DNA of 64,000 bases from Nitrososphaerales archaeon. GTDB lineage: Archaea; Thermoproteota; Nitrososphaeria; Nitrososphaerales; CADDZS01. Made by a program: the position numbers and the translations under genes. The stretch covers positions 92,042 through 156,041 of the forward strand of contig JASHNZ010000019.1 in NCBI GenBank assembly GCA_030041355.1. Reading direction: 5' to 3'. The notes beneath the pieces are model-generated. The model saw only the letters and a program-made list of their open reading frames with translations, was not told the origin of the DNA and ran no database searches. Shown here piece by piece: positions 1 through 64,000 of this stretch (position 1 is its first letter; each line of letters begins with the position of its first letter).

Positions 1-393
1 TATGTCATCCATCGTAAATTCCCCTCTGGATAAGTAAGGGCGATACGATCTCGCAATGTCATGGTCTAACGTTCCGCAGGTTGTAATCAAAGCATCACAT
101 AATCTACGCTTTACGAACTCTTTGATCACCCCTCGGGTCCCTGTCGCCACTATCGCAGCCGGGAAAGATAGGAATTTGAAACAATTTTTATCCCTGCACA
201 TCCGTTCTAAGATCTCCAATGCAGTTCCCAGATTTCTCGCCTGAAAACCACCAGATTGAGACATCTGTTCAAAGATTTCATTTACCGACGTCTGTTCTCG
301 TACTTCGATGTCTCGGATTGTGGGAAACGAGGCACCAAGTCCGAATTTGCGCTGTGATCGCTTAACTCCCTTAGTTTGTCTCCTGCCAGACAA
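1..393 (-). CDS. dys: Deoxyhypusine synthase, N-terminal part (cut by window edge)
   Basis: Deoxyhypusine synthase transfers an aminobutyl group from spermidine, using NAD, onto a lysine of archaeal aIF5A. The reverse strand is open from the left edge to a TTG at 391-393, giving 131 visible codons. Seen residues include GGFQARNLGTALEILERM (about 48-65), followed by an ATGTRGVIKEFV stretch and a DALITTCGTLDHDI stretch, which match the family's NAD-binding first half (GGFQA.NLG and the V.TT.G...D block). An in-frame stop precedes the TTG directly, so this start is well fixed. The gene is divergent from the hydrate dehydratase and probably shares an AT-rich promoter with it. The C-terminal half with the catalytic lysine lies outside the window. 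Confidence 0.85.
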   Translation of the reverse strand, partial: MSGRRQTKGVKRSQRKFGLGASFPTIRDIEVREQTSVNEIFEQMSQSGGFQARNLGTALEILERMCRDKNCFKFLSFPAAIVATGTRGVIKEFVKRRLCDALITTCGTLDHDIARSYRPYLSRGEFTMDDI

Positions 394-430
394 TTATCTC
401 TCAGCTAAATCTCGAAAGATGAAACGCATC

Positions 431-440
431 TTTTATACTT
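431..440. promoter_or_regulatory. Divergent TATA box between dys and nnrD
   Basis: The block TTTTATACTT reads as a TATA-like element on the plus strand and as GTATAAAA on the minus strand. It lies about 40 bases from the dys TTG (393) and about 45 bases from the GTG at 481. It may serve both genes. The element overlaps the upstream TTG at 439, which makes that TTG an unlikely start for the hydrate dehydratase. Confidence 0.5.
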
Positions 441-480
441 GATTTTCGTACCAATCAAAAACCGAAGGTCTAAAGCAACT

Positions 481-1362
481 GTGGCAAGCGATTACATTGA
501 AACTTCTGAGGAAATTGTGAACAAGGTCATTCAGCCTAGGCATATAGGCTCCCACAAAGGAGATAATGGTGTTGTTGCGGTCGTAGGGGGTTCAAGAGTT
601 TTTCACGGCGCGCCCTTTTTCACGTCCATTTCTGCGGCGAGAGCTGGGGCGGACATGGTATACCTCGCCGTTCCGAAGCTGATCGCCGCCTCGATTAGAG
701 CTCTCACTCCGGATTTGATCGTTTTCCCTCTGGCTGATGCGAAGCTCACAAGAGGCGCGGCCGATGCTTTTCTGAAGTGGCTTCCAGAAATTGATTCCTT
801 GGTTTTGGGACCGGGGCTGGGAAGGCAGAATCTCGAAGGTGCGAGAAAAATTATCTCGCAAGTGGCCTTGGAAAGAAAGGTGAGAGTATCTCTCGACGCG
901 GAAGCCCAGAGCGTTGAAATGTACTCGTTTCTAAAAGGGAAGGATTGTATCACAACGCCGCATCCTGGTGAATTCAAAAGAGTCTTCAAAATCGATCCTG
1001 GCGATTCTCTTGAAGAAAAAGCAAGATCTGTAAAGTCGAAGGCAGAGGAATTTGGAATCACGATATTGATGAAAGCTCACGAATCGATCATTTCCGATGG
1101 AGAGCGGGTCTTTGTAAACAGGACAGGAGGCGCAGCGATGACTTGCGGAGGTATTGGTGATACAATATCTGGAGTGATTGGGGCATTCAGTGCCCAAGCT
1201 GTCGGAACAAGTCTTAGGGCGGTAGAGATTGTTGCAGCAGCCTCATATGCCGTAGGACGGGCAGGTGAAAAGGCGGAGAGCATCAAAGGGTTTCATATCG
1301 TCGCTACTGACATAATAGAGCAGCTTCCTTCTGTTCTAAAGCCCTTCGATAAACAAGCTTGA
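481..1362 (+). CDS. nnrD: ADP-dependent NAD(P)H-hydrate dehydratase
   Basis: This enzyme repairs damaged cofactor by dehydrating NADHX and NADPHX in an ADP-dependent reaction. It has the ribokinase-like fold. Visible motifs are HKGDNGVVAVVGGS near the start, VLGPGLGR in the middle, TPHPGEFKRVF, and the nucleotide/catalytic signature GGAAMTCGGIGDTISGVIG with the expected Asp. It is a stand-alone C-terminal-type domain of about 293 residues; no epimerase (YjeF N) domain is fused. The frame also extends to a TTG at 439, but that codon lies inside the TATA box, so GTG 481 is preferred. A methyltransferase gene follows on the same strand. Confidence 0.88.
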   Translation: MASDYIETSEEIVNKVIQPRHIGSHKGDNGVVAVVGGSRVFHGAPFFTSISAARAGADMVYLAVPKLIAASIRALTPDLIVFPLADAKLTRGAADAFLKWLPEIDSLVLGPGLGRQNLEGARKIISQVALERKVRVSLDAEAQSVEMYSFLKGKDCITTPHPGEFKRVFKIDPGDSLEEKARSVKSKAEEFGITILMKAHESIISDGERVFVNRTGGAAMTCGGIGDTISGVIGAFSAQAVGTSLRAVEIVAAASYAVGRAGEKAESIKGFHIVATDIIEQLPSVLKPFDKQA

Positions 1363-1422
1363 AGATCCTAAGAATTCCTTGATCTCGAATCCGTGCAGCT
1401 CCTTTCAGGTGTTTTCAGCATT

Positions 1423-2133
1423 ATGAGCGAAGCGAAACAATTCGGGCTCGGAGAGGACTGGCACTCAGTGGAGGAGGTACTGAAAGAGATTATTCCAGTA
1501 TACGACAAAACTAATCGTTACATATCTTTGGGCTCAGATCTTAAGATCAGAAAAACTGGTCTGGCTTTGCTCAAACAATCCTTGAGAAATCCTTCAGAAT
1601 CACTGATAGTTGATCTGGGCTGTGGCACTGGAAGAATGACAAAATTGCTTGGAGTTCCCTCCGTCATGTTGGACGCTCTAAGGCCGATGATGAAGGTTGC
1701 CAAGGAACGTAACTTGGATGCTGAAGGAGTACTCGCAATCTTTGAGAATTTGCCTTTAAAGAAAGGAATCTTTCAAGGAGCGATGGCCGGCTTTGCCATA
1801 CGGGATGCAAGAAGGCTAAGGGATGCGCTCTCAGAGATCAATGAAATACTTCGAGTGGGAGGCTTCTTTCTCGTCGTCGATCTTTCCAAACCTGATTCGA
1901 TTTTAAGAAAACGCGTGATAGCCTTGTACTGGCGTGTTCTGGCCCCTCTCATTGCTTTCTTTGCGGCTGGTCGACTGGGATTACGATTTGCGGCGCTGTC
2001 AACTACTTATCAAAGGCTTCCAACAAATTCGGAATTCTTGAATCTCGCGGAAGAGGCAGGTTTTGATCTAGTTGCCTCGAAATACTTCATGCTTGGAGGC
2101 GCGAGCAGTCTTCTGTTTCGCAAGCATGCTTAG
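1423..2133 (+). CDS. Class I SAM methyltransferase, UbiE/MenG-like
   Basis: Predicted S-adenosylmethionine-dependent methyltransferase of 236 residues. Motif I is VDLGCGTGRMTKLLG, and the post-I region, the VGGFFLVVDLSKPDS block and a late TTYQRLPTNSEFLNLAEEAGF follow the order of UbiE/MenG enzymes (FSKP, YLP.S...FP). That family methylates demethyl-menaquinone or related quinones, so a quinone C-methylation role is a reasonable inference, but the substrate cannot be read from sequence. An in-frame GTG at 1393 would add ten residues; ATG 1423 matches the conserved length better. Its end overlaps the asparaginase end by four bases. Confidence 0.7.
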   Translation: MSEAKQFGLGEDWHSVEEVLKEIIPVYDKTNRYISLGSDLKIRKTGLALLKQSLRNPSESLIVDLGCGTGRMTKLLGVPSVMLDALRPMMKVAKERNLDAEGVLAIFENLPLKKGIFQGAMAGFAIRDARRLRDALSEINEILRVGGFFLVVDLSKPDSILRKRVIALYWRVLAPLIAFFAAGRLGLRFAALSTTYQRLPTNSEFLNLAEEAGFDLVASKYFMLGGASSLLFRKHA

Positions 2134-3170
2134 AATTTCAGTCTGGGATCTCCAAGATAAGGTGGTTCGCGACTAGGATCCTTGTCAGCCGGCAGAACTG
2201 CGACATGGCTTTTACTCATGGAGTTAAATCTGAAAGCTCGCTGAAGCATTTCAGTATTCCTTGATGCCCCAAATCTTCCATATTTATCAATCGCAACTAC
2301 TCCAGCAGTTCCAACTCCTCTTCTGTCTGTCAGAATTTTGATTGCCGCATCACATGCTGATTGAGCGTCCACACCGAACCTCATGAAATCGCACACAGAT
2401 TTGCAGAGAGAGACGCGAATTATTTCCTCCCCGGCTCCGGTTGCACTAGCAGCACCGGAGAGATTATCTGCATAAATCCCTGCTCCTATTAGGGCAGAGT
2501 CGCCCACACGGCCAGGTAGTTTCAGCCACCTGCCGCCAGTTGATACCCCGGCACAGAGGTTGAATGTGGAATCGATCGCGACCGCTCCAACAGTATCCGC
2601 TTGCTCTGGAGGTCGGGGTGAACTGCCTTCCAGGTATTCTCTCAAAAGCTTGTAGTTTTTGGGCCATGCTCTAACTTTTCCCTTTTCCATTGTTGAGAGA
2701 TTTCGCCGATACTGTAACACGCGCAAAGCAGACGGACTGAGTGGCTCGACCGGATAGCCGATCGCCTTGCTGAATTTGATTAGATCTTTATCTCCGACAA
2801 GTAATATATGATCAGATCGTTCCATCACTTTCCGCGCAAGGGAAATGGGGTTTTTGGAAACACTGACGTTTCCTATAGCCCCACAGCTCAAGTTTCCTGC
2901 CATTATCGACGCGTCGGCTGTAACCGTTCCTTCTAGAGAGAGCGATGACCCAGATCCAGCATTAAAGACCTCCGAATCCTCAAGAACCCTGATTGCTTCC
3001 TCAACAGCGTCCAAGGAAGAGCCTCCCCTTTTCTTGAGTATCCTATAGCCCGCCTCTGCACTCTTTGCGAGGACGCTTTTGCGCTTTGCAATTTCAGAGC
3101 CAACGCCCGGAACAAAGGAACCTGCCCCGCCGTGGACGATTATCCCATAGTCTGTTGTTCGATTTGCCAT
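2130..3170 (-). CDS. Isoaspartyl peptidase / L-asparaginase (Ntn hydrolase)
   Basis: Plant-type asparaginase/isoaspartyl aminopeptidase of 346 residues. These enzymes cleave themselves to expose an N-terminal threonine nucleophile. The self-cleavage site is visible as ADTVGAVAIDSTFNLCAGVS, with Thr after Asp, followed by STGGRWLKLPGRVGDSALIG, which carries the substrate-binding GRVGDS motif. The N-terminus IIVHGGAGSFVPG is the classical beginning of the family. ATG 3170 is preferred over the TTG at 3200. Role: hydrolysis of isoaspartyl dipeptides or asparagine during protein turnover. Divergent from the PadR gene, separated by an AT-rich promoter region. Confidence 0.9.
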   Translation of the reverse strand: MANRTTDYGIIVHGGAGSFVPGVGSEIAKRKSVLAKSAEAGYRILKKRGGSSLDAVEEAIRVLEDSEVFNAGSGSSLSLEGTVTADASIMAGNLSCGAIGNVSVSKNPISLARKVMERSDHILLVGDKDLIKFSKAIGYPVEPLSPSALRVLQYRRNLSTMEKGKVRAWPKNYKLLREYLEGSSPRPPEQADTVGAVAIDSTFNLCAGVSTGGRWLKLPGRVGDSALIGAGIYADNLSGAASATGAGEEIIRVSLCKSVCDFMRFGVDAQSACDAAIKILTDRRGVGTAGVVAIDKYGRFGASRNTEMLQRAFRFNSMSKSHVAVLPADKDPSREPPYLGDPRLKF

Positions 3171-3254
3171 TTTAGGAACCTGAAAAAACGAATCCAGCAA
3201 GGTTGTACGCGATATTTACAATTTTTTAATAGCTTGTGAAACCGTCTCAGGGCT

Positions 3255-3656
3255 ATGTCGAGAAGCGGAAATGACGTCTTCGCTCCCAAAGGGCTACTAA
3301 AGATGCTTATCCTAAAAATTGCGACTCAGCGCGCCACAACAGGTGTTGAGATAATGGATGAAGTGCCAAAAATGACTAACAACGTTTGGTCCCCCAGCCC
3401 AGGATCAGTCTACTATTTGCTCGGCGAAATGGAGGAAGCCGGTCTCATAATTCACGTTCCGACCGGGGAGGCAGGAGTAAAGCGCTATGTCTCTTCGGAG
3501 AAGGGCAAGCTTAACCTCGAAAATTTCAAACTTGATGCCCAGAAAAATCTGTACAAACAAATGACTATGCTCAAAATTCTTTCCGACCTTGCGGATAACA
3601 GTAGTGTTTCGCAAGCAATCTCAACTCTGACAAAAAAAATCGAAGCCCAGAACTAA
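3255..3656 (+). CDS. PadR-family transcriptional regulator
   Basis: A 133-residue winged-helix regulator. The N-terminal part shows the PadR hallmark: GLLKMLILKIATQ, then GVEIMDEV, then SPGSVYYLLGEMEEAGLI, which form the recognition helix and wing. A short C-terminal helical part probably mediates dimerisation. PadR proteins usually repress neighbouring genes until a ligand binds; no ligand can be inferred here. It sits directly upstream of gar1 and divergent from the asparaginase gene, so the asparaginase promoter is the nearest possible target. Confidence 0.85.
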   Translation: MSRSGNDVFAPKGLLKMLILKIATQRATTGVEIMDEVPKMTNNVWSPSPGSVYYLLGEMEEAGLIIHVPTGEAGVKRYVSSEKGKLNLENFKLDAQKNLYKQMTMLKILSDLADNSSVSQAISTLTKKIEAQN

Positions 3657-3730
3657 GTTCGTCTTGGTCAACGTGAGCTTTCTAATTTTGACAAGCCTTT
3701 TAATAATGTCTCACAAAGAAACGAAACGAT

Positions 3731-4063
3731 TTGCAAGAAGTAGGTACTGTTCTCCATCTTGCTAGAAGTGGCAGGTTGATTCTCAAGGCTTCATCTCAAG
3801 TATCAGATGGTACTTTGCTTGTAGATGAGAACGGCCGTCGCACCGGGAGAGTAATTGAAACAATTGGGCCAGTTGTATCACCATATCTCTCGGTACAGCC
3901 CATGACTGAAAGAGTTGAGAGACTCGTCGGAACAAAACTGTTTGTTTCACAATCGCAGTCAGCAGAAAACGCTGAGAGGAGAGGCGTAAGATTCGGAGGC
4001 AAGAAAGACAATTTTGGACGCAGGCGAAGCGAGAAAAGGGGAAGACGGCGCGGGACGGACTAG
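3731..4063 (+). CDS. gar1: H/ACA RNP protein Gar1
   Basis: Gar1 is a core component of the H/ACA guide RNP, which binds Cbf5 and promotes pseudouridylation of rRNA. The 110-residue protein begins at a TTG and shows the family beta-barrel: VGTVLHLARSGRLILKAS, then GRRTGRVIETIGPVVSPYLS, where the IGPV.SPY motif is diagnostic. The tail is rich in Arg, Gly and Lys, typical of RNA-binding extensions. The next gene, TFB, starts 28 bases downstream on the same strand; Gar1-TFB linkage is widespread in archaea and suggests one transcript. Confidence 0.9.
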   Translation: MQEVGTVLHLARSGRLILKASSQVSDGTLLVDENGRRTGRVIETIGPVVSPYLSVQPMTERVERLVGTKLFVSQSQSAENAERRGVRFGGKKDNFGRRRSEKRGRRRGTD

Positions 4064-4091
4064 GAGAAAATAGGAGATTCTGGTAATCATC

Positions 4092-5054
4092 ATGTATCCC
4101 GCCAAGAGAGAAGAGGGGCGTCTTAACGTCAGCGAATGTCCTCATTGCAGGGAGAAATTAATTGGGGATTTTGACAGAGGCGAAATATTTTGTCCGAAAT
4201 GTGGCTTCGTCCTTCACGATCAAGCTGTAGATCAAAGCGCCGAATGGAAATCCATGGACTATGAAGAAAGAATGAAACACGTGCGCGTGGGGCTCCCTAG
4301 CACCAATACGCTGCATGATTTTGGATTAACCACAGACATTTCCTCCGATATGAGGGATTCGCACGGCAAGTATCTCGACCCGTACAATCGGCAGACCGCT
4401 CAACGAATGAAAAAGTGGCAGAGCAGGATCAGAACATCCTCGTCTGGAGAAAGGAGCCTTTCGATCGCTTTGGGCAAGATAACCGAAGCCGCGGACAGTA
4501 TGGGACTGCCTCCCTCCGTAGTCGAAGAAGCTTCTCACATTTTCAGAAAATCTGCGAAAGCTGCTGTTTCCAAGAGCAAATCAATTTCGGGAATGGCCGC
4601 TGCCTCGATTTATCTTGCTTGCAGACGTAGCAACGTTAACCGTTCTCTCAAGGAGATCTCAAAGGCAGCAGGAGTCCAAAGCAGAGCTGCGGCGAAATAC
4701 TATCGACTCTTGATAAATCAAGTTGAGCATAACTATATTCCCCCGCCTAGTGTTCAAAAGTACATTTCAAAACTTGTGAACAAAGAGAAAATCAATCCAA
4801 GGGTCGAACGCCTTGCTCTTGAGCTTGCAGAGAAAGCCAACGAAAGCGAAATTTCAAGCGGCAAGACCCCGGCCGGTCTCGCAGCTGCGTACGTCTACAT
4901 TGCCTCAGTTCTATCAGGTGAACATATCCCTCAGAGAGAGATTGCGGAATACGCTGAAGTCACTGAGGTAACAGTCAGAAACAGATGTCGCGAGATCTTA
5001 GAGAAGTTTGTGATTAGACAGAAACTAAGAGTCGCTCTACTAGCTGCATTTTAG
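4092..5054 (+). CDS. tfb: Transcription initiation factor TFB
   Basis: TFB binds the TBP-TATA complex and recruits RNA polymerase. The 320-residue protein has an N-terminal zinc ribbon (CPHC then CPKCG, residues about 16-38), a B-reader/linker region with SSDMRDSHGKYLDP, and two cyclin-like repeats; the repeats show GMAAASIYLACRRSNV and GLAAAYVYIASVLSGE. The final segment ISEVTEVTVRNRCREI-type recognition helix (here AEVTEVTVRNRCREIL) binds the BRE. Length is normal for the family. It follows Gar1 closely. A second basal factor (TFE-beta-like) lies 650 bases downstream. Confidence 0.96.
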   Translation: MYPAKREEGRLNVSECPHCREKLIGDFDRGEIFCPKCGFVLHDQAVDQSAEWKSMDYEERMKHVRVGLPSTNTLHDFGLTTDISSDMRDSHGKYLDPYNRQTAQRMKKWQSRIRTSSSGERSLSIALGKITEAADSMGLPPSVVEEASHIFRKSAKAAVSKSKSISGMAAASIYLACRRSNVNRSLKEISKAAGVQSRAAAKYYRLLINQVEHNYIPPPSVQKYISKLVNKEKINPRVERLALELAEKANESEISSGKTPAGLAAAYVYIASVLSGEHIPQREIAEYAEVTEVTVRNRCREILEKFVIRQKLRVALLAAF

Positions 5055-5702
5055 CCTGTTTCATATGTTTCGAAAGAGCTACTGTCCACTACTAGAGCTA
5101 TGATTATCCCTTTGGAACAAGGGGATTGCATGCCAGGGATTGTTTAGCGATCGATTGTCCTAATCAAATAATTAATGCGTGGAAGAAATCTTCTTCGAGC
5201 TCTTCACTTTTGAGAGCGGTTGATAGCGAAATAAAACTGTCCTAGTGCAAAAATTCTTTTTTGGCGTGTTTTTGCGTTTGTCATATGCACCTAGCGAAAA
5301 AGCAAAATCTCTTCACGTGCTGAGAAATGTGCAGATTTCAATCGCGACGAATGTACTTCATTCCTGGGTCAAAGTTGTTTCAATCACTGAGATCCGGGAG
5401 AATCTCTCGCTAAAAGAGCGAAATGACGGATATTATTCACGATCACGAGAGTTGAGAAGAGCCTGTTAGGCCATTACAGAGAAAGTTCGTAATTTATCTC
5501 AAAAATCTAGAAGTCAGCCAAGACCATGGTCCTAAGAAGCATCAACAGGAGTGGTCAATTTATCCCATCTCACAGGGGGCATCCATAACCGATACTGCAA
5601 GAAGGAAGGCAGTCGATGATCGGTCTAAATGTATTAGCTAAACAAGAAGGTTTAATTCGTACTTCGCCCCTATTTACTTTTACTCTGCATTTCTTGTAGC
5701 CG
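5055..5702. other. Intergenic region, no gene recognised
   Basis: About 650 bases between TFB and the TFE-beta-like gene. One 74-codon frame exists (5245-5469 plus) but its translation has no family features and its composition is not protein-like. No tRNA-like arm or convincing C/D box was seen. The last 60 bases before 5703 are AT-rich and probably contain the promoter of the next gene. The length is unusual for this compact window, so an untranslated RNA is possible but unsupported. Confidence 0.4.
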
Positions 5703-6173
5703 GTGAACGTGGTGGCTGTATTAGTTACGAAAGAAGAAGAGACCTTGCTCGATCTTACGTCTAAAGTCTACAAACTTGTGGTCGAGCATGGCAAAAATGG
5801 TGTGTTGCAAAGTGAACTGTGGAAAGACCTTACCCTCACGAGCCGAGACGGATCAAGACTCGCCATACGCCTTGAGAGACGGGGCATGATCAGGAGAGAC
5901 AAATTGCTTGAGGGAGGGAGATGGACCTACAAGCTTACGGCTCTTCGGATGCCTGTCCACATTGAATCGATTGAACAAGCTCCCTGTATCACGTGTCCTT
6001 ATGAGACCAAATGTTCTCTCACAGGAATTGTCAGTCCTTTGTCGTGCCCGTGGCTTGTCGAATGGGTTACTAAAGAATACAGCGAGATAACAAACCTCGT
6101 AGCCCCGATCCTGAAGAAGCCGATTTCGGGAAGGATCGTAAGAGCGACCGTGGCAGCGTCTCGAGTAAAGTAG
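5703..6173 (+). CDS. TFE-beta / RPC34-like factor with Fe-S cysteines
   Basis: A 156-residue protein with an N-terminal winged-helix domain (about 15-80, including YKLVVEHGKNGVLQSELWKD and RLAIRLERRGMIRR) and a C-terminal cysteine cluster C95, C98, C104 and C115 in the arrangement Cx2Cx5Cx10C. This architecture matches archaeal TFE-beta, the homologue of eukaryotic RNA polymerase III subunit RPC34/hRPC39, which carries a cubane Fe-S cluster and helps open the promoter. The assignment rests on the combination of winged helix and cysteine spacing. Alternative: another wHTH protein with a metal site. GTG 5703 is the first start, with other GTG codons close by. Confidence 0.72.
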   Translation: MNVVAVLVTKEEETLLDLTSKVYKLVVEHGKNGVLQSELWKDLTLTSRDGSRLAIRLERRGMIRRDKLLEGGRWTYKLTALRMPVHIESIEQAPCITCPYETKCSLTGIVSPLSCPWLVEWVTKEYSEITNLVAPILKKPISGRIVRATVAASRVK

Positions 6174-6198
6174 CCCGCAACGCTACTTTACCTCCAAC

Positions 6199-6209
6199 TT
6201 TTTTCTTTT
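6199..6209 (+). terminator. Poly-T terminator after TFE-beta-like gene
   Basis: A run of ten T residues broken by one C, 26 bases after the stop of the TFE-beta-like gene and before the rlmE promoter. Archaeal RNA polymerase terminates at such T-runs without needing a stem-loop. Confidence 0.4.
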
Positions 6210-6299
6210 GATTCCTCTAAGATCATTTTTTTCTGAAGAATCATATATTGTAGCGTTTTCGGGAATATTCATCATTCATCAACGAGCGGGCACTAAAGC

Positions 6300-6998
6300 A
6301 TGCGACTAGAAGAGGCAAAGCGAGATTACTACCGGCGACGCGCAAAAGAGGAAGGCTACAGGAGCAGAGCGGCCTTCAAACTCAAACAGCTGAATAACAA
6401 ATATCAGCTTATGCGCAGAGGTTCGAAGGTCGTGGACATTGGAGCGGCGCCAGGCGGATGGACGCAAGTAAGCTCAGAACTCGTGGGAAATGTCGGACAA
6501 GTCATTGGTATCGATCTTGAACCCATAAAAGCTGTGTCAAAGAACACAATTATCCTTCTGGAAGATATCACTTCTTCCACGGTTGTCGAGAGCATCACAA
6601 ATGCTCTGCGAGGAAACAAAGCCGATCTCGTTTTGGCTGATCTCTCGCCCAAGCTCTCCGGCGTATGGGACATGGATCATTACAAACAAATTGACCTTTG
6701 CAATTCGGCGATAGACCTCCTCCCGCCAATTCTAAAAAACGGAGGCTCCAGCGTCATGAAGGCGTTCGACGGCGATGAATTTCAAGGTCTAGTGAAGAGA
6801 TTGAAACAAAGCTTTGAGCGCGTAGAGATCTCAAAGCCCAATGCGAGTAGAAAAGAGAGCAGTGAAATGTACCTAGTGGGCTTGGATTTCACCGGGCAAG
6901 TTCCAAAACGACATTCCGAAGTATATCAATCGTTGCATCCGTCCGGAGGGCATTTGGATTCAGCCTTGTCCGACTGGCACGAGAACCCAGCGACATGA
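6300..6998 (+). CDS. rlmE: RlmE/FtsJ-type RNA 2'-O-methyltransferase
   Basis: SAM-dependent methyltransferase that 2'-O-methylates ribose in rRNA or tRNA. Visible are the N-terminal RSRAAFKLKQLN segment with the first catalytic Lys, motif I VVDIGAAPGGWTQV, LVLADLSPKLSG with the catalytic Asp, and VMKAFDGDEF with the second Lys, giving the K-D-K-E tetrad with the Glu in RKESSEMYLVGL. The family normally ends near that last motif, about residue 200. The remaining 30 residues run antisense into the Trm1 gene and may be a non-conserved extension. Confidence 0.9.
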   Translation: MRLEEAKRDYYRRRAKEEGYRSRAAFKLKQLNNKYQLMRRGSKVVDIGAAPGGWTQVSSELVGNVGQVIGIDLEPIKAVSKNTIILLEDITSSTVVESITNALRGNKADLVLADLSPKLSGVWDMDHYKQIDLCNSAIDLLPPILKNGGSSVMKAFDGDEFQGLVKRLKQSFERVEISKPNASRKESSEMYLVGLDFTGQVPKRHSEVYQSLHPSGGHLDSALSDWHENPAT

Positions 6999-8103
6999 GT
7001 TTCTCGAGTACCGCGGTGGTCTTTGGCATAGAGGTCCCTTTTTTCAAATGAATGGAATTCAAATCAAAGTACAGTGGCAGATCTAGCTCCTCCGCGAATA
7101 CGGAAAGCTCAGACATTTTTTTGCATCTGCCAACAAAGTCTCTCGCCTGAATATTCCCAATCCAAAGCGGGCCTCCGAACGCCACGCGACCTCCTCTTTC
7201 TCTGCCTCCGTGCCCGCAATCGGGGCAGATCGAAACCTCTGATCCGCGCTGATTCAAAGATTTGTCTCGCGTCTGAGAAGAGCTATCTCTCACAGAGAAG
7301 AATTCGTCACGCGAAATAATCGACCGATACCCGCACTTGAAGCAGTGCAGGATAAATCCGATCTTCTTTTCATTTTCTTTGGAGTACGGGTTCCCGACTT
7401 TGACTGAAAAGTAAATGCGAAAATAATGCATGTCATGGTGACAGAACATCGGCTCAATTCCTGTCTCCAGTCTCATCGCCGTCTGAGAAGCAAGCCCGTA
7501 GAGCAGTCTCATTCCCACTTCATGGCAATAATCGGTGCGCAAGGACAGTCCGAGATATTTTCGCAATGCTACTCTGGGATACACTCCGCAAAGCACTGCG
7601 CTGTCGGTTGCGGTCAAGGAGACCAAGCCGCCATCTTTAGCGGCGCGTATTGCGCAATCGACAAAGTCGCTTGGACTTCCAAAGGGGTCTACGTCGAGAA
7701 AATCAAATCGTTCTCCATCATTTTGGACTCGCGAAGCAAGAAAAGAGCAGACCTCGGATCGCGAAAAGACGCATTTGCCTTCAACATCATTCATTTTGGC
7801 CGATTTCTTCGCGAACTCCAAAGCCTTCGAATTAATATCATTCAAGAATACTTGGTCAATTGAAGACACTTCTTTTGCAACTCTGATTCCTCTCGCACCC
7901 GTTCCAGTGAGCGAATCTGCGAAACTTTGCCTAGATTTTGCAGATCGCTCCAAGGAGTATGCACTGTAGCAAACAATGGAAACGTCCCGCACGAACCTTC
8001 CTCTGGGATTGAAGAACGCGGGCATCATTTTGGGTTCGTCAAGTGAAGGGACCTCAAGAATTGTCTGGCCTTCTCGGTAAACTGAGGTTGGCGCCATCTG
8101 CAT
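6889..8103 (-). CDS. trm1: tRNA (guanine26-N2)-dimethyltransferase Trm1
   Basis: Trm1 dimethylates G26 at the base of the tRNA D and anticodon arms. The 404-residue protein shows LTGTGARGIRVAKEV (SAM motif), the catalytic DVDPFGSPSDFVDCA, SLTATDSAVLCGV, and a C-terminal zinc-ribbon-like part with CFKCGYR and CPDCGHGG. The final RTRLNPNALRTDA is the conserved substrate-binding end, so the frame is real through its stop. It is convergent with rlmE and overlaps it by 110 bases. ATG 8103 and ATG 8097 are both possible starts. Confidence 0.93.
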   Translation of the reverse strand: MQMAPTSVYREGQTILEVPSLDEPKMMPAFFNPRGRFVRDVSIVCYSAYSLERSAKSRQSFADSLTGTGARGIRVAKEVSSIDQVFLNDINSKALEFAKKSAKMNDVEGKCVFSRSEVCSFLASRVQNDGERFDFLDVDPFGSPSDFVDCAIRAAKDGGLVSLTATDSAVLCGVYPRVALRKYLGLSLRTDYCHEVGMRLLYGLASQTAMRLETGIEPMFCHHDMHYFRIYFSVKVGNPYSKENEKKIGFILHCFKCGYRSIISRDEFFSVRDSSSQTRDKSLNQRGSEVSICPDCGHGGRERGGRVAFGGPLWIGNIQARDFVGRCKKMSELSVFAEELDLPLYFDLNSIHLKKGTSMPKTTAVLEKLMSLGSRASRTRLNPNALRTDATIDILRNVVLELAR

Positions 8104-8191
8104 CTCTTTGAACAGTTTTAAATTGCCGAATCACTGATTAATTTACACTTTTCCTCCTGTACTAACCAACTTGGAGTGTTCTCACTAGACA

Positions 8192-8794
8192 ATGACCTTG
8201 GATCGAAGTGATAACAGGAACACCAGGATCTGGCTTGTGACAGGAGATCCAGGCAGCGGCAAAACGACCCTAGTTTCTAAAATCATTTTGAAGGCCAAGA
8301 CTCACGGTTTCACAATCGGGGGGTTACTCACGAGAGAGGTGAGAAGCCATGGCGAAAGGACAGGTTTTTTGCTTTTGGACATCTCTTCCGAGGAGACATC
8401 GACCTTGGCAAGTATAGAGCGCCAGCCGGGGCCGCGAGTCGGCAAGTATCACATCAATCTGAAAGCGCTGGCGACACTCGGATTCAAGGCACTAGAACAC
8501 GCCCGGGAGAGCTCCGATCTGGTAGTGTGTGATGAAGTGGGACCGATGGAGCTGTTCAGTCCAGATTTTAGGCGAGGCGTTGGTGAGGCAATTCTAAAGT
8601 CAAGTAAGCCCTGCCTCTGCGTTGTTCATAAGAGACTTGCCGATCCTCTCATAGAGGAGCTCAAGAACAGTCGGGAAGCGAAATTGTACGAAGTTACCTA
8701 TGAGACAAGGGATAGCCTTCCGGAGGAAATCTGGATGGAAATCCTCGAATACCTGAGCAAAAATGTGAAGGAACATACAGGAAGAGCGGACTAG
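8192..8794 (+). CDS. THEP1-family nucleoside-triphosphatase
   Basis: A 200-residue P-loop NTPase of the THEP1 (NTPase/DUF265) family. It has Walker A GDPGSGKTT at about residues 19-27, the family-specific GGLLTREVRSHGERTGFLL block, and Walker B VVCDEVGPMEL. Members hydrolyse several NTPs in vitro; the cellular role is not settled, though a link to RNA or nucleotide metabolism is often proposed. RNase HII begins six bases after its stop, which suggests a two-gene operon. Confidence 0.88.
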   Translation: MTLDRSDNRNTRIWLVTGDPGSGKTTLVSKIILKAKTHGFTIGGLLTREVRSHGERTGFLLLDISSEETSTLASIERQPGPRVGKYHINLKALATLGFKALEHARESSDLVVCDEVGPMELFSPDFRRGVGEAILKSSKPCLCVVHKRLADPLIEELKNSREAKLYEVTYETRDSLPEEIWMEILEYLSKNVKEHTGRAD

Positions 8795-8800
8795 CGTCCA

Positions 8801-9538
8801 TTGACAATAATCGCTGGCGTGGATGAAGCAGGAAGAGGGTCTGTCCTTGGTCCGCTATTCATTGCAGGAGTTGCAGTTGAAGAGAGCGAGATCCCCATGC
8901 TCAAAGAAATTGGAGTCAAGGATTCAAAACTTCTGCTTCCCGCGAAACGCAGGAAACTCTACGCTGAGATTAGGAAACTCAAAGTGCAAGTAGCGTGGGA
9001 GAAAATAGATCCCGAAAGAATAGACGAAGTAGTTATCCGCGGAATACGGCTCATGCGCCTGAATTATCTCGAGGCTCAACACATGGCACGAGTCTTGAGC
9101 CAACTCAGATTTGATCTCGCTTATGTCGATTGTTGTGACACAGTTCAAAAGAGGTATGGGTATCTCGTTGCCGATCTCTTACTTGAGACTATGCAACGCA
9201 AAAACGCCAAGTCTGTAAGCCTCGGAGAAGAAAATCCTTACAGAAAGAAGATTGTGAGCGAGCACCACGCAGACGTCAATCACGTCGTCGTTTCTGCAGC
9301 TTCAATTGTTGCTAAAGTTAGGCGGGATGCGTACATATCACTGTTACACAGGAAGCATGGACTTTTTGGAAGTGGATATCCCTCTGACCCAAACACAAAG
9401 AAATACCTGAAAATGTATGCTGAAAGGTCCGAAACTCTTCCCTCTATAACTCGCTTCTCTTGGACTACGATAAAAAATCTGTATCAGCCGATTGAAGAAA
9501 AGACAAGCCTAATGGATGACTTTTCTTCAGGGCCCTGA
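8801..9538 (+). CDS. rnhB: Ribonuclease HII
   Basis: RNase HII nicks RNA in RNA-DNA hybrids, removing misincorporated ribonucleotides. The 245-residue protein starts on TTG and shows GVDEAGRGSVLGP at the N-terminus with the first catalytic Asp-Glu pair, YVDCCDT with the third acid, and the HHADVNHVVVSAASIVAKVRRD block with the final acid. Length is normal for archaeal HII enzymes. It follows the THEP1 gene by six bases and its 3' end overlaps the convergent signal peptidase gene by 12 bases. Confidence 0.95.
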   Translation: MTIIAGVDEAGRGSVLGPLFIAGVAVEESEIPMLKEIGVKDSKLLLPAKRRKLYAEIRKLKVQVAWEKIDPERIDEVVIRGIRLMRLNYLEAQHMARVLSQLRFDLAYVDCCDTVQKRYGYLVADLLLETMQRKNAKSVSLGEENPYRKKIVSEHHADVNHVVVSAASIVAKVRRDAYISLLHRKHGLFGSGYPSDPNTKKYLKMYAERSETLPSITRFSWTTIKNLYQPIEEKTSLMDDFSSGP

Positions 9539-10150
9539 CGCTCGTTGCCTTAGTGCTGGGCTTGCGGGCTGTTTTCTCTCTAGGTAGACGTCTGCGACTA
9601 CGCCCAGAATAAGCAGTGCCATGAGAGTCACGTTGTACGGGTACTGAGTGACGTATCCCGCGACTGGAAACTGCAGTATTACCTGTCCAACATACATGGA
9701 CTGATTTATGTCGCAGTCAATGATGGGCCCCCCCGGACCGCATATAGACCCTTCATTGTTGTCACCTTTGGTCATCAAAAGAATTCTTTGCCCTTGCGAA
9801 GTCACCGTAATATTTACAATTCTGTGTATTACAAAGCAGGGTATAGCCGCATCCGAAGCTAAAGTAGGAGGAGCTCCACTCTGACAAGCTTGAGGCGATT
9901 GGAGAGCTTCTAAAGGAGTAAAGACGATAACATCGCCGATTTGCAGTTTATCAAAAGGGGTCTTTGCGAGCATCTCTATCGAGCCAGAAAGGATTGTTGG
10001 TTGCATGCTCGGACCGGACACAATGGTGAAAGGCTCCGATTCTCCGGTTGCAACCACGATAACGACATAGCCCAGAATTATTAGTGCAATTGGAATCAAG
10101 TAAACCAGATAGGAGAGATATTTCCTAGTTTTGCTGAGTTTGCTTGCCAT
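9527..10150 (-). CDS. Signal peptidase I, archaeal/ER type
   Basis: Membrane protease that removes signal peptides from secreted proteins. The 207-residue protein has an N-terminal membrane span (LVYLIPIALIILGYVVIVV), the catalytic serine motif VSGPSMQPTI, and FVIHRIV, where His replaces the bacterial lysine as in archaeal and ER enzymes. A MTKGDNNEG box corresponds to the conserved GDN region. A second hydrophobic span near the C-terminus (VTLMALLILGVVADVYL) gives an N- and C-anchored topology. It overlaps the 3' end of the fibrillarin gene by 26 bases, so it is likely the last gene of the Nop5-fibrillarin transcript. Confidence 0.88.
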   Translation of the reverse strand: MASKLSKTRKYLSYLVYLIPIALIILGYVVIVVATGESEPFTIVSGPSMQPTILSGSIEMLAKTPFDKLQIGDVIVFTPLEALQSPQACQSGAPPTLASDAAIPCFVIHRIVNITVTSQGQRILLMTKGDNNEGSICGPGGPIIDCDINQSMYVGQVILQFPVAGYVTQYPYNVTLMALLILGVVADVYLERKQPASPALRQRASGP

Positions 10151-10892
10151 TCGAATCTTTGCTCATCTGCGCGATAATCAATGCGTGATTTTTGTCATAC
10201 GGCTGGAGGTCTATTTTTTGGAGTACTTGAAATCCAGCCAGTTTTAAGATCTTGCTCTGCTCGTCAAAGACTTTTCCTTTGTCTTTGAGAACATCGATGC
10301 TGCTTGCCTTGACAACTAAAAAGAGAATGCATGGTTTGGAACCAAAGAACTTCCTGCAATTCGCAATTGCAATTTCTGTTTGATCGGGTTGTGCAATATC
10401 ACAATAGATGGCAGTTATTGTACCGTAAACCGAAGGAAATCCCTCCGGGTGTCTTGCGTCAGCGATGATGGGCACGATGTTTTTCCGAAAACGGGCGACG
10501 TTTTCCAAGAGTTCTCTTGCCACCCTAGGTGCCATCTCGACCGCAAAGATTCTGCCTGAATTTCCCACAATATCCGAGAGATGAGAAACTGTAGTTCCAG
10601 TCGAAGCCCCGAGATAAAGGCAGACCGTTCCTTCCTCGAAGGGCATTACTTCCAATCCTCTTAGAATAGAGGCAGACAGTTTGCTTCTGAAAGGATCCCA
10701 AAAACGGAATTCTAATGTTTCTCCTCGGATTCCCAGCCTGACCGTACGTTCGCCATAATAGACCCTTCCGGGTGTTAGGTTTCTCGTTGCCAGGAGTTTC
10801 TTGTTTGGATTCTCTGGATCGGCGATCGAATAAACGCCCGGGAAAATTTCGTTTATCTTGGAAGCAAGAGATTTAGCATCCGCCGGATTCAT
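10125..10892 (-). CDS. flpA: Fibrillarin, box C/D RNP methyltransferase
   Basis: Fibrillarin is the catalytic subunit of the box C/D RNP and 2'-O-methylates rRNA and tRNA under guide RNA control. The 255-residue protein shows the archaeal N-terminal domain with LATRNLTPGRVYYGE, then FRFWDPFRSKLSASIL, the SAM motif VCLYLGASTGTTVSHLSDIV, and AVEMAPRVARELL. It overlaps the upstream Nop5 gene by four bases, the usual tight nop5-flpA pair. The C-terminal residues overlap the signal peptidase start. Confidence 0.95.
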   Translation of the reverse strand: MNPADAKSLASKINEIFPGVYSIADPENPNKKLLATRNLTPGRVYYGERTVRLGIRGETLEFRFWDPFRSKLSASILRGLEVMPFEEGTVCLYLGASTGTTVSHLSDIVGNSGRIFAVEMAPRVARELLENVARFRKNIVPIIADARHPEGFPSVYGTITAIYCDIAQPDQTEIAIANCRKFFGSKPCILFLVVKASSIDVLKDKGKVFDEQSKILKLAGFQVLQKIDLQPYDKNHALIIAQMSKDSNGKQTQQN

Positions 10893-12175
10893 CGATCCTT
10901 CCTCTGAAACTTGTCTCGTTTCTTTTCAGGGGCCCTATCTCGCCGTCGAAAAGAGCTTTTTCGTCTGCGATCCCTGGATCCTTCAAATTCTGGCCTTTCA
11001 TGCTGGAATCTTTGAGGAACAAATTGCGGCCTCTCTCTAGGCGCCTCCTTGTACTTGACTTTGATCTCATTGAGCCTCGTGGCAAAAGATTCCTCCACGC
11101 CGGGATCTCTCGTGCCTCGGTATAGATCTACTCTTGCGGCGATAGCGATCTTTCCTGCAATCGATCTCGCGATCTTACCTCGCTGCCATTTGGGAGCACT
11201 GTGCACGGCCGCGTGTTGGAAAAGTATGCCATGTTTTGGAGGGCGCGATCCACTCTTGAGAGCCCTGTAAAGTGCTTTCTCTGCGCCAAGGATCTGGATG
11301 GTGCTCGAAGGGAGAATTGCTAGTTTCTCTAACCCTCCAGCTCTCGCAATCAATCTCGCCCCGATCGACGCGCCCGCAAGTTCGCTAACGTTCGGTGCAA
11401 TCTGTCGCATCGTCTTCTCGACATGGTTCGCGAGTTTATCACGAACCGAAAACAAGTGCTGGGCTTCTTCTGCGAGCTGAATTATGCGAGCAAGATCCTC
11501 TTCTCTGATATCAGCGCCTCTGGATTCTTTTGATGCGATGGCAATCGCCCTGCTCTTGTTTTTCGAATATCCCATTTGCTCAAGTTCATTCTCATCGTAA
11601 TTTTGGCGCGATTTGAAACTCAAGATCAGCTTAATCAATGACGAGTTATCGTCAATCATCGATACGAGTTCAGGAAAGTGGAGGCCGTACCATTCCCTGA
11701 CTCGCGAGCTTACCATATTTGCCGCCTTGTCGATTTCATCCAACGCCTGTACTGACTCCATGGCTTGAAGATCTGGTTTAGCGGAGAGCTCTCTAATTCG
11801 AAGGTTTGAGATTTCCATTGAGACGTTTCGAATTGATTCTTCAGCCAATTCTGAAGTAGAAGCTAGTCCCGACGCGACAATAAGATCTATTTTCTTCCTG
11901 GACAGGTCACGCAAATCTTCTTCAGAAATTGGTTCAGACTTGAGCTCGCCTGCGGTAAGTACGCGAGTAAGCTGTGGTTCAACAAATACCAAGTCATCGC
12001 TGGTTAATTTTGAATTGAGCCAAGCTAGCTGCTCACCCGAGAGTTCTCCCGAAGTCGCTTCAAGAAACCGCTTGGTCCTATCTTGGGAGGGGAGCTCCAG
12101 ATGATGAACCACTTTCTCCTTACCCTCATCAACGAGAAGAAGACCAAACTCCGTTACAAGGAGAAAATATTTCAA
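10889..12175 (-). CDS. nop5: Nop5 (Nop56/58) box C/D RNP scaffold
   Basis: Nop5 bridges fibrillarin to the L7Ae-bound k-turn of box C/D guide RNAs. The 428-residue protein has an N-terminal fibrillarin-binding domain, a coiled-coil middle, and the C-terminal Nop domain, seen as SIGARLIARAGGLEKLAI, then SSTIQILGAEKALYRALK and KHGILFQHAAVHSAPKWQRG with the conserved RNA-contact loop. The last 40 residues are highly basic (Arg/Lys/Glu-rich), as in other archaeal Nop5 proteins. It is first in the nop5-flpA-signal peptidase cluster. Confidence 0.95.
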   Translation of the reverse strand: MKYFLLVTEFGLLLVDEGKEKVVHHLELPSQDRTKRFLEATSGELSGEQLAWLNSKLTSDDLVFVEPQLTRVLTAGELKSEPISEEDLRDLSRKKIDLIVASGLASTSELAEESIRNVSMEISNLRIRELSAKPDLQAMESVQALDEIDKAANMVSSRVREWYGLHFPELVSMIDDNSSLIKLILSFKSRQNYDENELEQMGYSKNKSRAIAIASKESRGADIREEDLARIIQLAEEAQHLFSVRDKLANHVEKTMRQIAPNVSELAGASIGARLIARAGGLEKLAILPSSTIQILGAEKALYRALKSGSRPPKHGILFQHAAVHSAPKWQRGKIARSIAGKIAIAARVDLYRGTRDPGVEESFATRLNEIKVKYKEAPRERPQFVPQRFQHERPEFEGSRDRRRKSSFRRRDRAPEKKRDKFQRKDR

Positions 12176-12382
12176 AATCTAATGATGCCTACTGGGTCGA
12201 TAAACGCTTTCGAATTGCTCAGGTTCAGCCCGTATTAACCCGTATGGTTCTAATCCCGCTTTTTAGATTTAGGCTTTCGGTATACCGCCAACGAAGTAGG
12301 CTTCTTCAAATTGTGACGAATTGGATAAATGCGTTTAATTCCTCGAATAAACTTATTCGATTCTTGACGTACTGGAGGGCAC

Positions 12383-13372
12383 GTGACCGTGCTTTTGCCT
12401 AAGAAATTCGAGTCAAAAAGCAAGAAATCCTTCTCGAACGATGAGCCGACACTCGCCCCAGTCGCCGCGCTTCAAGCTGAACTCTGTGGATTCAAGATTG
12501 CTTCGCCTACGATGCTCGCTTCAGGTGTTCTTGGGATTTCATTTGACCTATTTCCTAGAATAATTAAGAGTGGTTGCGGCGCGATCGTCTCAAAATCGAT
12601 AGGCTCCGAACCGAGAGAAGGCTATCGCAACCCAACCATGACAGGAGTGGAAGCCGGTTATTTGAATGCCATAGGCCTCGCAAATCCAGGCGCGGAAGAG
12701 TTCGCCAGAGAGCTGGAAGAGGAATATTCGAAAAAGCCGGTCCCTTTGATCGTAAGTGTCTTCGCTGATTCGGGAGAGCACTTTGGAGAGCTCATAAGAA
12801 AATTCGATAGATTCAGCTTTCTGGGATTCGAGCTCAATTTATCTTGCCCGCACGTGAAGGACGTCGGTTCCGAAATTGGATCAGAGCCTCAAGATGCAGC
12901 TGAGGTTGTTAAAGCCACGAGGGTCGAGACAAAAAAGCCAATTTTTGCAAAAATGCCTGCAACAATAATCAACGTCCCAGATTGGGCGAAAGCCGTAGAA
13001 GCTTCTGGCGCGAACGCAATAGTTGCGATCAATACAATTAGGGCGATGAAAATTGATATTCAGAGCAGAAAACCTATATTGTCAAACAAAATCGGCGGTC
13101 TTTCGGGATCAGCCATCAAGCCCGTTGCAATAAGATCTGTCTACGAAATTTACGAAAACGTGAAGATACCTATAGTTGGGGTAGGTGGTGTTACCCGAAG
13201 TGAAGATGCCATCGAATTTTTTCTTGCTGGCGCAAGGGCTGTACAAATAGGCAGCGCACTAGGGCAGGACTATCTGAATTCTTTTCAGAATGTGAATCGG
13301 GGAATCAGAGAGTACCTTGGAGCTAATCATTTCACAAACATTGAGGAGATAGTGGGTCTTGCGCACCGCTGA
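12383..13372 (+). CDS. pyrD: Dihydroorotate dehydrogenase, class 1B catalytic subunit
   Basis: Oxidises dihydroorotate to orotate in pyrimidine synthesis using FMN. The 329-residue protein shows PTMLASGVLGIS at the start of the barrel, NAIGLANPG, the catalytic-loop FELNLSCPHVKD with the class 1 Cys, and IVGVGGVTRSEDAIEFFLAG for phosphate binding of FMN. About 35 N-terminal residues precede the conserved domain. The next gene, PyrK, overlaps by 14 bases, which identifies this as the NAD-linked class 1B enzyme. Confidence 0.93.
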   Translation: MTVLLPKKFESKSKKSFSNDEPTLAPVAALQAELCGFKIASPTMLASGVLGISFDLFPRIIKSGCGAIVSKSIGSEPREGYRNPTMTGVEAGYLNAIGLANPGAEEFARELEEEYSKKPVPLIVSVFADSGEHFGELIRKFDRFSFLGFELNLSCPHVKDVGSEIGSEPQDAAEVVKATRVETKKPIFAKMPATIINVPDWAKAVEASGANAIVAINTIRAMKIDIQSRKPILSNKIGGLSGSAIKPVAIRSVYEIYENVKIPIVGVGGVTRSEDAIEFFLAGARAVQIGSALGQDYLNSFQNVNRGIREYLGANHFTNIEEIVGLAHR

Positions 13373-14186
13373 TGTCCTTCGGGATACTAAGATCCATTCA
13401 GTAGCCCAAGAGTCATCTAACATCCGAAGTCTCTTTTTCCAGGATGAAGCTAGTCTCTCGGCTGCTCCCGGACAGTTCGTAATGGTTTGGCTGCCTGGCG
13501 CGGGAGAGTTTCCAATGAGCCTTTCGCTTCCTTCCAGGAAAGGCCTTGCAAGCATAGCAGTTAAGGCAATGGGCGTAGGATCTGAAATTCTGTACGCAGC
13601 TAGACAGGGCGATTACCTTGGCATGAGAGGTCCATACGGCAAAGCTTTCCAGCTTGGTTCTGAAAAAAGCAGAGCGTCAGAACGTGTGTTGCTGGTTGGA
13701 GGCGGAACCGGGATGGTACCCATGATCGTGCTCGCAAAGGCTCTTTCGAAGACGGCAGTCAGTGCAATGATGGTCATCGGAGCTAAGAAGATGGATGAGC
13801 TGCCATTCTTGGATCTTTCAAAGAAGATTGTCGGGACAAGGAACGTGTTTCCAACTACCGACGACGGATCTTATGGTTTCAAAGGATTGGCACACGAAAA
13901 GGTCCGAGAGCTCGTCGCGATGTACAAGTTTGATGAGATCTTTTCCTGCGGTCCGGAAAAGATGATGGTACAGGTGTTTCGAATAGCAGAGAGTAATCAT
14001 ATTCCTGTCCAGTTCAGCCTCGAACGCATAATGAAGTGCGGAATCGCAATCTGCGGAAGCTGCACGATCGGTGACATTGTCTTGTGTAAGGATGGCCCGG
14101 TTTTGGATTCAAGACAACTCGCATCTTTGGGAAATGAATTTGGTCTCTTACATCGAGATATGACTGGCGCACTCCGTCCCCTTTGA
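13359..14186 (+). CDS. pyrK: Dihydroorotate dehydrogenase electron transfer subunit
   Basis: PyrK carries FAD and a [2Fe-2S] cluster and passes electrons from PyrD to NAD. The 275-residue protein shows an N-terminal FAD domain with PGQFVMVWLPGAGEFPMSLS, an NAD-binding GGGTGMVPMIVLAK, and a C-terminal cluster C227, C232, C235 and C243 (Cx4Cx2Cx7C). It starts on TTG inside the pyrD 3' end, so the two are translationally coupled. The pyrimidine genes pyrG and pyrF are elsewhere in the window. Confidence 0.92.
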   Translation: MRTADVLRDTKIHSVAQESSNIRSLFFQDEASLSAAPGQFVMVWLPGAGEFPMSLSLPSRKGLASIAVKAMGVGSEILYAARQGDYLGMRGPYGKAFQLGSEKSRASERVLLVGGGTGMVPMIVLAKALSKTAVSAMMVIGAKKMDELPFLDLSKKIVGTRNVFPTTDDGSYGFKGLAHEKVRELVAMYKFDEIFSCGPEKMMVQVFRIAESNHIPVQFSLERIMKCGIAICGSCTIGDIVLCKDGPVLDSRQLASLGNEFGLLHRDMTGALRPL

Positions 14187-14234
14187 TCTTGAGCTAAAGA
14201 CACTGAGCTAGAGAGTATTCCGACATCCATCATA

Positions 14235-14501
14235 ATGAAGTGGATTCTTCGATGTTGCGATTGTAGAAGGTTTCATACCGCCAAGATTTTGCTGCGCAAT
14301 ATTCAAATAAGCAAGTATGCGGATAACTTTCCGATAAGCAGTGCCGACCCACGGATCACTTACCAAGGCGGGAAAAGTAAGATCGCAAACTCCCAAACTT
14401 CAGGGCAGAGTTCGGCTTGGTCCCATTCCGAAATTCAGGAACAGAAGGACCTTTATCAAAAGATACGAGCTAAAAAGAAAGCCAGGACAAAACTGGATTA
14501 A
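14235..14501 (+). CDS. Small hypothetical protein with N-terminal CxxC
   Basis: An 88-codon frame starting at ATG. The N-terminus MKWILRCCDCRRFHTAK resembles half a zinc ribbon such as the archaeal DUF1922 proteins, but the expected second cysteine pair is missing. The C-terminus is charged (KKKARTKLD). It lies 48 bases after pyrK on the same strand, next to a worn region. It could be an active small protein or a decaying one; the assignment is weak. Confidence 0.4.
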   Translation: MKWILRCCDCRRFHTAKILLRNIQISKYADNFPISSADPRITYQGGKSKIANSQTSGQSSAWSHSEIQEQKDLYQKIRAKKKARTKLD

Positions 14502-14580
14502 TGTCTAAGTTTTATTATCCACACATAATGCTTCGACGACATGTACTTTCAAGCAGTCCTATACTTGCGGCGAACTTGGC

Positions 14581-14841
14581 ATGTGTTCACATGCATTGAG
14601 CAGTTCAAACTCGGTAATCAAGACGGTAACCGTCGGGGCCAATCCAGGGTTCATGGTATACAATTCAATGAACAAGGATGTCTACTTGAACGACATCGAA
14701 GGGGCCAGCGTATCAGTGCTCAACAAGGACGTCGCGACGGTTGAGGTAGGCTCCATTCCTGAAGGAATAGCCTACAATCCCTCCAACAAGGAAGTCCACC
14801 TCACGAACGAAGAGTCGGATACTGTTTTTGTGCTATCGTAA
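14581..14841 (+). pseudogene. Remnant of a YVTN beta-propeller surface protein
   Basis: About 80 codons contain two successive propeller blades: VIKTVTVGANPGFMVYNSMN then VEVGSIPEGIAYNPSNKEVH followed by LTNEESDTVFVLS. This is the blade signature of YVTN/40-residue repeat proteins, which normally have many blades, a signal peptide and an anchor. None of those parts remain here, so it is read as a truncated remnant. It could be expressed as a short peptide from ATG 14581, but a two-blade propeller would not close. Confidence 0.6.
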
Positions 14842-14874
14842 CGACTGAACGTCTAATCATTTTAATTTCATTTC

Positions 14875-15423
14875 TCAAGCGCTCGACCCCGTTTCTTTTT
14901 TCCACGTGCCCCAGCCCGTAATCGGCGGGTCAACATTCATTTGCCATAGTAAAGCATTGAGCTCGCCTCTGTGCTGCAATTCTTCCTCTATTAGGTGCCA
15001 GAGCATGTTCTTAACATTGAAGCTGAATGGCTGTCCCTCCCTTGGTCTTTCGATCCACTTTCCCAAATCCTTTGGCTGTAGTTTCTGAACAAAGTCAAGG
15101 ATGTAGGGGGCCATATTCTCTGCGTCTTTTTTCAGCTCCTCCATTGACATGCATTTTCTTCCAAAAGAATCGCTCTCATCTAGAGCAACACCGCTATACC
15201 TCTCCTTGAGCCACAGTCGATATGCAAAGAAGATGTGGGCGGAGATGTCGAGAAGGGAGGGAAAGGATGCTCCTCTGTCTTTCCTAAGTTGTTCCCCGGG
15301 CAGCGTCTCGAGAAGCTTCAGATACTTTTTCCTGACATAGTCATTGTAGGCAAACCACTCCCTTATTGACTCGAGATCGGCGGTAGCTCTGATTTCTTCA
15401 CCTTTATTCGATGAGCTGAACAA
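14875..15423 (-). CDS. DinB-family protein
   Basis: A 182-residue all-alpha protein of the DinB/YfiT-like fold. It shows WFAYNDYVRKKYLKLLETLP for the first helix, LDISAHIFFAYRLWLKERY with a metal-ligand His, and LWHLIEEELQHRGELNALLW with the two later histidines of the metal site. The family binds a divalent metal and includes thiol-dependent transferases; a specific substrate cannot be inferred. It starts on TTG, which is the first start in the frame. It stands alone between a propeller remnant and a disrupted zinc-ribbon gene. Confidence 0.75.
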   Translation of the reverse strand: MFSSSNKGEEIRATADLESIREWFAYNDYVRKKYLKLLETLPGEQLRKDRGASFPSLLDISAHIFFAYRLWLKERYSGVALDESDSFGRKCMSMEELKKDAENMAPYILDFVQKLQPKDLGKWIERPREGQPFSFNVKNMLWHLIEEELQHRGELNALLWQMNVDPPITGWGTWKKETGSSA

Positions 15424-15628
15424 TTTCCAATAATCTCAGTACGATTCGTTCTAAGAATATCTATGTTACTTTCGGCCTGGGTATTGATTTCGATGTCAAA
15501 GAATGCATTGACGCTTAGATCTCAATGCGTTTAAAGTTGTCAGAAAAGGCTTGTCTCACGCGAGGAGCTACTTCGACTGTATTCTCTAAAAAATCGGACA
15601 GAAGGAGGCGACAGCTCTCCTCGCTTTT
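15424..15628. other. Intergenic region upstream of the DinB-like gene
   Basis: Together with 15797-15972 this is part of a 550-base stretch lacking an intact gene. It contains AT-rich blocks that may hold the promoter of the DinB-like gene on the minus strand. I see no RNA gene. Confidence 0.35.
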
Positions 15629-15796
15629 TTACCGATCCTCGCTCGTTTTTACTTTGGTTGACAGAATATTAAATGTTGACCATTCGTGACAAATGAGGCA
15701 TCGCAAATATCTCGATCTTCCCAGTCTGACCGCGGAGAATGATCCGCCAGGTACCCACTTGTAATCAAAGGTCTGTTTGCATTTTGGGCAAGACAG
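15629..15796 (-). pseudogene. Zinc-ribbon protein without a usable start, frame-disrupted
   Basis: The reverse strand encodes LSCPKCKQTFDYKWVPGGSF then SAVRLGRSRYLRCLICHEWS and TFNI, a clear two-knuckle zinc ribbon (CPKC and CLIC) of a type found as small archaeal proteins. The frame has no ATG, GTG or TTG between the preceding stop and the first cysteine pair; only a CTG is available at 15796. In the neighbouring frame just upstream, a hydrophobic stretch SIAVALILIVLLFP could be a membrane span, so a single-base shift may have split a membrane-linked zinc-ribbon gene. A sequencing error is an alternative. Confidence 0.45.
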
Positions 15797-15972
15797 CCTA
15801 GAAGTGTAGTGAGGGCCGAGCGAGGGAACAATAACACAATTAGAATTAGCGCTACAGCTATGGAATACCGGCGATTAGCACATCTAACGAGAAGGTAAAT
15901 TTCAAAGACGTGACAAAAAGTACAAGAGATAAAGATTTACTGATACGCGAAGTTACAATTCCCGAAGGAAGT

Positions 15973-16380
15973 CTATTTCATTAGTCGCCTGGCTTTTAAA
16001 ATCAAGAATATGTATCCAAACAGACCGAGAGATACCGCTATCAGCACGCCAGCAACTAGTAATGAGGAAAGGCTTGCAATACCTCCCACGAGTGTCACTA
16101 TTCCAATCAGAATAAACAGTGACATGTGAAGAAAGGATGCGGCGGCAAGTTCTCCCTTGAAGGAAATCTTGAAACTGCTCTGGTCTCCAGATCGGCTCGA
16201 TTGTTTTACTAGGCCTAAAGATAGGAGCTCGCGAGTAACGTGTTCAGCATCTGCAGGGTCGCTTGCCACTTGCTTAGAAATTTGCTCAATGTTTCTGTAC
16301 CCACCTTTCGCCGACAGATAGTGCAATACTCTTTGTTTCGATCCTGCAGAGGACTGCAAGGAAGCAGCTGCTGATGCCAT
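15973..16380 (-). CDS. Winged-helix protein with two C-terminal membrane spans
   Basis: A 135-residue protein of unknown function. Residues 15-75 look like a winged helix (KQRVLHYLSAKGGYRNIEQI, then VTRELLSLGLVKQSSRSGDQ). Residues about 85-128 form two hydrophobic spans (FLHMSLFILIGIVTLVGGIA and LLVAGVLIAVSLGLFGYIFL) with a basic end. This points to a membrane-tethered DNA-binding protein, a design common in archaea. It is divergent from citrate synthase and could act on that promoter, which is inference from position only. Confidence 0.65.
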   Translation of the reverse strand: MASAAASLQSSAGSKQRVLHYLSAKGGYRNIEQISKQVASDPADAEHVTRELLSLGLVKQSSRSGDQSSFKISFKGELAAASFLHMSLFILIGIVTLVGGIASLSSLLVAGVLIAVSLGLFGYIFLILKARRLMK

Positions 16381-16516
16381 AAATCCAGGCCGCGATTCTC
16401 AAACTGATAAGCTCGATGGATTGCAGCTCCATTATCTCGGAACCTTGTGAATAGTTCACATTGAGATCATGAGAACTCATTTATTGACAGATTGATATAT
16501 CGAGTTCAGAGCCAAA

Positions 16517-17677
16517 ATGACATCCTGTCAATCAAGTGAAAATCTGGCGAGTCCTTGGAGTCCTGCACCAAAAGGCCTTGAGGGAGTCGTCGTAGCAAAC
16601 ACGATGATTTCAAAGATTGACGGAAAAGGGGGCAAGTTAGTCTATCGTGGCTATGACATTCAGGATCTTGCTGGAAATATTCCATTCGAAGGGGTCGCTT
16701 TCTTGCTTTGGGTAGGTCATTTGCCAAACCCTCTCGAGTTTGACACATTCAAGAAAAATCTCGGCGAACATAGAAATATTGCAGCCGATGTAAAGATCTT
16801 CTTAGAATCAGCTCCTCACGAAGCCGTTCCGCTGTCAGTTCTCCGTACCGCAGTATCGATCATGGGCCTGCGGCCTTCTGATAAGGATTCGATCCTCGAG
16901 GACGGATTGAATTTGGTTTCGCAGTTCCCTACGATTCTTTCCCATTATCAGCGTACGAGAAATGAGGAAGAAATTATAGCTCCGCGAAATGATCTGGGTC
17001 ACGCGGCGAATTACATTTACATGCTGACTGGCGAGGTTCCGAACAAGAAGCATGAACACGCACTGGACTCGTACTTTACATTATTAGCCGATCACGGGAT
17101 GAACGCATCCACTTTTTCGGCTAGGGTCACAATCTCGACCTTAACTGACATTTACTCTGCGATCGTCTCAGCAATAGGAACACTAAAGGGGCCTCTTCAT
17201 GGCGGAGCACCTTCGAAAGTCTGGGAGATGCTTCAGGAGATCGAGAAACCGGAGAATGCAAGCGCATGGCTCAAGGAAAGACTCGCCAACAATGAAAGGA
17301 TAATGGGATTCGGTCATCGAATATACAAAACTGAAGATCCGAGATCGAAGATCTTGAAGGAACTTGCCAAGGAAAACGCAGATCCCGATATTTTCGCCTT
17401 GGCTACCACTGTCGAAACAGAAGCAAGAAAACTGCTGCAGGCAGAGCATCCCGCGCGACCACTGGACACGAATGTCGAATTTTATTCGTCCTTGGTTCTG
17501 AGCGCTGTTGGGATTCCAACAGACATGTTCACGTCAACTTTCGCATGCGCGCGAGCTTTCGGCTGGATTGCTCATATAATGGAGCAACTGGCGGACAACA
17601 GAGTATTCCGGCCGAATTCGGAGTACGTCGGCCCTTTGGATCTCAGAGTTCCTGAAGCCTGGCGTGCAAAGAATTAA
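16517..17677 (+). CDS. Citrate synthase (citrate/2-methylcitrate synthase family)
   Basis: Condenses oxaloacetate with acetyl-CoA, or a related acyl-CoA, at the entry to the citric acid cycle. The 386-residue protein has GGKLVYRGYDIQDLAG at the start, GPLHGGAPSKVWEML with the first catalytic His, IMGFGHRIYKTEDPRSK with the second His, and NVEFYSSLVLSAVGIP. Classical enzymes have Asp where this has Glu (NVD versus NVE); a bacterial-type subfamily shares the Glu. Whether it prefers acetyl-CoA or propionyl-CoA cannot be read. It ends one base before the convergent SRP19 gene. Confidence 0.92.
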   Translation: MTSCQSSENLASPWSPAPKGLEGVVVANTMISKIDGKGGKLVYRGYDIQDLAGNIPFEGVAFLLWVGHLPNPLEFDTFKKNLGEHRNIAADVKIFLESAPHEAVPLSVLRTAVSIMGLRPSDKDSILEDGLNLVSQFPTILSHYQRTRNEEEIIAPRNDLGHAANYIYMLTGEVPNKKHEHALDSYFTLLADHGMNASTFSARVTISTLTDIYSAIVSAIGTLKGPLHGGAPSKVWEMLQEIEKPENASAWLKERLANNERIMGFGHRIYKTEDPRSKILKELAKENADPDIFALATTVETEARKLLQAEHPARPLDTNVEFYSSLVLSAVGIPTDMFTSTFACARAFGWIAHIMEQLADNRVFRPNSEYVGPLDLRVPEAWRAKN

Positions 17678-17678
17678 T

Positions 17679-18029
17679 TTATCGTCGCTGTTGCTGGTGG
17701 AGACCTTTCTGTCCCTTTTGTAAGGTCGACACTTCAGCTCTCTTTCCCCTTACGTTGGAAAGAGATTTTGCGACCTCGAGCAGGACAGTATTTTTTTTGA
17801 ACCCGGCTTTTTTCTCAATGCTCACGTAACCGCTTTGGAGCGCCATCCTTTTTGGGTGCTTGACGACAGAGGATTCAGGCATGTAACCTAAGCTTTGAGC
17901 TGCCTCGACCAACTCGTCAAGCTTCGGATCCTTTACAGACCTGTTTAGAGGCATCCGTCGGCCCTCCTGTCTTGTGATCGAGGAATTGAAATAATCGAGC
18001 CAGAGGACGTGGCGCTTGTATTCCTTCAA
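17679..18029 (-). CDS. srp19: Signal recognition particle protein SRP19
   Basis: SRP19 binds the SRP RNA and prepares it for SRP54, so it belongs to the co-translational targeting pathway. The 116-residue protein begins MKEYKRHVLWLDYFNSSITR, then RRMPLNRSVKDPKLDELVEA and SVVKHPKRMALQSGYVSIEK, which are the RNA-binding parts of the family. The Gln/Arg-rich C-terminus is basic. It is transcribed after eS8, 37 bases apart, on the same strand. Confidence 0.92.
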   Translation of the reverse strand: MKEYKRHVLWLDYFNSSITRQEGRRMPLNRSVKDPKLDELVEAAQSLGYMPESSVVKHPKRMALQSGYVSIEKKAGFKKNTVLLEVAKSLSNVRGKRAEVSTLQKGQKGLHQQQRR

Positions 18030-18066
18030 AACGAGATCGCGTCAAGTGGAGAAGACAGACACAAAC

Positions 18067-18450
18067 CTACTGCGATGTGAGGACTGCGTTGATAACGCCG
18101 TCTTGGGAAGGTCTGGAAGTCACTCTTGCATTTCCAAGTTCAGTATCGATCAGTGCTCCGCGAGTAATGACACCTCTTCTCTCGTAGTCCCTGTTTGCTG
18201 GGTTTCTTAGGACACGGGTGATCTTTACCTTTGAGGTCTTTCCGGAGTTATCTCTCACATTGACAGACTCTGCAAAGCGGAGTGAGGTCTTCAAAGACCC
18301 ACCCCTCATGCGCCTTTGGTAATTCTCGGTTGCGCCAAGTAACGCCTCTGCCCCATAGCCATCTTTTTCGTAGGCTCGGCGACCTCTGTTGGCTTTTCTT
18401 GCACCGCCAGTAAGCTTTCTCTTTTTCAGATTTTCAAGTGGTTTTACCAT
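18067..18450 (-). CDS. rps8e: Small-subunit ribosomal protein eS8
   Basis: Archaeal/eukaryotic ribosomal protein S8e, 127 residues. Visible are KRKLTGGARKANRGRRAYEK near the start, with the RRMRGGSLKTSLRFAESVNV block, then KITRVLRNPANRDYERRGVI and TRGALIDTELGNARVTSRPS, all characteristic of the archaeal form. It is basic throughout, as expected. It is followed by SRP19 and is preceded by an unusually long gap. Confidence 0.96.
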   Translation of the reverse strand: MVKPLENLKKRKLTGGARKANRGRRAYEKDGYGAEALLGATENYQRRMRGGSLKTSLRFAESVNVRDNSGKTSKVKITRVLRNPANRDYERRGVITRGALIDTELGNARVTSRPSQDGVINAVLTSQ

Positions 18451-19251
18451 ACTAATGTCACAATTTCTTTCTGTGGTGTAAAACCATCATCGTTCCAGCT
18501 TGGCTAATAAAGGCTTTTTCTCAAACAAATTTCAAGTAATAAGGAAGCTGTGGCTCCAGCGGATGCTATCCGACGCTTTACGCGGTGGGCACAATCGGAA
18601 GCACAGCTGACCCTGCCACGAGCGATAGCAACTCAGGTTGGCTGCCCTCCGATGATATCAGTGGCTTCTAGGGGATCAACAAGGTGCAAGTGGAGCTCTT
18701 GATCTAGTCTCCAACGAGGATACGGTATCCCGGATTTTTAGGGCGTGGAAAAACATTGGTATATGATATTTTGCGACTTTGCGAACAATGGCAATTTGAT
18801 CTATTCCTGTGTAAAAAGGACGGGGTGGGGGTACCTTAATGACGCTAATTAAGGAGGAAACGGGAGATGAGCCAAAACAGGGCATGAGGAAAAGAGCTTT
18901 GCGGCCATCGTAAAGGAACCACGCAAACGTTTCACGATCCTGGACAAACAAATCGACCGTATCTTTGGAAAATTGAGAAGGAAGAGCAACAAAGCCACTC
19001 TTACTTTCCAGACCAGAAGTAATCGAAATACAAAAAGCGACAAAAAAATGGAAACCAAAAAAAATCTGGGATGAAAATCGTTCAAAGACAACGGGCTGAA
19101 AGATTGAGAATGCCCTAATGAACTTCCGAACGTATTGTATTAAGAAGAAAATTGTAGTCCAAAAAGGGTCTTTCAGGATTTGATTCTTAGGCTGGGCGAC
19201 TTTAACTCCGCCTCAACTGAAAAAGAAAAACCTACGATGACTGTCCAGGGT
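18451..19251. other. 800-base gene-poor gap with decayed frames
   Basis: No intact gene or RNA was recognised. Two stretches look like former coding sequence: around 18549-18700 a plus-strand frame stays open for about 50 codons from a GTG, and around 18880-19075 a plus-strand frame with KEPRKRFTILDKQIDRIFGK stays open for more than 60 codons without an ATG or GTG start. The first bases next to 18450 hold the eS8 promoter region. The purine-rich part near 18960-19070 has different base use from its neighbours. Confidence 0.4.
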
Positions 19252-19860
19252 TTAGCTCGATTTCTGCTCGGCCTGTTGGGCTTTCGAAATTAAGCCCTGC
19301 TTTGCTACCTGCTTTCTTTGTTGCTCGTAATCATGGCTCAAGCCAAAATAATCTGCAAAACTATCCGTGGTAGTGAAGACTCTACCGCGACCGCGTTTTT
19401 CTGCGTGAACGAATCCGATATCAAGCAGTTCTTTGAGATGAGTGTAGGCTTGTGATCCTCTTCTCTGAACCAGCTCAACTGTTCCCACCGGCTGAAGGTA
19501 TACCACATAGGACAAAGTTCTCAATGTTCCTACCGACAACAGAGGTTTAGTTGCGAAACGCTTTGCGATTGCGTTGAATTCAGGTTTAAGCTGAAGCGAG
19601 TACAAATGCCCCTCGGACACTTTTAGTTCTATGGCGGAAAACGTTCCGTTGATTTTTGTTGCGAGATCCACCATGAGTTCTGCAAGCCTTCTTTTCGAAG
19701 TTACTCTTGCCGCTTTCGAGAGTTCGTCGAGACCCAGAGGACGACCGGCGGCATAGAGTGCGACTTCGATTCTCGCTTGGGCTTCCTTCGAAAGGCAGGT
19801 GGTGAGTTCTTCTCGTTCGACTACAGGTGCGTTTTGAAAGTCTAGGGTTGTGGAACTCAT
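19252..19860 (-). CDS. scpB: Segregation and condensation protein ScpB
   Basis: ScpB forms the kite subunit that joins ScpA and SMC in the condensin complex. The 202-residue protein has two winged-helix domains: ARIEVALYAAGRPLGLDELS, then SVGTLRTLSYVVYLQPVGTV with the SQAYTHLKELLDIGFVHAEK block, which matches the family. The C-terminal tail is Gln/Lys-rich and probably unstructured. It is the third gene of smc-scpA-scpB, separated from scpA by 19 bases. Confidence 0.9.
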   Translation of the reverse strand: MSSTTLDFQNAPVVEREELTTCLSKEAQARIEVALYAAGRPLGLDELSKAARVTSKRRLAELMVDLATKINGTFSAIELKVSEGHLYSLQLKPEFNAIAKRFATKPLLSVGTLRTLSYVVYLQPVGTVELVQRRGSQAYTHLKELLDIGFVHAEKRGRGRVFTTTDSFADYFGLSHDYEQQRKQVAKQGLISKAQQAEQKSS

Positions 19861-19879
19861 CTTTTATCTTCTCTATTTT

Positions 19880-20611
19880 TCAAACAGTGGTGATAGGAAC
19901 CGCGGAAACAAGTATATCGTCTTGAGGCGTCTGTTCCAAAGCGACTGTCCCCTCCATTGCGAGGAAGAGGAAGAAGATGAAGAATTGAGCTTTTTCCAAT
20001 GCTTCGCTTGCCTTTGAGAACTCTGAAAATAGGAACTCCCCTTTTTCTCTAAGCTCGGCTATCACCTTCACCCTGAATTCATTCACGAGCTCCGAGATTT
20101 TGTTAAGAAACTTGTCGGGTTCAAAAATCACTTCGGGCTCGAGCAGCAGATTTGTTCTTTCGTTTTGCTTCCTCTTGCCATGCACTATGTCTTCGAGAAT
20201 TGCTTCAAGCGTCGAGATCAGATCCTCAACAGAAGTGGAATAGACCTCCTGCCGAAAAGGCATCTCGAGAAGCAGAGGAACATCTCCAGAAAATTCACTA
20301 TGACGCATCTTTGCTTCCTTGATTTTATCTAGCAGAAACAGAGTTTCAACCTTTAACCGATAGATTAGCGCCGAAGAAAGCGCTGCAGAACCGCACAATC
20401 GCAGGTCGAGAAAGTCGCTCCTGTTGATTAAGTCGAGAAACATAGTGAGAAGTCTCTCTAAATCGACTTCCCAGGGTTTGGTGATCCTATTTCCTTCTGG
20501 ATTAAGGAGCAGGTTTAGAGGAGGCCGCGAAAGCTGTTTCTTGTTGTTCGCAAAATCATCTCCAATAGGAGACGATATGAAAAAAGGATCGTCACTGCTG
20601 TGGTTGCTCAT
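19880..20611 (-). CDS. scpA: Segregation and condensation protein ScpA (kleisin)
   Basis: Kleisin subunit that closes the SMC ring. The 243-residue protein shows KPWEVDLERLLTMFLDLINR (the N-terminal SMC-neck-binding helix region) and a C-terminal EALEKAQFFIFFLFLAMEGT with VALEQTPQDDILVS, which is the winged helix that binds the SMC head. ATG 20611 overlaps the smc 3' end by 20 bases and is preferred to TTG 20623. The linker in the middle is acidic and poorly conserved, as in other ScpA proteins. Confidence 0.88.
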   Translation of the reverse strand: MSNHSSDDPFFISSPIGDDFANNKKQLSRPPLNLLLNPEGNRITKPWEVDLERLLTMFLDLINRSDFLDLRLCGSAALSSALIYRLKVETLFLLDKIKEAKMRHSEFSGDVPLLLEMPFRQEVYSTSVEDLISTLEAILEDIVHGKRKQNERTNLLLEPEVIFEPDKFLNKISELVNEFRVKVIAELREKGEFLFSEFSKASEALEKAQFFIFFLFLAMEGTVALEQTPQDDILVSAVPITTV

Positions 20612-23600
20612 TTGGAATTTCAATCTCCATTGCGCTTCGATATCTTAAGATCCTTGAGCTTCCCTGCGACATGTACACTCCGATCACGTTCGAAGCCTTC
20701 GCGATGACATTGTCTTTCAAACTTACAATAATAATCTGCGAACGATCTGATCTCTCCGCTAGAATATCCGCAAGCTTACCGGAGTACTTGCTATCCAAGT
20801 GTGCATCTACCTCGTCAAACACGTAGAACGGCGAAGGAAACACGGCTTGAATCGCGAGAATAAAGGAGAGGGCACAAATGGTCTTTTCGCCTCCCGAAAC
20901 AGAACTAGAATCCCTTGGAAGTTTTCCAGGGAATTGAGTCATAAGGAAGATCCCGCTATCAAAAATGGCATCCTGGTTTTCGATCTCAAGCCAGCCGGAG
21001 CCCTCGGTTATTTTGTTGAAGATGACACGTAACTCTCTGTCTATTCGCTCAAAAGCATCCATAAAGACTCGGTGTTTTTCCGCGTCAATTGTCTCAATGA
21101 AGGTGACGATTGCGTTGCGCTCCTTTTCCAAATCATTTTTTCTGACAGAGGAGTACTTGTAATTCTCAAAGATCTCCCGATAATTTCGGTCAGCGATAAG
21201 GTTCACATTGTTTCTGAGCCCTTCGTATTCCGTATCAAGTTCTTTCGCAAGATTTTCCGCTCCTTCAAACGCTTCAATTGGTTCAACGTAACCAAACATC
21301 GCCAACTCTCCCAATAATTGGCGTTCACTGTCTTGCATCCTGCTGATGTCAAGATTCACTGTTACGAGTTCTTTGTCGGTCGTTGATATTGACTTCCTAC
21401 AAGATTCTTCTTCCGCTCTCAAAACCTTGAGATTTTGATCCAAGGCATCAAGCATAGGCTGGAATTTGTTTGATTTCTCTAGGCTCTTCTGCTCCTCCTG
21501 TTTGATCGTTAGGTATGAAGCTTCCAGCACAGCCAGTTTGTCTTCGGTGTTAGTGAGAAATCGAACCTTCAACTCCATGCCGGCCTGCACTTGATCTTGT
21601 TGTTGCAAGCTGTGTTCAAGAGCCTGCTTCAGATTGTTTTCAAGATCGGCCCTTGCCCGAATCGATTCAGTCGTAAGGTCTCTGAGCTCGGAGGTCGCTT
21701 TCTCGATGTTTGCCGTGATATCATGCTCTTTCTTGCTAAGATCGGTCAGTCTTTGGTTAAAAGCGGCAAGGCTCATCGCCTCAAGTCTCGTAGCAAGCTC
21801 CTCGCAAATAGCTGCTTGCTGATGCATTGTTTCTTGTTTATTTTGGATGGATAAATTCAAAGACGTGATCTCTTCTTCAGTCAGCTTCAGTTTCGATTTC
21901 AGTTGCAGCACAAATTCAGAATATCTGTCGAGATAATTCCTTGAAGTCTCTAGTCTTGCCTCTATTTTGGAAATTTCAACATTGGTTAGTTGCTCATCCT
22001 CAGCATAACTTTCAGCCTTGCTTTCGAGATTGGCGAGAGAGTTTTTTCGCTTCTCGATAACGTCGCGAAATGAGCCCAAGGTTTCTTTCAAGCCTTCGTA
22101 GCTCTCTTGTTTGCTGAGAAGATCCGAGAGCTTTGCATAGCGCTGGGAGTATCCTGTCTCAAAAGCAAGAATTTCTGGTTCAAAGATATCGCCCTGAAGG
22201 GTTACTGCCCTAAACCCTTTCTTTGCCGCGATAAATGCATTCTTAGGGGAATCGACAATTACGGCATCTCCAAAAACAAAGTTTACGATTCGCCGGAACT
22301 TCCTATCGCAGCGAATCACACGAGCAGCCGATGCAAACATGCCCTTAGAAGAAGGAAAGGGCCTTATCCTTTCAAAACCGTCCACTTCCTTTAGTGGTAC
22401 CGCAATAAGTCGGTTTATCTTGAGTTTCCTTGCGGATTCTGTTATTCTGATGAGAGAATCAATATCTTCAACGACAATCGCATTCAGCCACTCTCTTCCA
22501 ATTGCGGCTATAGCTTGTGAGTATTCGGAATCATAGGATACTAGAGCTCTCAGCGGCCCGAGATACCCTGAGATGGCATTGTCGCTTCCCAAACTTTCTA
22601 GCCTAGCAAGCGCTATCTCTTCTCCTGAAACGTTTTCCATCGCCGAAAGATCAGAATCAAACTTTGTGACTACATTTTGGGTTTTTTGAAGGATCAGCGT
22701 GGCAATGTCAAGCTGCTGCTCTATTCTCTTTCTAAGATGCAATAGTTTTTGTTTTGAATTCTGCACCTCCAGGAGCCCGTTTCTTTCGGACTGGAGAATA
22801 GAGTCAATCTCCTCTATGCTCTTCTGTGCATCCAGAGAACCCTCTGTATAGAATTTGATTTTCTCCTGAATTGAAACCAATTTATTCTTCTCCGATTGCA
22901 GACTCGCGTTGAGATTACTGTATTCTTCCCGAAGAGATTGTAGTCGCAAATCGGCTTCCTGCTTTTCATTTTTTGCCTGTTCTATTTTTGCCTGCGCGGC
23001 GCCTAATTCTGTTTCAAAATTGGCTCTAAGCTCGTTTATCTTGCTCAGCTCAACCAGAATTTCGGATTTGCGAATTTCTCCCCAGTTTATCTCCCTTTGA
23101 ATGAATCCAATTTGCTCTTCTCTTTGTGCGATCTTCTTTTTGTTCTCGTCCACGATCTTTGAAAGGGCTGGAATAACTTGGAGAGTTCTTTCCACGAGAT
23201 CTTTTGCCTCCTGCCTCTCTCTCTTTAGGGCGTTGAGTTCGCTCATTACTCTTCCCAGTTCGAGTTGAATTTGGGCAGCCCCTGTATCCACTGCGGATTT
23301 GATCAAAGTAGTTCTTTCTTTCTCACCGTCTTCGATCGCTTTCAGAATCTGTGCAAGGTGATTTTGAAAATCTTGAAGCTTTGTATTGAATTGAGTTAGG
23401 GCTTCGCGTCTTTGAGAAAAGGTATGCTGGACAGCGGCTAGTTTTGTTGAGCAAATTGCAGCTCGTAACCAAGTGATCTGCTCCTCAAGCTGCTTCACCC
23501 TAAGCATGTCGTTTCGCTGCATCTCCAGGAGCTGCACTCGATCGCGGATTTCGCCAATTTTTGCCATCGCGACCTCAAGTTTAACGTCGGCCTCTTTCAA

Positions 23601-24146
23601 CTGCTGCAGAGCGAGGTTTTTCTTTTCATCAAACTGCGCAATTCCCACCATTTGCTCTATTAGCTTGCGCTTCTCGTCGGGAACCAAATCGGCGATTCTA
23701 GTAATCATTCCTTGAAGGACTACATTCAGTCCGCGTGAGGCAATCAGGGCATTTTCCAAGAGATCAGAAAGCGTATTCCTCTGAGTGTGCTTCCCGTTGA
23801 GAGAATAGATGCTCTCTCCGTTTTGTTTCAGTTCTCTCGAGAGAGTTACAGAATCAGAATCGATGGGAATTCTCCTATCAGAGTTATCGAACTGAAGAGA
23901 GACCTTGGCCGAAGAAGGCTTCTGTTCTTCGACAGAGCCATCGTAGATCAATGCGGATAGATTGGGTACCCGTAAAGTCTTTGCACTGTTTTCGCCGAGA
24001 GCAAACAAAATCGCATCTACGAGATTGCTCTTTCCCGACCCGTTAGGTCCAGTGATTGCCACGAAGCCTTTCTCGACCGGGGTGCTGAGGAGCTTCGCTC
24101 CCAAGGATTTGAAGCCGCGTGTCTCAACTTTACGAAGATATACCAT
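20592..24146 (-). CDS. smc: Chromosome segregation ATPase SMC
   Basis: Structural maintenance of chromosomes protein, 1184 residues, the motor of condensin. The N-terminal head has Walker A GPNGSGKSNLVDAILFAL; two long coiled coils (about 170-500 and 690-1010) flank a hinge near residues 515-660 (for example SGYLGPLRALVSYD); the C-terminal head carries the ABC signature SSVSGGEKTICALSFI and Walker B PFYVFDEVDAHLD. Length is standard for full SMC proteins. Translation of scpA begins inside its 3' end, so the three subunits are probably made from one message. Confidence 0.97.
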   Translation of the reverse strand: MVYLRKVETRGFKSLGAKLLSTPVEKGFVAITGPNGSGKSNLVDAILFALGENSAKTLRVPNLSALIYDGSVEEQKPSSAKVSLQFDNSDRRIPIDSDSVTLSRELKQNGESIYSLNGKHTQRNTLSDLLENALIASRGLNVVLQGMITRIADLVPDEKRKLIEQMVGIAQFDEKKNLALQQLKEADVKLEVAMAKIGEIRDRVQLLEMQRNDMLRVKQLEEQITWLRAAICSTKLAAVQHTFSQRREALTQFNTKLQDFQNHLAQILKAIEDGEKERTTLIKSAVDTGAAQIQLELGRVMSELNALKRERQEAKDLVERTLQVIPALSKIVDENKKKIAQREEQIGFIQREINWGEIRKSEILVELSKINELRANFETELGAAQAKIEQAKNEKQEADLRLQSLREEYSNLNASLQSEKNKLVSIQEKIKFYTEGSLDAQKSIEEIDSILQSERNGLLEVQNSKQKLLHLRKRIEQQLDIATLILQKTQNVVTKFDSDLSAMENVSGEEIALARLESLGSDNAISGYLGPLRALVSYDSEYSQAIAAIGREWLNAIVVEDIDSLIRITESARKLKINRLIAVPLKEVDGFERIRPFPSSKGMFASAARVIRCDRKFRRIVNFVFGDAVIVDSPKNAFIAAKKGFRAVTLQGDIFEPEILAFETGYSQRYAKLSDLLSKQESYEGLKETLGSFRDVIEKRKNSLANLESKAESYAEDEQLTNVEISKIEARLETSRNYLDRYSEFVLQLKSKLKLTEEEITSLNLSIQNKQETMHQQAAICEELATRLEAMSLAAFNQRLTDLSKKEHDITANIEKATSELRDLTTESIRARADLENNLKQALEHSLQQQDQVQAGMELKVRFLTNTEDKLAVLEASYLTIKQEEQKSLEKSNKFQPMLDALDQNLKVLRAEEESCRKSISTTDKELVTVNLDISRMQDSERQLLGELAMFGYVEPIEAFEGAENLAKELDTEYEGLRNNVNLIADRNYREIFENYKYSSVRKNDLEKERNAIVTFIETIDAEKHRVFMDAFERIDRELRVIFNKITEGSGWLEIENQDAIFDSGIFLMTQFPGKLPRDSSSVSGGEKTICALSFILAIQAVFPSPFYVFDEVDAHLDSKYSGKLADILAERSDRSQIIIVSLKDNVIAKASNVIGVYMSQGSSRILRYRSAMEIEIPNEQPQQ

Positions 24147-24313
24147 GGTTTCAGGGTCCCCTATCGTGCAATGGTCTTGACATTTCCCTTATGGTCTCTG
24201 GGAAAGTTACGTTGAGAAAACTTTCTTTTGAATTCGCATATCTCAAAGAATTGACTTCGCAGTCAATCTCAAAGCGATGTTAAGCATTACGGCCGGGCGC
24301 TTTGATATTAGGA

Positions 24314-25255
24314 TCAAAGGATCCTGGGGCCGGATTGGGAGAGATCTGACTCAAAGATGCGTTTTTTCGGCACCAGTTCGCTGAAGGAAGCAAGAAACTG
24401 CCTGCGCCTAGCTTTTGTGACAAGACAATGAATCGCATTGCCGATCATGTTTTGAGTGGCTCCTATTGCACCAATTTCGACTGCACGATCGGCAAGTTTC
24501 AAGAGTTTAGGAGACGCGATATCGGTCCTCTCAGCAAATAGTCTTGAATAGTAGAGAAGGGACTTGGGTGTCCGCTCCTTCATTATTTCGATCATTGCTT
24601 CCCGACCAAATTTGTTAACTCTGGTCCGCTTTTCTTCCTGAAGTAGCACTGTTGATTTTTCGATTGAACCAAAGCAAGCGCAGACCAGTGTATACTCGGA
24701 ATAATCGCTCATGAGAGAATCAACCCTGCCGATGGAAAATGAGCCTGGCTCCGTCACGATCCCCATGGCTCCTGAACCAGAGATCAAGGAAATTACCGTA
24801 CCTAGACCGGTGATGCTTTCAATTTCTGCTCGATGGGCATAATCCGAGGCTTGGCTGAGCGTCAAATGAAGGTCGAAGAGATCCGAGATTGCTAGGGTCG
24901 CTCCTATCGCCCCCGCTCCGCTAGTTCCAAAGCCAGCGCCGACTGGTGGTTCTATGCGATGGGACAATTCGAGCGAAGGAATCTGGTAGTCTCTCCTCAT
25001 AAGCTCGATTACTTTAAGGCTCGTTCTAGCGCCTGGGGTCCTTCTTCCATTGATATGTACCGAATCGTTTCTGCTGTTTGAGAGTGAGACAGATGTGGTA
25101 TTTCCTCTTTGAATGACAAAACCGCCGCCTCTCGCGCCGATTTTGAGCTCATCTGTTATCTTCGAGCCATCCGGCTTTGCATCGCAGATCTCAAAGAAGG
25201 AGGAGACTGCAGAGGGTACGTAAACCCGTCTTAAGCTCTTCTGCACTCTAGCCAA
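24314..25255 (-). CDS. Pantoate kinase (GHMP family)
   Basis: Archaeal coenzyme A synthesis uses pantoate kinase followed by phosphopantothenate synthetase in place of the bacterial order. This 313-residue GHMP kinase matches COG1829: PPVGAGFGTSGAGAIGATLA is the ATP-binding glycine-rich motif, and YAHRAEIESITGLGTVISLI with SGSGAMGIVTEPG corresponds to the catalytic and phosphate-contact parts. The start is TTG at 25255. It lies 38 bases after a putative ECF-type substrate-binding membrane protein on the same strand, which suggests a common transcript. Confidence 0.85.
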   Translation of the reverse strand: MARVQKSLRRVYVPSAVSSFFEICDAKPDGSKITDELKIGARGGGFVIQRGNTTSVSLSNSRNDSVHINGRRTPGARTSLKVIELMRRDYQIPSLELSHRIEPPVGAGFGTSGAGAIGATLAISDLFDLHLTLSQASDYAHRAEIESITGLGTVISLISGSGAMGIVTEPGSFSIGRVDSLMSDYSEYTLVCACFGSIEKSTVLLQEEKRTRVNKFGREAMIEIMKERTPKSLLYYSRLFAERTDIASPKLLKLADRAVEIGAIGATQNMIGNAIHCLVTKARRRQFLASFSELVPKKRIFESDLSQSGPRIL

Positions 25256-25293
25256 TAAAGTTCCAACCCAAGGCGTTGTGCAGAAAAATAGAG

Positions 25294-26172
25294 CTAGGGA
25301 TTCGCTGAAATCGTGGATTGTTTCTGAACTTCCGGCTTTGACTTAGCCTGAGGTAGAAACGCCCCAACAATTAGTACTGCGATTGCAGAGACTATGAAGA
25401 GTACCGTCCAGGCAGTTGTACCGCCGTAGCCAGCAACTATATCTGAAATTCCAGCTTCGCCCGAAAATAGCGCCAGAACCAGAGCGCCCAGAACAAGCGC
25501 AGCGACGACAATTGACCACGTCCAAAGTACCCTGTTCGAAGGTTTCTCGATCTCTGGATAACTTCCCGTACCTGAGAGTTGACTAGCATATGGCCTCATT
25601 ATGCGAACAAGAGGAGGATCCAGTATCACGACAAAAGGAAACATTGTTCCAAACCAAAACAAGAGCAATCCTGTGAGAAGTCCTCCGGCTAGCCCAAGAT
25701 CGCCAAGCATGCCAGGGAAAGGATTGAGCTTAGATAATGGGATGAAATACATTCCGATAAACACAACTCCCGTCGCCGCTACAAGATTCCCTAGAAAAAG
25801 ACCAACTGTTGTTCCAAAAATAAAGCCTCGCCACGTTCTTAGTTTCTGATAGATCCAACCAAGTGCCAAAATTCCAAAGAAATTTCCGAGGCCTCCAGCA
25901 AAAAGTGCCCACAGAAACGTACTCCTCCCTTCTGGCACTAAGGTGAACATGTCTCCGATGAAGGAACCTACCCCGGCGCCAATTGCTGCTGGTACGGGAC
26001 CTGAAACCAATGCGAAGAATACTGGAATAACAATGCCCGGCCGAAATTCGCCAATCCCAAAAGGAGTGCTGATAAAGCTCGTCAAGCCATTGGCAATCGC
26101 ATACAAGGCTGCGCATATAGCGGCCGTCGCTACAAACTTCGACCGATTCGTAGGAGCGAAGAAACTGGTCAT
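25294..26172 (-). CDS. ECF-type transporter S-component-like membrane protein
   Basis: A 292-residue hydrophobic protein with about eight spans. The first half resembles ECF transporter substrate-binding (S) subunits: SKFVATAAICAALYAIANGL, GIGEFRPGIVIPVFFALVSG and PVPAAIGAGVGSFIGDM are typical. It is longer than the usual 170-200 residues, with extra spans at the C-terminus (SIVVAALVLGALVLALFSG and TVLFIVSAIAVLIVGAFLP). ATG 26172 is preferred because a TATA-like TATATTAAT lies about 30 bases upstream. Position before pantoate kinase suggests a pantothenate- or precursor-related substrate, which is inference. Confidence 0.65.
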   Translation of the reverse strand: MTSFFAPTNRSKFVATAAICAALYAIANGLTSFISTPFGIGEFRPGIVIPVFFALVSGPVPAAIGAGVGSFIGDMFTLVPEGRSTFLWALFAGGLGNFFGILALGWIYQKLRTWRGFIFGTTVGLFLGNLVAATGVVFIGMYFIPLSKLNPFPGMLGDLGLAGGLLTGLLLFWFGTMFPFVVILDPPLVRIMRPYASQLSGTGSYPEIEKPSNRVLWTWSIVVAALVLGALVLALFSGEAGISDIVAGYGGTTAWTVLFIVSAIAVLIVGAFLPQAKSKPEVQKQSTISANP

Positions 26173-26197
26173 CTTAAGTTCTTGGACATGTGCGTGG

Positions 26198-26227
26198 TAT
26201 ATTAATAGGGGCTCTAAAATATCTAAA
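26198..26227. promoter_or_regulatory. Divergent promoter, ECF-like gene and AbrB-PhoU regulator
   Basis: Two AT-rich boxes face opposite genes: TATATTAAT at 26198-26206 (minus direction, about 30 bases before ATG 26172) and AAAATATCTAAA near 26216-26227 (plus direction, just before ATG 26239). The shared 66-base gap makes co-regulation possible. Confidence 0.45.
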
Positions 26228-26238
26228 GGACTATAGAT

Positions 26239-27231
26239 ATGCAACTGAGAAAGGTTCAGGAAATGGGCGGGACAACCTTCCTTGTTTCTTTGCCGAAAGA
26301 GTGGGCAACGTCATCCTCGGTCAAAAAGGGCTCTGTTCTTTCAATAGAAAATTCTGGGGATGGCGGTCTTCTAATTTATCCAGTCGAGAACTCTACCAAT
26401 AGCAGACCGGAGAAGGAAATCGAGATTGAGTATCCTTCGAGATTCAAAATATCTAGCTTATCCGGAGAGATAACGGGAGCTTATCTTTTGGGATACGATC
26501 TAATCAAAATTAAAGGCAAACACCGGATCTCGCCTAATGACAGAGAAACGGCGATCGCCGCGATAAAGAAACTTATAGGCCTCGAGATCGTTGAAGAAGA
26601 TGCTCTGAGCATCACGTGTCAGTTCCTTGTGGACAATACCGCGGTTGAGCCTAGTAAGATCTTTCGCAGAATAAGTGCAATCGTTCGTGCGATGATCTCT
26701 GATACAATCAAACAACTCGGGTCAGATGAGACCTTCCGATTCGAATCTGTTGCCGAGCGCGACGATGAAGTTGATCGTTTGCATTTCTTGATTGTCCGGC
26801 TCATTCGAAGTGCTGTCAGAGACCCCAGAGCTGCGGGAAAATTTGGATTGAGCTCTATAGATTGCCTTGATTATCGAGTGGCCGCAAGCCTGCTTGAGAC
26901 TGCAGGTGATTACGCTGTCGAGCTTTCAAGCGCAATATCGCAAATAAAGTCAATGGACGGAGGTCTAAAGAACGAGCTAGTTTCTTTGAGCGAGGATCTT
27001 GACTCGATAGAGGACGTCGCCGTGAGAGGATTCATTGCAAAGGATTACGCTCTTACGAGAGATGTGCTTGACAAATACAAACAATTTGAGTCAAGGCTCA
27101 ACGGTTTTGAAAAGGTGACCGAGTCCTCGCCAAACTTTGCGGAGCTTCTTCACGTTGTAGACATTATTGAGAGAATTGGAAGATGCGAACGCGATATAGC
27201 GGACCTGGTCCCGCCAATGAGACCAGCTTGA
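26239..27231 (+). CDS. AbrB-PhoU regulator (phosphate uptake type)
   Basis: A 330-residue protein that begins with an AbrB/SpoVT-like swapped-hairpin DNA-binding domain (MQLRKVQEMGGTTFLVSLPK, then EWATSSSVKKGSVLSI) followed by two PhoU-like helical domains (for example SAIVRAMISDTIKQLGSDET and DFAVELS-type helices around residues 220-320). This fusion is common in archaea, where it is annotated as a phosphate uptake regulator. It may bind DNA in response to phosphate or metal through PhoU domains, which is inference. No pst genes are next to it. Confidence 0.82.
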   Translation: MQLRKVQEMGGTTFLVSLPKEWATSSSVKKGSVLSIENSGDGGLLIYPVENSTNSRPEKEIEIEYPSRFKISSLSGEITGAYLLGYDLIKIKGKHRISPNDRETAIAAIKKLIGLEIVEEDALSITCQFLVDNTAVEPSKIFRRISAIVRAMISDTIKQLGSDETFRFESVAERDDEVDRLHFLIVRLIRSAVRDPRAAGKFGLSSIDCLDYRVAASLLETAGDYAVELSSAISQIKSMDGGLKNELVSLSEDLDSIEDVAVRGFIAKDYALTRDVLDKYKQFESRLNGFEKVTESSPNFAELLHVVDIIERIGRCERDIADLVPPMRPA

Positions 27232-27289
27232 CTCGACATAAGCGAAACAACTTCGCCAGCAGAGTTAAAGTTATTAAATCGAATTCACA

Positions 27290-29002
27290 ATGTCCCTTAT
27301 GCCCGCAGTCTCTGAATCGTCCGGCGACTCTTCCATCCATCCTTCAGAAGAGCCCATAGTTTATCTCAGTTATGATCCTTCTCCCAGGACAAAATACATC
27401 ATCGTTACAGGCGGAGTAATGTCAGGCCTTGGAAAGGGTATTACTTCTGCGTCAATTGCGAAGCTGCTCCAACTCTCTGGCTTTCGTGTTACCTGCATGA
27501 AGATCGATCCTTATCTCAATGTAGATGCTGGGACGATGAATCCTATAGCTCATGGGGAGGTCTTTGTCACTGACGACGGTGGGGAAACAGACATGGACAT
27601 CGGCAATTATGAAAGATTTCTCGACATGAATCTCACCAGACACCACAACCTTACCACGGGCTCTGTATACCAACAGGTCATTCAAGAGGAGCGTGAAGGT
27701 AAGTATCTAGGCAAGTGCGTCCAGATTATACCACATATCACAGATGCGATCAAACGCAGAATAAAAGATCTGGCTACTACTTGGACTCCTGAGATTTTAG
27801 TTCTCGAATGTGGAGGAACGGTGGGAGACATCGAGAGTCTTCCCTTTCTTGAAGCCTTTAGACAAATGAGGCTTGAGCTCGGGTCTGAAAACACACTTTT
27901 TATTCACGTTACTCTAGCTCCCGTCCTCGAAAACGTAGGAGAACAAAAGACAAAACCCACACAGCACAGCGTTCAGGAGCTTCGAAGGATCGGTATTCAG
28001 CCAGACGTTATTGTAGTAAGGTCTGACGACAAGCTCACACGTGAGGCGCGAGATAAAATTTCACTCTTTACAAGTGTAGAAACAAAATCTGTAATCTCAA
28101 ATCCGAATGCAAAGTCGATCTACGAGGTCCCGCAGATCTTGCGCTCGGAAGGAATCGTCGAGACTATCTGCAGCAAGCTCAGAATAAATCCGACAGGGGC
28201 AAACTTTGATTCATGGGAAAAGATCGCAAATAAATTCACGAGTACGAAAGATCTCATAAAAATCGCTATGGTCGGCAAATACGTCGCCCTAACTGATAGC
28301 TACGCCTCCGTTGTAGAGTCCTTGATTCATGCCGGCGCTGAGCTTCGCTCTTCAGTAAAGATTGATCCTGTGGATTCTTCGGATTTTGAAACGAATCCCG
28401 AGTCGACAGAAAGATTGACGGAATATCACGGTGTTCTCATACCGCAAGGATTTGGGAGAAGAGGCAGTGAGGGCAAGATCATAGCCGCTAACTATGCTCG
28501 TGAAAATGCGATTCCATATCTTGGACTATGCTTTGGCTTCCAGCTCGCAATGGTTGCCTTTGCGAGGTACGTTCTCGGACACGTTGAGGCAAATTCTACG
28601 GAGCTCAATCCGGGCACTACATATCCAGTGGTCGATCTGCTGCCCGAACAAAAAAATGTGAAAGACTTGGGGGGCTCGATGAGATTAGGAGGACACGATA
28701 TCCACATTGTGGAGGGAACTCTTGCTTCCAGAATTTATCAGAAAACGTTAATCAGGGAAAGGCATCGGCACCGGTACGAGTTCAATCAATCCTATCGAGC
28801 AGAATTTGAGAAGGCAGGAATGCGATTTTCGGGTTTCAGCGACGGTGGAAGGAGAACCGAAATACTCGAAATTTTGGATCATCCCTTTTACTTTGCAACT
28901 CAGTTCCATCCCGAGTACATCAGCAGACCTGGAAAGCCCGAGCCAAGTTACTACAACTTTGTCAAGGCTGCTGTTTCAAGGAAGCTTGCCGTACTTGCTT
29001 AG
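27290..29002 (+). CDS. pyrG: CTP synthase
   Basis: Converts UTP to CTP using glutamine and ATP. The 570-residue protein has the synthetase domain start YIIVTGGVMSGLGKGITSAS, MKIDPYLNVDAGTMNPIAHG with the Mg-site Asp, and VLECGGTVGDIESLPFLEA. The glutamine amidotransferase domain shows YLGLCFGFQLAMVAFARYV with the nucleophile Cys and FHPEY with the His-Glu. A 25-residue N-terminal extension precedes the core. ATG at 27290 and 27299 are both possible starts. The 3' end overlaps the convergent HypE-like gene by 27 bases. Confidence 0.96.
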   Translation: MSLMPAVSESSGDSSIHPSEEPIVYLSYDPSPRTKYIIVTGGVMSGLGKGITSASIAKLLQLSGFRVTCMKIDPYLNVDAGTMNPIAHGEVFVTDDGGETDMDIGNYERFLDMNLTRHHNLTTGSVYQQVIQEEREGKYLGKCVQIIPHITDAIKRRIKDLATTWTPEILVLECGGTVGDIESLPFLEAFRQMRLELGSENTLFIHVTLAPVLENVGEQKTKPTQHSVQELRRIGIQPDVIVVRSDDKLTREARDKISLFTSVETKSVISNPNAKSIYEVPQILRSEGIVETICSKLRINPTGANFDSWEKIANKFTSTKDLIKIAMVGKYVALTDSYASVVESLIHAGAELRSSVKIDPVDSSDFETNPESTERLTEYHGVLIPQGFGRRGSEGKIIAANYARENAIPYLGLCFGFQLAMVAFARYVLGHVEANSTELNPGTTYPVVDLLPEQKNVKDLGGSMRLGGHDIHIVEGTLASRIYQKTLIRERHRHRYEFNQSYRAEFEKAGMRFSGFSDGGRRTEILEILDHPFYFATQFHPEYISRPGKPEPSYYNFVKAAVSRKLAVLA

Positions 29003-30007
29003 AGCTGGCCAAAGCTCATCTTGAATTGAGATCTCGCTCAGCTTAGATGAGCCATCCTTGCGCGTCAGAACACGCCCTGATCTCTTTGGGAGGAACGTGC
29101 CTATCTTTGTGCATCTTATTCTCTCCTCTCTAATCCGCCCCATCACTTCATCTTGGTCCCTTGCAGGACAAGAAATGATTAATGAACCAGAACCAATTAG
29201 TTTCAATGGATCTATCGAAAGAAGTTTCGCGATTTCTCTTGTCGATTCATCGATAGGCACCGAGTCCATATCTAGTTCGAAACCCACATTTGAAGCAAGA
29301 CTCATCTCAACTAGACAACCAATTGTCCCGCCTTCGGTCATATCATGCATCGCATGAACCCTGCCAGTTGAAAAAGCTAGTTGAGCTTCGGGAACAATAC
29401 TTAGTTTGCGGATCTGGTTCTGAGCTCTCTTAACTAAAGAGGGCCGGAGATCTTTACGAACTTTATCCACTGTAGAAAGGATCGACGTACCCTCGATTCC
29501 TGCTGTTTTCGTCATCAGTATGGCGTCATTCACACGTGCCATTGAAGCCGTAACGAATTTGTCCCCTGAACCAAAACAGGTGACAACAATAATGGGACGG
29601 TGTAGGCCCGGCGTTATTTCGGTGTGACCGCCGGTTACAGTGATTCCAAGTCCTCTTGCCGTCGAGTCAATCTCTTTCATTACGGAGCTAATCAACCTCT
29701 GATGCGTGCCTCCTGGAAAAAGAGAGACAACGCTTAAGCAGTCCGGCATTATGCCGCTGGTCGCTACATCATTGGCACTGACATTCACGGCGTGCCACCC
29801 CATCCGTTCCTTTGTTCCAGTGATTGGGTCGGAAGAAGTTACTAGATATTTTCCTCTGGTTTTTGTAACCCCGACATCTACTCCAATACTGGGAGGCACA
29901 ACCAGATTATTTCCTTTCCTTGATAACGAGCGAAGAAGCAAATCAAGGAGCTCAACCGGTAATTTTCCCTCAGAAAGAATGCCATTTTTTCTGATAATGA
30001 CTGGCAT
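28976..30007 (-). CDS. HypE/AIR-synthase-related protein
   Basis: A 343-residue member of the PurM/HypE superfamily. It shows GVDVGVTKTRGKYLVTSSDP, then HAVNVSANDVATSGIMPDCL and TGGHTEITPGLHRPIIVVTC, which are the ATP-binding dimer elements, and HAMHDMTEGGTIGCLVEMSL, the conserved DPTEGG-like loop. HypE dehydrates a thiocarbamoyl group for NiFe-hydrogenase maturation, but stand-alone archaeal relatives often occur without hydrogenase genes, and no C-terminal Cys of the true HypE type (PRIC) is present here. Function therefore unknown. ATG 30007 is preferred over TTG 30034. Confidence 0.75.
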   Translation of the reverse strand: MPVIIRKNGILSEGKLPVELLDLLLRSLSRKGNNLVVPPSIGVDVGVTKTRGKYLVTSSDPITGTKERMGWHAVNVSANDVATSGIMPDCLSVVSLFPGGTHQRLISSVMKEIDSTARGLGITVTGGHTEITPGLHRPIIVVTCFGSGDKFVTASMARVNDAILMTKTAGIEGTSILSTVDKVRKDLRPSLVKRAQNQIRKLSIVPEAQLAFSTGRVHAMHDMTEGGTIGCLVEMSLASNVGFELDMDSVPIDESTREIAKLLSIDPLKLIGSGSLIISCPARDQDEVMGRIREERIRCTKIGTFLPKRSGRVLTRKDGSSKLSEISIQDELWPALSKYGKLP

Positions 30008-30325
30008 CGAAGAATTTCTAATCTTAGTCGACAAATTAAGTGTTATACTTTCTGAAAATCACAGTTAGAATCAGCGGCGCCTGATTATGCGAGTATGGTA
30101 ACGAGCACTAGCATTCACAAGGTATATGACAAAGGCCAGTAACCATTTGACGAGGATTTTTTGGCTCCTGGTACAAAAAGGTTTGAACTGAATTCATGCC
30201 TCAGCTTGTGAAGAATTACTGCTCTAAATTTGCGAAATGAAAAGCAAAGTCTCTTGTGTTATTATAGCTTCCACTACCAATAGGGAATTAAATTGATAAA
30301 AACGAGAACTCGATCATAATCTAGT

Positions 30326-31219
30326 GTGTCATCTGCCCAAATCGCCTCCAGAGCCATAAAGGAGCTCGATCCTGAGGACGTCAAAGTATTGCATGGCCTG
30401 GAGAAGACTATCACTCGATTTGAATCCATACCTCTTCAGATTCTAAAAAAACTCACAGGGCTCGATGAGGGAAAGCTTGTTTTTCGGCTAGGAAGGCTGA
30501 ATGCCTTGGGTTTTGTGATCAAGTCACAATTTGGTTACACTCTCGTCTCGGCAGGCCTAGACGCACTTGCTCTTCGTTTTTTCGTTGAAAGAGGTCTGAT
30601 CTCGGGAATGGGGAGATCGATTGGGATGGGAAAGGAGTCCGACGTGTATGAGGTAATAAGTGACGCGGGGACTAGATCGGTAATAAAATTTTACCGAATA
30701 GGAAGGATAAGCTTCAGGGCAACCAGAGCTAAGAGATCCTACTCAAAACCTGAAACACATCACCAATGGTTACAAATCAATATTGAAGCGGCTAGAAAGG
30801 AGCAAGAAGGCCTCGAAAGAGCCCTCGCAGCAGCGGTCACTACCCCTCAATTCATTGCGCGCAACAGGCACGCTGTTCTCATGTCCGAGGTGGAAGGTAT
30901 GATGCTTCATGAGTGCAGAAAAGGGGAAATTGAGAAGCCAAAGTTACTAATGAAAGAGATACTGGAGAATGCCCGCAAGGCTTACGTCAAAGCGAAGATG
31001 ATCAATGGAGATCTTTCCGAATACAACATCCTCTTCGATGGCGAAAAGCCTTGGATTATTGACTGGCCTCAATATGTTAACTTGGATCATCCAAACGCAT
31101 TAGAAATTCTAGCACGAGACGTTAAAAATACCACGGATTACTTTCAAAGGAAATTCGGAATCGAGACCGACTTGACAAAAGCAGTCCAATACGTAAAAGG
31201 AGAGAAGACGAAGATCTGA
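30326..31219 (+). CDS. rio2: RIO2-type serine protein kinase
   Basis: RIO2 is an atypical kinase/ATPase that acts in late small-subunit ribosome maturation. The 297-residue protein has an N-terminal winged helix (SIPLQILKKLTGLDEGKLVF), the P-loop region GRSIGMGKESDVYEVISDAG, VIKFYRIGRISFRATRAKRS with the catalytic Lys and flexible loop, NGDLSEYNILFD with catalytic Asp and metal ligand Asn, and WIIDWPQYVNLDHPNA. It starts at GTG. It is alone on its strand, ahead of the convergent Sm-like gene. Confidence 0.93.
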   Translation: MSSAQIASRAIKELDPEDVKVLHGLEKTITRFESIPLQILKKLTGLDEGKLVFRLGRLNALGFVIKSQFGYTLVSAGLDALALRFFVERGLISGMGRSIGMGKESDVYEVISDAGTRSVIKFYRIGRISFRATRAKRSYSKPETHHQWLQINIEAARKEQEGLERALAAAVTTPQFIARNRHAVLMSEVEGMMLHECRKGEIEKPKLLMKEILENARKAYVKAKMINGDLSEYNILFDGEKPWIIDWPQYVNLDHPNALEILARDVKNTTDYFQRKFGIETDLTKAVQYVKGEKTKI

Positions 31220-31230
31220 AAAAGAGACCT

Positions 31231-31476
31231 TTAGATTCTGAACCCTTCTCCAATCTTTATGAACAACACGTTGTTTCCGCGGATGACGATCTTGCCGTAG
31301 GTAGCAGAGGGGTTCCCGCCGCTGTACTCAGTGGCGTCGACCAAAATTACATTCATGTAGGGATCTACGTTAATCATCTTCCCACGATATTCTAGCTCCA
31401 TCTTTAGGCGAACCGAGACTTCCTTGTTTACAGCCTTCTGAAGTGAGTTGAGAGGTTTCTTGGCTTGTTGGGACAT
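31231..31476 (-). CDS. Sm-like (LSm) RNA-binding protein
   Basis: An 81-residue Sm-fold protein that forms ring-shaped oligomers on U-rich RNA. Sm1 is visible as VSVRLKMELEYRGKMINVDP with YMNVILVDATE, and Sm2 as YGKIVIRGNNVLFIKI, with the IRGNN motif that contacts uridine. Length is standard for archaeal Sm proteins. The AT-rich block near 31530 (TTTTTATCTTT on this strand) is a probable TATA box. It converges with rio2. Confidence 0.93.
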   Translation of the reverse strand: MSQQAKKPLNSLQKAVNKEVSVRLKMELEYRGKMINVDPYMNVILVDATEYSGGNPSATYGKIVIRGNNVLFIKIGEGFRI

Positions 31477-31686
31477 GTTTTTCTACGACGCACTGACAGC
31501 TTTGAGATGCGCGAGCTTTAGGTCTGGACTAAAGATAAAAAGGTTATCCGGTGGCACTTTCTCAATGCCGGGTTTTCCTAAACTCATGATAGAAGCTGAC
31601 GAATCTACGAGGACTATTGTGATCTCGACCACAATATAGAAAAGAGGAATACAGGAAAGCGCTTTCACGTTTAGGAGTATTATTAA

Positions 31687-32346
31687 TTGTCATTAGCTTC
31701 AGCAGTATTCAGTTTCGTCACAGGGGTCATGCAGTCTGCCGGTTATCCTGGAATCTTTGGTTTGATGATACTTGCACTTGCTGTTTCTGTCCCGAGTGAG
31801 ATTATTCTTCCTTTTGCTGGCTATTTGGTGTACACAAGGGAATTTGATTTCTGGTTGGTTTTAGTTGTAGCTTCAGTCGGCAGCGTTGTCGGAACAGTTC
31901 TCGATTACGCGATTGGGTATTATCTCGGAAGGCCGGCAATCTTGAGATATGGGAAATACATCCACTTGAGCGAAAAAAATCTTGTTACAAGCGAAAAATG
32001 GTTCTTGAAATACGGGCCGCCCGCGGTACTACTGACAAGATTTGTTCCCTTGATTCGAACAGTCGTGGCGTTTCCCGCGGGTATCGGAGAAATGAAGATG
32101 ACCAAATATCTCGCCTATTCTACAGTAGGACTTGTCGTTTGGAACGCGGCTTTAATCTACATTGGTTATGTCGTTGGTCCAAGTGTGAATCCGATAATTA
32201 ACTCGCTGTCCTCCAGTTTTACGGTGATCGAAATCCTCGCCGTTCTGATCGCGGGGATTGTGCTCTTATTCTGGATCAGAAGATCTAACGAGAAATCAAA
32301 GAAAGCGACCGAGGGTCAAGAACCAAGCAAGGTTGCGAAGTCTTAG
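31687..32346 (+). CDS. DedA-family membrane protein
   Basis: A 219-residue integral membrane protein of the DedA/SNARE-associated (VTT) superfamily, implicated in phospholipid scrambling or flipping. It shows SAGYPGIFGLMILALAVSVP then SEIILPFAGYLVYT with the family Glu, GSVVGTVLDYAIGYYLGR, KYGPPAVLLTRFVPLIRTVV (the conserved R...R motif) and AFPAGIGEM, all diagnostic. The C-terminus is charged and cytoplasmic. TTG 31687 gives the usual N-terminal length; ATG 31729 is an alternative start 42 bases later. The 3' end overlaps the next, convergent gene by four bases. Confidence 0.88.
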   Translation: MSLASAVFSFVTGVMQSAGYPGIFGLMILALAVSVPSEIILPFAGYLVYTREFDFWLVLVVASVGSVVGTVLDYAIGYYLGRPAILRYGKYIHLSEKNLVTSEKWFLKYGPPAVLLTRFVPLIRTVVAFPAGIGEMKMTKYLAYSTVGLVVWNAALIYIGYVVGPSVNPIINSLSSSFTVIEILAVLIAGIVLLFWIRRSNEKSKKATEGQEPSKVAKS

Positions 32347-32927
32347 ACAAGAGATGCTTTCTCTTTTTCAAGAGATCGGATAAAGTAAAGTGAATAGATT
32401 CCTGAAGCGAGAATAGTGGTAGTGAGCTTTGTCGCAAAGACAAGATTCCAAGGAATAGATGGATTCGGAAAATAATTCACGACAATATCAGGATTTAAAA
32501 TCCCGGCAATGCTCGAGGCGGAAAGTTGGGCAATCCAGATTGCAAAATTATACAAGACTTCATAAGCGCAAAGTGCTGTCCCCACGAAAATGATCAGCTT
32601 CAGGTAGGAATACGTGCTGTGCGAAAACTTTAGCATTGTCGGTCTGGCTAGCTCGAAACCGGAATAAGTCAAACCTAGCCCGGCAGCCATCACAATTGAC
32701 ACAGGCTTGACCGACAGAACATCATTTGACGAAGGAAATTGAACATTAACGAGAGTTGCTCCAACTACGTCAATGTGACCCATTATCGAAGCAACGACAG
32801 AGTAAGTTGTAAGGGTCAAAATAATTCCTGAACAAGCTAGACATATAATTTCGAAAATTCGCTTATGTCGATCGGACTCCCGAATCCGGAGTACTTGCCT
32901 TTGTTCCGGAACTTGTGACTTTTGCAT
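32343..32927 (-). CDS. Four-span membrane protein, unknown function
   Basis: A 194-residue protein with about four hydrophobic spans: FEIICLACSGIILTLTTYSV, VSIVMAAGLGLTYSGFELA, LKLIIFVGTALCAYEVLYNF and VFATKLTTTILASGIYSLYF. The termini are charged and would both face the cytoplasm. A loop between spans three and four holds a short proline-containing segment. No family is recognised. It is convergent with dedA with a four-base overlap. Confidence 0.6.
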   Translation of the reverse strand: MQKSQVPEQRQVLRIRESDRHKRIFEIICLACSGIILTLTTYSVVASIMGHIDVVGATLVNVQFPSSNDVLSVKPVSIVMAAGLGLTYSGFELARPTMLKFSHSTYSYLKLIIFVGTALCAYEVLYNFAIWIAQLSASSIAGILNPDIVVNYFPNPSIPWNLVFATKLTTTILASGIYSLYFIRSLEKEKASLV

Positions 32928-32991
32928 AGTAGCTACGTCCTAACCCCTAGAAACTACAGCGGACTGGGATAGAAAAAGATTCTCGCCGGCG

Positions 32992-33450
32992 TTACGCCCC
33001 TGAGATCTTATGTGATTCCTCACAGTAATTCTTGTGCATTGCATCGACGGTTCTCTTGTTTATTCTTCCCTTGTGGGGCACAAAGCCACCGCTGAACCCT
33101 GCGGGAATGTGCATCAACTCATGGATTATGACTTTCTCCCTTCCCTGAGTGTCCAGCTTATCGAATTCTTCGGATATGACTTCAATAATATAACGTGGCT
33201 GGATATTTAGAGCGTCAAACCAAATCCGACCGAGCCCGTGGATTCGTGCCTGCACCCGCCGGGCTCTGCTGCCCGTAGATCGGTAAAATGCAAGTCTTTC
33301 TGGATCAATATGTTTTAGATTCAATATGTCGATAATACGTTTCGCAGACTGTTCAACATCAGGAGCTTTGGCGTAACTAATCATACTGGGAAGGATCTTC
33401 CTGATGCGGATCCAGTGCCAGCGTCTGCTTTTAATCTTCACGCGTTGCAA
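32992..33450 (-). CDS. Predicted metallopeptidase (COG4900-like)
   Basis: A 152-residue protein with an HExxH-type zinc site, KVIIHELMHIPAGFSGGFVP, in which the two His and the Glu are present; a further His (VPHKGRINKRTVDAMHKNY) could supply the third ligand. This matches small archaeal and phage predicted metallopeptidases (COG4900). The N-terminus is basic. Substrate is unknown. The protein carries no signal peptide, so it is likely cytoplasmic. It starts at TTG 33450, and a GTG lies nine bases downstream. Confidence 0.75.
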   Translation of the reverse strand: MQRVKIKSRRWHWIRIRKILPSMISYAKAPDVEQSAKRIIDILNLKHIDPERLAFYRSTGSRARRVQARIHGLGRIWFDALNIQPRYIIEVISEEFDKLDTQGREKVIIHELMHIPAGFSGGFVPHKGRINKRTVDAMHKNYCEESHKISGA

Positions 33451-33504
33451 AGTTCAGCAAAAGGAAAAATGTCAAAGGGAGATTTATCGAGTTAGATTTT
33501 GAGA

Positions 33505-34539
33505 TCAGTACGTCGAAATAATCTCCTTGAAGTCAGACATTCTCACTTCAAGCCCAAAGCGCTCTTCCATTTTCTTCATTGCGTTGTAGGTCTTCAGCAT
33601 GAGGGGAAAATGCCTCACCATACTGAATTTGCCCTCAAATTTGAGTTTGATTATATCGTAAACGTAGTTGAAATATTCGAATTTTTGGAGAACCTCCTTT
33701 CTATAATTGGTCAGATCGTCGAGATTTTCAACAAGCAACTCAGCACATTGCAGGCTAGGAATAATTCCTTCGCCCAACAAAGGAAACACGGTTCCTATCG
33801 ATTCTCCACAGCCCACCACATTACCAATGTGGAAAGGTTCGCAGTACTTCGGCGGAGAAATTCGTATCGGCCTGCCGATCCTCTTCGTAATAGTTCCAGG
33901 ATTTTGTTCGCTGAATTCTTTTAGAGCGTCATTGTGCCTTTTCCTGTAATCTCCAGCACCAACGAAAGCCGATCCTTTCTCAAGTGGAAAGGACCAAAGG
34001 TATCCGGCCAGTCCCTCGAAAGGCTTGATGTAGAAGTCCTTGTATGATGGCTCCCTTGCTCCATATGAAACTTTGTATTCAACGCAGGGTATCCAGAGAT
34101 CCTCCTTTACTTTTGGAAGAAAAGATCGATAAAGACCTGTGCAGTCAATTATCATGTCGTACCCTTCATCCTTGAGAAGCGTAGGAGTTGCCTTTGTCCC
34201 AAATTTTGCCTTTTTTCCCTTTGTCAGATCGAGCTCAAGTTGGTGTTTGTCGTAAGTTACAAGCCCGATAAGCGGAATGCTACGAGGATCCTTGTTTGCA
34301 CCGAGATCAACGATCATTTCCTTCCCGTTGAACAAGACGTACTTCTCAAAGTCTATTCCTAGAGGTCTCATTATCTTTGACAGTTCATTTTTCGAAGTTC
34401 CCCACGCACATACCGCTTGAAATTCGCCTTCTTTTTGCATCTCATAGCCAGTGACTTCATGATCTAGACTCAAGCGATTGAGCAGGTAGCTCCCAGCGAC
34501 GCCTAATCCGACGATCGCGATTTTCTTCGAATTTGTCAA
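33505..34539 (-). CDS. Geranylgeranyl-reductase-like FAD oxidoreductase
   Basis: A 344-residue flavoprotein. The N-terminal Rossmann motif is IAIVGLGVAGSYLLNRLS; a conserved internal YMIIDCTG-type motif (here GYDMIIDCTGLYRSFLP) and the FAD-binding GCGESIGTVFPLLGEGIIPS are characteristic of the geranylgeranyl reductase family. In archaea these enzymes saturate isoprenoid chains of membrane lipids, but paralogues act on other substrates. The protein is shorter than typical GGR enzymes (about 400), so a different substrate is possible. It starts on TTG and has no operon partner. Confidence 0.78.
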   Translation of the reverse strand: MTNSKKIAIVGLGVAGSYLLNRLSLDHEVTGYEMQKEGEFQAVCAWGTSKNELSKIMRPLGIDFEKYVLFNGKEMIVDLGANKDPRSIPLIGLVTYDKHQLELDLTKGKKAKFGTKATPTLLKDEGYDMIIDCTGLYRSFLPKVKEDLWIPCVEYKVSYGAREPSYKDFYIKPFEGLAGYLWSFPLEKGSAFVGAGDYRKRHNDALKEFSEQNPGTITKRIGRPIRISPPKYCEPFHIGNVVGCGESIGTVFPLLGEGIIPSLQCAELLVENLDDLTNYRKEVLQKFEYFNYVYDIIKLKFEGKFSMVRHFPLMLKTYNAMKKMEERFGLEVRMSDFKEIISTY

Positions 34540-34691
34540 GGTCTGCAGATCACTATGCGAGAAGAACGTACAGGCAAATTATCGAGTGAGGATATAGACG
34601 GTTATTCTCTAATTAGACCTTTAAGCAGTTCTCCGTCAAAACTTATAGATTGCTCACATCTTCATGTTTCCAAGAGGTCGATCTTTCTTTC

Positions 34692-34916
34692 TTGTCTGAA
34701 GCAGAATTTGGTCTAGCGGCGGTATATCGCATAATAAAAAAATCAGGTGCAGAGCGTGTCAGTGATGAAGCAGCGGAAGAACTCAGGCGGGCTTTAGAAG
34801 ATGTGGCTATCCAAATAGCCAAGCAAGCGATAGCACTTGCGGATCATGCCGGCAGGCATACAGTAAAGGGAGCGGACATCAAACTCGCTACAAAAACAGT
34901 CTTACGGACACCCTAA
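34692..34916 (+). CDS. Archaeal histone
   Basis: A single histone fold that dimerises and wraps DNA. Starting from TTG 34692 the protein is 74 residues and begins SEAEFGLAAVYRIIKKSGAE (after the initiator), then RVSDEAAEELRRALEDVAIQ, HAGRHTVKGADIKLATKT, with the RT/VKxxDI loop conserved. The longer frame from TTG 34650 would add a non-conserved tail and begins right after the TATA-like CTTATA, where it would not be transcribed, so 34692 is chosen. The N-terminus resembles thaumarchaeal histones. Confidence 0.93.
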   Translation: MSEAEFGLAAVYRIIKKSGAERVSDEAAEELRRALEDVAIQIAKQAIALADHAGRHTVKGADIKLATKTVLRTP

Positions 34917-34953
34917 AATAAAAACCCGCATGGAGAAAAAGAAAGAGCGTCGA

Positions 34954-35137
34954 GCTCCGGTGGTGTAGTCCGGCCTTCTTCTCTTCACGCTCAACGGAAA
35001 GATAGAGCGCATTGAAAGAGTTGACTGGAAAAGCATAGTGGCCTCTCGTCGTCTAGGCAAAATGGGAGAAATTTCTCTTTAGTCAGAAAAGAGAAACTTC
35101 ATAGTCACTGACCCGGGTTCAAATCCCGGCCGGAGCA
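34954..35137 (+). tRNA. tRNA-Glu(CTC) with two introns
   Basis: Acceptor strands GCTCCGG (34954-34960) and CCGGAGC (35130-35136) pair fully, and the T arm CCGGG-TTCAAAT-CCCGG is at 35113-35129. The mature form needs removal of about 54 bases from the D loop (near 34976-35030) and 54 bases after position 37 (about 35049-35102). The remaining D arm is GTGT/GCAT and the anticodon stem is GTGGC/GTCAC around the loop CTCTCGA, giving anticodon CTC. Mature length is about 76 bases. The D-loop intron is at a non-canonical position; exact splice points should be set with the bulge-helix-bulge fold. Confidence 0.85.
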
Positions 35138-35160
35138 TTGTTTTCCAACCATCCAAATTA

Positions 35161-35610
35161 TTAATTTGCCTTCTTACCTGAATTATAGTCGCTTTCAAGA
35201 GCTTCCGCGTACTTTTCCCAGACCTCATTTGTCTCTTTTTGAAAGTCTTCTTGTGAAGGGCCTTTTCCATACTTCCATTCATTATGGAATACCATGTCGA
35301 GTCGTGTTTTGTCTTTTCCCAAAGTTACAAGTTTGTATTCCCCAGTTTCGATATCTTCTTCTCCGTAATAATCAAGGTGCCATGAGTACTTTGAAGGATT
35401 CAATGTGACTATTCTCACAGCGAGTTTCGGCTTGCCATCAAATCCATCCTTGTACGAAGCATAGACAGCCTTCGATTTCGTCTTTAGAAGTATGACCCTT
35501 CGATGCTTTCCTCCCCAAATGAGATTGTCTTCTTCGGTATAATCCGTAGCCCAATTGAAGACATATTTTATTGGAGCATTGAATATCTTGGACGCTCGAT
35601 ACGTTACCAA
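35161..35610 (-). CDS. SRPBCC/START-like domain protein
   Basis: A 149-residue protein with the pattern of the SRPBCC (Bet v 1-like) fold: an N-terminal strand TYRASKIFNAPIKYVFNWAT, followed by strands such as SKAVYASYKDGFDGKPKLAV and YKLVTLGKDKTRLDMVFHNE, and a long C-terminal helix (KETNEVWEKYAEALESDYN). These proteins bind hydrophobic ligands. Ligand unknown. Starts on TTG. Its stop lies 23 bases from the 3' end of tRNA-Glu. Confidence 0.65.
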   Translation of the reverse strand: MVTYRASKIFNAPIKYVFNWATDYTEEDNLIWGGKHRRVILLKTKSKAVYASYKDGFDGKPKLAVRIVTLNPSKYSWHLDYYGEEDIETGEYKLVTLGKDKTRLDMVFHNEWKYGKGPSQEDFQKETNEVWEKYAEALESDYNSGKKAN

Positions 35611-35972
35611 CTTGGATTCGTCAATCGATGAAATTCACAAGGGGTTAATCAGCTTTAAGAGATCAAAGATGTATTATTAAAAGAAAAGAGAGATTAGAAC
35701 TCTACTCATGTGGACTACGGCAGAGGAGGGGGAGGGACTCTGCTCCTGACGGGTAATAATTATCGATACATGAAATCATACGAAGTGTGAAACAACTGTT
35801 AATACCAATCCACTAGCCAAGATCACCTAGTTACAAGATCGCAATTTTCTTATCAGTCCAGAAAAAGGGTTATCGAGACTTTCCGTAGCTCTCTTTATCG
35901 CATCCGGTCTTTCTCTTCCTCTCCAGTCGGTATCTGCTTCAGGAACAAGTCCTCTCCTTTTGTTCTCTGACT
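35611..35972. other. Intergenic region, no gene recognised
   Basis: Part of a 730-base stretch between the SRPBCC gene and a membrane-protein gene. The section near 35690-35760 is AT-rich then strongly purine-rich (GGAGGGGGAGGGAC). No RNA gene or protein was recognised in it. The remaining part of the gap contains the 46-residue gene below. Confidence 0.35.
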
Positions 35973-36113
35973 TTAGACGAGAATCGCCAATATTCCTGCT
36001 CCGACAAAGCTAGCCACAATTCCTGCTAAAGTTAGAAATATCAAGTTCTGATTTGCGCCTTTGTTGCCCGACTTTCGAATAATCGTCTTAGAAAAATTGA
36101 AAGTTACCCACAT
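35973..36113 (-). CDS. 46-residue single-span membrane protein
   Basis: The reverse strand encodes 46 residues from ATG 36113: a short amphipathic/basic N-terminus (MWVTFNFSKTIIRKSGNKGA) followed by one membrane span NLIFLTLAGIVASFVGAGIL ending in AILV. The architecture of a positive stretch then a hydrophobic tail is that of a small tail-anchored protein. An AT-rich TTAAGTAA about 30 bases upstream could be the promoter box, consistent with leaderless translation. No homologue is recognised. The gene is too short for usual ORF calls. Confidence 0.5.
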   Translation of the reverse strand: MWVTFNFSKTIIRKSGNKGANQNLIFLTLAGIVASFVGAGILAILV

Positions 36114-36343
36114 TCAAAAAATGTAGTAGAGGTCAGAACGCTTACTTAATTCCGAACTCTAGGTTGCTGAAGCGAGCAAGAATATTCCAGACATGACGGG
36201 GAAGAAATATTCCCACAGTCTATACTTCCTTATCTTGCCGCGCATTGCAAGCCCTAATCTGCTAGCGACTTCTGTTTGATCGTACAGCTTATAACACAAC
36301 TCAATTTTTATAATCTCCTTTGTTATTTTTAATTTCAGCGCCG

Positions 36344-37198
36344 TTGAGGTCCGTTCGCCAAAATAGGATTTATCTTGTTCTCGATTTCCTTGCAGCATCA
36401 TGTCTTGGATTCTTCTATTTTGGCATCATAATGAATGGCGTTTCGAATGGATACTCATGGGACTTGTCCGACCAAGATATTGCCTATGTTGTTCATGTCC
36501 CGTTGTTTCAAGAAACGATGATCGCTCTTTTTGCTTTTGCCGTGCTTTTTTCGATCGGAATTTTCTACAGAAACCAAATTTTGCTTTTCAGTTCCGTGGC
36601 AGCTCTCGTGCTTTTTGTATCAATTGTCGTCGTAAACGCTCCTGTAGGATACAATAACTGGTACTATGGATATATTATGAATGTTCATCCTCCTGGCACC
36701 GTCACACCCGGGCTTCTGCACGTTAGCGTATCAGTTTTCCTTTCCTTCGTCGTTGGTATGGTAGCTCTGTGCACAAGGTTGGCGCTGACTGGTGGGGTCG
36801 TTATTGGGAGTGTCCTAACATTCGCGATAGGGTCTGCTTGGCTCTACTACTTTGAGTACCTCATCTGGCCCGAGGCCGGCAGAGGCTTTCTCTCCTATAA
36901 ATATGTGGGACGATGGGCGGTCTATCTTGATCTTCCTCCTTTCACAAAACTCACAAACATCGATCTGTTCATGGGTGCAGCTGTAGCTACATATGCAGGA
37001 ATAGGGGCTTGCATGGCGCTAGCCTATTATCGTCGGTCATCCTTTCCTGACCGTAGGATGATATTCGGAACGGCTGCGTTCCTTATCTCTTGCGCAGTTT
37101 TGGAAGCAATTTCACTTGAGATTTCGTATGTGGTGCTTCATATGCCGCCTCCTGTGCCGCCCGGATATCACATTATCATTCATCATGTTCGTGGGTAA
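36344..37198 (+). CDS. Multi-span membrane protein, unknown function
   Basis: A protein of 284 residues with about eight spans, for example LVLDFLAASCLGFFYFGIIM, ETMIALFAFAVLFSIGIFYR, LFSSVAALVLFVSIVVVNAP and FIFGTAAFLISCAVLEAISL-like segments. Extracellular loops are rich in Tyr, Trp and Pro (GYNNWYYGYIMNVHPPGTV), and the C-terminus ends with several His (YHIIIHHVRG). No transporter or enzyme motif is seen. TTG 36344 is preferred to TTG 36320 because the TATA-like TTTATAAT lies at 36306-36314. Confidence 0.6.
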   Translation: MRSVRQNRIYLVLDFLAASCLGFFYFGIIMNGVSNGYSWDLSDQDIAYVVHVPLFQETMIALFAFAVLFSIGIFYRNQILLFSSVAALVLFVSIVVVNAPVGYNNWYYGYIMNVHPPGTVTPGLLHVSVSVFLSFVVGMVALCTRLALTGGVVIGSVLTFAIGSAWLYYFEYLIWPEAGRGFLSYKYVGRWAVYLDLPPFTKLTNIDLFMGAAVATYAGIGACMALAYYRRSSFPDRRMIFGTAAFLISCAVLEAISLEISYVVLHMPPPVPPGYHIIIHHVRG

Positions 37199-37563
37199 CC
37201 AGACGCACGTAGATCTCCAATGGTCGTTCCTCTAAGAGTGGCGCTAATTATGAACGATTAAGGCCCTAAAACTCTTTCGGACTTTTTTTCCATTCCTTTA
37301 GTAAGAGGTTTCAAGACCTTAGCAAGTTTCGTGTCTGGGTTCGGAAGAGATTCTAGGAAGTCTTACGAATTTTCGAACTTCTTTATTTTCTATTTCTGAG
37401 ATTTGCTCTAACACTCGAAGATCGTTGAAAGTTTCGTATCCGTCGTCGTTCTACATAAATTTCTAAACATACAAACATAAAGTGTTACTCAGCTTTGACT
37501 TCGAGTTATGACTGCAACAAATAAGAGCAGATAGCAAATTAAACTAGGGCGAGCAGACGTGTA
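37199..37563. other. Intergenic region
   Basis: About 365 bases with no intact gene. A T-run near 37280-37292 could terminate the upstream membrane-protein gene. On the minus strand a short open frame (EQISEIENKEVRKFVRLP) lacks a start codon and may be a remnant. AT-rich blocks near 37450-37490 may hold the promoter of the following kinase gene. Confidence 0.35.
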
Positions 37564-38178
37564 TTGTTTCCCGGAGCGTGCCTTTTGCTAGATCGAAGAG
37601 AAGTTGCGAAGATCAAAGAGCTGCGAATCGGAATAACAGGATCCCCCGGGACCGGGAAGAGAACCATCGGGAAGGAACTCGGCCGTCTTACAGGCCAAAA
37701 GGTTATCTCAATCAACACCATCGCGATCAATACGAAGTCGGGTAAGAAAATACGTGGAGAATTCGTGGTAGATATCCGAAAGCTACGGGATAAGAAAATC
37801 GAGACTAGAGGAAGCATAGTCGTGGGCCACTTGCTGTCGCTTGCAGTTCCATCCTCAAAGCTTGACTTTGTAGCGATACTCAGATGCTCTCCGGAGGTCT
37901 TGCGAATAAGGTATCTGGCTCGCAGATACTCGAGGCGAAAGATAAGGGAGAACATCGAAGCCGAGCTTTTGGATCTCGTATCTTATTCTGCTCTAAGGAC
38001 ATACGGAAGAGGAAAGGTATCGGAATTTGATACTAGCCAATCGAAAAATCCGGCTCGAGTCGCTAAGCGTATCCTTGAAACAATTCAAGGGAAAAGGCCA
38101 AAGGCATACGGGATCGCAAAATGGTCGGAAAGTGCTTCAAAGTCAGATAATAGACTATTGAGAATAATGAGGTCGTGA
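37564..38178 (+). CDS. AK6/Fap7-type adenylate kinase-like NTPase
   Basis: A 204-residue P-loop kinase. Walker A is GITGSPGTGKRTIGKEL, followed by VISINTIAINT and FVVDIRKLR and an arginine-rich lid (RIRYLARRYSRRKIRENIEA), which is the pattern of the archaeal Fap7/AK6 family. In eukaryotes and archaea this protein works with uS11 in small-subunit ribosome maturation, besides weak adenylate kinase activity. Two TTG starts (37564, 37585) are possible; the family normally begins close to the P-loop. Confidence 0.78.
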   Translation: MFPGACLLLDRREVAKIKELRIGITGSPGTGKRTIGKELGRLTGQKVISINTIAINTKSGKKIRGEFVVDIRKLRDKKIETRGSIVVGHLLSLAVPSSKLDFVAILRCSPEVLRIRYLARRYSRRKIRENIEAELLDLVSYSALRTYGRGKVSEFDTSQSKNPARVAKRILETIQGKRPKAYGIAKWSESASKSDNRLLRIMRS

Positions 38179-38291
38179 GATGTCGAACAACAAAGGGTCA
38201 GAACAGCAAGAGATAACTAGACAATGTCCTAGAGTAAGGGTTCCTCACTTCAAAACGGTTATATTTGATATTAGGGAGAGATGGCAGAGTT

Positions 38292-39179
38292 ATGCAACCT
38301 CAGGGCGAGGTTGATCTAGAGGCTGTCAGCCAAAAGATCGATTCTCTTGCTTCGCAGAGAACCAATTCTATAAGCAGCTACAAACACCTTGACGAGCGAA
38401 GAAGAGAAATTCGCAGACAGATCCGAGATTTTACTGAAAAGATAAATGCCGATCGTAAAAAGCTTGATGATTATTACGAAAAACTATCCAACTTCAAGTC
38501 TAGCAGACGCGAAATTTTGTCCCAAATACGTGATATGAAGACAAAATCTTCAGAAGTCGAAAAGGCCCTTAAGAAATTTGAGCAATCTTCGCCTAAAGAA
38601 GGAGCGTCTTTGAACGAGCGCCTGAAGAAAGTGGAATGGAAGCTGCAGACCGAAAGAATCTCGAGAGACGAGGAAAAGCAGCTAGTCGCTAGCGTGAAGG
38701 AGCTCGAGACAAAACTAAAGGCCTGGAAGAAGGCTCACGCCACGAAGCAGGACTTGAGCGAAATCACCGGGAAGATTAAACTTCTGAAAAAACAACTCGA
38801 CGAGATGAACTCCTTCAAGGCGAAGAACGATCCCGAAGTCAAGGCTCAACACGAAAGAGTCGCTACTATGATCAATGAGCGGCACCAGTTGTTTCAGGAG
38901 ATAGAAAGTATCGATTCGGAGCTAATCAATCTCGATGCCAATATCTCAAAGATGACTGAGGAGTTGAACACTCTCTTTGAACAAAGAAGGTTGCTGTTCG
39001 AGGGGAGGCGATCTAGAGATCACGAGTCAAACAGAGCGAAGACACGAGAATTGGTCGAACGAGTGAAGGACGACGCAAAGAAAAAGCTTGAGCAGGGCGG
39101 CAAGTTGAGCTTCGATGAGTTGAAACTTGTCTATGCAGACGACCCAGAATCCATAAACAAGAGGACTGAACAAATCTAA
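38292..39179 (+). CDS. Coiled-coil protein (COG1340-like)
   Basis: A 295-residue protein that is predicted to be almost entirely coiled coil, with heptads from about residue 10 to 265 (for example SYKHLDERRREIRRQIRDFT) and a globular C-terminal end (KLSFDELKLVYADDPESI). It resembles the archaeal coiled-coil family COG1340, whose function is not established. ATG 38292 is preferred since the TATA-like TATATTT lies at about 38259-38265, exactly leaderless spacing. The DUF373 gene follows 16 bases after its stop. Confidence 0.75.
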   Translation: MQPQGEVDLEAVSQKIDSLASQRTNSISSYKHLDERRREIRRQIRDFTEKINADRKKLDDYYEKLSNFKSSRREILSQIRDMKTKSSEVEKALKKFEQSSPKEGASLNERLKKVEWKLQTERISRDEEKQLVASVKELETKLKAWKKAHATKQDLSEITGKIKLLKKQLDEMNSFKAKNDPEVKAQHERVATMINERHQLFQEIESIDSELINLDANISKMTEELNTLFEQRRLLFEGRRSRDHESNRAKTRELVERVKDDAKKKLEQGGKLSFDELKLVYADDPESINKRTEQI

Positions 39180-39195
39180 TCGCCCGCTGCTAAAC

Positions 39196-40464
39196 ATGGC
39201 CGACACTAAACGCTCAGCGCAGGTTCCCCAAGATAGCGGGAGCGGTGAATCTGTCTCTAACTCGAGTTCTACAAAGCTAATGTCTCCAGGTACATTCGAG
39301 AGAGATGTTGTTTCCGAAAGCAAATCAAAGATGTTGATAATTTGCGTGGATCGGGACAACGACGTAGGGCTCAAGACTGGAATTGAGACTCCGATTGTTG
39401 GAAAGGAAGCTTGTCTGGATGCCGCTACAAAACTGGCTCTAGCTGATCCAGAAGAGGCTGACGCAAATACAATTTTTGCCGCGGTAAAAGAGTACGAGGA
39501 GTTATTATCAAAAGGACAGGAGTGTGAGGTAGTTGCCGTCGGAGGTCTTTTCGAACGGGGTGTCTTAGGAGATAAGAAGATCCGTGGCGAAGTTGCAAGA
39601 ATACTAAAAGAATACCCGGCTTCGGAAGCAGTGATCGTTTCCGACGGCGTGGAGGGTGAAGAACTGACTCCTGTGATCTCAACTTTAGTGCCGGTGGTTT
39701 CGATAAAAAAAGTTGTAATCAAACACAGCAGGTCGGTGGAGGAATCCTATGAAGTCCTCGGGCGTTACCTCAGAATGATAATCTTCGATCCGCGCTATGC
39801 GAAATATTACCTTGGTTTGCCAGGATTGATCTTGATCGGAGTTGCGATTGCATATGTAATCAACGCAACCGTGGCGCCATTAATTCTCGTTGCTTTAATC
39901 GGAATAATTTTTGCAATCCGGGGTTTCAATATAGATAGAGAAATCGAATCGATCAAAGATCTTTCTGCAGCCGGTTATATCAGGCTGTTTGCAGTAATCA
40001 CTTCTGTCCTAATTGTCATTGGAGGGGTAATCCTAGGAATCATCCCTTTCTTCCAATCGAATTCTCCAGCCTACCATTTGCTTTTGACAATTCCATTTCC
40101 ATATACTCTAGGTGGGACTATTCCGTGTATTCCTAAAATTCTCGGATACTTTCTCCAAAATGCACAGCCTGCCATCTGGGGAGGACTAGCTGTATATGTT
40201 GTGGCGGCGATATTCTTTAACTTGATTAGTCCGACTAAGCGTCATATTTTGCGCAACGTGGTCGCCCTAATCGTTCTTGGGCTGCTTTACGTTCCAGTAT
40301 TCTACCTAGGTCGAGTTTTGGTTTCGGGAACGACAACTTCTGTCGCGACCTTTGTGGGCTATGCGCTGTTTGCTCTAGCAGCTATCTTCGTTCTGGCTGC
40401 GTATGTTTTTAGTCGCTTCAGCAAGAGGAGAACACCTGCCGACCTCGACGAAATCGAAGTTTAA
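39196..40464 (+). CDS. DUF373 membrane protein
   Basis: A 422-residue protein of the archaeal DUF373 family. The soluble N-terminal domain includes MLIICVDRDNDVGLKTGIET and VVAVGGLFERGVLGDKKIRG, and IVSDGVEGEELTPVISTLVP, which fit a conserved fold of unknown function. Residues 200-410 hold about six to seven spans. It is adjacent to and co-directional with the coiled-coil gene. No catalytic role is established for the family. Confidence 0.85.
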   Translation: MADTKRSAQVPQDSGSGESVSNSSSTKLMSPGTFERDVVSESKSKMLIICVDRDNDVGLKTGIETPIVGKEACLDAATKLALADPEEADANTIFAAVKEYEELLSKGQECEVVAVGGLFERGVLGDKKIRGEVARILKEYPASEAVIVSDGVEGEELTPVISTLVPVVSIKKVVIKHSRSVEESYEVLGRYLRMIIFDPRYAKYYLGLPGLILIGVAIAYVINATVAPLILVALIGIIFAIRGFNIDREIESIKDLSAAGYIRLFAVITSVLIVIGGVILGIIPFFQSNSPAYHLLLTIPFPYTLGGTIPCIPKILGYFLQNAQPAIWGGLAVYVVAAIFFNLISPTKRHILRNVVALIVLGLLYVPVFYLGRVLVSGTTTSVATFVGYALFALAAIFVLAAYVFSRFSKRRTPADLDEIEV

Positions 40465-40571
40465 GCTCTATTTGTAATGTTAAACGTTATATGCGATTTC
40501 GCCTTATTTGCCTCAAATTCGCTAATCAGCTTGAACTTCTGAGAGCCTCAGTGACCTAGCTATTCGCGCGA

Positions 40572-41402
40572 ATGGTGAGCCTTGGCGACCCAGAGAAATC
40601 CGAAATTGACCTGAGCGAGAAAATGGTTTCAGTAGTCCAGTATCTGGGAATCTACAGGATGTACGAGTCTATTCTATCCAGATCAATAAAGAAAGACAAG
40701 ATCCCAAACCATATCGCGATAATTCTTGATGGTAATAGGAGGTGGGCATTGAAGGAGCTCACATCAAGAAAGTACGGCCACTTAATTGGGGCTGACACCG
40801 CGGAGAATGTTTTGGAATGGTGCCATGAGATTGGAATCAAAACGATCACTTTGTACGTTCTCTCTACCGAGAACCTTGAGAGATCAATCGACGAGATCAA
40901 TGAAATTCTCTCTCTTCTTCGAGAGCGACTGGAGAAGCTGTTCAACGACGAAAGAATCGATCGCTACCAAATCCGTGTTGTGGCCTTGGGTAGGCTCGAT
41001 TTCCTAAATCCTGAAATCAGAGAACTATTGCAAAGACTAGAAGACAAGACAAAGAACTACACGGGTCACTATCTCAATATTGCAGTAGCTTACGGCGGAC
41101 GGACCGAGATAGTCGACTCGGTGAAAAAAATCGCATCGTATGTGCAGGAAGGAAGGCTAAAACCTGAAGAAATCAATCAAAAGACGATCGAGCAAAGTCT
41201 TTACACTTCCTATCTCGAAAATCCCGAACCAGACTTGGTGATTAGAACGTCGGGCGAAGAGAGACTCTCGGGATTTCTCCTGTGGCAAAGTGCCTATTCG
41301 GAGCTAGTATTCCAAGACGAATACTGGCCTGACTTTCGAAAGATTGATCTTATGCGTGCTATACGAACCTATCAGAGAAGAAGTAGGCGGTACGGCAAGT
41401 GA
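40572..41402 (+). CDS. uppS: Cis-prenyltransferase (undecaprenyl diphosphate synthase type)
   Basis: Condenses isopentenyl diphosphate into long cis-polyprenyl diphosphates, the lipid carriers for protein glycosylation. The 276-residue protein shows HIAIILDGNRRWALKELTSR with the catalytic Asp and Asn, GIKTITLYVLSTENLERS, and the C-terminal EPDLVIRTSGEERLSGFLLW with the IPP-binding Arg-Ser. An extra 40 N-terminal residues (about 1-40) are usual for archaeal enzymes. It likely serves the glycosylation of surface proteins such as the 902-residue one in this window, which is inference. Confidence 0.93.
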   Translation: MVSLGDPEKSEIDLSEKMVSVVQYLGIYRMYESILSRSIKKDKIPNHIAIILDGNRRWALKELTSRKYGHLIGADTAENVLEWCHEIGIKTITLYVLSTENLERSIDEINEILSLLRERLEKLFNDERIDRYQIRVVALGRLDFLNPEIRELLQRLEDKTKNYTGHYLNIAVAYGGRTEIVDSVKKIASYVQEGRLKPEEINQKTIEQSLYTSYLENPEPDLVIRTSGEERLSGFLLWQSAYSELVFQDEYWPDFRKIDLMRAIRTYQRRSRRYGK

Positions 41403-41455
41403 CATGGGCGCGAAAAAGTCTATAGGAGACATTTCATTTGGAGATTGACATGTGA

Positions 41456-42454
41456 ATGCCTTGCTCAATAGTTGTTGGCGGCGCATTCGGTGATGAAGGT
41501 AAGGGGAAGATTATTTCCCACATTGCTCTAAAGGAAAATCCGAGCATTGCTGTAAGAGGTGGGGTAGGTCCAAATGCTGGTCATACTGTTGTGAAGGATG
41601 GCAAAACACTCAAACTGCGCATGCTACCTTGCGCTGTAGTGAATCAAAGAACAAGACTGATGATTGGCGCTGGCGTTTTGGTAGATCCTCAAGTCCTAGT
41701 AAAAGAAATCGCTGAAACTGGAAGCCAAAATCGAGTCACGGTGGACGTTAACTGTGCGATTATTGAGCAACGCCATATAGAAGCGGACAGGGCGGGTTAT
41801 CTCAAGGAAAAAATAGGAACAACCGGCACTGGCACTGGTCCGGCAAATTCCGACCGTGTGCTTCGTTTTGGAAAATTAGCTTGTGAGGAAGGATTGTTGT
41901 CCGACTACATTGGCGATGTCAGCTTACAAGTCAATGCCTCTTTGGACAGAAAGGAGTTTGTTTTGCTAGAAGGAACCCAAGGCACCATGCTCTCGCTATA
42001 TCACGGCGTTTATCCTTTTGTCACGAGTAAGGATGTCAGTGCGTCTGCAGTATGTTCTGATGTGGGTATCGGTCCGAAAAGAGTGGACCAAGTCATCGTA
42101 GTCTTTAAGTCATATCTCACCAGAGTAGGATCGGGTCCACTAGTCAACGAACTTGACCCAGCGGAGACCGTCCGACGGGGTTGGCAAGAGTACGGAAGCG
42201 TCACGGGCAGGTTACGCAGGGCCGCGCCTTTCGATTATGAACTAGCAAGACGCTCAATTACCTTGAATTCAGGCACGCAAATAGCTCTTACGAAACTCGA
42301 CACCTTATTTCCTGGTTGCGCCGGAGTGAGAGACTATACGAAACTGCCGAGGGAAGCAAGCGAGTTTGTAGCAAATGTAGAAACAGAGCTTGGACGCCCT
42401 GTAGTTTATATCGGGACTGGAAATGAGGCAGAGGACGTTATAGACAGAACTTAA
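41456..42454 (+). CDS. purA: Adenylosuccinate synthetase (short archaeal form)
   Basis: Joins IMP and aspartate, using GTP, in AMP synthesis. The 332-residue protein shows VVGGAFGDEGKGKIISHIAL with catalytic Asp and the phosphate-binding loop, GVGPNAGHTVVKDG, TTGTGTGPANSDRVLRFG, and LEGTQGTMLSLYHGVYPFVT. It lacks the long bacterial insert regions and has the normal archaeal length of about 335-340. It is followed by the eL22-like gene with a strong Shine-Dalgarno site. Confidence 0.95.
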   Translation: MPCSIVVGGAFGDEGKGKIISHIALKENPSIAVRGGVGPNAGHTVVKDGKTLKLRMLPCAVVNQRTRLMIGAGVLVDPQVLVKEIAETGSQNRVTVDVNCAIIEQRHIEADRAGYLKEKIGTTGTGTGPANSDRVLRFGKLACEEGLLSDYIGDVSLQVNASLDRKEFVLLEGTQGTMLSLYHGVYPFVTSKDVSASAVCSDVGIGPKRVDQVIVVFKSYLTRVGSGPLVNELDPAETVRRGWQEYGSVTGRLRRAAPFDYELARRSITLNSGTQIALTKLDTLFPGCAGVRDYTKLPREASEFVANVETELGRPVVYIGTGNEAEDVIDRT

Positions 42455-42457
42455 TCT

Positions 42458-42463
42458 AGGAGG
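42458..42463 (+). promoter_or_regulatory. Shine-Dalgarno site AGGAGG of the eL22-like gene
   Basis: AGGAGG lies 11 bases before ATG 42475, directly behind the purA stop. It is one of the clearest ribosome-binding sites in the window and supports co-transcription of the gene with purA. Confidence 0.6.
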
Positions 42464-42474
42464 ATAGTAGACAA

Positions 42475-42783
42475 ATGCTTTCAGTAGACGTTTCCGACTT
42501 GGATCAAGACATTAGAGAAGGGTTGCCCGAATTCGTAGAGTCGAAACTTCAGGTAAAATCCGAGCAAGATGGCACAGTGATTACCTTTGATGATAAGAGT
42601 AATCGCACTCATGTTTCGGCACCTGAAATAAAGACATACCTCAAGCGCTTTTTGCACTCCAAAGAACTTAGAAAGAAATACCGGTTATTAAGCTCGGATG
42701 GCACTGTCAAATTTGTAAAGCTAAGACCCGATCAAATGGAAGAAGAAGAGGAAGAAGAGGAAAAGAAAAAAGGAAAAAAGTGA
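42475..42783 (+). CDS. eL22-like ribosomal protein with acidic tail
   Basis: A 102-residue protein that fits eukaryotic ribosomal protein L22: GLPEFVESKLQVKSEQDGTV (start of the beta part), VITFDDKSNRTHVSAPEI, then IKTYLKRFLHSKELRKKYRL, matching the YLKK..KK..LRDWLR block, then GTVKFVKLRPDQ. The C-terminus is a run of Glu followed by lysines, like the acidic eukaryotic eL22 tail. eL22 is known mainly from eukaryotes and Asgard archaea, so its presence here is unusual. Fold and alignment are my inference; a non-ribosomal RNA-binding protein is the alternative. Confidence 0.6.
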   Translation: MLSVDVSDLDQDIREGLPEFVESKLQVKSEQDGTVITFDDKSNRTHVSAPEIKTYLKRFLHSKELRKKYRLLSSDGTVKFVKLRPDQMEEEEEEEEKKKGKK

Positions 42784-42798
42784 GGTTCCCAGATCCAG

Positions 42799-43236
42799 CT
42801 ATGCGGTCTTCTTTCTTTTCATCGGCGTCTTTGAACGTTTTTCATCCAATAAGAGCAGCTTCAAAATGTCCCTTCCTTTGCGGGCGCTTTCAAGCCCCTT
42901 TTTCGCTTTCCCAGACCTGAATTCAATTAGAGATCGCTCTAAATGCTTTTGACAAGCTTCCAGGCTTGGAGATATATCTTTCGAGTTTGAGCCTAGTTTT
43001 GCTCTTAGTTTGCTCAGATCTCGAAAGGATCCTAGCCTGGAATCCATTTGATCCTTGAAACCTAATTTTGATAGGGCGATTGCCAATTCGGCCTGGGAAT
43101 AGGATTGCCAGATAAGCTCATACTTGAAAAGAACATTAGGCGTCGAAAGGCAGTTTTTGACATGGTCAATTGAAAGGTACAATGCGGAAAGAACCTCATC
43201 TCGAATAGAAGCTAACTCATCTGCGCACATTGTCAC
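42799..43236 (-). CDS. Helical protein of unknown function
   Basis: A 145-residue protein that appears largely alpha-helical (for example ADELASIRDEVLSALYLSID and LEACQKHLERSLIEFRSGKA) with a strongly basic C-terminus (RSKTPMKRKKTA). No family is recognised. It sits between the eL22-like gene and an unknown gene and faces the eL22-like gene 15 bases apart. A tetratricopeptide-like or HEPN-like helical fold is possible but not supported. Confidence 0.55.
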   Translation of the reverse strand: MTMCADELASIRDEVLSALYLSIDHVKNCLSTPNVLFKYELIWQSYSQAELAIALSKLGFKDQMDSRLGSFRDLSKLRAKLGSNSKDISPSLEACQKHLERSLIEFRSGKAKKGLESARKGRDILKLLLLDEKRSKTPMKRKKTA

Positions 43237-43314
43237 GCCGGACTTATTTTCTAAATCTTAAACGAATTATCCTGTAAAGGCTTTTTAATCATCCGAGCCT
43301 CAAGCTTCCGAGAG

Positions 43315-44040
43315 TTGCTTTCCACGCAAAAAGAAGAGCTGCTTCAAAAGCGTGAAATAAAACCGCCTGCATTTATTGAAGCAGAGAGCTTGAACGATAT
43401 AGCGCGTCTTGTCTGCGCGCTAGAACGCGCCCCGCTTCCCCTTTTTTCTATTAAGAATTCGGGGAAAAGTATGATCGCTAGTCAGCTTGATCTTTTTCTT
43501 GGGATTCCTGTCTTCTACTTTGCGTACTCCAATGAGGTGAAACACTTTTTGGGGTATAGGACGCTCCAGAACGGCGAGGAAGTTTCTCTTGTAGACTCTC
43601 CAGTTAACACCGCGCTTATTCACGCTCCCATAATTGACATTGTGAGGATGCCAGCAATCTTCCAGAAGGGTTTGAAGGATGCCGGGAGCACGAGGAAACA
43701 GGATAGCCAGAAGTTCCTTTCTCTGGAGGTGAAGGACTTGATGTCCTTGGTCAAGGTTGCTTCGTATAAGATACTCTTCGAAGAGCCGCCGCTGCCAATC
43801 TTCGCTTTTCCAAGCCAAAACAAGGGCAAGTGGTGCATAGGTGCCTTTACTAGGATTGAAGACTATGAGGAGGCGTCGATTTTCTTCTTCTACGAACAGG
43901 AATCGAAACCTGAACAGAACTTTGTCAGATATTCTATGAACAAGGCTGACGCGACATTTACCAACAGAACTGATGAGCATGGATACGTGTACGTAAAAGT
44001 GGTTAGGTTGAAGCAGACTCACCCTCTTGTAGAGCTGTAG
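43315..44040 (+). CDS. Conserved-looking protein of unknown function
   Basis: A 241-residue soluble protein starting at TTG 43315. It has alternating hydrophobic strands (LPLFSIKNSGKSMIASQLDL, VFYFAYSNEVKHFLGYRTL, NTALIHAPIIDIVRMPAIF) and ends with a compact beta segment (GYVYVKVVRLKQTHPLVEL). The coding pattern is strong, and pyrF starts nine bases after its stop, which implies one operon. The function may relate to nucleotide metabolism by position only. No catalytic motif could be identified. Confidence 0.65.
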   Translation: MLSTQKEELLQKREIKPPAFIEAESLNDIARLVCALERAPLPLFSIKNSGKSMIASQLDLFLGIPVFYFAYSNEVKHFLGYRTLQNGEEVSLVDSPVNTALIHAPIIDIVRMPAIFQKGLKDAGSTRKQDSQKFLSLEVKDLMSLVKVASYKILFEEPPLPIFAFPSQNKGKWCIGAFTRIEDYEEASIFFFYEQESKPEQNFVRYSMNKADATFTNRTDEHGYVYVKVVRLKQTHPLVEL

Positions 44041-44049
44041 CAATCCCAA

Positions 44050-44856
44050 TTGAGCAGGACGCAGGCAGTACGAGACAAAGAGAGCCAACCAGTCCCTTCC
44101 GCTAATTTCAAAGCCCTTATCGAGTCGAGCTCAAGAAGCTCAAACAGTAGACTCATCCTATCCCTGGATCTTGATTTTCGAAATGAAGTGAAGGATCTAG
44201 TGCATGACGCAAAACAGCTCATCAGAGATACTTCGGATTATATTTGCGCAGTGAAATTCAACTTTCATCTGATCGCTCCCCTCTCCCTGCAAGATCTGAG
44301 ATCGATAAACGATCTAATATCGGATTATCATTTGCCATCTATTGCAGACATCAAACTGAATGATATTGATAACACAAATCGCGTCGCAACGGAATACTTA
44401 TGGAAGGCGGGCTTCTCGGCCGTGATAGTTAATCCGTTTGTTGGATATGAAGGCGCCTTGGATGTTGTTTTGACAAGAGCCAAAAAATTAGGGAAGGGCA
44501 TCATCGTTCTCGTATACATGAGCCACAGAGGTGCTCAAGAAGGGTACGGGTTAGTTCTGAAGGATGGTAGAACGCTCTTTGATCTTTTCCTGGATCGGGC
44601 AACACAGTGGCGCGTCGATGGCATAATAGTTGGTTCCACTCGGCCTGAAAAGATACACGCGGCGAGAGGCAGAGTTGGAGAAGAAATCAAGATCTTCTCC
44701 CCCGGCAGTGGCGCTCAGGGAGGAGATCCCCTAAAGTCGCTTGAAGCGGGGTCGGATTATTTGATCATCGGGCGAAGCATTGTGGAAAGCGAGAATCCAA
44801 AGGAGGAGGCTAACCGATTGTTTCGCTCTTTGCTTCCTTGGACAAAAACTCATTAG
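44050..44856 (+). CDS. pyrF: Orotidine 5'-phosphate decarboxylase
   Basis: Decarboxylates OMP to UMP. The 268-residue protein shows RLILSLDLDF near residue 35, the catalytic LPSIADIKLNDIDNT (Asp-Lys-x-x-Asp tetrad), GFSAVIVNPFVGYEGALDVV, and SPGSGAQGGDPLKS with YLIIGRSIV for phosphate binding. A poorly conserved 35-residue N-terminal tail precedes the barrel; the true start may lie downstream of TTG 44050. The 3' end overlaps the convergent NUDIX gene by 47 bases. Confidence 0.93.
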   Translation: MSRTQAVRDKESQPVPSANFKALIESSSRSSNSRLILSLDLDFRNEVKDLVHDAKQLIRDTSDYICAVKFNFHLIAPLSLQDLRSINDLISDYHLPSIADIKLNDIDNTNRVATEYLWKAGFSAVIVNPFVGYEGALDVVLTRAKKLGKGIIVLVYMSHRGAQEGYGLVLKDGRTLFDLFLDRATQWRVDGIIVGSTRPEKIHAARGRVGEEIKIFSPGSGAQGGDPLKSLEAGSDYLIIGRSIVESENPKEEANRLFRSLLPWTKTH

Positions 44857-45250
44857 CTTCGCGCAAAATATTTCTCGCGTTATCGAAGCTGAGACGCTTA
44901 ACGGCCTGATCGAACGTTAGCCATTCGTAGCCTGAATGCTCGATAGAAATCTGAACCTTGTCAGAAGTCGCCCTTGCTAGAAAGAAGATTACCTGCTTGT
45001 GAGATAAGCCGGCAGCTCGTCTGTAGTGATATTCAATTTTCTTTCTGAAATTAGGAACGAAAGAGTCTATCAGTAATCCCGTTTCTTCCATTATCTCGCG
45101 TCTAGCGGCCTGTTCCTCCGACTCGCCGTCCTCCACTCCGCCCTTCGGAAAATCCCAGTGTCCGGCCGGATAATGCAGAGCAAGATAACGACGTTCTCCG
45201 TTCTCTCTCTCGAGGAAGATGACCGCCCCTGCTGATATTTCCTCAATCAT
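44810..45250 (-). CDS. NUDIX hydrolase, bis(5'-nucleosyl)-tetraphosphatase-like
   Basis: A 146-residue NUDIX enzyme when started from ATG 45250. It shows GHWDFPKGGVEDGESEEQAA then RREIMEETGLL, which is the full NUDIX box GX5EX7REUXEEXGU. The neighbouring WDFPKG matches Ap4A hydrolases. The frame extends upstream to TTG 45379, but TATA-like TTTTTATATC near 45320-45332 and the family start (MIEEISAGAVIFL) favour ATG 45250. Substrate could be Ap4A or another dinucleotide. Confidence 0.88.
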   Translation of the reverse strand: MIEEISAGAVIFLERENGERRYLALHYPAGHWDFPKGGVEDGESEEQAARREIMEETGLLIDSFVPNFRKKIEYHYRRAAGLSHKQVIFFLARATSDKVQISIEHSGYEWLTFDQAVKRLSFDNARNILREANEFLSKEAKSETIG

Positions 45251-45417
45251 TGATGTTGACCTTTGGGCAAATCTATCAAAATGCCGTGCGCTAGCGTAGG
45301 AGTCTTCTAAGGTCGCGCTCGATATAAAAACAGTTGGAATATTACTAGGATCCAACAAATGTTTAAACTCTGAGCTCAAAGAGAACTTGCAACGAAGGCT
45401 CCGGGAAAAATTTAGTC

Positions 45418-46491
45418 ATGGCCAAGGTCAAAATAGCGGTCGCTGGGGTGGGGAATTGTGCTTCTGCTCTCTTGCAGGGGATTACCTATTACAAGTTACA
45501 TGGAGCTCCTGAAGAAATCATAGGTGTAACTCAGTACGATCTGGGTGGAATGACACCATCTGACATTGAAATTGTTTCAGCTTTTGACGTAAATCAAGAT
45601 AAAGTCGGAAGAGATCTTTCGGAAGCGATTTTTGCAAAGCCAAATAACACAGTCAAGATCACTGATGTTGGAAAGCTCGGAGTTAAGGTTCAGCGTGGGC
45701 CCATTCTTGACGGAATCGGGAAATATCTAAAGCCAGTAGTAAAGATCTCAGACCAACCCGAAGTTACATCGGTCGCGCAGGCCATAAAAGACTCAGGAGC
45801 CGAGATGCTTGTGAATTATCTTCCTGTTGGAAGTACCAGCGCAGTTCAACTCTATGCGCATGAAGCAATCAAGGCTAGCGTCGCTTTTGTGAATGCAATG
45901 CCGGTATTCATTGCCTCAGATCCAAAATGGCAAACGAGGTTTAGCGATGCTGGCCTTGCGACAGCTGGCGATGATGTGATGAGCCAGTTAGGGGCGACTG
46001 TGCTTCACAAGACCATAGTCAAGTTGTGTGTGGACAGAGGAGTAAAGGTCGACGAGACCTATCAGCTGAATATAGGCGGAGACACAGATTTCCTGAATAT
46101 GCTCGAGGAATCTAGGCTTGTAGATAAGAGAATAAGCAAGACTAGCGCAGTGCGCGCGATGTCATCCTACGAGATCCCGACAAGAATAGGCCCCAGTGAT
46201 TATGTTCCGTTTCTTGAGAATGACAAGATCTGCTACGTGTGGCTAAAGGGGAGGTACTTTGGAAATATTCCTCTTACGCTTGATTTGAAACTTCACGTCG
46301 TCGATGCGTACGACAGCGCGGGAGTGATGGTTGACGCGATCAGAGGCACAAAGATTGGCATCGATCGCCAGACCAGCGGGCAGCTTGAAAGCATTTCCGC
46401 CTTCTGTTTCAAACATCCGCCAACACAGATGCCGTATAATCAGGCAAAGCAAGCCTTCCTCGAATTCATCGAGGGGAAAAGAGAGCGCTAA
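45418..46491 (+). CDS. ino1: Myo-inositol-1-phosphate synthase
   Basis: Converts glucose 6-phosphate to inositol 1-phosphate using NAD, giving the head group for archaetidylinositol lipids and inositol-based solutes. The 357-residue protein starts KVKIAVAGVGNCASALLQGI (NAD-binding), with LVNYLPVGSTSAVQLYAHEA, KTIVKLCVDRGVKVDETYQL, NIGGDTDFLNML and TRIGPSDYVPFLENDKICY, all family hallmarks. It is convergent with a TrmB-type regulator, overlapping by four bases. Confidence 0.92.
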   Translation: MAKVKIAVAGVGNCASALLQGITYYKLHGAPEEIIGVTQYDLGGMTPSDIEIVSAFDVNQDKVGRDLSEAIFAKPNNTVKITDVGKLGVKVQRGPILDGIGKYLKPVVKISDQPEVTSVAQAIKDSGAEMLVNYLPVGSTSAVQLYAHEAIKASVAFVNAMPVFIASDPKWQTRFSDAGLATAGDDVMSQLGATVLHKTIVKLCVDRGVKVDETYQLNIGGDTDFLNMLEESRLVDKRISKTSAVRAMSSYEIPTRIGPSDYVPFLENDKICYVWLKGRYFGNIPLTLDLKLHVVDAYDSAGVMVDAIRGTKIGIDRQTSGQLESISAFCFKHPPTQMPYNQAKQAFLEFIEGKRER

Positions 46492-47327
46492 GCCCGGGCA
46501 GCGGTTGGCTGTTCGGTTTCTCTCTCAGAGAAAGGAATAGCTTCCGTCCAGAGAAATTCGAAATAACTCCTTGCGAAGGATGCCAACCCCGCATGATCTG
46601 ACCAAATCGCGAGAGCACTACCGCTAGGATCAACGACTCCTTCATTTCCTCCTCCTAGAAGAAGGATAATTTCTCTCGCGTCACTGATAACACCTCCTCC
46701 GAACATATTTTCCTTGAGGCGTACCTGTGAGAGAGAGGCGAGCTTTCTCAGAGAGTCCTTGTTCACCTGGACGCTGAGCAACATTCGCACCGAGACCCCA
46801 GAATTTTTGACTTCAGTAAGCGCCGGAATTACCAAGTCAATCACATCATTTAGAGCGCTTGGAACAACTACTAGTATCTCTTTTTTGCAGCGATCAATCG
46901 TTTCCTGTACTTTTGCAAGGATGTTGTACTCGCCGCGAACTATCCAGATTTCGGGTTTCTCCTGGGTCTCTTTTTTTGAATATCGTGGCATTAGCTCTTG
47001 AAGAAGATACTCCTCGTTTGACTTGAGCTCCCTTTCTTGCCGAATTCTGACAGCTTGGAGAGCAGTGGAGGGGCTCTTTGGATAATATCTAGCCGGCCTT
47101 GTTGATTGTTGCGATTCGACCCAGCCTTTCTTTTCCAAATTCGCCAAAACCTCGTAGATTTTAGAAACGGGTACCTCTGCCACTCGACTCACATCACTGG
47201 CTTGGCTGGCAGGATTGTCGAGGAGAGCGAGGTACACCTTGATCTCGTAATCAGTCAAACCGAGATCCTGGAGCACTCGACGAGTCTTGTCGCTACCTGC
47301 GTTGTAGGAATTTTCAGAGGATGCCAT
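46488..47327 (-). CDS. TrmB-family transcriptional regulator
   Basis: A regulator with 279 residues from ATG 47327. The N-terminal winged helix is typical of TrmB: LGLTDYEIKVYLALLDNPAS, VAEVPVSKIYEVLANLEKKG and WVESQQSTRPARYYPKSP. The remaining part is a coiled coil and a C-terminal effector-like domain (VVVPSALNDVIDLVIPALTE). TrmB regulators commonly sense sugars. Its convergent neighbour is ino1 and the large surface-protein gene is downstream on the same strand, so any target is unknown. The TTG at 47339 is an alternative start. Confidence 0.87.
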   Translation of the reverse strand: MASSENSYNAGSDKTRRVLQDLGLTDYEIKVYLALLDNPASQASDVSRVAEVPVSKIYEVLANLEKKGWVESQQSTRPARYYPKSPSTALQAVRIRQERELKSNEEYLLQELMPRYSKKETQEKPEIWIVRGEYNILAKVQETIDRCKKEILVVVPSALNDVIDLVIPALTEVKNSGVSVRMLLSVQVNKDSLRKLASLSQVRLKENMFGGGVISDAREIILLLGGGNEGVVDPSGSALAIWSDHAGLASFARSYFEFLWTEAIPFSERETEQPTAARA

Positions 47328-47416
47328 GCGGCGGGACAAGCGAGATGTTACCGTAGTCCCCGCTTGGTCTCTGTCTTATTTGAACCTGTTTCCTAGAAAA
47401 ATTGGTCCAGCAGTTG

Positions 47417-50125
47417 CTACGTAGGGGGTTTTCGCACCAATCTTCTAACATAAAGTAGTGTCGCAAGGACTAGCACAAGACCAACGAAGACGGGAATTCC
47501 GTATCGTACTATCAGATCATCTACGATGTTTAACGTCAGAGGTGATGTCACTCCTTTCAGAGTTTTCCCCTGATATTGGAACGTTAGGTTTCCGCCGGCA
47601 ATCGTGTAATGGTAGGGAATTGCAGCGCTTACTGCAATGTACTTTGTTTCAGACTGATTTGGTCCGAGCGTCGGAATATTATAGCTTAGGACACCAGAAA
47701 CGAGCTTGAGGTTTGCTGGGAGAGCAAGAACGTATTTCACATTAGAGACAGTGGCATTCGAAGGGTTATCGAAGGTAATCGAGATGTTGATGTTGTGGTT
47801 TTCCTCGATCTTTGGGCCTAAGGCATTCATGGATGCCAAGATGTCTTGGTAGATCGTTATTGTGAATACGTTTGTGGACACAGTTTGGTTAGCTCCTGCA
47901 AAGACAAAATTTGCCGAAGAAGCGGAGCTATTGTACACTCCGGGGGTGAAGGTCATATTGACGCTTAGTGTGGTATTAACGGTCTGCCCAGAGCTAAGCA
48001 TTGCGGTTACACTGGTTGAGGAGTTAAGATAACCGAGGAAAGGATCTTTCGTGTTGGCGAAACTTACATCATAAATAGGCAGAGTTCCATTATTATAAAC
48101 CCCTAGATGATCGGCAACAGTTGCGCCTTCAAAGCCAGTATTCGGACTGACTTCCTCAGACGCACTAACTCCTAGGGCAACACCCGCTCCCTGGCTGTAA
48201 TGAACAACCATTAGACCGTTCCAGTTTATAGAAACATTGGCGGGCAAAAAGACATAGTTTTCATTGAGATTCGTTATCTTGACGCTGTACGTGTAATTCA
48301 CGATGTCACCGGCGGAGATGTTCGCGACGACGGCTCTCGCAGCTCCGTTCGAATACGTCACAGTTGTGTTCCCGATGCTAGAATTGAAGTTAATTCCGAC
48401 AGGGATCGGGTCCGTGATATTCAGGTTTTTAAGCGAAAATGATCCCCCGTTGAACAAACTGAGAGTAACGTTGGCAATTGTTTTGTTGCTTGACACCGAG
48501 ATTGTTTTCGACAATGTAGGTGCGGGAGAACCCGGGGTTCCGAAAGTGTATACCGCCTCCATCTGATTCGTATTCTCGCTATGTGATCCAGCCCCGTCAG
48601 TCCACGATACAGAATACGCAACGGTCGCGTTTGTATTTGTGAGCGAAGATGAGCTTGAAGTTACAGTAAAATTCATTGTAACCGGAGTGCCAGAATAAGG
48701 AATATCGAAAGGGGCCTGGCCAGGAACCATAACATCAGAAGCGCTCGAAGGGCCGTAGTTCGTCACAAAAACCGTGAGGGACAAAGGTGTGCCCGCGGAT
48801 AGCGTTGAGCTGGTAGAATTCAGAGATTCCCAAGATTCTATAGCTGCATCGGAGGCGATAGATAAGCTAGAGTTTCCTACGATCATTGTTTCGGTATTCA
48901 ATAGTGCTGTCGCACTAATCGTGTGGTTCGCGACTTGGAAAGTATATGTTACAGGAGTCGCAGGGAGAGCATAAAGGCCTGCAGAGTTGTTGTCAGTTGG
49001 CTTTACGTAATAAATTGTCGTGTTAGAACTGCCGGCAGCTAAAGTATATCTCGCAGAGCTGTTATCATACTCGGTAAGATTTGAACCGTAATTTATGTAC
49101 CAGTTGTCGCTGAATGAGACGTTAGCCGAAGGACTTCCCGAAGGGCTGACATTAGAGACAGTAATGGAAACCGTAGCATTTGAACCAATTTTGGGGTCTA
49201 GAGGTGTGACTCGTCGATAAGCTATGATTGTTGGAAACGAGAAATCCAGTGAGCCGTTCACATTGGGTACTGTCAAATTGGAACCGGTTTTGGACTCAGC
49301 TAACGTGGCGGAGAAGGTTCCATAGTTATTTACAAAAGGAGATGTCGTGTTCGTGACGAATCCTCCCAAGACGTCCACATCAAAGCCTGAGCTTGTCGAG
49401 CTTGAGGAATAGTTCAAGGTACTCACGCCTAACTGCGTGTACAGTGAAAAGCTACTCGCACTAGAAAGAGGGTCAATCCCACCATAAGAAATCGAATAGG
49501 AACTAGATGATGAATATGACACTTTGAAGAACATGAAACTTTGACTCTCGAATGTTGATTCCGTGGTCATGTTTGCAAAACCTCCTTCGGTCGCAGGAAG
49601 AAGACTCCAAAAGTAGACATGGTCCTCAGTTACAAAATTCATGGGTGATATGAAAGCGAAAGTTGTGGAATTGTCTAATTGAGTAAACGGAACAAAAGTG
49701 AGGGCAAATTCTTGACTCAATGAGCTGGCCAGAGTACCTGCGTCGGTTGAGCTAGAAGTATCAACCTCTAGGAGAGTTTCATTAGGCATGGGTTCGTCTT
49801 TCCCAAGATAACCAAATCCGTACGTTGTGAACACCTCATATTGAGAATTCCATGTGTTATAGTTAGTCAACGAAAGTGTGAATGCCGAAACGCTTGCAGG
49901 GACGGTCGCACTAAGTTTGATATTTCCACCATTAAGATTCGCGATCCAAAGGCCCTGCGTCGAGGTTAAGTACAGAGCAAGATTCTCTGAGTATGATGGA
50001 TCATTTGAGGGGGACAGAACTCTTGAATTGTTAAAGTTGGGCACATTAGCAGAACCAATACCCATGGGCACGACTAGCAAAAGTAATATAGCAAAGGCTA
50101 GTATTGCAATGCCCTTTGAGCGCAA
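47417..50125 (-). CDS. Large Ser/Thr/Asn-rich secreted surface protein
   Basis: A 902-residue protein with an N-terminal signal peptide (IAILAFAILLLLVVPMGIGS), a long extracellular part and one C-terminal span (YGIPVFVGLVLVLATLLYVR) ended by basic residues, so it is anchored with its body outside. The body repeats beta-sandwich modules of the CARDB/DUF11 kind, for example ISVSSNKTIANVTLSLFNGG, LNITDPIPVGINFNSSI and PTLGPNQSETKYIAVSAAIP. Asn-x-Ser/Thr sites are dense, so heavy glycosylation is likely. It may be an S-layer or adhesion protein; that is inference. Start TTG 50125 fits a TATA-like TTTAAA at about 50160. Confidence 0.82.
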   Translation of the reverse strand: MRSKGIAILAFAILLLLVVPMGIGSANVPNFNNSRVLSPSNDPSYSENLALYLTSTQGLWIANLNGGNIKLSATVPASVSAFTLSLTNYNTWNSQYEVFTTYGFGYLGKDEPMPNETLLEVDTSSSTDAGTLASSLSQEFALTFVPFTQLDNSTTFAFISPMNFVTEDHVYFWSLLPATEGGFANMTTESTFESQSFMFFKVSYSSSSSYSISYGGIDPLSSASSFSLYTQLGVSTLNYSSSSTSSGFDVDVLGGFVTNTTSPFVNNYGTFSATLAESKTGSNLTVPNVNGSLDFSFPTIIAYRRVTPLDPKIGSNATVSITVSNVSPSGSPSANVSFSDNWYINYGSNLTEYDNSSARYTLAAGSSNTTIYYVKPTDNNSAGLYALPATPVTYTFQVANHTISATALLNTETMIVGNSSLSIASDAAIESWESLNSTSSTLSAGTPLSLTVFVTNYGPSSASDVMVPGQAPFDIPYSGTPVTMNFTVTSSSSSLTNTNATVAYSVSWTDGAGSHSENTNQMEAVYTFGTPGSPAPTLSKTISVSSNKTIANVTLSLFNGGSFSLKNLNITDPIPVGINFNSSIGNTTVTYSNGAARAVVANISAGDIVNYTYSVKITNLNENYVFLPANVSINWNGLMVVHYSQGAGVALGVSASEEVSPNTGFEGATVADHLGVYNNGTLPIYDVSFANTKDPFLGYLNSSTSVTAMLSSGQTVNTTLSVNMTFTPGVYNSSASSANFVFAGANQTVSTNVFTITIYQDILASMNALGPKIEENHNINISITFDNPSNATVSNVKYVLALPANLKLVSGVLSYNIPTLGPNQSETKYIAVSAAIPYHYTIAGGNLTFQYQGKTLKGVTSPLTLNIVDDLIVRYGIPVFVGLVLVLATLLYVRRLVRKPPT

Positions 50126-50214
50126 TTTACGTATTCGACAAACAGCTTTCGAAGTACGGATTTAAAGTTTCTAATGGCTAGTGTTGCATGCGCGATACAA
50201 GCTATGCGCTTCTA

Positions 50215-51276
50215 CTAGCTCTGCTTTCTCTTTGGCGTCGAGCTCCCCTCTTCCGCGGGATCGTCGACTCCTTTCTCATCTAAAACAAAAAGAACCTCTC
50301 TTTCCGCATGATATGGGCTGTCAACCATTCGGGCTATCCTATTCTTGCCAGCTTTTCGAATGTATATTCGGTATGTACTCGTGTGGGCAACAACATGTCC
50401 ACCTGTCGCTCTAGTGGGGTCTCCAAAATACGTGTCTGGAGAGGCTTGAACCTGATTTGTGGCTACCACGGCGACATTGTAAATCTCTGCCGCCCTAACA
50501 AGAGAGTGCATGAATTTGTTGAGTCTTTGCTGACGCTCAGACAAGGTCCCACGACCTAAGAATTCCGCTCGATAATGGGCTACGGCACTATCGACAATCA
50601 CGAGTCTAACTCCGTTCTCACGGACCTGTTTTCCTAGCTCGCTCATAATAAGCTCCTGATGAGAGGAGTTGTACGCTTTGGCGACGATTATACCATCTAG
50701 AATTGCGTCAGGGTCGCAGTTGCGTGCTTCGGCAATTCCCACAATTCTCTCTGGTCTAAAAGTGTTCTCAGTATCAATGTAGATTGCTTTGGCATGTAAA
50801 CCGCCCAGTTCCTTAGACTGCTGTACTTTCACGCAAAGGGAGTGGCAGATCTGAGTTTTGCCACAGCCAAACTCTCCATAGAATTCAGTTACAGCTTGGC
50901 TTTCGATCCCTCCAGACAGCAAGTCATCTAGATTTCTCGAACCCGTGCTGACCCTCTCAATAGCCATGCGCCGTTTGTAAATCTCAGTTGCAGAGACAAA
51001 ATTGTCACCCAAGTAGTTCAGCTCAACGAGCTTCTCCCTGGCCTTTTCAGAAATCTCGGTAGCTCTTTGCAGGTCAGAGCCAACAGCGTCAGCTATCTCA
51101 TTCGGGGATTTCGAAGCTAGGTCCATAACCGTCACAATGCCGGCAGTGTTGAGTTTCGTCTTCATGACGGGCCCTATCCCCTCTAGTTCTTCCACCTCAA
51201 GGTACATGGCGATATTATTGCTCCCATGGGGAACTGCGTCATCTGAAGCATCGGATACAACCTCTTTTTTCGACAT
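50215..51276 (-). CDS. radA: DNA repair and recombination protein RadA
   Basis: Archaeal RecA/Rad51 homologue that forms filaments on single-stranded DNA and catalyses strand exchange. The 353-residue protein has an N-terminal helix-hairpin-helix domain (LEGIGPVMKTKLNTAGIVTV), a polymerisation motif region, Walker A GEFGCGKTQICHSLC, catalytic-Glu segment YIDTENTFRPERIVGIAEAR, and Walker B VRLVIVDSAVAHYRAEF. Length is typical. The gene is flanked by the surface protein and a short MarR-like remnant. A paralogue that lacks the HhH domain is at 58.7 kb. Confidence 0.97.
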   Translation of the reverse strand: MSKKEVVSDASDDAVPHGSNNIAMYLEVEELEGIGPVMKTKLNTAGIVTVMDLASKSPNEIADAVGSDLQRATEISEKAREKLVELNYLGDNFVSATEIYKRRMAIERVSTGSRNLDDLLSGGIESQAVTEFYGEFGCGKTQICHSLCVKVQQSKELGGLHAKAIYIDTENTFRPERIVGIAEARNCDPDAILDGIIVAKAYNSSHQELIMSELGKQVRENGVRLVIVDSAVAHYRAEFLGRGTLSERQQRLNKFMHSLVRAAEIYNVAVVATNQVQASPDTYFGDPTRATGGHVVAHTSTYRIYIRKAGKNRIARMVDSPYHAEREVLFVLDEKGVDDPAEEGSSTPKRKQS

Positions 51277-51370
51277 TGTTTCGCATCACCTTTCTATCTA
51301 GAATCTTATTAGCATTGACCCATTTTTCGATCTTGCCAGAAATGGAATCTCGGTTGATCGGTTTTGCTCA

Positions 51371-51529
51371 TTAGGTTCGGGCATGAGCTAGCTTTTCGGC
51401 CCGTTTTAAGAGACCATAGAATTCCTTCTCATTTATTTCAGAAAGATTCGTGATCATGATCTGATGCATCGTTTTGCCGATGTCTTCAAAAAGCTCCGAA
51501 ATTCTAGCTGCGTAAATTAGGGCTTTATT
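51371..51529 (-). pseudogene. C-terminal remnant of a MarR-like regulator
   Basis: The minus strand between asnS and radA has an open frame with residues AARISELFEDIGKTMHQIMI then LSEINEKEFYGLLKRAEKLA. This looks like the C-terminal dimerisation helices of MarR regulators. No start codon precedes it except an internal ATG at 51469, and no winged helix remains; the frame enters from inside the asnS 3' end. It is most simply a truncated relic, or a 32-residue helical peptide from ATG 51469. Confidence 0.35.
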
Positions 51530-52833
51530 CTACTTATGGTCCGCGGAAAGAGGCTCGCAGCTCTAATGTGTTTCAATCCGCACATCCAGCGGGTCACTCG
51601 TTCGACTCCGATTCCGAAACCAGAATGTTCGGGCATTCCGTATTTTCTCAGATCCAGATACCAGTCAAATGATTCCGTGGGAAGCTCTTGCTTTTTGATT
51701 CGCTCCATCAGCATGTTATAATCGTGAATTCTCTGCCCACCAGTCGCTATCTCTCCGTATCCTTCAGGGGCAATAAGATCTGCCGAGCGCGTAACTTTAT
51801 CGTTAAAGGCCTCTGTCATGTGATAAAAAGAACGTGCGGAAAGGGGATATCCCGTAATGAAAAATGGAACGTCAAATTGTTTCGAAATTAGTTTCTCTCC
51901 CTCTGTCGGCAGATCTTCGCCCCATCCGAAGCTTACCCCATTCTTTGCAGAAATCTCTCTGGCCTCATCGTAAGAAATCCTCGGAAAAGGAATCTCGGGA
52001 AACTTGAACTTGCGTTCAAGAGTTCGCAATTCTTCGCTGCAGTCTTTTTGAACTCGCTCAGCCATGGCTCTAACGAGCCCTTCCTGAAGTCGGATGTTGC
52101 TTTCTTGGCCAGCAAAGGCTTGCTCTGCCTCGATCATCCAGAATTCAGTCAGATGTTTGCTGGTTTTCGACTTTTCTGCCCTAAAGGCTGGCTGGAATAT
52201 GAACACCTTGCCAAACGCAGCTATGGCCGCCTCTTCGTAGAGCTGAGCACTCTGACTGAGGTAAGCTTTCCTCCCGAAATAATCCAGTTCGAAGAGAGTT
52301 GAACCTCCCTCGACAGCGTTTTGCACTATTGTGGGTGCGGAAATTAGCGTGAACCCGTTCTTCACGAAATAATCAAACGTAGCGTAGATCACATTTGCCC
52401 TTATTCTAAGAACCGCTGAGGTCTTTCTTCCTCTGATCGCAAGGTGGCGATTGTCATAAAGGAACGATGAGGAGGCACGAGCGGCACTTTTTGTTATGGG
52501 CCATTTTTCAGCTGGAGCCAAGATCGCAAAATTATCGACGGAAACTTCTTTTCCTCCCGGAGCTCTTCTATCCTCGACGACAGTTCCAGCGACTACAACT
52601 GCCGTCTCTTTGCCAGCATTTTCAAAGTCGTCAAACGCTTTTGGGGGAACCCGATCTTTCTTGCAAGCGAGTTGGACATAACCTGTGCCATCTCGCAATA
52701 AGGCAAATTTAATGCCTCCAATGGAACTCTTACTTTCAACCCAGCCCATGAGAACCACGGTTGTGGATTTGGGAGCGAGTAGCGCTTCTTTGATAGTGTG
52801 TGTTCGTTCTTTTGGAATTGTTGCCCTGCTCAT
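51517..52833 (-). CDS. asnS: Asparaginyl-tRNA synthetase
   Basis: Class IIb synthetase charging tRNA-Asn, 438 residues from ATG 52833. The N-terminal OB-fold binds the anticodon (VVLMGWVESKSSIGGIKFAL). Motif 2 reads FQPAFRAEKSKTSKHLTEFW with MIEAEQAF, where the HLTEFWMIEAE sequence is the AsnRS form rather than AspRS. Motif 3 is SGFGIGVERVTRWMCGL after DLRKYGMPEH. Presence of AsnRS means direct Asn-tRNA formation. TATA-like TTTACAC about 25-30 bases upstream supports the leaderless ATG. GTG 52842 is an alternative. Confidence 0.9.
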   Translation of the reverse strand: MSRATIPKERTHTIKEALLAPKSTTVVLMGWVESKSSIGGIKFALLRDGTGYVQLACKKDRVPPKAFDDFENAGKETAVVVAGTVVEDRRAPGGKEVSVDNFAILAPAEKWPITKSAARASSSFLYDNRHLAIRGRKTSAVLRIRANVIYATFDYFVKNGFTLISAPTIVQNAVEGGSTLFELDYFGRKAYLSQSAQLYEEAAIAAFGKVFIFQPAFRAEKSKTSKHLTEFWMIEAEQAFAGQESNIRLQEGLVRAMAERVQKDCSEELRTLERKFKFPEIPFPRISYDEAREISAKNGVSFGWGEDLPTEGEKLISKQFDVPFFITGYPLSARSFYHMTEAFNDKVTRSADLIAPEGYGEIATGGQRIHDYNMLMERIKKQELPTESFDWYLDLRKYGMPEHSGFGIGVERVTRWMCGLKHIRAASLFPRTISRIKP

Positions 52834-52905
52834 TGGGGTCACGATCTCAATCGAAGTGTAAAGGCGTACGCTTGGTAGAATCTAATTGCGCTTTTGAATT
52901 ATTCG

Positions 52906-54075
52906 CTAAAGAAAACCTTTGACAATGTTTACCGCTTCCTCAGTTCCATCAAACTTGTCTGACACTTGCTTCAGCTTACTAATGTTGTCGGCATAGCTAG
53001 AGTCATCCTCGCACATTTCTACAGCTGATTGCAGCTCTTTTGCCGTAAGATACTCAGATCTAATCTCGATCCCGAGACCCAATTTCGAGAATTTCTGGGC
53101 GTTCCAGATCTGCTCGCTATGATTGAAAATAGGGACTAAGATGGATGGCTTTCCGGCGTTGATACACTGGCTTATGGTCGTGTGCCCAGCTCTTGCAACG
53201 AGGACATCGCTCAGAAGAAATAGCTCGTCCTTGATCGGACACCAGTCGTATATCCACGTTCCATTTGCCAGCCGCGTCGGCACAGTTGACTCTGAGGGCA
53301 GGCCCTTCGATATAATTACGTTAAACCTTCTTGAAAGTACTGAAGCCGACTCGAGCGCAGGTCGAATGAAGGCTTCCTTTGTTGCATTGGGCCCACTTAT
53401 TTGCATGAAAACAACAGGCCGAGAATCAAGTTGCAAAACAGATCTTGCCTTTGAAATTTTTTCTTCTGCGACCGAAAGTTTGGGTGTCATGAAACCAGTA
53501 AAATGGACTCTGTTCGCTATATCAACACGCGAGACGTTTGCCTCACTGATCGTAAATGGAGGGGGCAAATCGGGGATCAATACTTCATCGCTTAGCGACC
53601 AAAGCAATCCGAGAAAATCAGCTCCGAGTGTTTCCAAGCCTGCAGAAAACAATCCCTCTCTGAATCTTGGAGGAAAAAGAATTCGAATCTGGTTAAGAAT
53701 AGTGATGACCGGGTAGGAGAGGGATTTCGCAGCCAGAACTGCTGAGAGCCTAGAATCAGAAAGTATTACACGCGGATTATAATCAGAAATCTTCTTCCTT
53801 TCAAAGGACACTTGCCTCGAAAATCCCGCAAAAGTGTTTGGGAAACCGATAATCGTGCTATTGCCTGAAAATCCCCCCGCTAGGTTCCATTTGACAGCAA
53901 TCGATGGCGAATAATGGACTTCCTGATTGTACCTTTTCAGAAAGTCATATGCCTCGTCAAAAGAAGAGTATACAAATTCACAATCGGAATACTTTTCCAG
54001 GATCTTTGCGATAGCGAACACTCTGGTGACGTGACCAAGACCGGATCCGAAGATTGCCGAATACACTTTATGCAA
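52906..54075 (-). CDS. Family-28-like glycosyltransferase
   Basis: A 389-residue GT-B fold glycosyltransferase. The N-terminal YSAIFGSGLGHVTRVFAIAK is the glycine-rich acceptor-side motif of MurG-like enzymes, and the donor-binding signature is present as SDVLVARAGHTTISQCINAG with KPSILVPIFNHSEQIWNAQK. Such archaeal enzymes transfer sugars to lipids or nucleotides-linked glycans. The substrate is unknown. Start TTG 54075 sits at the classical N-terminus. No neighbouring sugar-nucleotide genes identify the pathway. Confidence 0.82.
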   Translation of the reverse strand: MHKVYSAIFGSGLGHVTRVFAIAKILEKYSDCEFVYSSFDEAYDFLKRYNQEVHYSPSIAVKWNLAGGFSGNSTIIGFPNTFAGFSRQVSFERKKISDYNPRVILSDSRLSAVLAAKSLSYPVITILNQIRILFPPRFREGLFSAGLETLGADFLGLLWSLSDEVLIPDLPPPFTISEANVSRVDIANRVHFTGFMTPKLSVAEEKISKARSVLQLDSRPVVFMQISGPNATKEAFIRPALESASVLSRRFNVIISKGLPSESTVPTRLANGTWIYDWCPIKDELFLLSDVLVARAGHTTISQCINAGKPSILVPIFNHSEQIWNAQKFSKLGLGIEIRSEYLTAKELQSAVEMCEDDSSYADNISKLKQVSDKFDGTEEAVNIVKGFL

Positions 54076-54213
54076 ATAATCGACTTTTGCTCCTCAAATC
54101 AAAGTCATGCGTGCGACAAGAGGCTACATCTAAGTTCGTTTGTAACGCTTCGGTTCCTGTTTAGTACTGTAACATTCGCATTTTTAATAGGTACGCTGAA
54201 TGAGTTGAGCCTT

Positions 54214-54855
54214 CTAATCTAACAGTTTAACGGCACCGTTTGGTTCTTCTTCGCTAAATATCAGAGCTTGGAATTTTAGAATCTGCGTTCCCGGTATAAG
54301 CCATTGATCAGGAGGAGCGCCGGCTTTCATGGAGAGGTTCGCCAGAAACTCTTCAGCATCCCAACCTTGTTCTTTCGCAACTTGGGGAAGAAGTAAGCCG
54401 GCTCCGAAAGACCACCGCATGATTAGTCCATCCTTCCCTATCATGATCTGGTTTGGAAGTTCCTTTGGAGACTTTACATGAATCACACTCGGTGTTGTTA
54501 GTACGCTTACTTCGACAAGCAGTGAAAGGAGCTCCTCAATCGTAACCGGATCGAATCGAGGATCCTGGGTAGCAGCTGCGATCGATGCCTCCGTCAGAGC
54601 CTTAGAGAGCTGGTAAACTGGTTCCGGGAAGCCAATACATCCACGAAGCGACATTTCCTCATCGTTCAATTTCAAGGTTACGAAGCATCCAATTTTTTCT
54701 TCGAACCTGGGATCTTTTTTCAGATCTGGCGGGACAACTATCTCGCGAGTGCCTAGGTACCTCGTAATTGCCTCTCTCGCTGATGAAATGAATAGTTTAC
54801 CATCATTTGCTGTGAATAATGAACTTTGTTGGGGCAGTGAGTTGTCAGTTTTCAA
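54214..54855 (-). CDS. AMMECR1-family protein
   Basis: A 213-residue protein with the AMMECR1 signature LRGCIGFPEPVYQLSKALTE, then AAATQDPRFDPVTIEELLSL (the FDPRF-like part) and LLVEVSVLTTPSVIHVKSPK. The family is conserved in archaea and eukaryotes but has no settled reaction; a link to Memo and radical SAM AMMECR genes is often suggested. No Memo gene is adjacent here. It starts at TTG and precedes no partner in an operon. Confidence 0.88.
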   Translation of the reverse strand: MKTDNSLPQQSSLFTANDGKLFISSAREAITRYLGTREIVVPPDLKKDPRFEEKIGCFVTLKLNDEEMSLRGCIGFPEPVYQLSKALTEASIAAATQDPRFDPVTIEELLSLLVEVSVLTTPSVIHVKSPKELPNQIMIGKDGLIMRWSFGAGLLLPQVAKEQGWDAEEFLANLSMKAGAPPDQWLIPGTQILKFQALIFSEEEPNGAVKLLD

Positions 54856-54898
54856 AGATGATCCACCATGCCCGCGTTAAGTCCGTTTGTCCTCTTAT

Positions 54899-55420
54899 CT
54901 ATTTGCTTGACAGACTTTCCTCTGAATTAAGAGAGCGATTTACACTTGAAAATAGAGAGTCCAGCTTTCGCCAGTGACTTCCCCGCCAAAATAATTTGCT
55001 GCATTTTGTGCACTTGAAAATAGTTCGTCCAAGATCGTCTTTCTGACCAGTTTTTTCAAGCATAGAGTTGCATGCCGAACATCTTGAAACGACTGAGAGG
55101 TCCAGATGATCGATCCCCGCTTTTTGACATAGCTCGATAAGTCGCTTTCTTTCAGTGGCTGCCTTTATCAAAATAGCCTGAATATGGCGCTGTTTTGCGT
55201 GAAGCCACAGCACTTGGTCGGAGGTAACTAGTATGCGCCCCTCCAGAGCAGCTTCCGAAATCAGCTCATGATCTTGAGATTCCTTGTCGTAAGTGCTATC
55301 GAAGCCCAAAATACGAAGTTTGGTAGCTATTGAGCCCAGCATTCCGTCAACCAGAAATTTGTGGGCTAAGTCTTTTTGCAGGCTTGACTCGCTTTTCGCC
55401 AAATCTATATCTTCAATCAT
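54899..55420 (-). CDS. Mut7-C RNase domain protein with zinc ribbon
   Basis: A 173-residue Mut7-C (DUF82) protein from ATG 55420. The PIN-related N-terminal domain shows FLVDGMLGSIATKLRILGFD and ILVTSDQVLWLHAKQR with conserved acids; the C-terminus is a zinc ribbon (CSACNSMLEKT, then FKCTKCSKLFWRGSHW). Mut7-C proteins are predicted RNases. The frame continues upstream to 55594, but that part overlaps the CBS gene antisense to no conserved block and is not used. It probably lies in one transcript after the CBS gene, 22 bases away. Confidence 0.8.
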   Translation of the reverse strand: MIEDIDLAKSESSLQKDLAHKFLVDGMLGSIATKLRILGFDSTYDKESQDHELISEAALEGRILVTSDQVLWLHAKQRHIQAILIKAATERKRLIELCQKAGIDHLDLSVVSRCSACNSMLEKTGQKDDLGRTIFKCTKCSKLFWRGSHWRKLDSLFSSVNRSLNSEESLSSK

Positions 55421-55442
55421 GATGCGAAGGAAATTGTATGAA

Positions 55443-56021
55443 TTATTCTTCCGCGGGCTCAGACAACTCTTCTGAGCCGCCTCTTCCACTGCGACATTCT
55501 TCGCACATGAACTTGTTGTCCATCTCCAACAGTACATCTGACCACTGATTGCAATGATCGCAATATCCTGCCAAGTAGCTCGGCTCCCGGACATTATCGG
55601 AGGTCATAATCGCGCGCTTTTCAGAAATAATGTCGAACAGCTCGGGAGTGATTGCAAGTATATCGGAGATTGAAATAATCCCGACGAGGTTTCGCTTGTA
55701 AGAAACGCCCAGTCTTTTTATTCTATGGCCAACCATATCTCGGGCTGCCTCAATAATCTCTCTCTCGCTTTCAACGGTTCTTAGCGGGCTGGACATGATA
55801 TCACCGGCCTTTACAGCGCTGGGGGTGAGATTCTTACTCACGACCTTTGAAACTATGTCGCCGTCAGTGACTATTCCCATTGGTAAGTTGTCCTTCAAGA
55901 TAACCACACTTCCCACCCTCGCACGACTCATCTTTTCAGAAATAGTTCTGACATCTTCATCGGGAGCAGCTGAAAGAATGGGACTGTTCATTACTTCGCG
56001 AACTAGGACTCTCGTTCTCAC
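55443..56021 (-). CDS. CBS-domain protein with C-terminal zinc finger
   Basis: A 192-residue protein with two CBS motifs (VREVMNSPILSAAPDEDVRT and VKAGDIMSSPLRTVESEREI) that usually sense adenosine nucleotides, and a C-terminal zinc-finger-like segment YCDHCNQWSDVLLEMDNKFM followed by CEECRSG, then an acidic tail. CBS plus zinc-ribbon proteins are common in archaea but their partners are unknown. GTG start at 56021. It is upstream of the Mut7-C gene on the same strand. Confidence 0.8.
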   Translation of the reverse strand: MRTRVLVREVMNSPILSAAPDEDVRTISEKMSRARVGSVVILKDNLPMGIVTDGDIVSKVVSKNLTPSAVKAGDIMSSPLRTVESEREIIEAARDMVGHRIKRLGVSYKRNLVGIISISDILAITPELFDIISEKRAIMTSDNVREPSYLAGYCDHCNQWSDVLLEMDNKFMCEECRSGRGGSEELSEPAEE

Positions 56022-56122
56022 GACGGGCTCGAAATTTCTTGTTGGCGTGTCTCTATGCCTCTCTGACTTGCCAGGCTCCTCTTTCTTTTAATTTCGTACC
56101 AAAAGCTGCTCTTACCAGTCAC

Positions 56123-58168
56123 TTAACCATTTTGCTTTTCAGAAACAATCTTGTAAGCGCCGGAAGGGAGTACGCGGATAATATCATCAATTGCAATCTT
56201 CTTTCCAAGCTCCTTAAGCAGTGTTTGCTCTCCTTGAATTTTTGAGACGAGCAATTGCTTAATCCGTCGTGCAATAAGCGTACCTCTCTCTCTGCCCGGG
56301 GCTAGTTTTACTCTAGAAACGCAATATTTCGAAAGCGCTTTTTCAGGACCACAGACTACGATGACAGAGGATGACTTAGGTTCGAGCTCATTTTCGCCTT
56401 CTCGGGGAAGGGTTTCAGAACTCATCAGACCGACGGACAACTCTAATCGCACGTGTTTCACAAAATTCTTCTTTCCTTCGATGAAGAAAGAGCCTCTTGG
56501 AAGATATTCCCCAGAAGGCGCGCTTTTCTTTATCTGATTCGGCTCGACCCAGTAGGCATCGGCAGAACCCAACTCGTCCTTCCAAGCCCTGCTGAAACCG
56601 ACAGTCGCCTGAGCCAGTTCCTGTTCTATTTCCTGGTCCATGCGAAGACCACTGTTGTCCTTTCCGTCTCTCAACACAAAAAAAGGAGAGCCATGCAAAT
56701 CCGCATGAAAAACGAGGGAATTAGGATCGGTGTATTTGTTGATTATCACACTGTTCGAAGTGCTATCACGGCCGCCAATTGCAAGTCTCATGTCAGATGT
56801 AAGAAACCATCGATAACGTTCGAACCACTGCTTAGCTCTTCTCTCAACGGATACACGTTTTGTTGCCCGCTCCTCAGAAGTTTTTGATTGCTCTAAGAGA
56901 TCATCTTTTCTCCTGACAAGCTCCTTGCGAATTTCTGTTATGTTGTGATTAATTTGTTCGAGGCTCTTTGCCTCGTCAAATAACCTTGAGGCGAGAGCTC
57001 GCGAGGTTGCAAAAGATTTGAGAAACGCTCTAGGCTCTTTTACGAACCTCAATTCGTGCGATGAGATCTGATCCCTTTGGAGAAGTTTCATACTTTCTAA
57101 TCTATCTGCGATCTCGCCGATAAACTCTGAGTCGCTGCCCATGAGCTGCGCCCCTATTCTTCTCAATTCTTTTGCGGTTGTATCGTTTTTCTCAAGCAAC
57201 AGATCTTGTTTCTGGATGGCTGAATTTAGCTCTTCAGCTTTGGATCGAATCTCTTCGGACGCCTTTGTTCTTTTTTCGAGCAAGAACGCTTGTGACTGAG
57301 CTTCATCGAGAGCCTCATCAAAAGATTGGAATTCTAGAATTGTTGCACGTTGCTTTTGCTCGAGAGCCTTCCAAGTGTTGGGAACAATCGGGCACACGTC
57401 CACTTCAGATTCAATATTTTCCTCGCTCGGGATCAAGAAGTATCCTTTTTTGCTACTCTCAATTTCAGTCGCCAATGCGTTTGATGTATCTGCGAGTTTA
57501 GCAATATCCTCGGGACTCAATTCCACAATAGGCAAGTCGGGATCGATGGCCAAACGTTGGAAGATTTCTTCAACAAATTTTCTCGATGTGCCAACTGCAC
57601 GTCCGAACCAGCGGATTGCACTCATCTTGCTTGATTTTGTATCGGATCTCGCGTTTGCTAATTGAGAAGAAAGATATGCCGCGCTCACTCCTTCCAGGTT
57701 CTTGCCGCGAGAAGGGGGCAGAATGTACTTTTCACCGGCAACGAGAGAGCGGTGCCTGAATCGCTGCGGATTTCGGACATCCAAAATTCTTTCTTCTTGA
57801 TCTACGAGCACAATGTTTCCTCCGCCAAAAAATTCTGCATGAAGTTTCCTTTTTTCTCCGGAGCGAGATTGAAGCACAAGTGTAGCTATTCGCTCGCTAC
57901 CCTCTTGCTCCACAGTGACGAGCTTGCTCCTCTCAACAAATTCCCTAATCCCTGCGACAAACGAGTCGGCTTGCTCAAGAGAAAGATTCTTCTTAGTCAA
58001 CCAAGTTGCAAAAGACGAGACAGCAATCAGTCTTTCTTCGTTTGTCTCGTGACGCAGCCTTAACAGAATTCCCTCCTCGATCGAATAAACAGAGCTCACA
58101 GAGTAGCCTTCGATGGAGTTTGCAATTCTCTTGCACAACAATCTGATCTCGGAAGCAGAGATTTCCAT
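56123..58168 (-). CDS. rqcH: RqcH/NEMF, ribosome quality control protein
   Basis: NFACT-family protein of 681 residues from ATG 58168. It recognises stalled large subunits carrying peptidyl-tRNA and, in several lineages, directs C-terminal tailing. Visible are the NFACT-N domain (EISASEIRLLCKRIANSIEG, ILDVRNPQRFRHRSLVAGEK and YILPPSRGKNLEGVS), a central coiled coil (about 300-430), and the NFACT-R part WFERYRWFLTSDMRLAIGGR then FHADLHGSPFFVLRDGKD. GTG 58180 is an alternative start. No peptidyl-tRNA hydrolase or L31e gene is nearby. Confidence 0.93.
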   Translation of the reverse strand: MEISASEIRLLCKRIANSIEGYSVSSVYSIEEGILLRLRHETNEERLIAVSSFATWLTKKNLSLEQADSFVAGIREFVERSKLVTVEQEGSERIATLVLQSRSGEKRKLHAEFFGGGNIVLVDQEERILDVRNPQRFRHRSLVAGEKYILPPSRGKNLEGVSAAYLSSQLANARSDTKSSKMSAIRWFGRAVGTSRKFVEEIFQRLAIDPDLPIVELSPEDIAKLADTSNALATEIESSKKGYFLIPSEENIESEVDVCPIVPNTWKALEQKQRATILEFQSFDEALDEAQSQAFLLEKRTKASEEIRSKAEELNSAIQKQDLLLEKNDTTAKELRRIGAQLMGSDSEFIGEIADRLESMKLLQRDQISSHELRFVKEPRAFLKSFATSRALASRLFDEAKSLEQINHNITEIRKELVRRKDDLLEQSKTSEERATKRVSVERRAKQWFERYRWFLTSDMRLAIGGRDSTSNSVIINKYTDPNSLVFHADLHGSPFFVLRDGKDNSGLRMDQEIEQELAQATVGFSRAWKDELGSADAYWVEPNQIKKSAPSGEYLPRGSFFIEGKKNFVKHVRLELSVGLMSSETLPREGENELEPKSSSVIVVCGPEKALSKYCVSRVKLAPGRERGTLIARRIKQLLVSKIQGEQTLLKELGKKIAIDDIIRVLPSGAYKIVSEKQNG

Positions 58169-58317
58169 CTGATTTTTCACATCGCAGGAATTTTGTTTTG
58201 CAGTTTCACTGCCACCGAAACCCTAAAAAGATGTCGTGAGAAAAACATGAAGAAATAGAGCAATCCGTTTTTCTTTTTTCATGTTGTAGCTGGTAGGGCA
58301 GAGTTAGACCTAAAATC

Positions 58318-58737
58318 ATGAGTTCGAGTCCGAAGGGCGGAGGAGGTCCGAAACGTGGAGGAACAAGTACTCCGCCCAATCCTGAGCCGCCCGTAGACCG
58401 CGCTTTTCTTCGTCATCAACTCCAGATTCTGGCTTGGGTTCGTGTGGGACTCGGAGCTTTCTCAGGATTCTTGGCGGGATTCTTACCTTTTGGTAATCCC
58501 GGGCAGCCTCCATTCAGCGCCAATTCCTATGCTGATATTTATTTCGCAGTTTTCATCTACATTGGATCGTATTATCTCGCAAAATATGGTCTTCGAATTC
58601 GAATGCCCTACAAGGACAGAAACAAGCTGATCACTCAGGGAATAGGGGGGTTTATCATGATATTTCTGTTCGTTTGGATACTTTACAGCACTTTCTGTTT
58701 CAGCGTCGGCGGAAGTTGTCCTCATTTCAGCCTTTAA
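58318..58737 (+). CDS. EMC6-like small membrane protein
   Basis: A 139-residue protein with a proline-rich N-terminus (about 1-25) and three membrane spans. The pattern VRVGLGAFSGFLAGFLPFG, then FAVFIYIGSYYLAKYGL, then LITQGIGGFIMIFLFVWILY closely follows the eukaryotic EMC6 layout (SALSG..AG.LGL, a second span, a basic/charged loop, then TGGLIGG...VLFWTFLY). EMC6 is a core subunit of the ER membrane protein complex and has archaeal relatives. An insertase-related role is inferred. It converges on the RadA paralogue with a four-base overlap. Confidence 0.6.
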   Translation: MSSSPKGGGGPKRGGTSTPPNPEPPVDRAFLRHQLQILAWVRVGLGAFSGFLAGFLPFGNPGQPPFSANSYADIYFAVFIYIGSYYLAKYGLRIRMPYKDRNKLITQGIGGFIMIFLFVWILYSTFCFSVGGSCPHFSL

Positions 58738-59498
58738 GGGACAATGCCCATTGTTTCAATATTGAAATTTGTACTGGCATTTCGCACAAAGGGCTGAACG
58801 ATCTTTGCTTCCCTTAACCGATCTCGCTTTGAGAAAGATAGCCTGAAGAGTGCGAATTCGGAAATAATTTCACCCATCGTCTCAACTTCTGTTTGATCTA
58901 TTTTCTGATCTCTCTCTGACAATCTAGATCTTACAGAATTCGTGAGAAGTACGGCCATATTCCTTGACAGGGCAATGTATGCTAACTTTCGGACATAGGT
59001 GGCGAGATGGTAGTATCGCGAGACAAATACCTCTTCTTGTCCATCAGCGTCGGCTGGATATTCAACCGCAAAGTTAGCAGTAATATCGTCAACAATCAGC
59101 AGCTTGCACTGAGTAAACATGTCTGAGTTGAGAATGAGCTCGTTTATTTCTCGTTGTTCAGTCACACTTCTGACATAGACGGAAGTGATCCGATCAAGGA
59201 TTTCACCTGCGCTTGATAGTTGTCTAGCTTCAGCCATTTCTGCGATTCGTTCTGGACGAAAGGATCCTGCGCAATCTACAAAAACTACTCGCGGCTTTCT
59301 ACTCTGAGATTCTTTGAGCGAACAATACAGAGCATTTTGGAAAGCAAATTGCGTCTTGCCTGTTGCAGCTGCCCCATAGAGGTCCGTTATGGCGCAGGTT
59401 GCAAGTCCACCTCCGAGAAGCGAATTGAAGGAGCTGGATCCGGTGTCGAGCTTCTCGGCTTTCCTAATCCCTAGGTCGACCCTGTCCGATCTCAACAT
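58734..59498 (-). CDS. RadA paralogue (RadB/RadC-like RecA ATPase)
   Basis: A 254-residue single RecA domain with no N-terminal helix-hairpin-helix. Walker A is LYGAAATGKTQFAFQNALY and Walker B CKLLIVDDITANFAVEYP. The equivalent of RadA's IDTENTFRPERI is here VDCAGSFRPERIAEMAEAR; the residue that carries the catalytic glutamate in RadA is Ala. Archaeal RadA paralogues help load or regulate RadA rather than exchange strands. The C-terminus keeps a DNA-contact-like region. Start ATG 59498. Confidence 0.8.
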   Translation of the reverse strand: MLRSDRVDLGIRKAEKLDTGSSSFNSLLGGGLATCAITDLYGAAATGKTQFAFQNALYCSLKESQSRKPRVVFVDCAGSFRPERIAEMAEARQLSSAGEILDRITSVYVRSVTEQREINELILNSDMFTQCKLLIVDDITANFAVEYPADADGQEEVFVSRYYHLATYVRKLAYIALSRNMAVLLTNSVRSRLSERDQKIDQTEVETMGEIISEFALFRLSFSKRDRLREAKIVQPFVRNASTNFNIETMGIVP

Positions 59499-59631
59499 TT
59501 CAAATTCCTTCTACTACAATTATTCTCAAAGGAACAACTCTGTCCATTTGTTTGATTGAAAATGCTTTGCGTCAGAAGACAACATAAAATGCTTAAAGAC
59601 CTTCACGGAGATTTCGATTTTAAAGCTACGA

Positions 59632-59780
59632 GGGCCAGTAGCGCAGACCTGTTTGACTTTTCATCGTGATGGTGAAGGCAGAGCGTAGCATGGACAGCGC
59701 GGCAGAACGAGCGTGTGCCGAGCCTCCTAAGCCTGAGCTGTGATAGCTGTAGGTCCTGGGTTCAAATCCCAGCTGGCCCG
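59632..59780 (+). tRNA. tRNA-Arg(CCT) with three introns
   Basis: Acceptor strands GGGCCAG (59632-59638) and CTGGCCC (59773-59779) pair perfectly; the T arm CTGGG-TTCAAAT-CCCAG is at 59756-59772. The D stem GCGC/GCGC closes only when about 41 bases (near 59651-59691) are removed from the D loop. The anticodon stem CAGGC/GCCTG appears only if about 16 bases (59706-59721) are removed inside the 5' strand, and the variable loop AGGTC needs removal of about 15 bases (59736-59750). The loop CTCCTAA gives anticodon CCT. Mature length is about 77 bases. Exact junctions depend on bulge-helix-bulge folding; the small introns are the least certain part. Confidence 0.8.
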
Positions 59781-59951
59781 CTCTCTAGAATTTCATTCAC
59801 ACTAAATGCCTATTCTTTTGAAAATGGTCAGACACTTGGCTTGTACAAAGAGGAATCCAAAGATTATCTGAATTCTATGCACCCAAGTCACGCGGATTCG
59901 AAAACGGAGGCTTTAAGTATGGTTCATTCCACCGATGCGGGATGTTAACCC

Positions 59952-60866
59952 ATGAAGATTTATTCCAGGTCTCACAGTGGATCTAGAGGTATAGCTGCAG
60001 TCGCTGTAGTTGTAATAATAGTTGTCATTGTCGTGGCCGCTGGAGTAGGCGGGTACGTCTATTATACTTCGATCATTTCAAAGACGACGACTACATCGAC
60101 ATCTAGCTCGACTCAGACATCGTCTAGTTCAACAACCTCATCTTCTAGTTCAACAACGAGCTCAAGTTCAAGTTCAACTTCAACCACAACAACAACCCCA
60201 ACCACAACCACGACTACAAGCACGACTACTAGTACGAGTTCTCTGCAATTTGTAGCAAATGTCGGCGATGTCTTTGGGAACTTCACTCAAATGGATGTCG
60301 CGTTTAATTACACTTCCGGCAGCTCTGGCGAGAACGGTTCCCTATCCTACGATGTTGTAGGTTACCATATACTGAACCAGAGTAATGGCGTTTATTTGAA
60401 CGTAGTAGATTATAACGAAACTGCAGGGAATGTAACTTCCGGATGGCAATCGTACCCCTACGTGATTTATTACAACTCCACTTGGGGCGCAACCGATGTA
60501 AGTTATGATGGACAAGCGAACGTCACTGGTTCTTTTGCCCAGTTGTTGGCTGAAAGCGCGACGATTTTTTACAGCATTCTCTTCAATTATCAAAACTCCT
60601 ATGTGAATTCAACAGTGCTGAGTCAGCTTACCAAAGGGACCACATCACTTCAAACCTTCGGACATGTTCAAATGGAAGTGACGCCTTACACTGCAAGTAG
60701 TTTGAAGGAAGACAATGAGACAATCACAAACTTCGAGGTAAACATAGGTCAGATCCCGAGTACCAGTTATACCATGCTTACGTATCTGGGCGGGGATTTC
60801 AGCGGCAACAATGAGCCGAGCGCGAGTTTTACCTTCTACCTTGTTTCTGCTACCCAGAATACATGA
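59952..60866 (+). CDS. Membrane-anchored secreted protein with Thr/Ser-rich linker
   Basis: A 304-residue protein with one N-terminal span (AAVAVVVIIVVIVVAAGVGG), then about 60 residues made almost entirely of Ser and Thr (SSSSTSTTTTTPTTTTTT and similar), then a 200-residue beta-rich domain with several Asn-x-Thr/Ser sites. The span probably acts as a signal anchor, leaving the linker and domain outside. The linker resembles O-glycosylated stalks of archaeal surface proteins. The domain has no recognised family. A TATA-like TTTAAGTAT at about 59911 lies well placed for ATG 59952. Confidence 0.75.
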   Translation: MKIYSRSHSGSRGIAAVAVVVIIVVIVVAAGVGGYVYYTSIISKTTTTSTSSSTQTSSSSTTSSSSSTTSSSSSSTSTTTTTPTTTTTTSTTTSTSSLQFVANVGDVFGNFTQMDVAFNYTSGSSGENGSLSYDVVGYHILNQSNGVYLNVVDYNETAGNVTSGWQSYPYVIYYNSTWGATDVSYDGQANVTGSFAQLLAESATIFYSILFNYQNSYVNSTVLSQLTKGTTSLQTFGHVQMEVTPYTASSLKEDNETITNFEVNIGQIPSTSYTMLTYLGGDFSGNNEPSASFTFYLVSATQNT

Positions 60867-61225
60867 TCTAGTTCAAAGATCGGCTGGCTAAGCCTTCTCA
60901 ACTAAGAACATCCCTTAATAAGAGTACGCCGGAACAGTCTAGATAGCTCCAGGATCTGCGGTTCTGTCCATCCCGAGCTTCTTTTACTTGGGATTGTCCG
61001 AATCAGATAATTCTGTTCTAGGCAGGGAATGGCAGAACCACCTTCATCGAGTTTGGCTTTCTTGCGCCTTGCCCTCTAAGGATCTTTGATTGACAGAATT
61101 GTTCGTTCTTCGAAAAGTCATGATTCAACTCTTGGGAATAAAAGCTCCATTAGAAATTGATTTGATGAAGTGTGTAAGAATTATGTAAGCAGTCGTGTTT
61201 GAAGAGTTTCTCTAGTTTCAATAAA
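60867..61225. other. Intergenic region, no gene recognised
   Basis: About 360 bases between the Thr/Ser-rich protein and pterin dehydratase. No frame of note on either strand and no tRNA-like elements. There are short T-runs but no clear terminator. Nothing supports a functional element here. Confidence 0.35.
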
Positions 61226-61543
61226 TCAGTGAGCCGAAGTCTTGCTTGAAATCGCGTTGATTATTTTCGCGAGTCTAAAATCGTAGTTCGAAAGCCCTCC
61301 CACATCGTGAGTCACTAGATCAATCCTGACCTTGTTATAGACATTAAACCATTCCGGATGATGATCCAGCTTCTCAACTTCTAGGGCCACCCTTGTCATG
61401 AATGAAAAAGCATCTTCAAAGTTTTTGAATTCGAAATCTCTCTGAATCTTCCCTTTCACGATTTTCCATCCCTTGATCTTTGAAAGCTGTGTTTTGATTT
61501 CTTTTCCTGAAAGTTTTCGGTATTCGTCTGCTTGCCCTGACAT
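61226..61543 (-). CDS. Pterin-4a-carbinolamine dehydratase
   Basis: A 105-residue PCD/DCoH protein that recycles the 4a-hydroxy-tetrahydropterin made by aromatic amino-acid hydroxylases. It shows [40 protein letters not shown] with the conserved EKLDHHPEW motif containing the catalytic histidines, and [21 protein letters not shown] 61543 is 25-35 bases from the TATA-like CTTTTATTG, which supports a leaderless start rather than the longer frame. It is divergent from the helix-turn-helix gene. Confidence 0.92.
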
Positions 61544-61583
61544 ATTATTGCGAAACTGGCTTTCAAACAATAAAAGTTATCCT

Positions 61584-62123
61584 TTGGGGGAAGTCTTTTA
61601 CATCGAAAGAGAAACAGGATTTTTCGACACCTCTCACTTGATCGACGACTCTATCGAGGAGGCTTGCTACTATCTGTCTGAAAGCAAAATTAGCACGAGA
61701 GAAATTGCACAAGCATTCAACTTGACGGATTCTCGGGTTGGCCAGGCCGTACGATCCTACAAGAAAAAAATCGATCAAGGAAAAATCAAGTACGAAGACG
61801 AGACCAAGGAATTTTGGATAAAGAACTTTCGAGAAAACTCCGGCGACGAGAGAGTCACTCTGGTTGATGAAAAAGGAAGATATTATCACGGGTGGAAGTC
61901 CGAGCTTGAAAATCTCAGCTCAGAAAAAGTCGTTGAACTTTTGGTGATCAACAAGCAATATTCAGACAAACATCCTCTCTCTGAATTCTCAAAGGGGCAG
62001 GCTGTGATAGGTTACGATCCGCTCGTTCCCCTTCGAAACATAAGACGCACGGTCTCACTATTAGAAGAGCTACTTGAAAAGAAGGAGAAGCTTGAGGAAG
62101 AAGGAAGCAGGATCAAAAAGTGA
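61584..62123 (+). CDS. Helix-turn-helix protein, unknown function
   Basis: A protein of about 179 residues from TTG 61584. It contains a helix-turn-helix (ESKISTREIAQAFNLTDSRV, then GQAVRSYKKKIDQGKIKYED) and an otherwise acidic/basic, helix-rich body with a C-terminal coiled coil (VSLLEELLEKKEKLEEEGSR). It may bind DNA and dimerise through the coiled coil. The start is uncertain; TTG 61638 is possible. It precedes marC by 32 bases on the same strand. Confidence 0.6.
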   Translation: MGEVFYIERETGFFDTSHLIDDSIEEACYYLSESKISTREIAQAFNLTDSRVGQAVRSYKKKIDQGKIKYEDETKEFWIKNFRENSGDERVTLVDEKGRYYHGWKSELENLSSEKVVELLVINKQYSDKHPLSEFSKGQAVIGYDPLVPLRNIRRTVSLLEELLEKKEKLEEEGSRIKK

Positions 62124-62155
62124 CTTCGAAGACTCTGAAGGATTCCTGAGCACGG

Positions 62156-62806
62156 TTGATCTTGCCCTCTGACTTTCTGTTCAGGCTTGCTGCGGGCATC
62201 ATAACGCTGTTTGTAATCCTTGATCCCATCGGAGCTCTTCCCTTCTTTCAGGCGTTCACTGCAAATCTTTCCTCAACGCAACGAAGAAAACTTGCAAGCA
62301 GATCCGTACTCATCGCGATGGGACTCCTGCTCGTATTTGCATACCTAGGAACGCTCATACTGAGTTTGCTTGGGATAGTCATTAGTGACTTTGAAATCGC
62401 AGGCGGTTTACTCGTCCTTATTTTCGCATTAAGGGACGCTCTTTCGAGCGAACCTCTTGGAGCGAGTGATACCTCTCACGCAAGTAAGACAAGTGCTTCT
62501 AAATCTCTGGAGACACTAGCCGTGATTCCCATCGCGACGCCACTTCTCGCAGGACCGGGATCTCTCACGACGGTGATACTCTTGACGCGTGCAAGCTATT
62601 ATGGAGTAATCGTTGCGACCGTTGCAATCCTAGTGGATTGTGGATTGGCTCTGGCAGCATTTAGAGCGACTGACCGGCTAAACAAATGGATCGGACCATC
62701 CGGCCTGCTAATAATTGGAAAAGTAATGGACATATTGATGGCTGCTATAGCTGTATCTTATCTTTTCGAGGGGATCCAAGGCAGTATCCATGCGTTGGGA
62801 TACTAG
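62156..62806 (+). CDS. MarC-family integral membrane protein
   Basis: A 216-residue MarC (UPF0056) protein with six spans. It begins FRLAAGIITLFVILDPIGAL with the PFFQAFTANLS block, then FEIAGGLLVLIFALRDALSS and VIPIATPLLAGPGSLTTVIL, which are diagnostic. The family has unclear function; some bacterial members were linked to antibiotic resistance without firm proof. It starts at TTG 62156 and probably shares a transcript with the preceding HTH gene. Confidence 0.9.
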   Translation: MILPSDFLFRLAAGIITLFVILDPIGALPFFQAFTANLSSTQRRKLASRSVLIAMGLLLVFAYLGTLILSLLGIVISDFEIAGGLLVLIFALRDALSSEPLGASDTSHASKTSASKSLETLAVIPIATPLLAGPGSLTTVILLTRASYYGVIVATVAILVDCGLALAAFRATDRLNKWIGPSGLLIIGKVMDILMAAIAVSYLFEGIQGSIHALGY

Positions 62807-63022
62807 CTTTTCCCTAGAACCTCCCCAATCAAAATTTTTGGACAATTCCGTGGAAAAAACGAATTCAATTCAAGATGGAAAAAGCTTCAGACCCAAAACA
62901 ATGGCTTTGCTTGGACTTTAGGGCGAGAAAAGTCGATTTATTATAGCTGTTTTTCTGAGCTCATGGCGAGTAGCGAATACAAGTCTTGAATGTAAAATGA
63001 TTTCCGCGTAAATTGGGCAACA
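62807..63022. other. Intergenic region between marC and the 63.0 kb frame
   Basis: About 215 bases; I see no intact gene. The AT-rich TGTAAAAT block near 62992 has the spacing of a promoter for the small frame at 63023. Together with the frame and the tRNA this forms a 660-base stretch without a large gene. Confidence 0.35.
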
Positions 63023-63160
63023 ATGGAATCCGATGATATTGTCATAACCTTGTTAAAAGACTCCACTATTGCCTTCACAATAAAGTTACAAATCCTTCAG
63101 TTCTTACTGGTACAATATACCGTTCCGAGAGAATGCTTTTTCAAAGCGCGGCATCTTTGA
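63023..63160 (+). CDS. Small hypothetical protein, 45 residues
   Basis: A 45-residue frame from ATG 63023 to TGA 63160, with the sequence MESDDIVITLLKDSTIAFTI then KLQILQFLLVQYTVPRECFF, ending KARHL. It has leucine/isoleucine-rich helices typical of a short helical domain. TGTAAAAT lies about 25-30 bases upstream, giving leaderless spacing. No homologue is recognised and the tRNA-Leu begins 13 bases downstream, so it may also be chance. Confidence 0.3.
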   Translation: MESDDIVITLLKDSTIAFTIKLQILQFLLVQYTVPRECFFKARHL

Positions 63161-63173
63161 TGAATGATGAATA

Positions 63174-63351
63174 GCGAGGGTCGCAGAGCCTGGTCAATTG
63201 CGCGGGTCAAACCTGCTTTGGTTTGGCGCGAAACTTAAGATCGCTGATTATGCTCTAACGCAGAAAGGCTATAGAGAACGATTCAGGCAATAATGGGTGA
63301 TAGGGTATCCCGTCCCTTAGGGGTTCGTGGGTTCAAATCCCACCCCTCGCA
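63174..63351 (+). tRNA. tRNA-Leu(TAA) with two introns
   Basis: Acceptor GCGAGGG (63174-63180) pairs with CCCTCGC (63344-63350), and the T arm GTGGG-TTCAAAT-CCCAC is at 63327-63343. The class II variable arm CCC-TTAG-GGG is at 63314-63323. The D arm is GCA/TGC. The anticodon stem CGGGA/TCCCG only forms after removing about 26 bases (63207-63232) from its 5' strand and about 67 bases (63243-63309) from its 3' strand. The loop is CTTAAGA, anticodon TAA. Mature length is about 85 bases, correct for leucine tRNA. Confidence 0.88.
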
Positions 63352-63484
63352 CTCATAATACGTTGAAGAAGAATGACTTCGACTTTTCCCCAAGAATACA
63401 GGCGAAACACCAGCTATTCCAAACTAGGCACTTTTCCAGGCGAAGTGGCAATTTTTTAAATAGCCACTTTGGTTGTTCTTGTTC

Positions 63485-63715
63485 ATGGTTTCCATAGAAT
63501 TATCAGACGAGACTTTCAAAAAGCTGAATGATTACAAGAAACTGATTCCATTTCTCAAACTTTCTGAAGAGACAACGGATGATCTTGCTGTGAGTGTTGC
63601 TATCGACTTTTCAATCGACAATTTGAGTGACGAAGGGTTCAGAGACGAGCTTCTCGCTGGCAGACTCGAGTCAGACAAAGCGGATTTCAAGAAGTACCAG
63701 ATGCAGGGCCTTTAA
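63485..63715 (+). CDS. Small acidic hypothetical protein
   Basis: A 76-residue protein starting at ATG 63485, VSIELSDETFKKLNDYKKLI then PFLKLSEETTDDLAVSVAID and FSIDNLSDEGFRDELLAGRL. The first residues resemble a ribbon-helix-helix-type start (SIELSDETFKKLNDY), but the remainder does not show a clear fold. A TATA-like TTTTTTAAATAG at 63453-63464 gives leaderless spacing to ATG 63485. It could be a small regulatory protein. Confidence 0.5.
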   Translation: MVSIELSDETFKKLNDYKKLIPFLKLSEETTDDLAVSVAIDFSIDNLSDEGFRDELLAGRLESDKADFKKYQMQGL

Positions 63716-63775
63716 ACGCAAGGCCTATAATCGACGTCAAGCCGAGTCTGCAAACAATTTTTCTTGCGCCAATCA

Positions 63776-64000
63776 TCATGGATGAGCCGTGATCCAGCCA
63801 CCGATTTTCTTTCGTACTTCCAACAATGATTCCATAGGGGTTTCTCCTTGGATAGTCACGGATAGCGTGCCTTTTTCCTCTCCGAGGAGGAAAAACAGTG
63901 CAGTGACCTTTTCCCACCGGATTGAGGACCAAAGAAGTTTTCCCACATCGGGGACGTAGCCTTCGGCCATCTTTAAAATCAGAACTGCCTGAGCTTCCAA
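63776..64000 (-). CDS. Partial Lrp/AsnC-like ligand-binding protein
   Basis: The frame runs off the right edge; at least 74 residues are visible with QAVLILKMAEGYVPDVGKLL, then VTALFFLLGEEKGTLSVTIQ and SLLEVRKKIGGWITAHP. The alternating strands and helices look like the RAM effector-binding domain of Lrp/AsnC regulators, or a stand-alone Lrp-like protein. No helix-turn-helix is visible because the upstream part is missing. The TTG at the window edge may or may not be the start. Confidence 0.45.
   Translation of the reverse strand: MEAQAVLILKMAEGYVPDVGKLLWSSIRWEKVTALFFLLGEEKGTLSVTIQGETPMESLLEVRKKIGGWITAHP

Follow-up and report, generated by a model that had tools for sequence, protein, structure and literature searches.

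Introduction

In archaeal bulge-helix-bulge (BHB) introns of the kind treated here, base pairs form between the 3' part of the intron and the preceding exon, and a bulge is left at each cut. Published archaeal tRNA introns are 11–129 nt long with medians mostly between 12 and 25 nt, and positions 30/31 and 45/46 are listed among the insertion points (PMC4090602). The maximum stated for one archaeal tRNA gene is three introns (PMC4033280; PMC8450103; PMC4390854). Among the Thermoproteales, the tRNA-Pro(UGG) gene of Pyrobaculum islandicum contains introns at 25/26, at 56/57 and at the canonical site (PMC4090602), and tRNA-Glu(UUC) of P. calidifontis is also encoded by a multi-intron gene (PMC4390854). 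tRNAs with multiple introns were likewise described for Candidatus Caldiarchaeum subterraneum (PMC3293823), and the tRNAscan-SE 2.0 catalogue comprises 107 non-canonical tRNA introns of Thaumarchaeota (PMC8450103).

Here we analyze a tRNA-Arg(CCT) gene of an uncultured Nitrososphaerales archaeon, located on a stretch of 64,000 nucleotides that is called the window throughout. Like the multi-intron tRNAs of the Thermoproteales, this gene appears to combine one canonical with two non-canonical BHB introns, in a lineage with the two-subunit type of splicing endonuclease. It differs from them in the tRNA concerned, in the positions of the non-canonical introns (15/16 and 30/31) and in the host order, and its relatives reach four introns. 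With Candidatus C. subterraneum, where introns are found at 37/38 and in the D, V and T arms, the window case shares the kind of insertion sites, whereas the three multi-intron tRNAs named for that organism do not include tRNA-Arg(CCT). The Thaumarchaeota of the tRNAscan-SE 2.0 catalogue share the phylum-level group with the window gene, and up to three introns per gene are stated there. The three-intron arrangement is known though uncommon, and the window gene adds a Nitrososphaerales tRNA-Arg(CCT) to it. A first interpretation of the locus from its letters (the sequence-only reading) was fair in calling a three-intron tRNA rare. Its remark that the introns are close to the smallest known is misleading in view of the published range, within which the lengths of 42, 17 and 15 nt are ordinary.

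Results and Discussion

Identification of the tRNA-Arg(CCT) Gene and Its Orthologues

The gene occupies positions 59632–59780 of the window on the plus strand. In a local Rfam scan the tRNA model RF00005 matched exactly this segment end to end with 36.5 bits (gathering score 29; E-value 4.8e-6 for 601 bases searched). This full-length match and the occurrence of orthologues in related organisms show that the gene is not a chance match, and the anticodon CCT identifies it as tRNA-Arg(CCT). Identity, anticodon and ends thus agree with the sequence-only reading. ARAGORN missed the gene in the window even when introns of up to 3000 nt were allowed, and an Rfam scan run over the entire window at the gathering threshold did not find it at 59632–59780 either. 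In its own genome the gene is the single match to the tRNA-Arg(CCT) pattern described below; the draft assembly is about 88% complete, so that a second copy is conceivable.

The gene recurs in members of the same genus and in other families of the order. When 400 genomes of this order were screened with a tRNA-Arg(CCT) pattern, 64 gave a match. The pattern needs exact exon words, so that an unmatched genome is no proof of absence; this also applies to families f8 and f9, for which no sampled genome gave a match. Complete intronless orthologues are present in six genomes (L030 in G040, L033 in G021, L044 in G022, and L096 in G009, which recurs unchanged in G025 and G044). In these genes the segment GCGCG-GCAGC-CTCCTAA-GCTGT-AG is unbroken. 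Consequently, the mature anticodon stem is GCAGC/GCUGU within the arm G-GCAGC-CUCCUAA-GCUGU-AG, and this stem places the introns of the window gene at 15/16, 30/31 and 37/38. Other orthologues hold just some of the introns, which indicates that each site is occupied independently. The acceptor and T stems show compensating changes between orthologues.

Exons, Introns and Spliced Product

The window gene consists of four exons and three introns. Exon 1 (59632–59646, plus strand, as are all following segments of the gene) comprises the acceptor 5' strand GGGCCAG, TA at positions 8–9, the D-stem 5' strand GCGC, A14 and G15, as parsed by comparison with the orthologues. Next comes intron 1 (59647–59688), which splits the D loop at 15/16 and measures 42 nt; about 41 bases had been proposed for it. 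Exon 2 (59689–59705) reads CATGGACA GCGC G GCAG and contributes the remaining D loop, the D-stem 3' strand, position 26 and positions 27–30. The 17 nt of intron 2, AACGAGCGTGTGCCGAG, interrupt the 5' strand of the anticodon stem at 30/31 (59706–59722). Its borders also follow from the orthologue comparison; the earlier proposal of about 16 bases had placed an intron in the correct strand with other borders. Exon 3 (59723–59729) is formed by C31 and CTCCTA (32–37) with the anticodon CCT at 34–36. Intron 3, AGCCTGAGCTGTGAT, comprises 15 nt at the canonical site 37/38 (59730–59744) according to the orthologues, and a cut at 38/39 would give the identical product. Exon 4 (59745–59780) contains A38, GCTGT (39–43), the variable loop AGGTC, the T arm, the acceptor 3' strand CTGGCCC and the discriminator G.

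Removal of these 42, 17 and 15 nt, together 74 nt, leaves a tRNA of 75 nt which begins with GGGCCAGUAGCGCAGCAUGGACAGCGCGGCAGCCUCCUAAGCUGUAGG. Its acceptor stem GGGCCAG/CTGGCCC is perfect, its anticodon loop is CTCCTAA, its variable loop is AGGTC (loops and acceptor stem as had been read before) and its T arm is CTGGG-TTCAAAT-CCCAG. The minimum free energy structure of this product is the cloverleaf with −33.0 kcal/mol, as expected of a tRNA-Arg(CCT). Compared with intronless orthologues of the same length the product shows 5–11 mismatches in 75 positions; removal of the introns therefore restores a tRNA that matches its uninterrupted relatives.

About 34–50 nt upstream of the gene lies the A+T-rich segment acataaaatgcttaaag (59582–59598, plus strand), the probable promoter region. 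By eye, a similar segment precedes two orthologues from the same genus. Of the neighbouring genes, both on the minus strand, the one at 58734–59498 encodes a RadA/RecA-family protein that fell short of the RadA cut-off; the product of the other (56123–58180) scored above the cut-off for RqcH, an archaeal protein of ribosome rescue.

Pairing of the Introns with the Exons

The central helix of the BHB motif was tested on 56 distinct orthologous genes in a register of 4 bp and compared with 2000 shuffles, which overstate the count of independent observations because the orthologues share kinship. The mean number of pairs out of four was 2.97 for the 29 introns at 15/16 (best shuffle 1.90), 3.97 for the 32 introns at 30/31 (best shuffle 2.00) and 3.28 for the 36 introns at 37/38 (best shuffle 2.06). 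At all three sites the adjacent registers scored below the predicted one. At least three of the four pairs were formed by 27 of 29 introns at 15/16 and by all 32 at 30/31. The intron sequence at 30/31 varies (GCCG, GTCG, GCTG) yet stays complementary to the exon. The exon side is nearly invariant, and the signal is therefore kept complementarity and not two-sided covariation. The inner helix also exceeded the shuffles at 15/16 and 30/31, with pairs that differ between genes, for example CTC/GAG, ACA/TGT and CCA/TGG.

In the window gene the 3' end of intron 1, GCGU-AG, pairs with exon positions 10–13 (GCGC), and GCCG-AG of intron 2 pairs with positions 25–28 (CGGC). Both central helices are complete with four of four pairs. 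The central helix of intron 3 is weak, with two of four pairs at 37/38 and three of four at 38/39; the four-bp helix of BHB introns was scored as present for the gene as a whole, and the thin helix of intron 3 is the weakest point of the BHB case. Fewer than three central pairs were found in just 2 of the 36 introns at 37/38, those of the window gene and of G003. An unconstrained fold of the whole precursor was uninformative and gave no cloverleaf with three BHBs. Taken together, we regard it as almost certain that this tRNA-Arg(CCT) gene is functional and that its transcript is interrupted by three introns of the archaeal BHB type, at 15/16, 30/31 and 37/38. Sequence comparison backs the gene, its borders and the pairing; cutting, ligation and their order are inferred.

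Alternative Interpretations

The count of three introns proposed before was confirmed by the orthologue parse, their arrangement was not. According to the sequence-only reading, the D-loop intron is accompanied by a 16-nt intron within the 5' anticodon strand and by one of 15 nt at 43/44, so that the anticodon stem becomes CAGGC/GCCTG. This stem is a perfect one of 5 bp, the resulting cloverleaf is slightly more stable (−34.5 against −33.0 kcal/mol for the corrected product), and some relatives do have a variable-loop intron, at 43/44 or 45/46. Yet the proposed removal of 41, 16 and 15 nt yields a product of 77 nt, or 76 nt with the 42-nt D-loop intron, with a surplus G beside position 26. The stem draws on intron bases: AGCCTG, the 5' end of the 37/38 intron, is read as its 3' strand and the true strand GCTGT as intron. 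GCCTG is missing in the same-genus orthologue L020, and the intronless orthologues show GCAGC/GCTGT. In the window gene GCTGT-AGGTC is contiguous, so there is no variable-loop intron at 43/44, and the 15 bases placed there are the canonical intron at 37/38. Folding energy was rejected as an arbiter of the exon borders, because its gap of 1.5 kcal/mol favours the version that the orthologues contradict. We consider that arrangement practically untenable. A single intron with equally good pairing had been named as the outcome that would overturn the reading; three introns remain, in a different arrangement with better comparative support.

That insertions broke the gene and that it is no longer used is very improbable, despite the failure of ARAGORN to find anything and the weak central helix at 37/38. 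A degenerate gene is at odds with exon bases and stems that are all intact and change in a compensating manner between species, with intron sites common to species whose introns differ strongly in sequence and length, and with intron bases that are constrained exactly at the BHB pairing positions. The gene is also the sole pattern match in its own genome, as far as the draft of about 88% completeness extends. The position of the third cut is less sharply defined. A cut at 38/39 leads to the same mature product and raises the central pairs from two to three of four, both in the window gene and in G003. Where the helices of relatives are clear, they agree with 37/38, and in some genes, e.g., those of G005 and G007, the cut cannot be moved. 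Thus, 38/39 is a possible but rather unlikely position.

Splicing Endonuclease and Proposed Order of Splicing

The genome contains two genes of the tRNA-intron endonuclease (EndA) family. The first protein (181 aa) carries YERGP, DHAPYLV and RK as in crenarchaeal catalytic subunits and resembles the crenarchaeal PDB entries 2cv8 (E-value 2e-39), 3p1z, 3ajv and 2zyz. The second shows the same family likeness with VYDRGDFGAKAAKYIV at the position of the catalytic His, which is absent. By these motifs the two genes are predicted to encode one catalytic and one structural subunit, the composition of the enzyme that accepts non-canonical sites. Catalytic and structural subunits form the alpha2beta2 type; a review attributes this type to the Thaumarchaeota and connects it with non-canonical introns (PMC4090602).

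The gene would be transcribed from the upstream promoter into one precursor. The heteromeric endonuclease, with one catalytic and one structural subunit, would then cut in the bulges that flank the short intron-exon helices, and the exon ends would subsequently be ligated. The usual archaeal route for this ligation is that of RtcB. Intron 1 would tie up exon bases 10–13 and intron 2 exon bases 25–28, which the mature tRNA uses for its D stem and for the upper end of its anticodon stem, respectively. Intron 3 is predicted to require the finished anticodon stem as outer helix. Since introns 1 and 2 occupy bases of later stems and intron 3 needs the anticodon stem, introns 1 and 2 are likely removed first and intron 3 last. 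A similar dependence has been described for closely spaced introns (tRNAscan-SE 2.0, PMC8450103).

Other Interrupted tRNA Genes of the Genome

A second interrupted tRNA gene of the window is tRNA-Leu(TAA) at 63174–63351 on the plus strand. It contains introns of 26 nt at 30/31 (63207–63232) and 67 nt at 37/38 (63240–63306), both with four of four central pairs. This gene was missed by ARAGORN and by the Rfam gathering scan, and its orthologues from the same genus look similarly interrupted. In the whole genome (G000) most of the 17 matches to the Rfam tRNA model (L001–L017) span 92–130 nt compared with about 73 nt. The tRNA set thus looks intron-rich, and many tRNAs were probably missed.

Orthologues with up to Four Introns

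The distinct tRNA-Arg(CCT) orthologues form a series with no intron (4 sequences), one (6), two (19), three (15) and four introns (12). Apart from the three sites of the window gene, orthologues use another site in the D loop, near 20/21, and one in the variable loop. The 12 distinct four-intron sequences (L037, L041, L057, L058, L060, L063, L083, L084, L085, L094, L105 and L106) were found in 14 genomes of three families, namely f4 (G011, G037), f10 (G031, G048, G099, G114, G120, G141, G150, G153, G174) and f14 (G043, G050, G069). Their introns are located at 15/16, 30/31 and 37/38 and at either 43/44 or 45/46; those of L037 measure 42, 23, 18 and 30 nt. The corresponding records are titled Thaumarchaeota or Nitrososphaerales and include JACPRH010000024.1 (L041), JACZWF010000017.1 (L083), VBPQ01000040.1 (L057), VBPK01000001.1 and JACWAI010000057.1.

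The variable-loop introns fall into two groups. Those of L037, L041, L078, L079, L082–L085, L088 and L089 fit 43/44 with a central helix to AGCU at 38–41, and those of L056–L058, L060, L061, L063, L093–L095, L105 and L106 fit 45/46 with a central helix to CUGU at 40–43. In different families, both thus yield products of one kind, which suggests separate origins. Two further observations were made in this set. In G153 as in G174 there are two tRNA-Arg(CCT) genes, of which one contains four introns and the other the 37/38 intron alone. The 30/31 intron of L021 (G004), AAATTGCTGAT, comprises 11 nt, which matches the lower limit published for archaeal tRNA introns.

A prior report of four introns in one archaeal tRNA was not found in the open-access literature, and one may exist elsewhere. 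We are fairly confident that four introns interrupt tRNA-Arg(CCT) in 14 or more genomes from three other families of the order. This would be the largest intron number reported for an archaeal tRNA gene, with exons between introns as short as 7 nt and with a series from none to four introns at a few fixed sites in one order.

The window gene is an example of a multi-intron tRNA gene that is overlooked by common annotation tools. Its four-intron orthologues exceed the stated maximum of three and are the part of most specialist interest. With independent presence and absence and divergent intron sequences, the series from zero to four introns makes gain, loss and splicing order testable by comparison.
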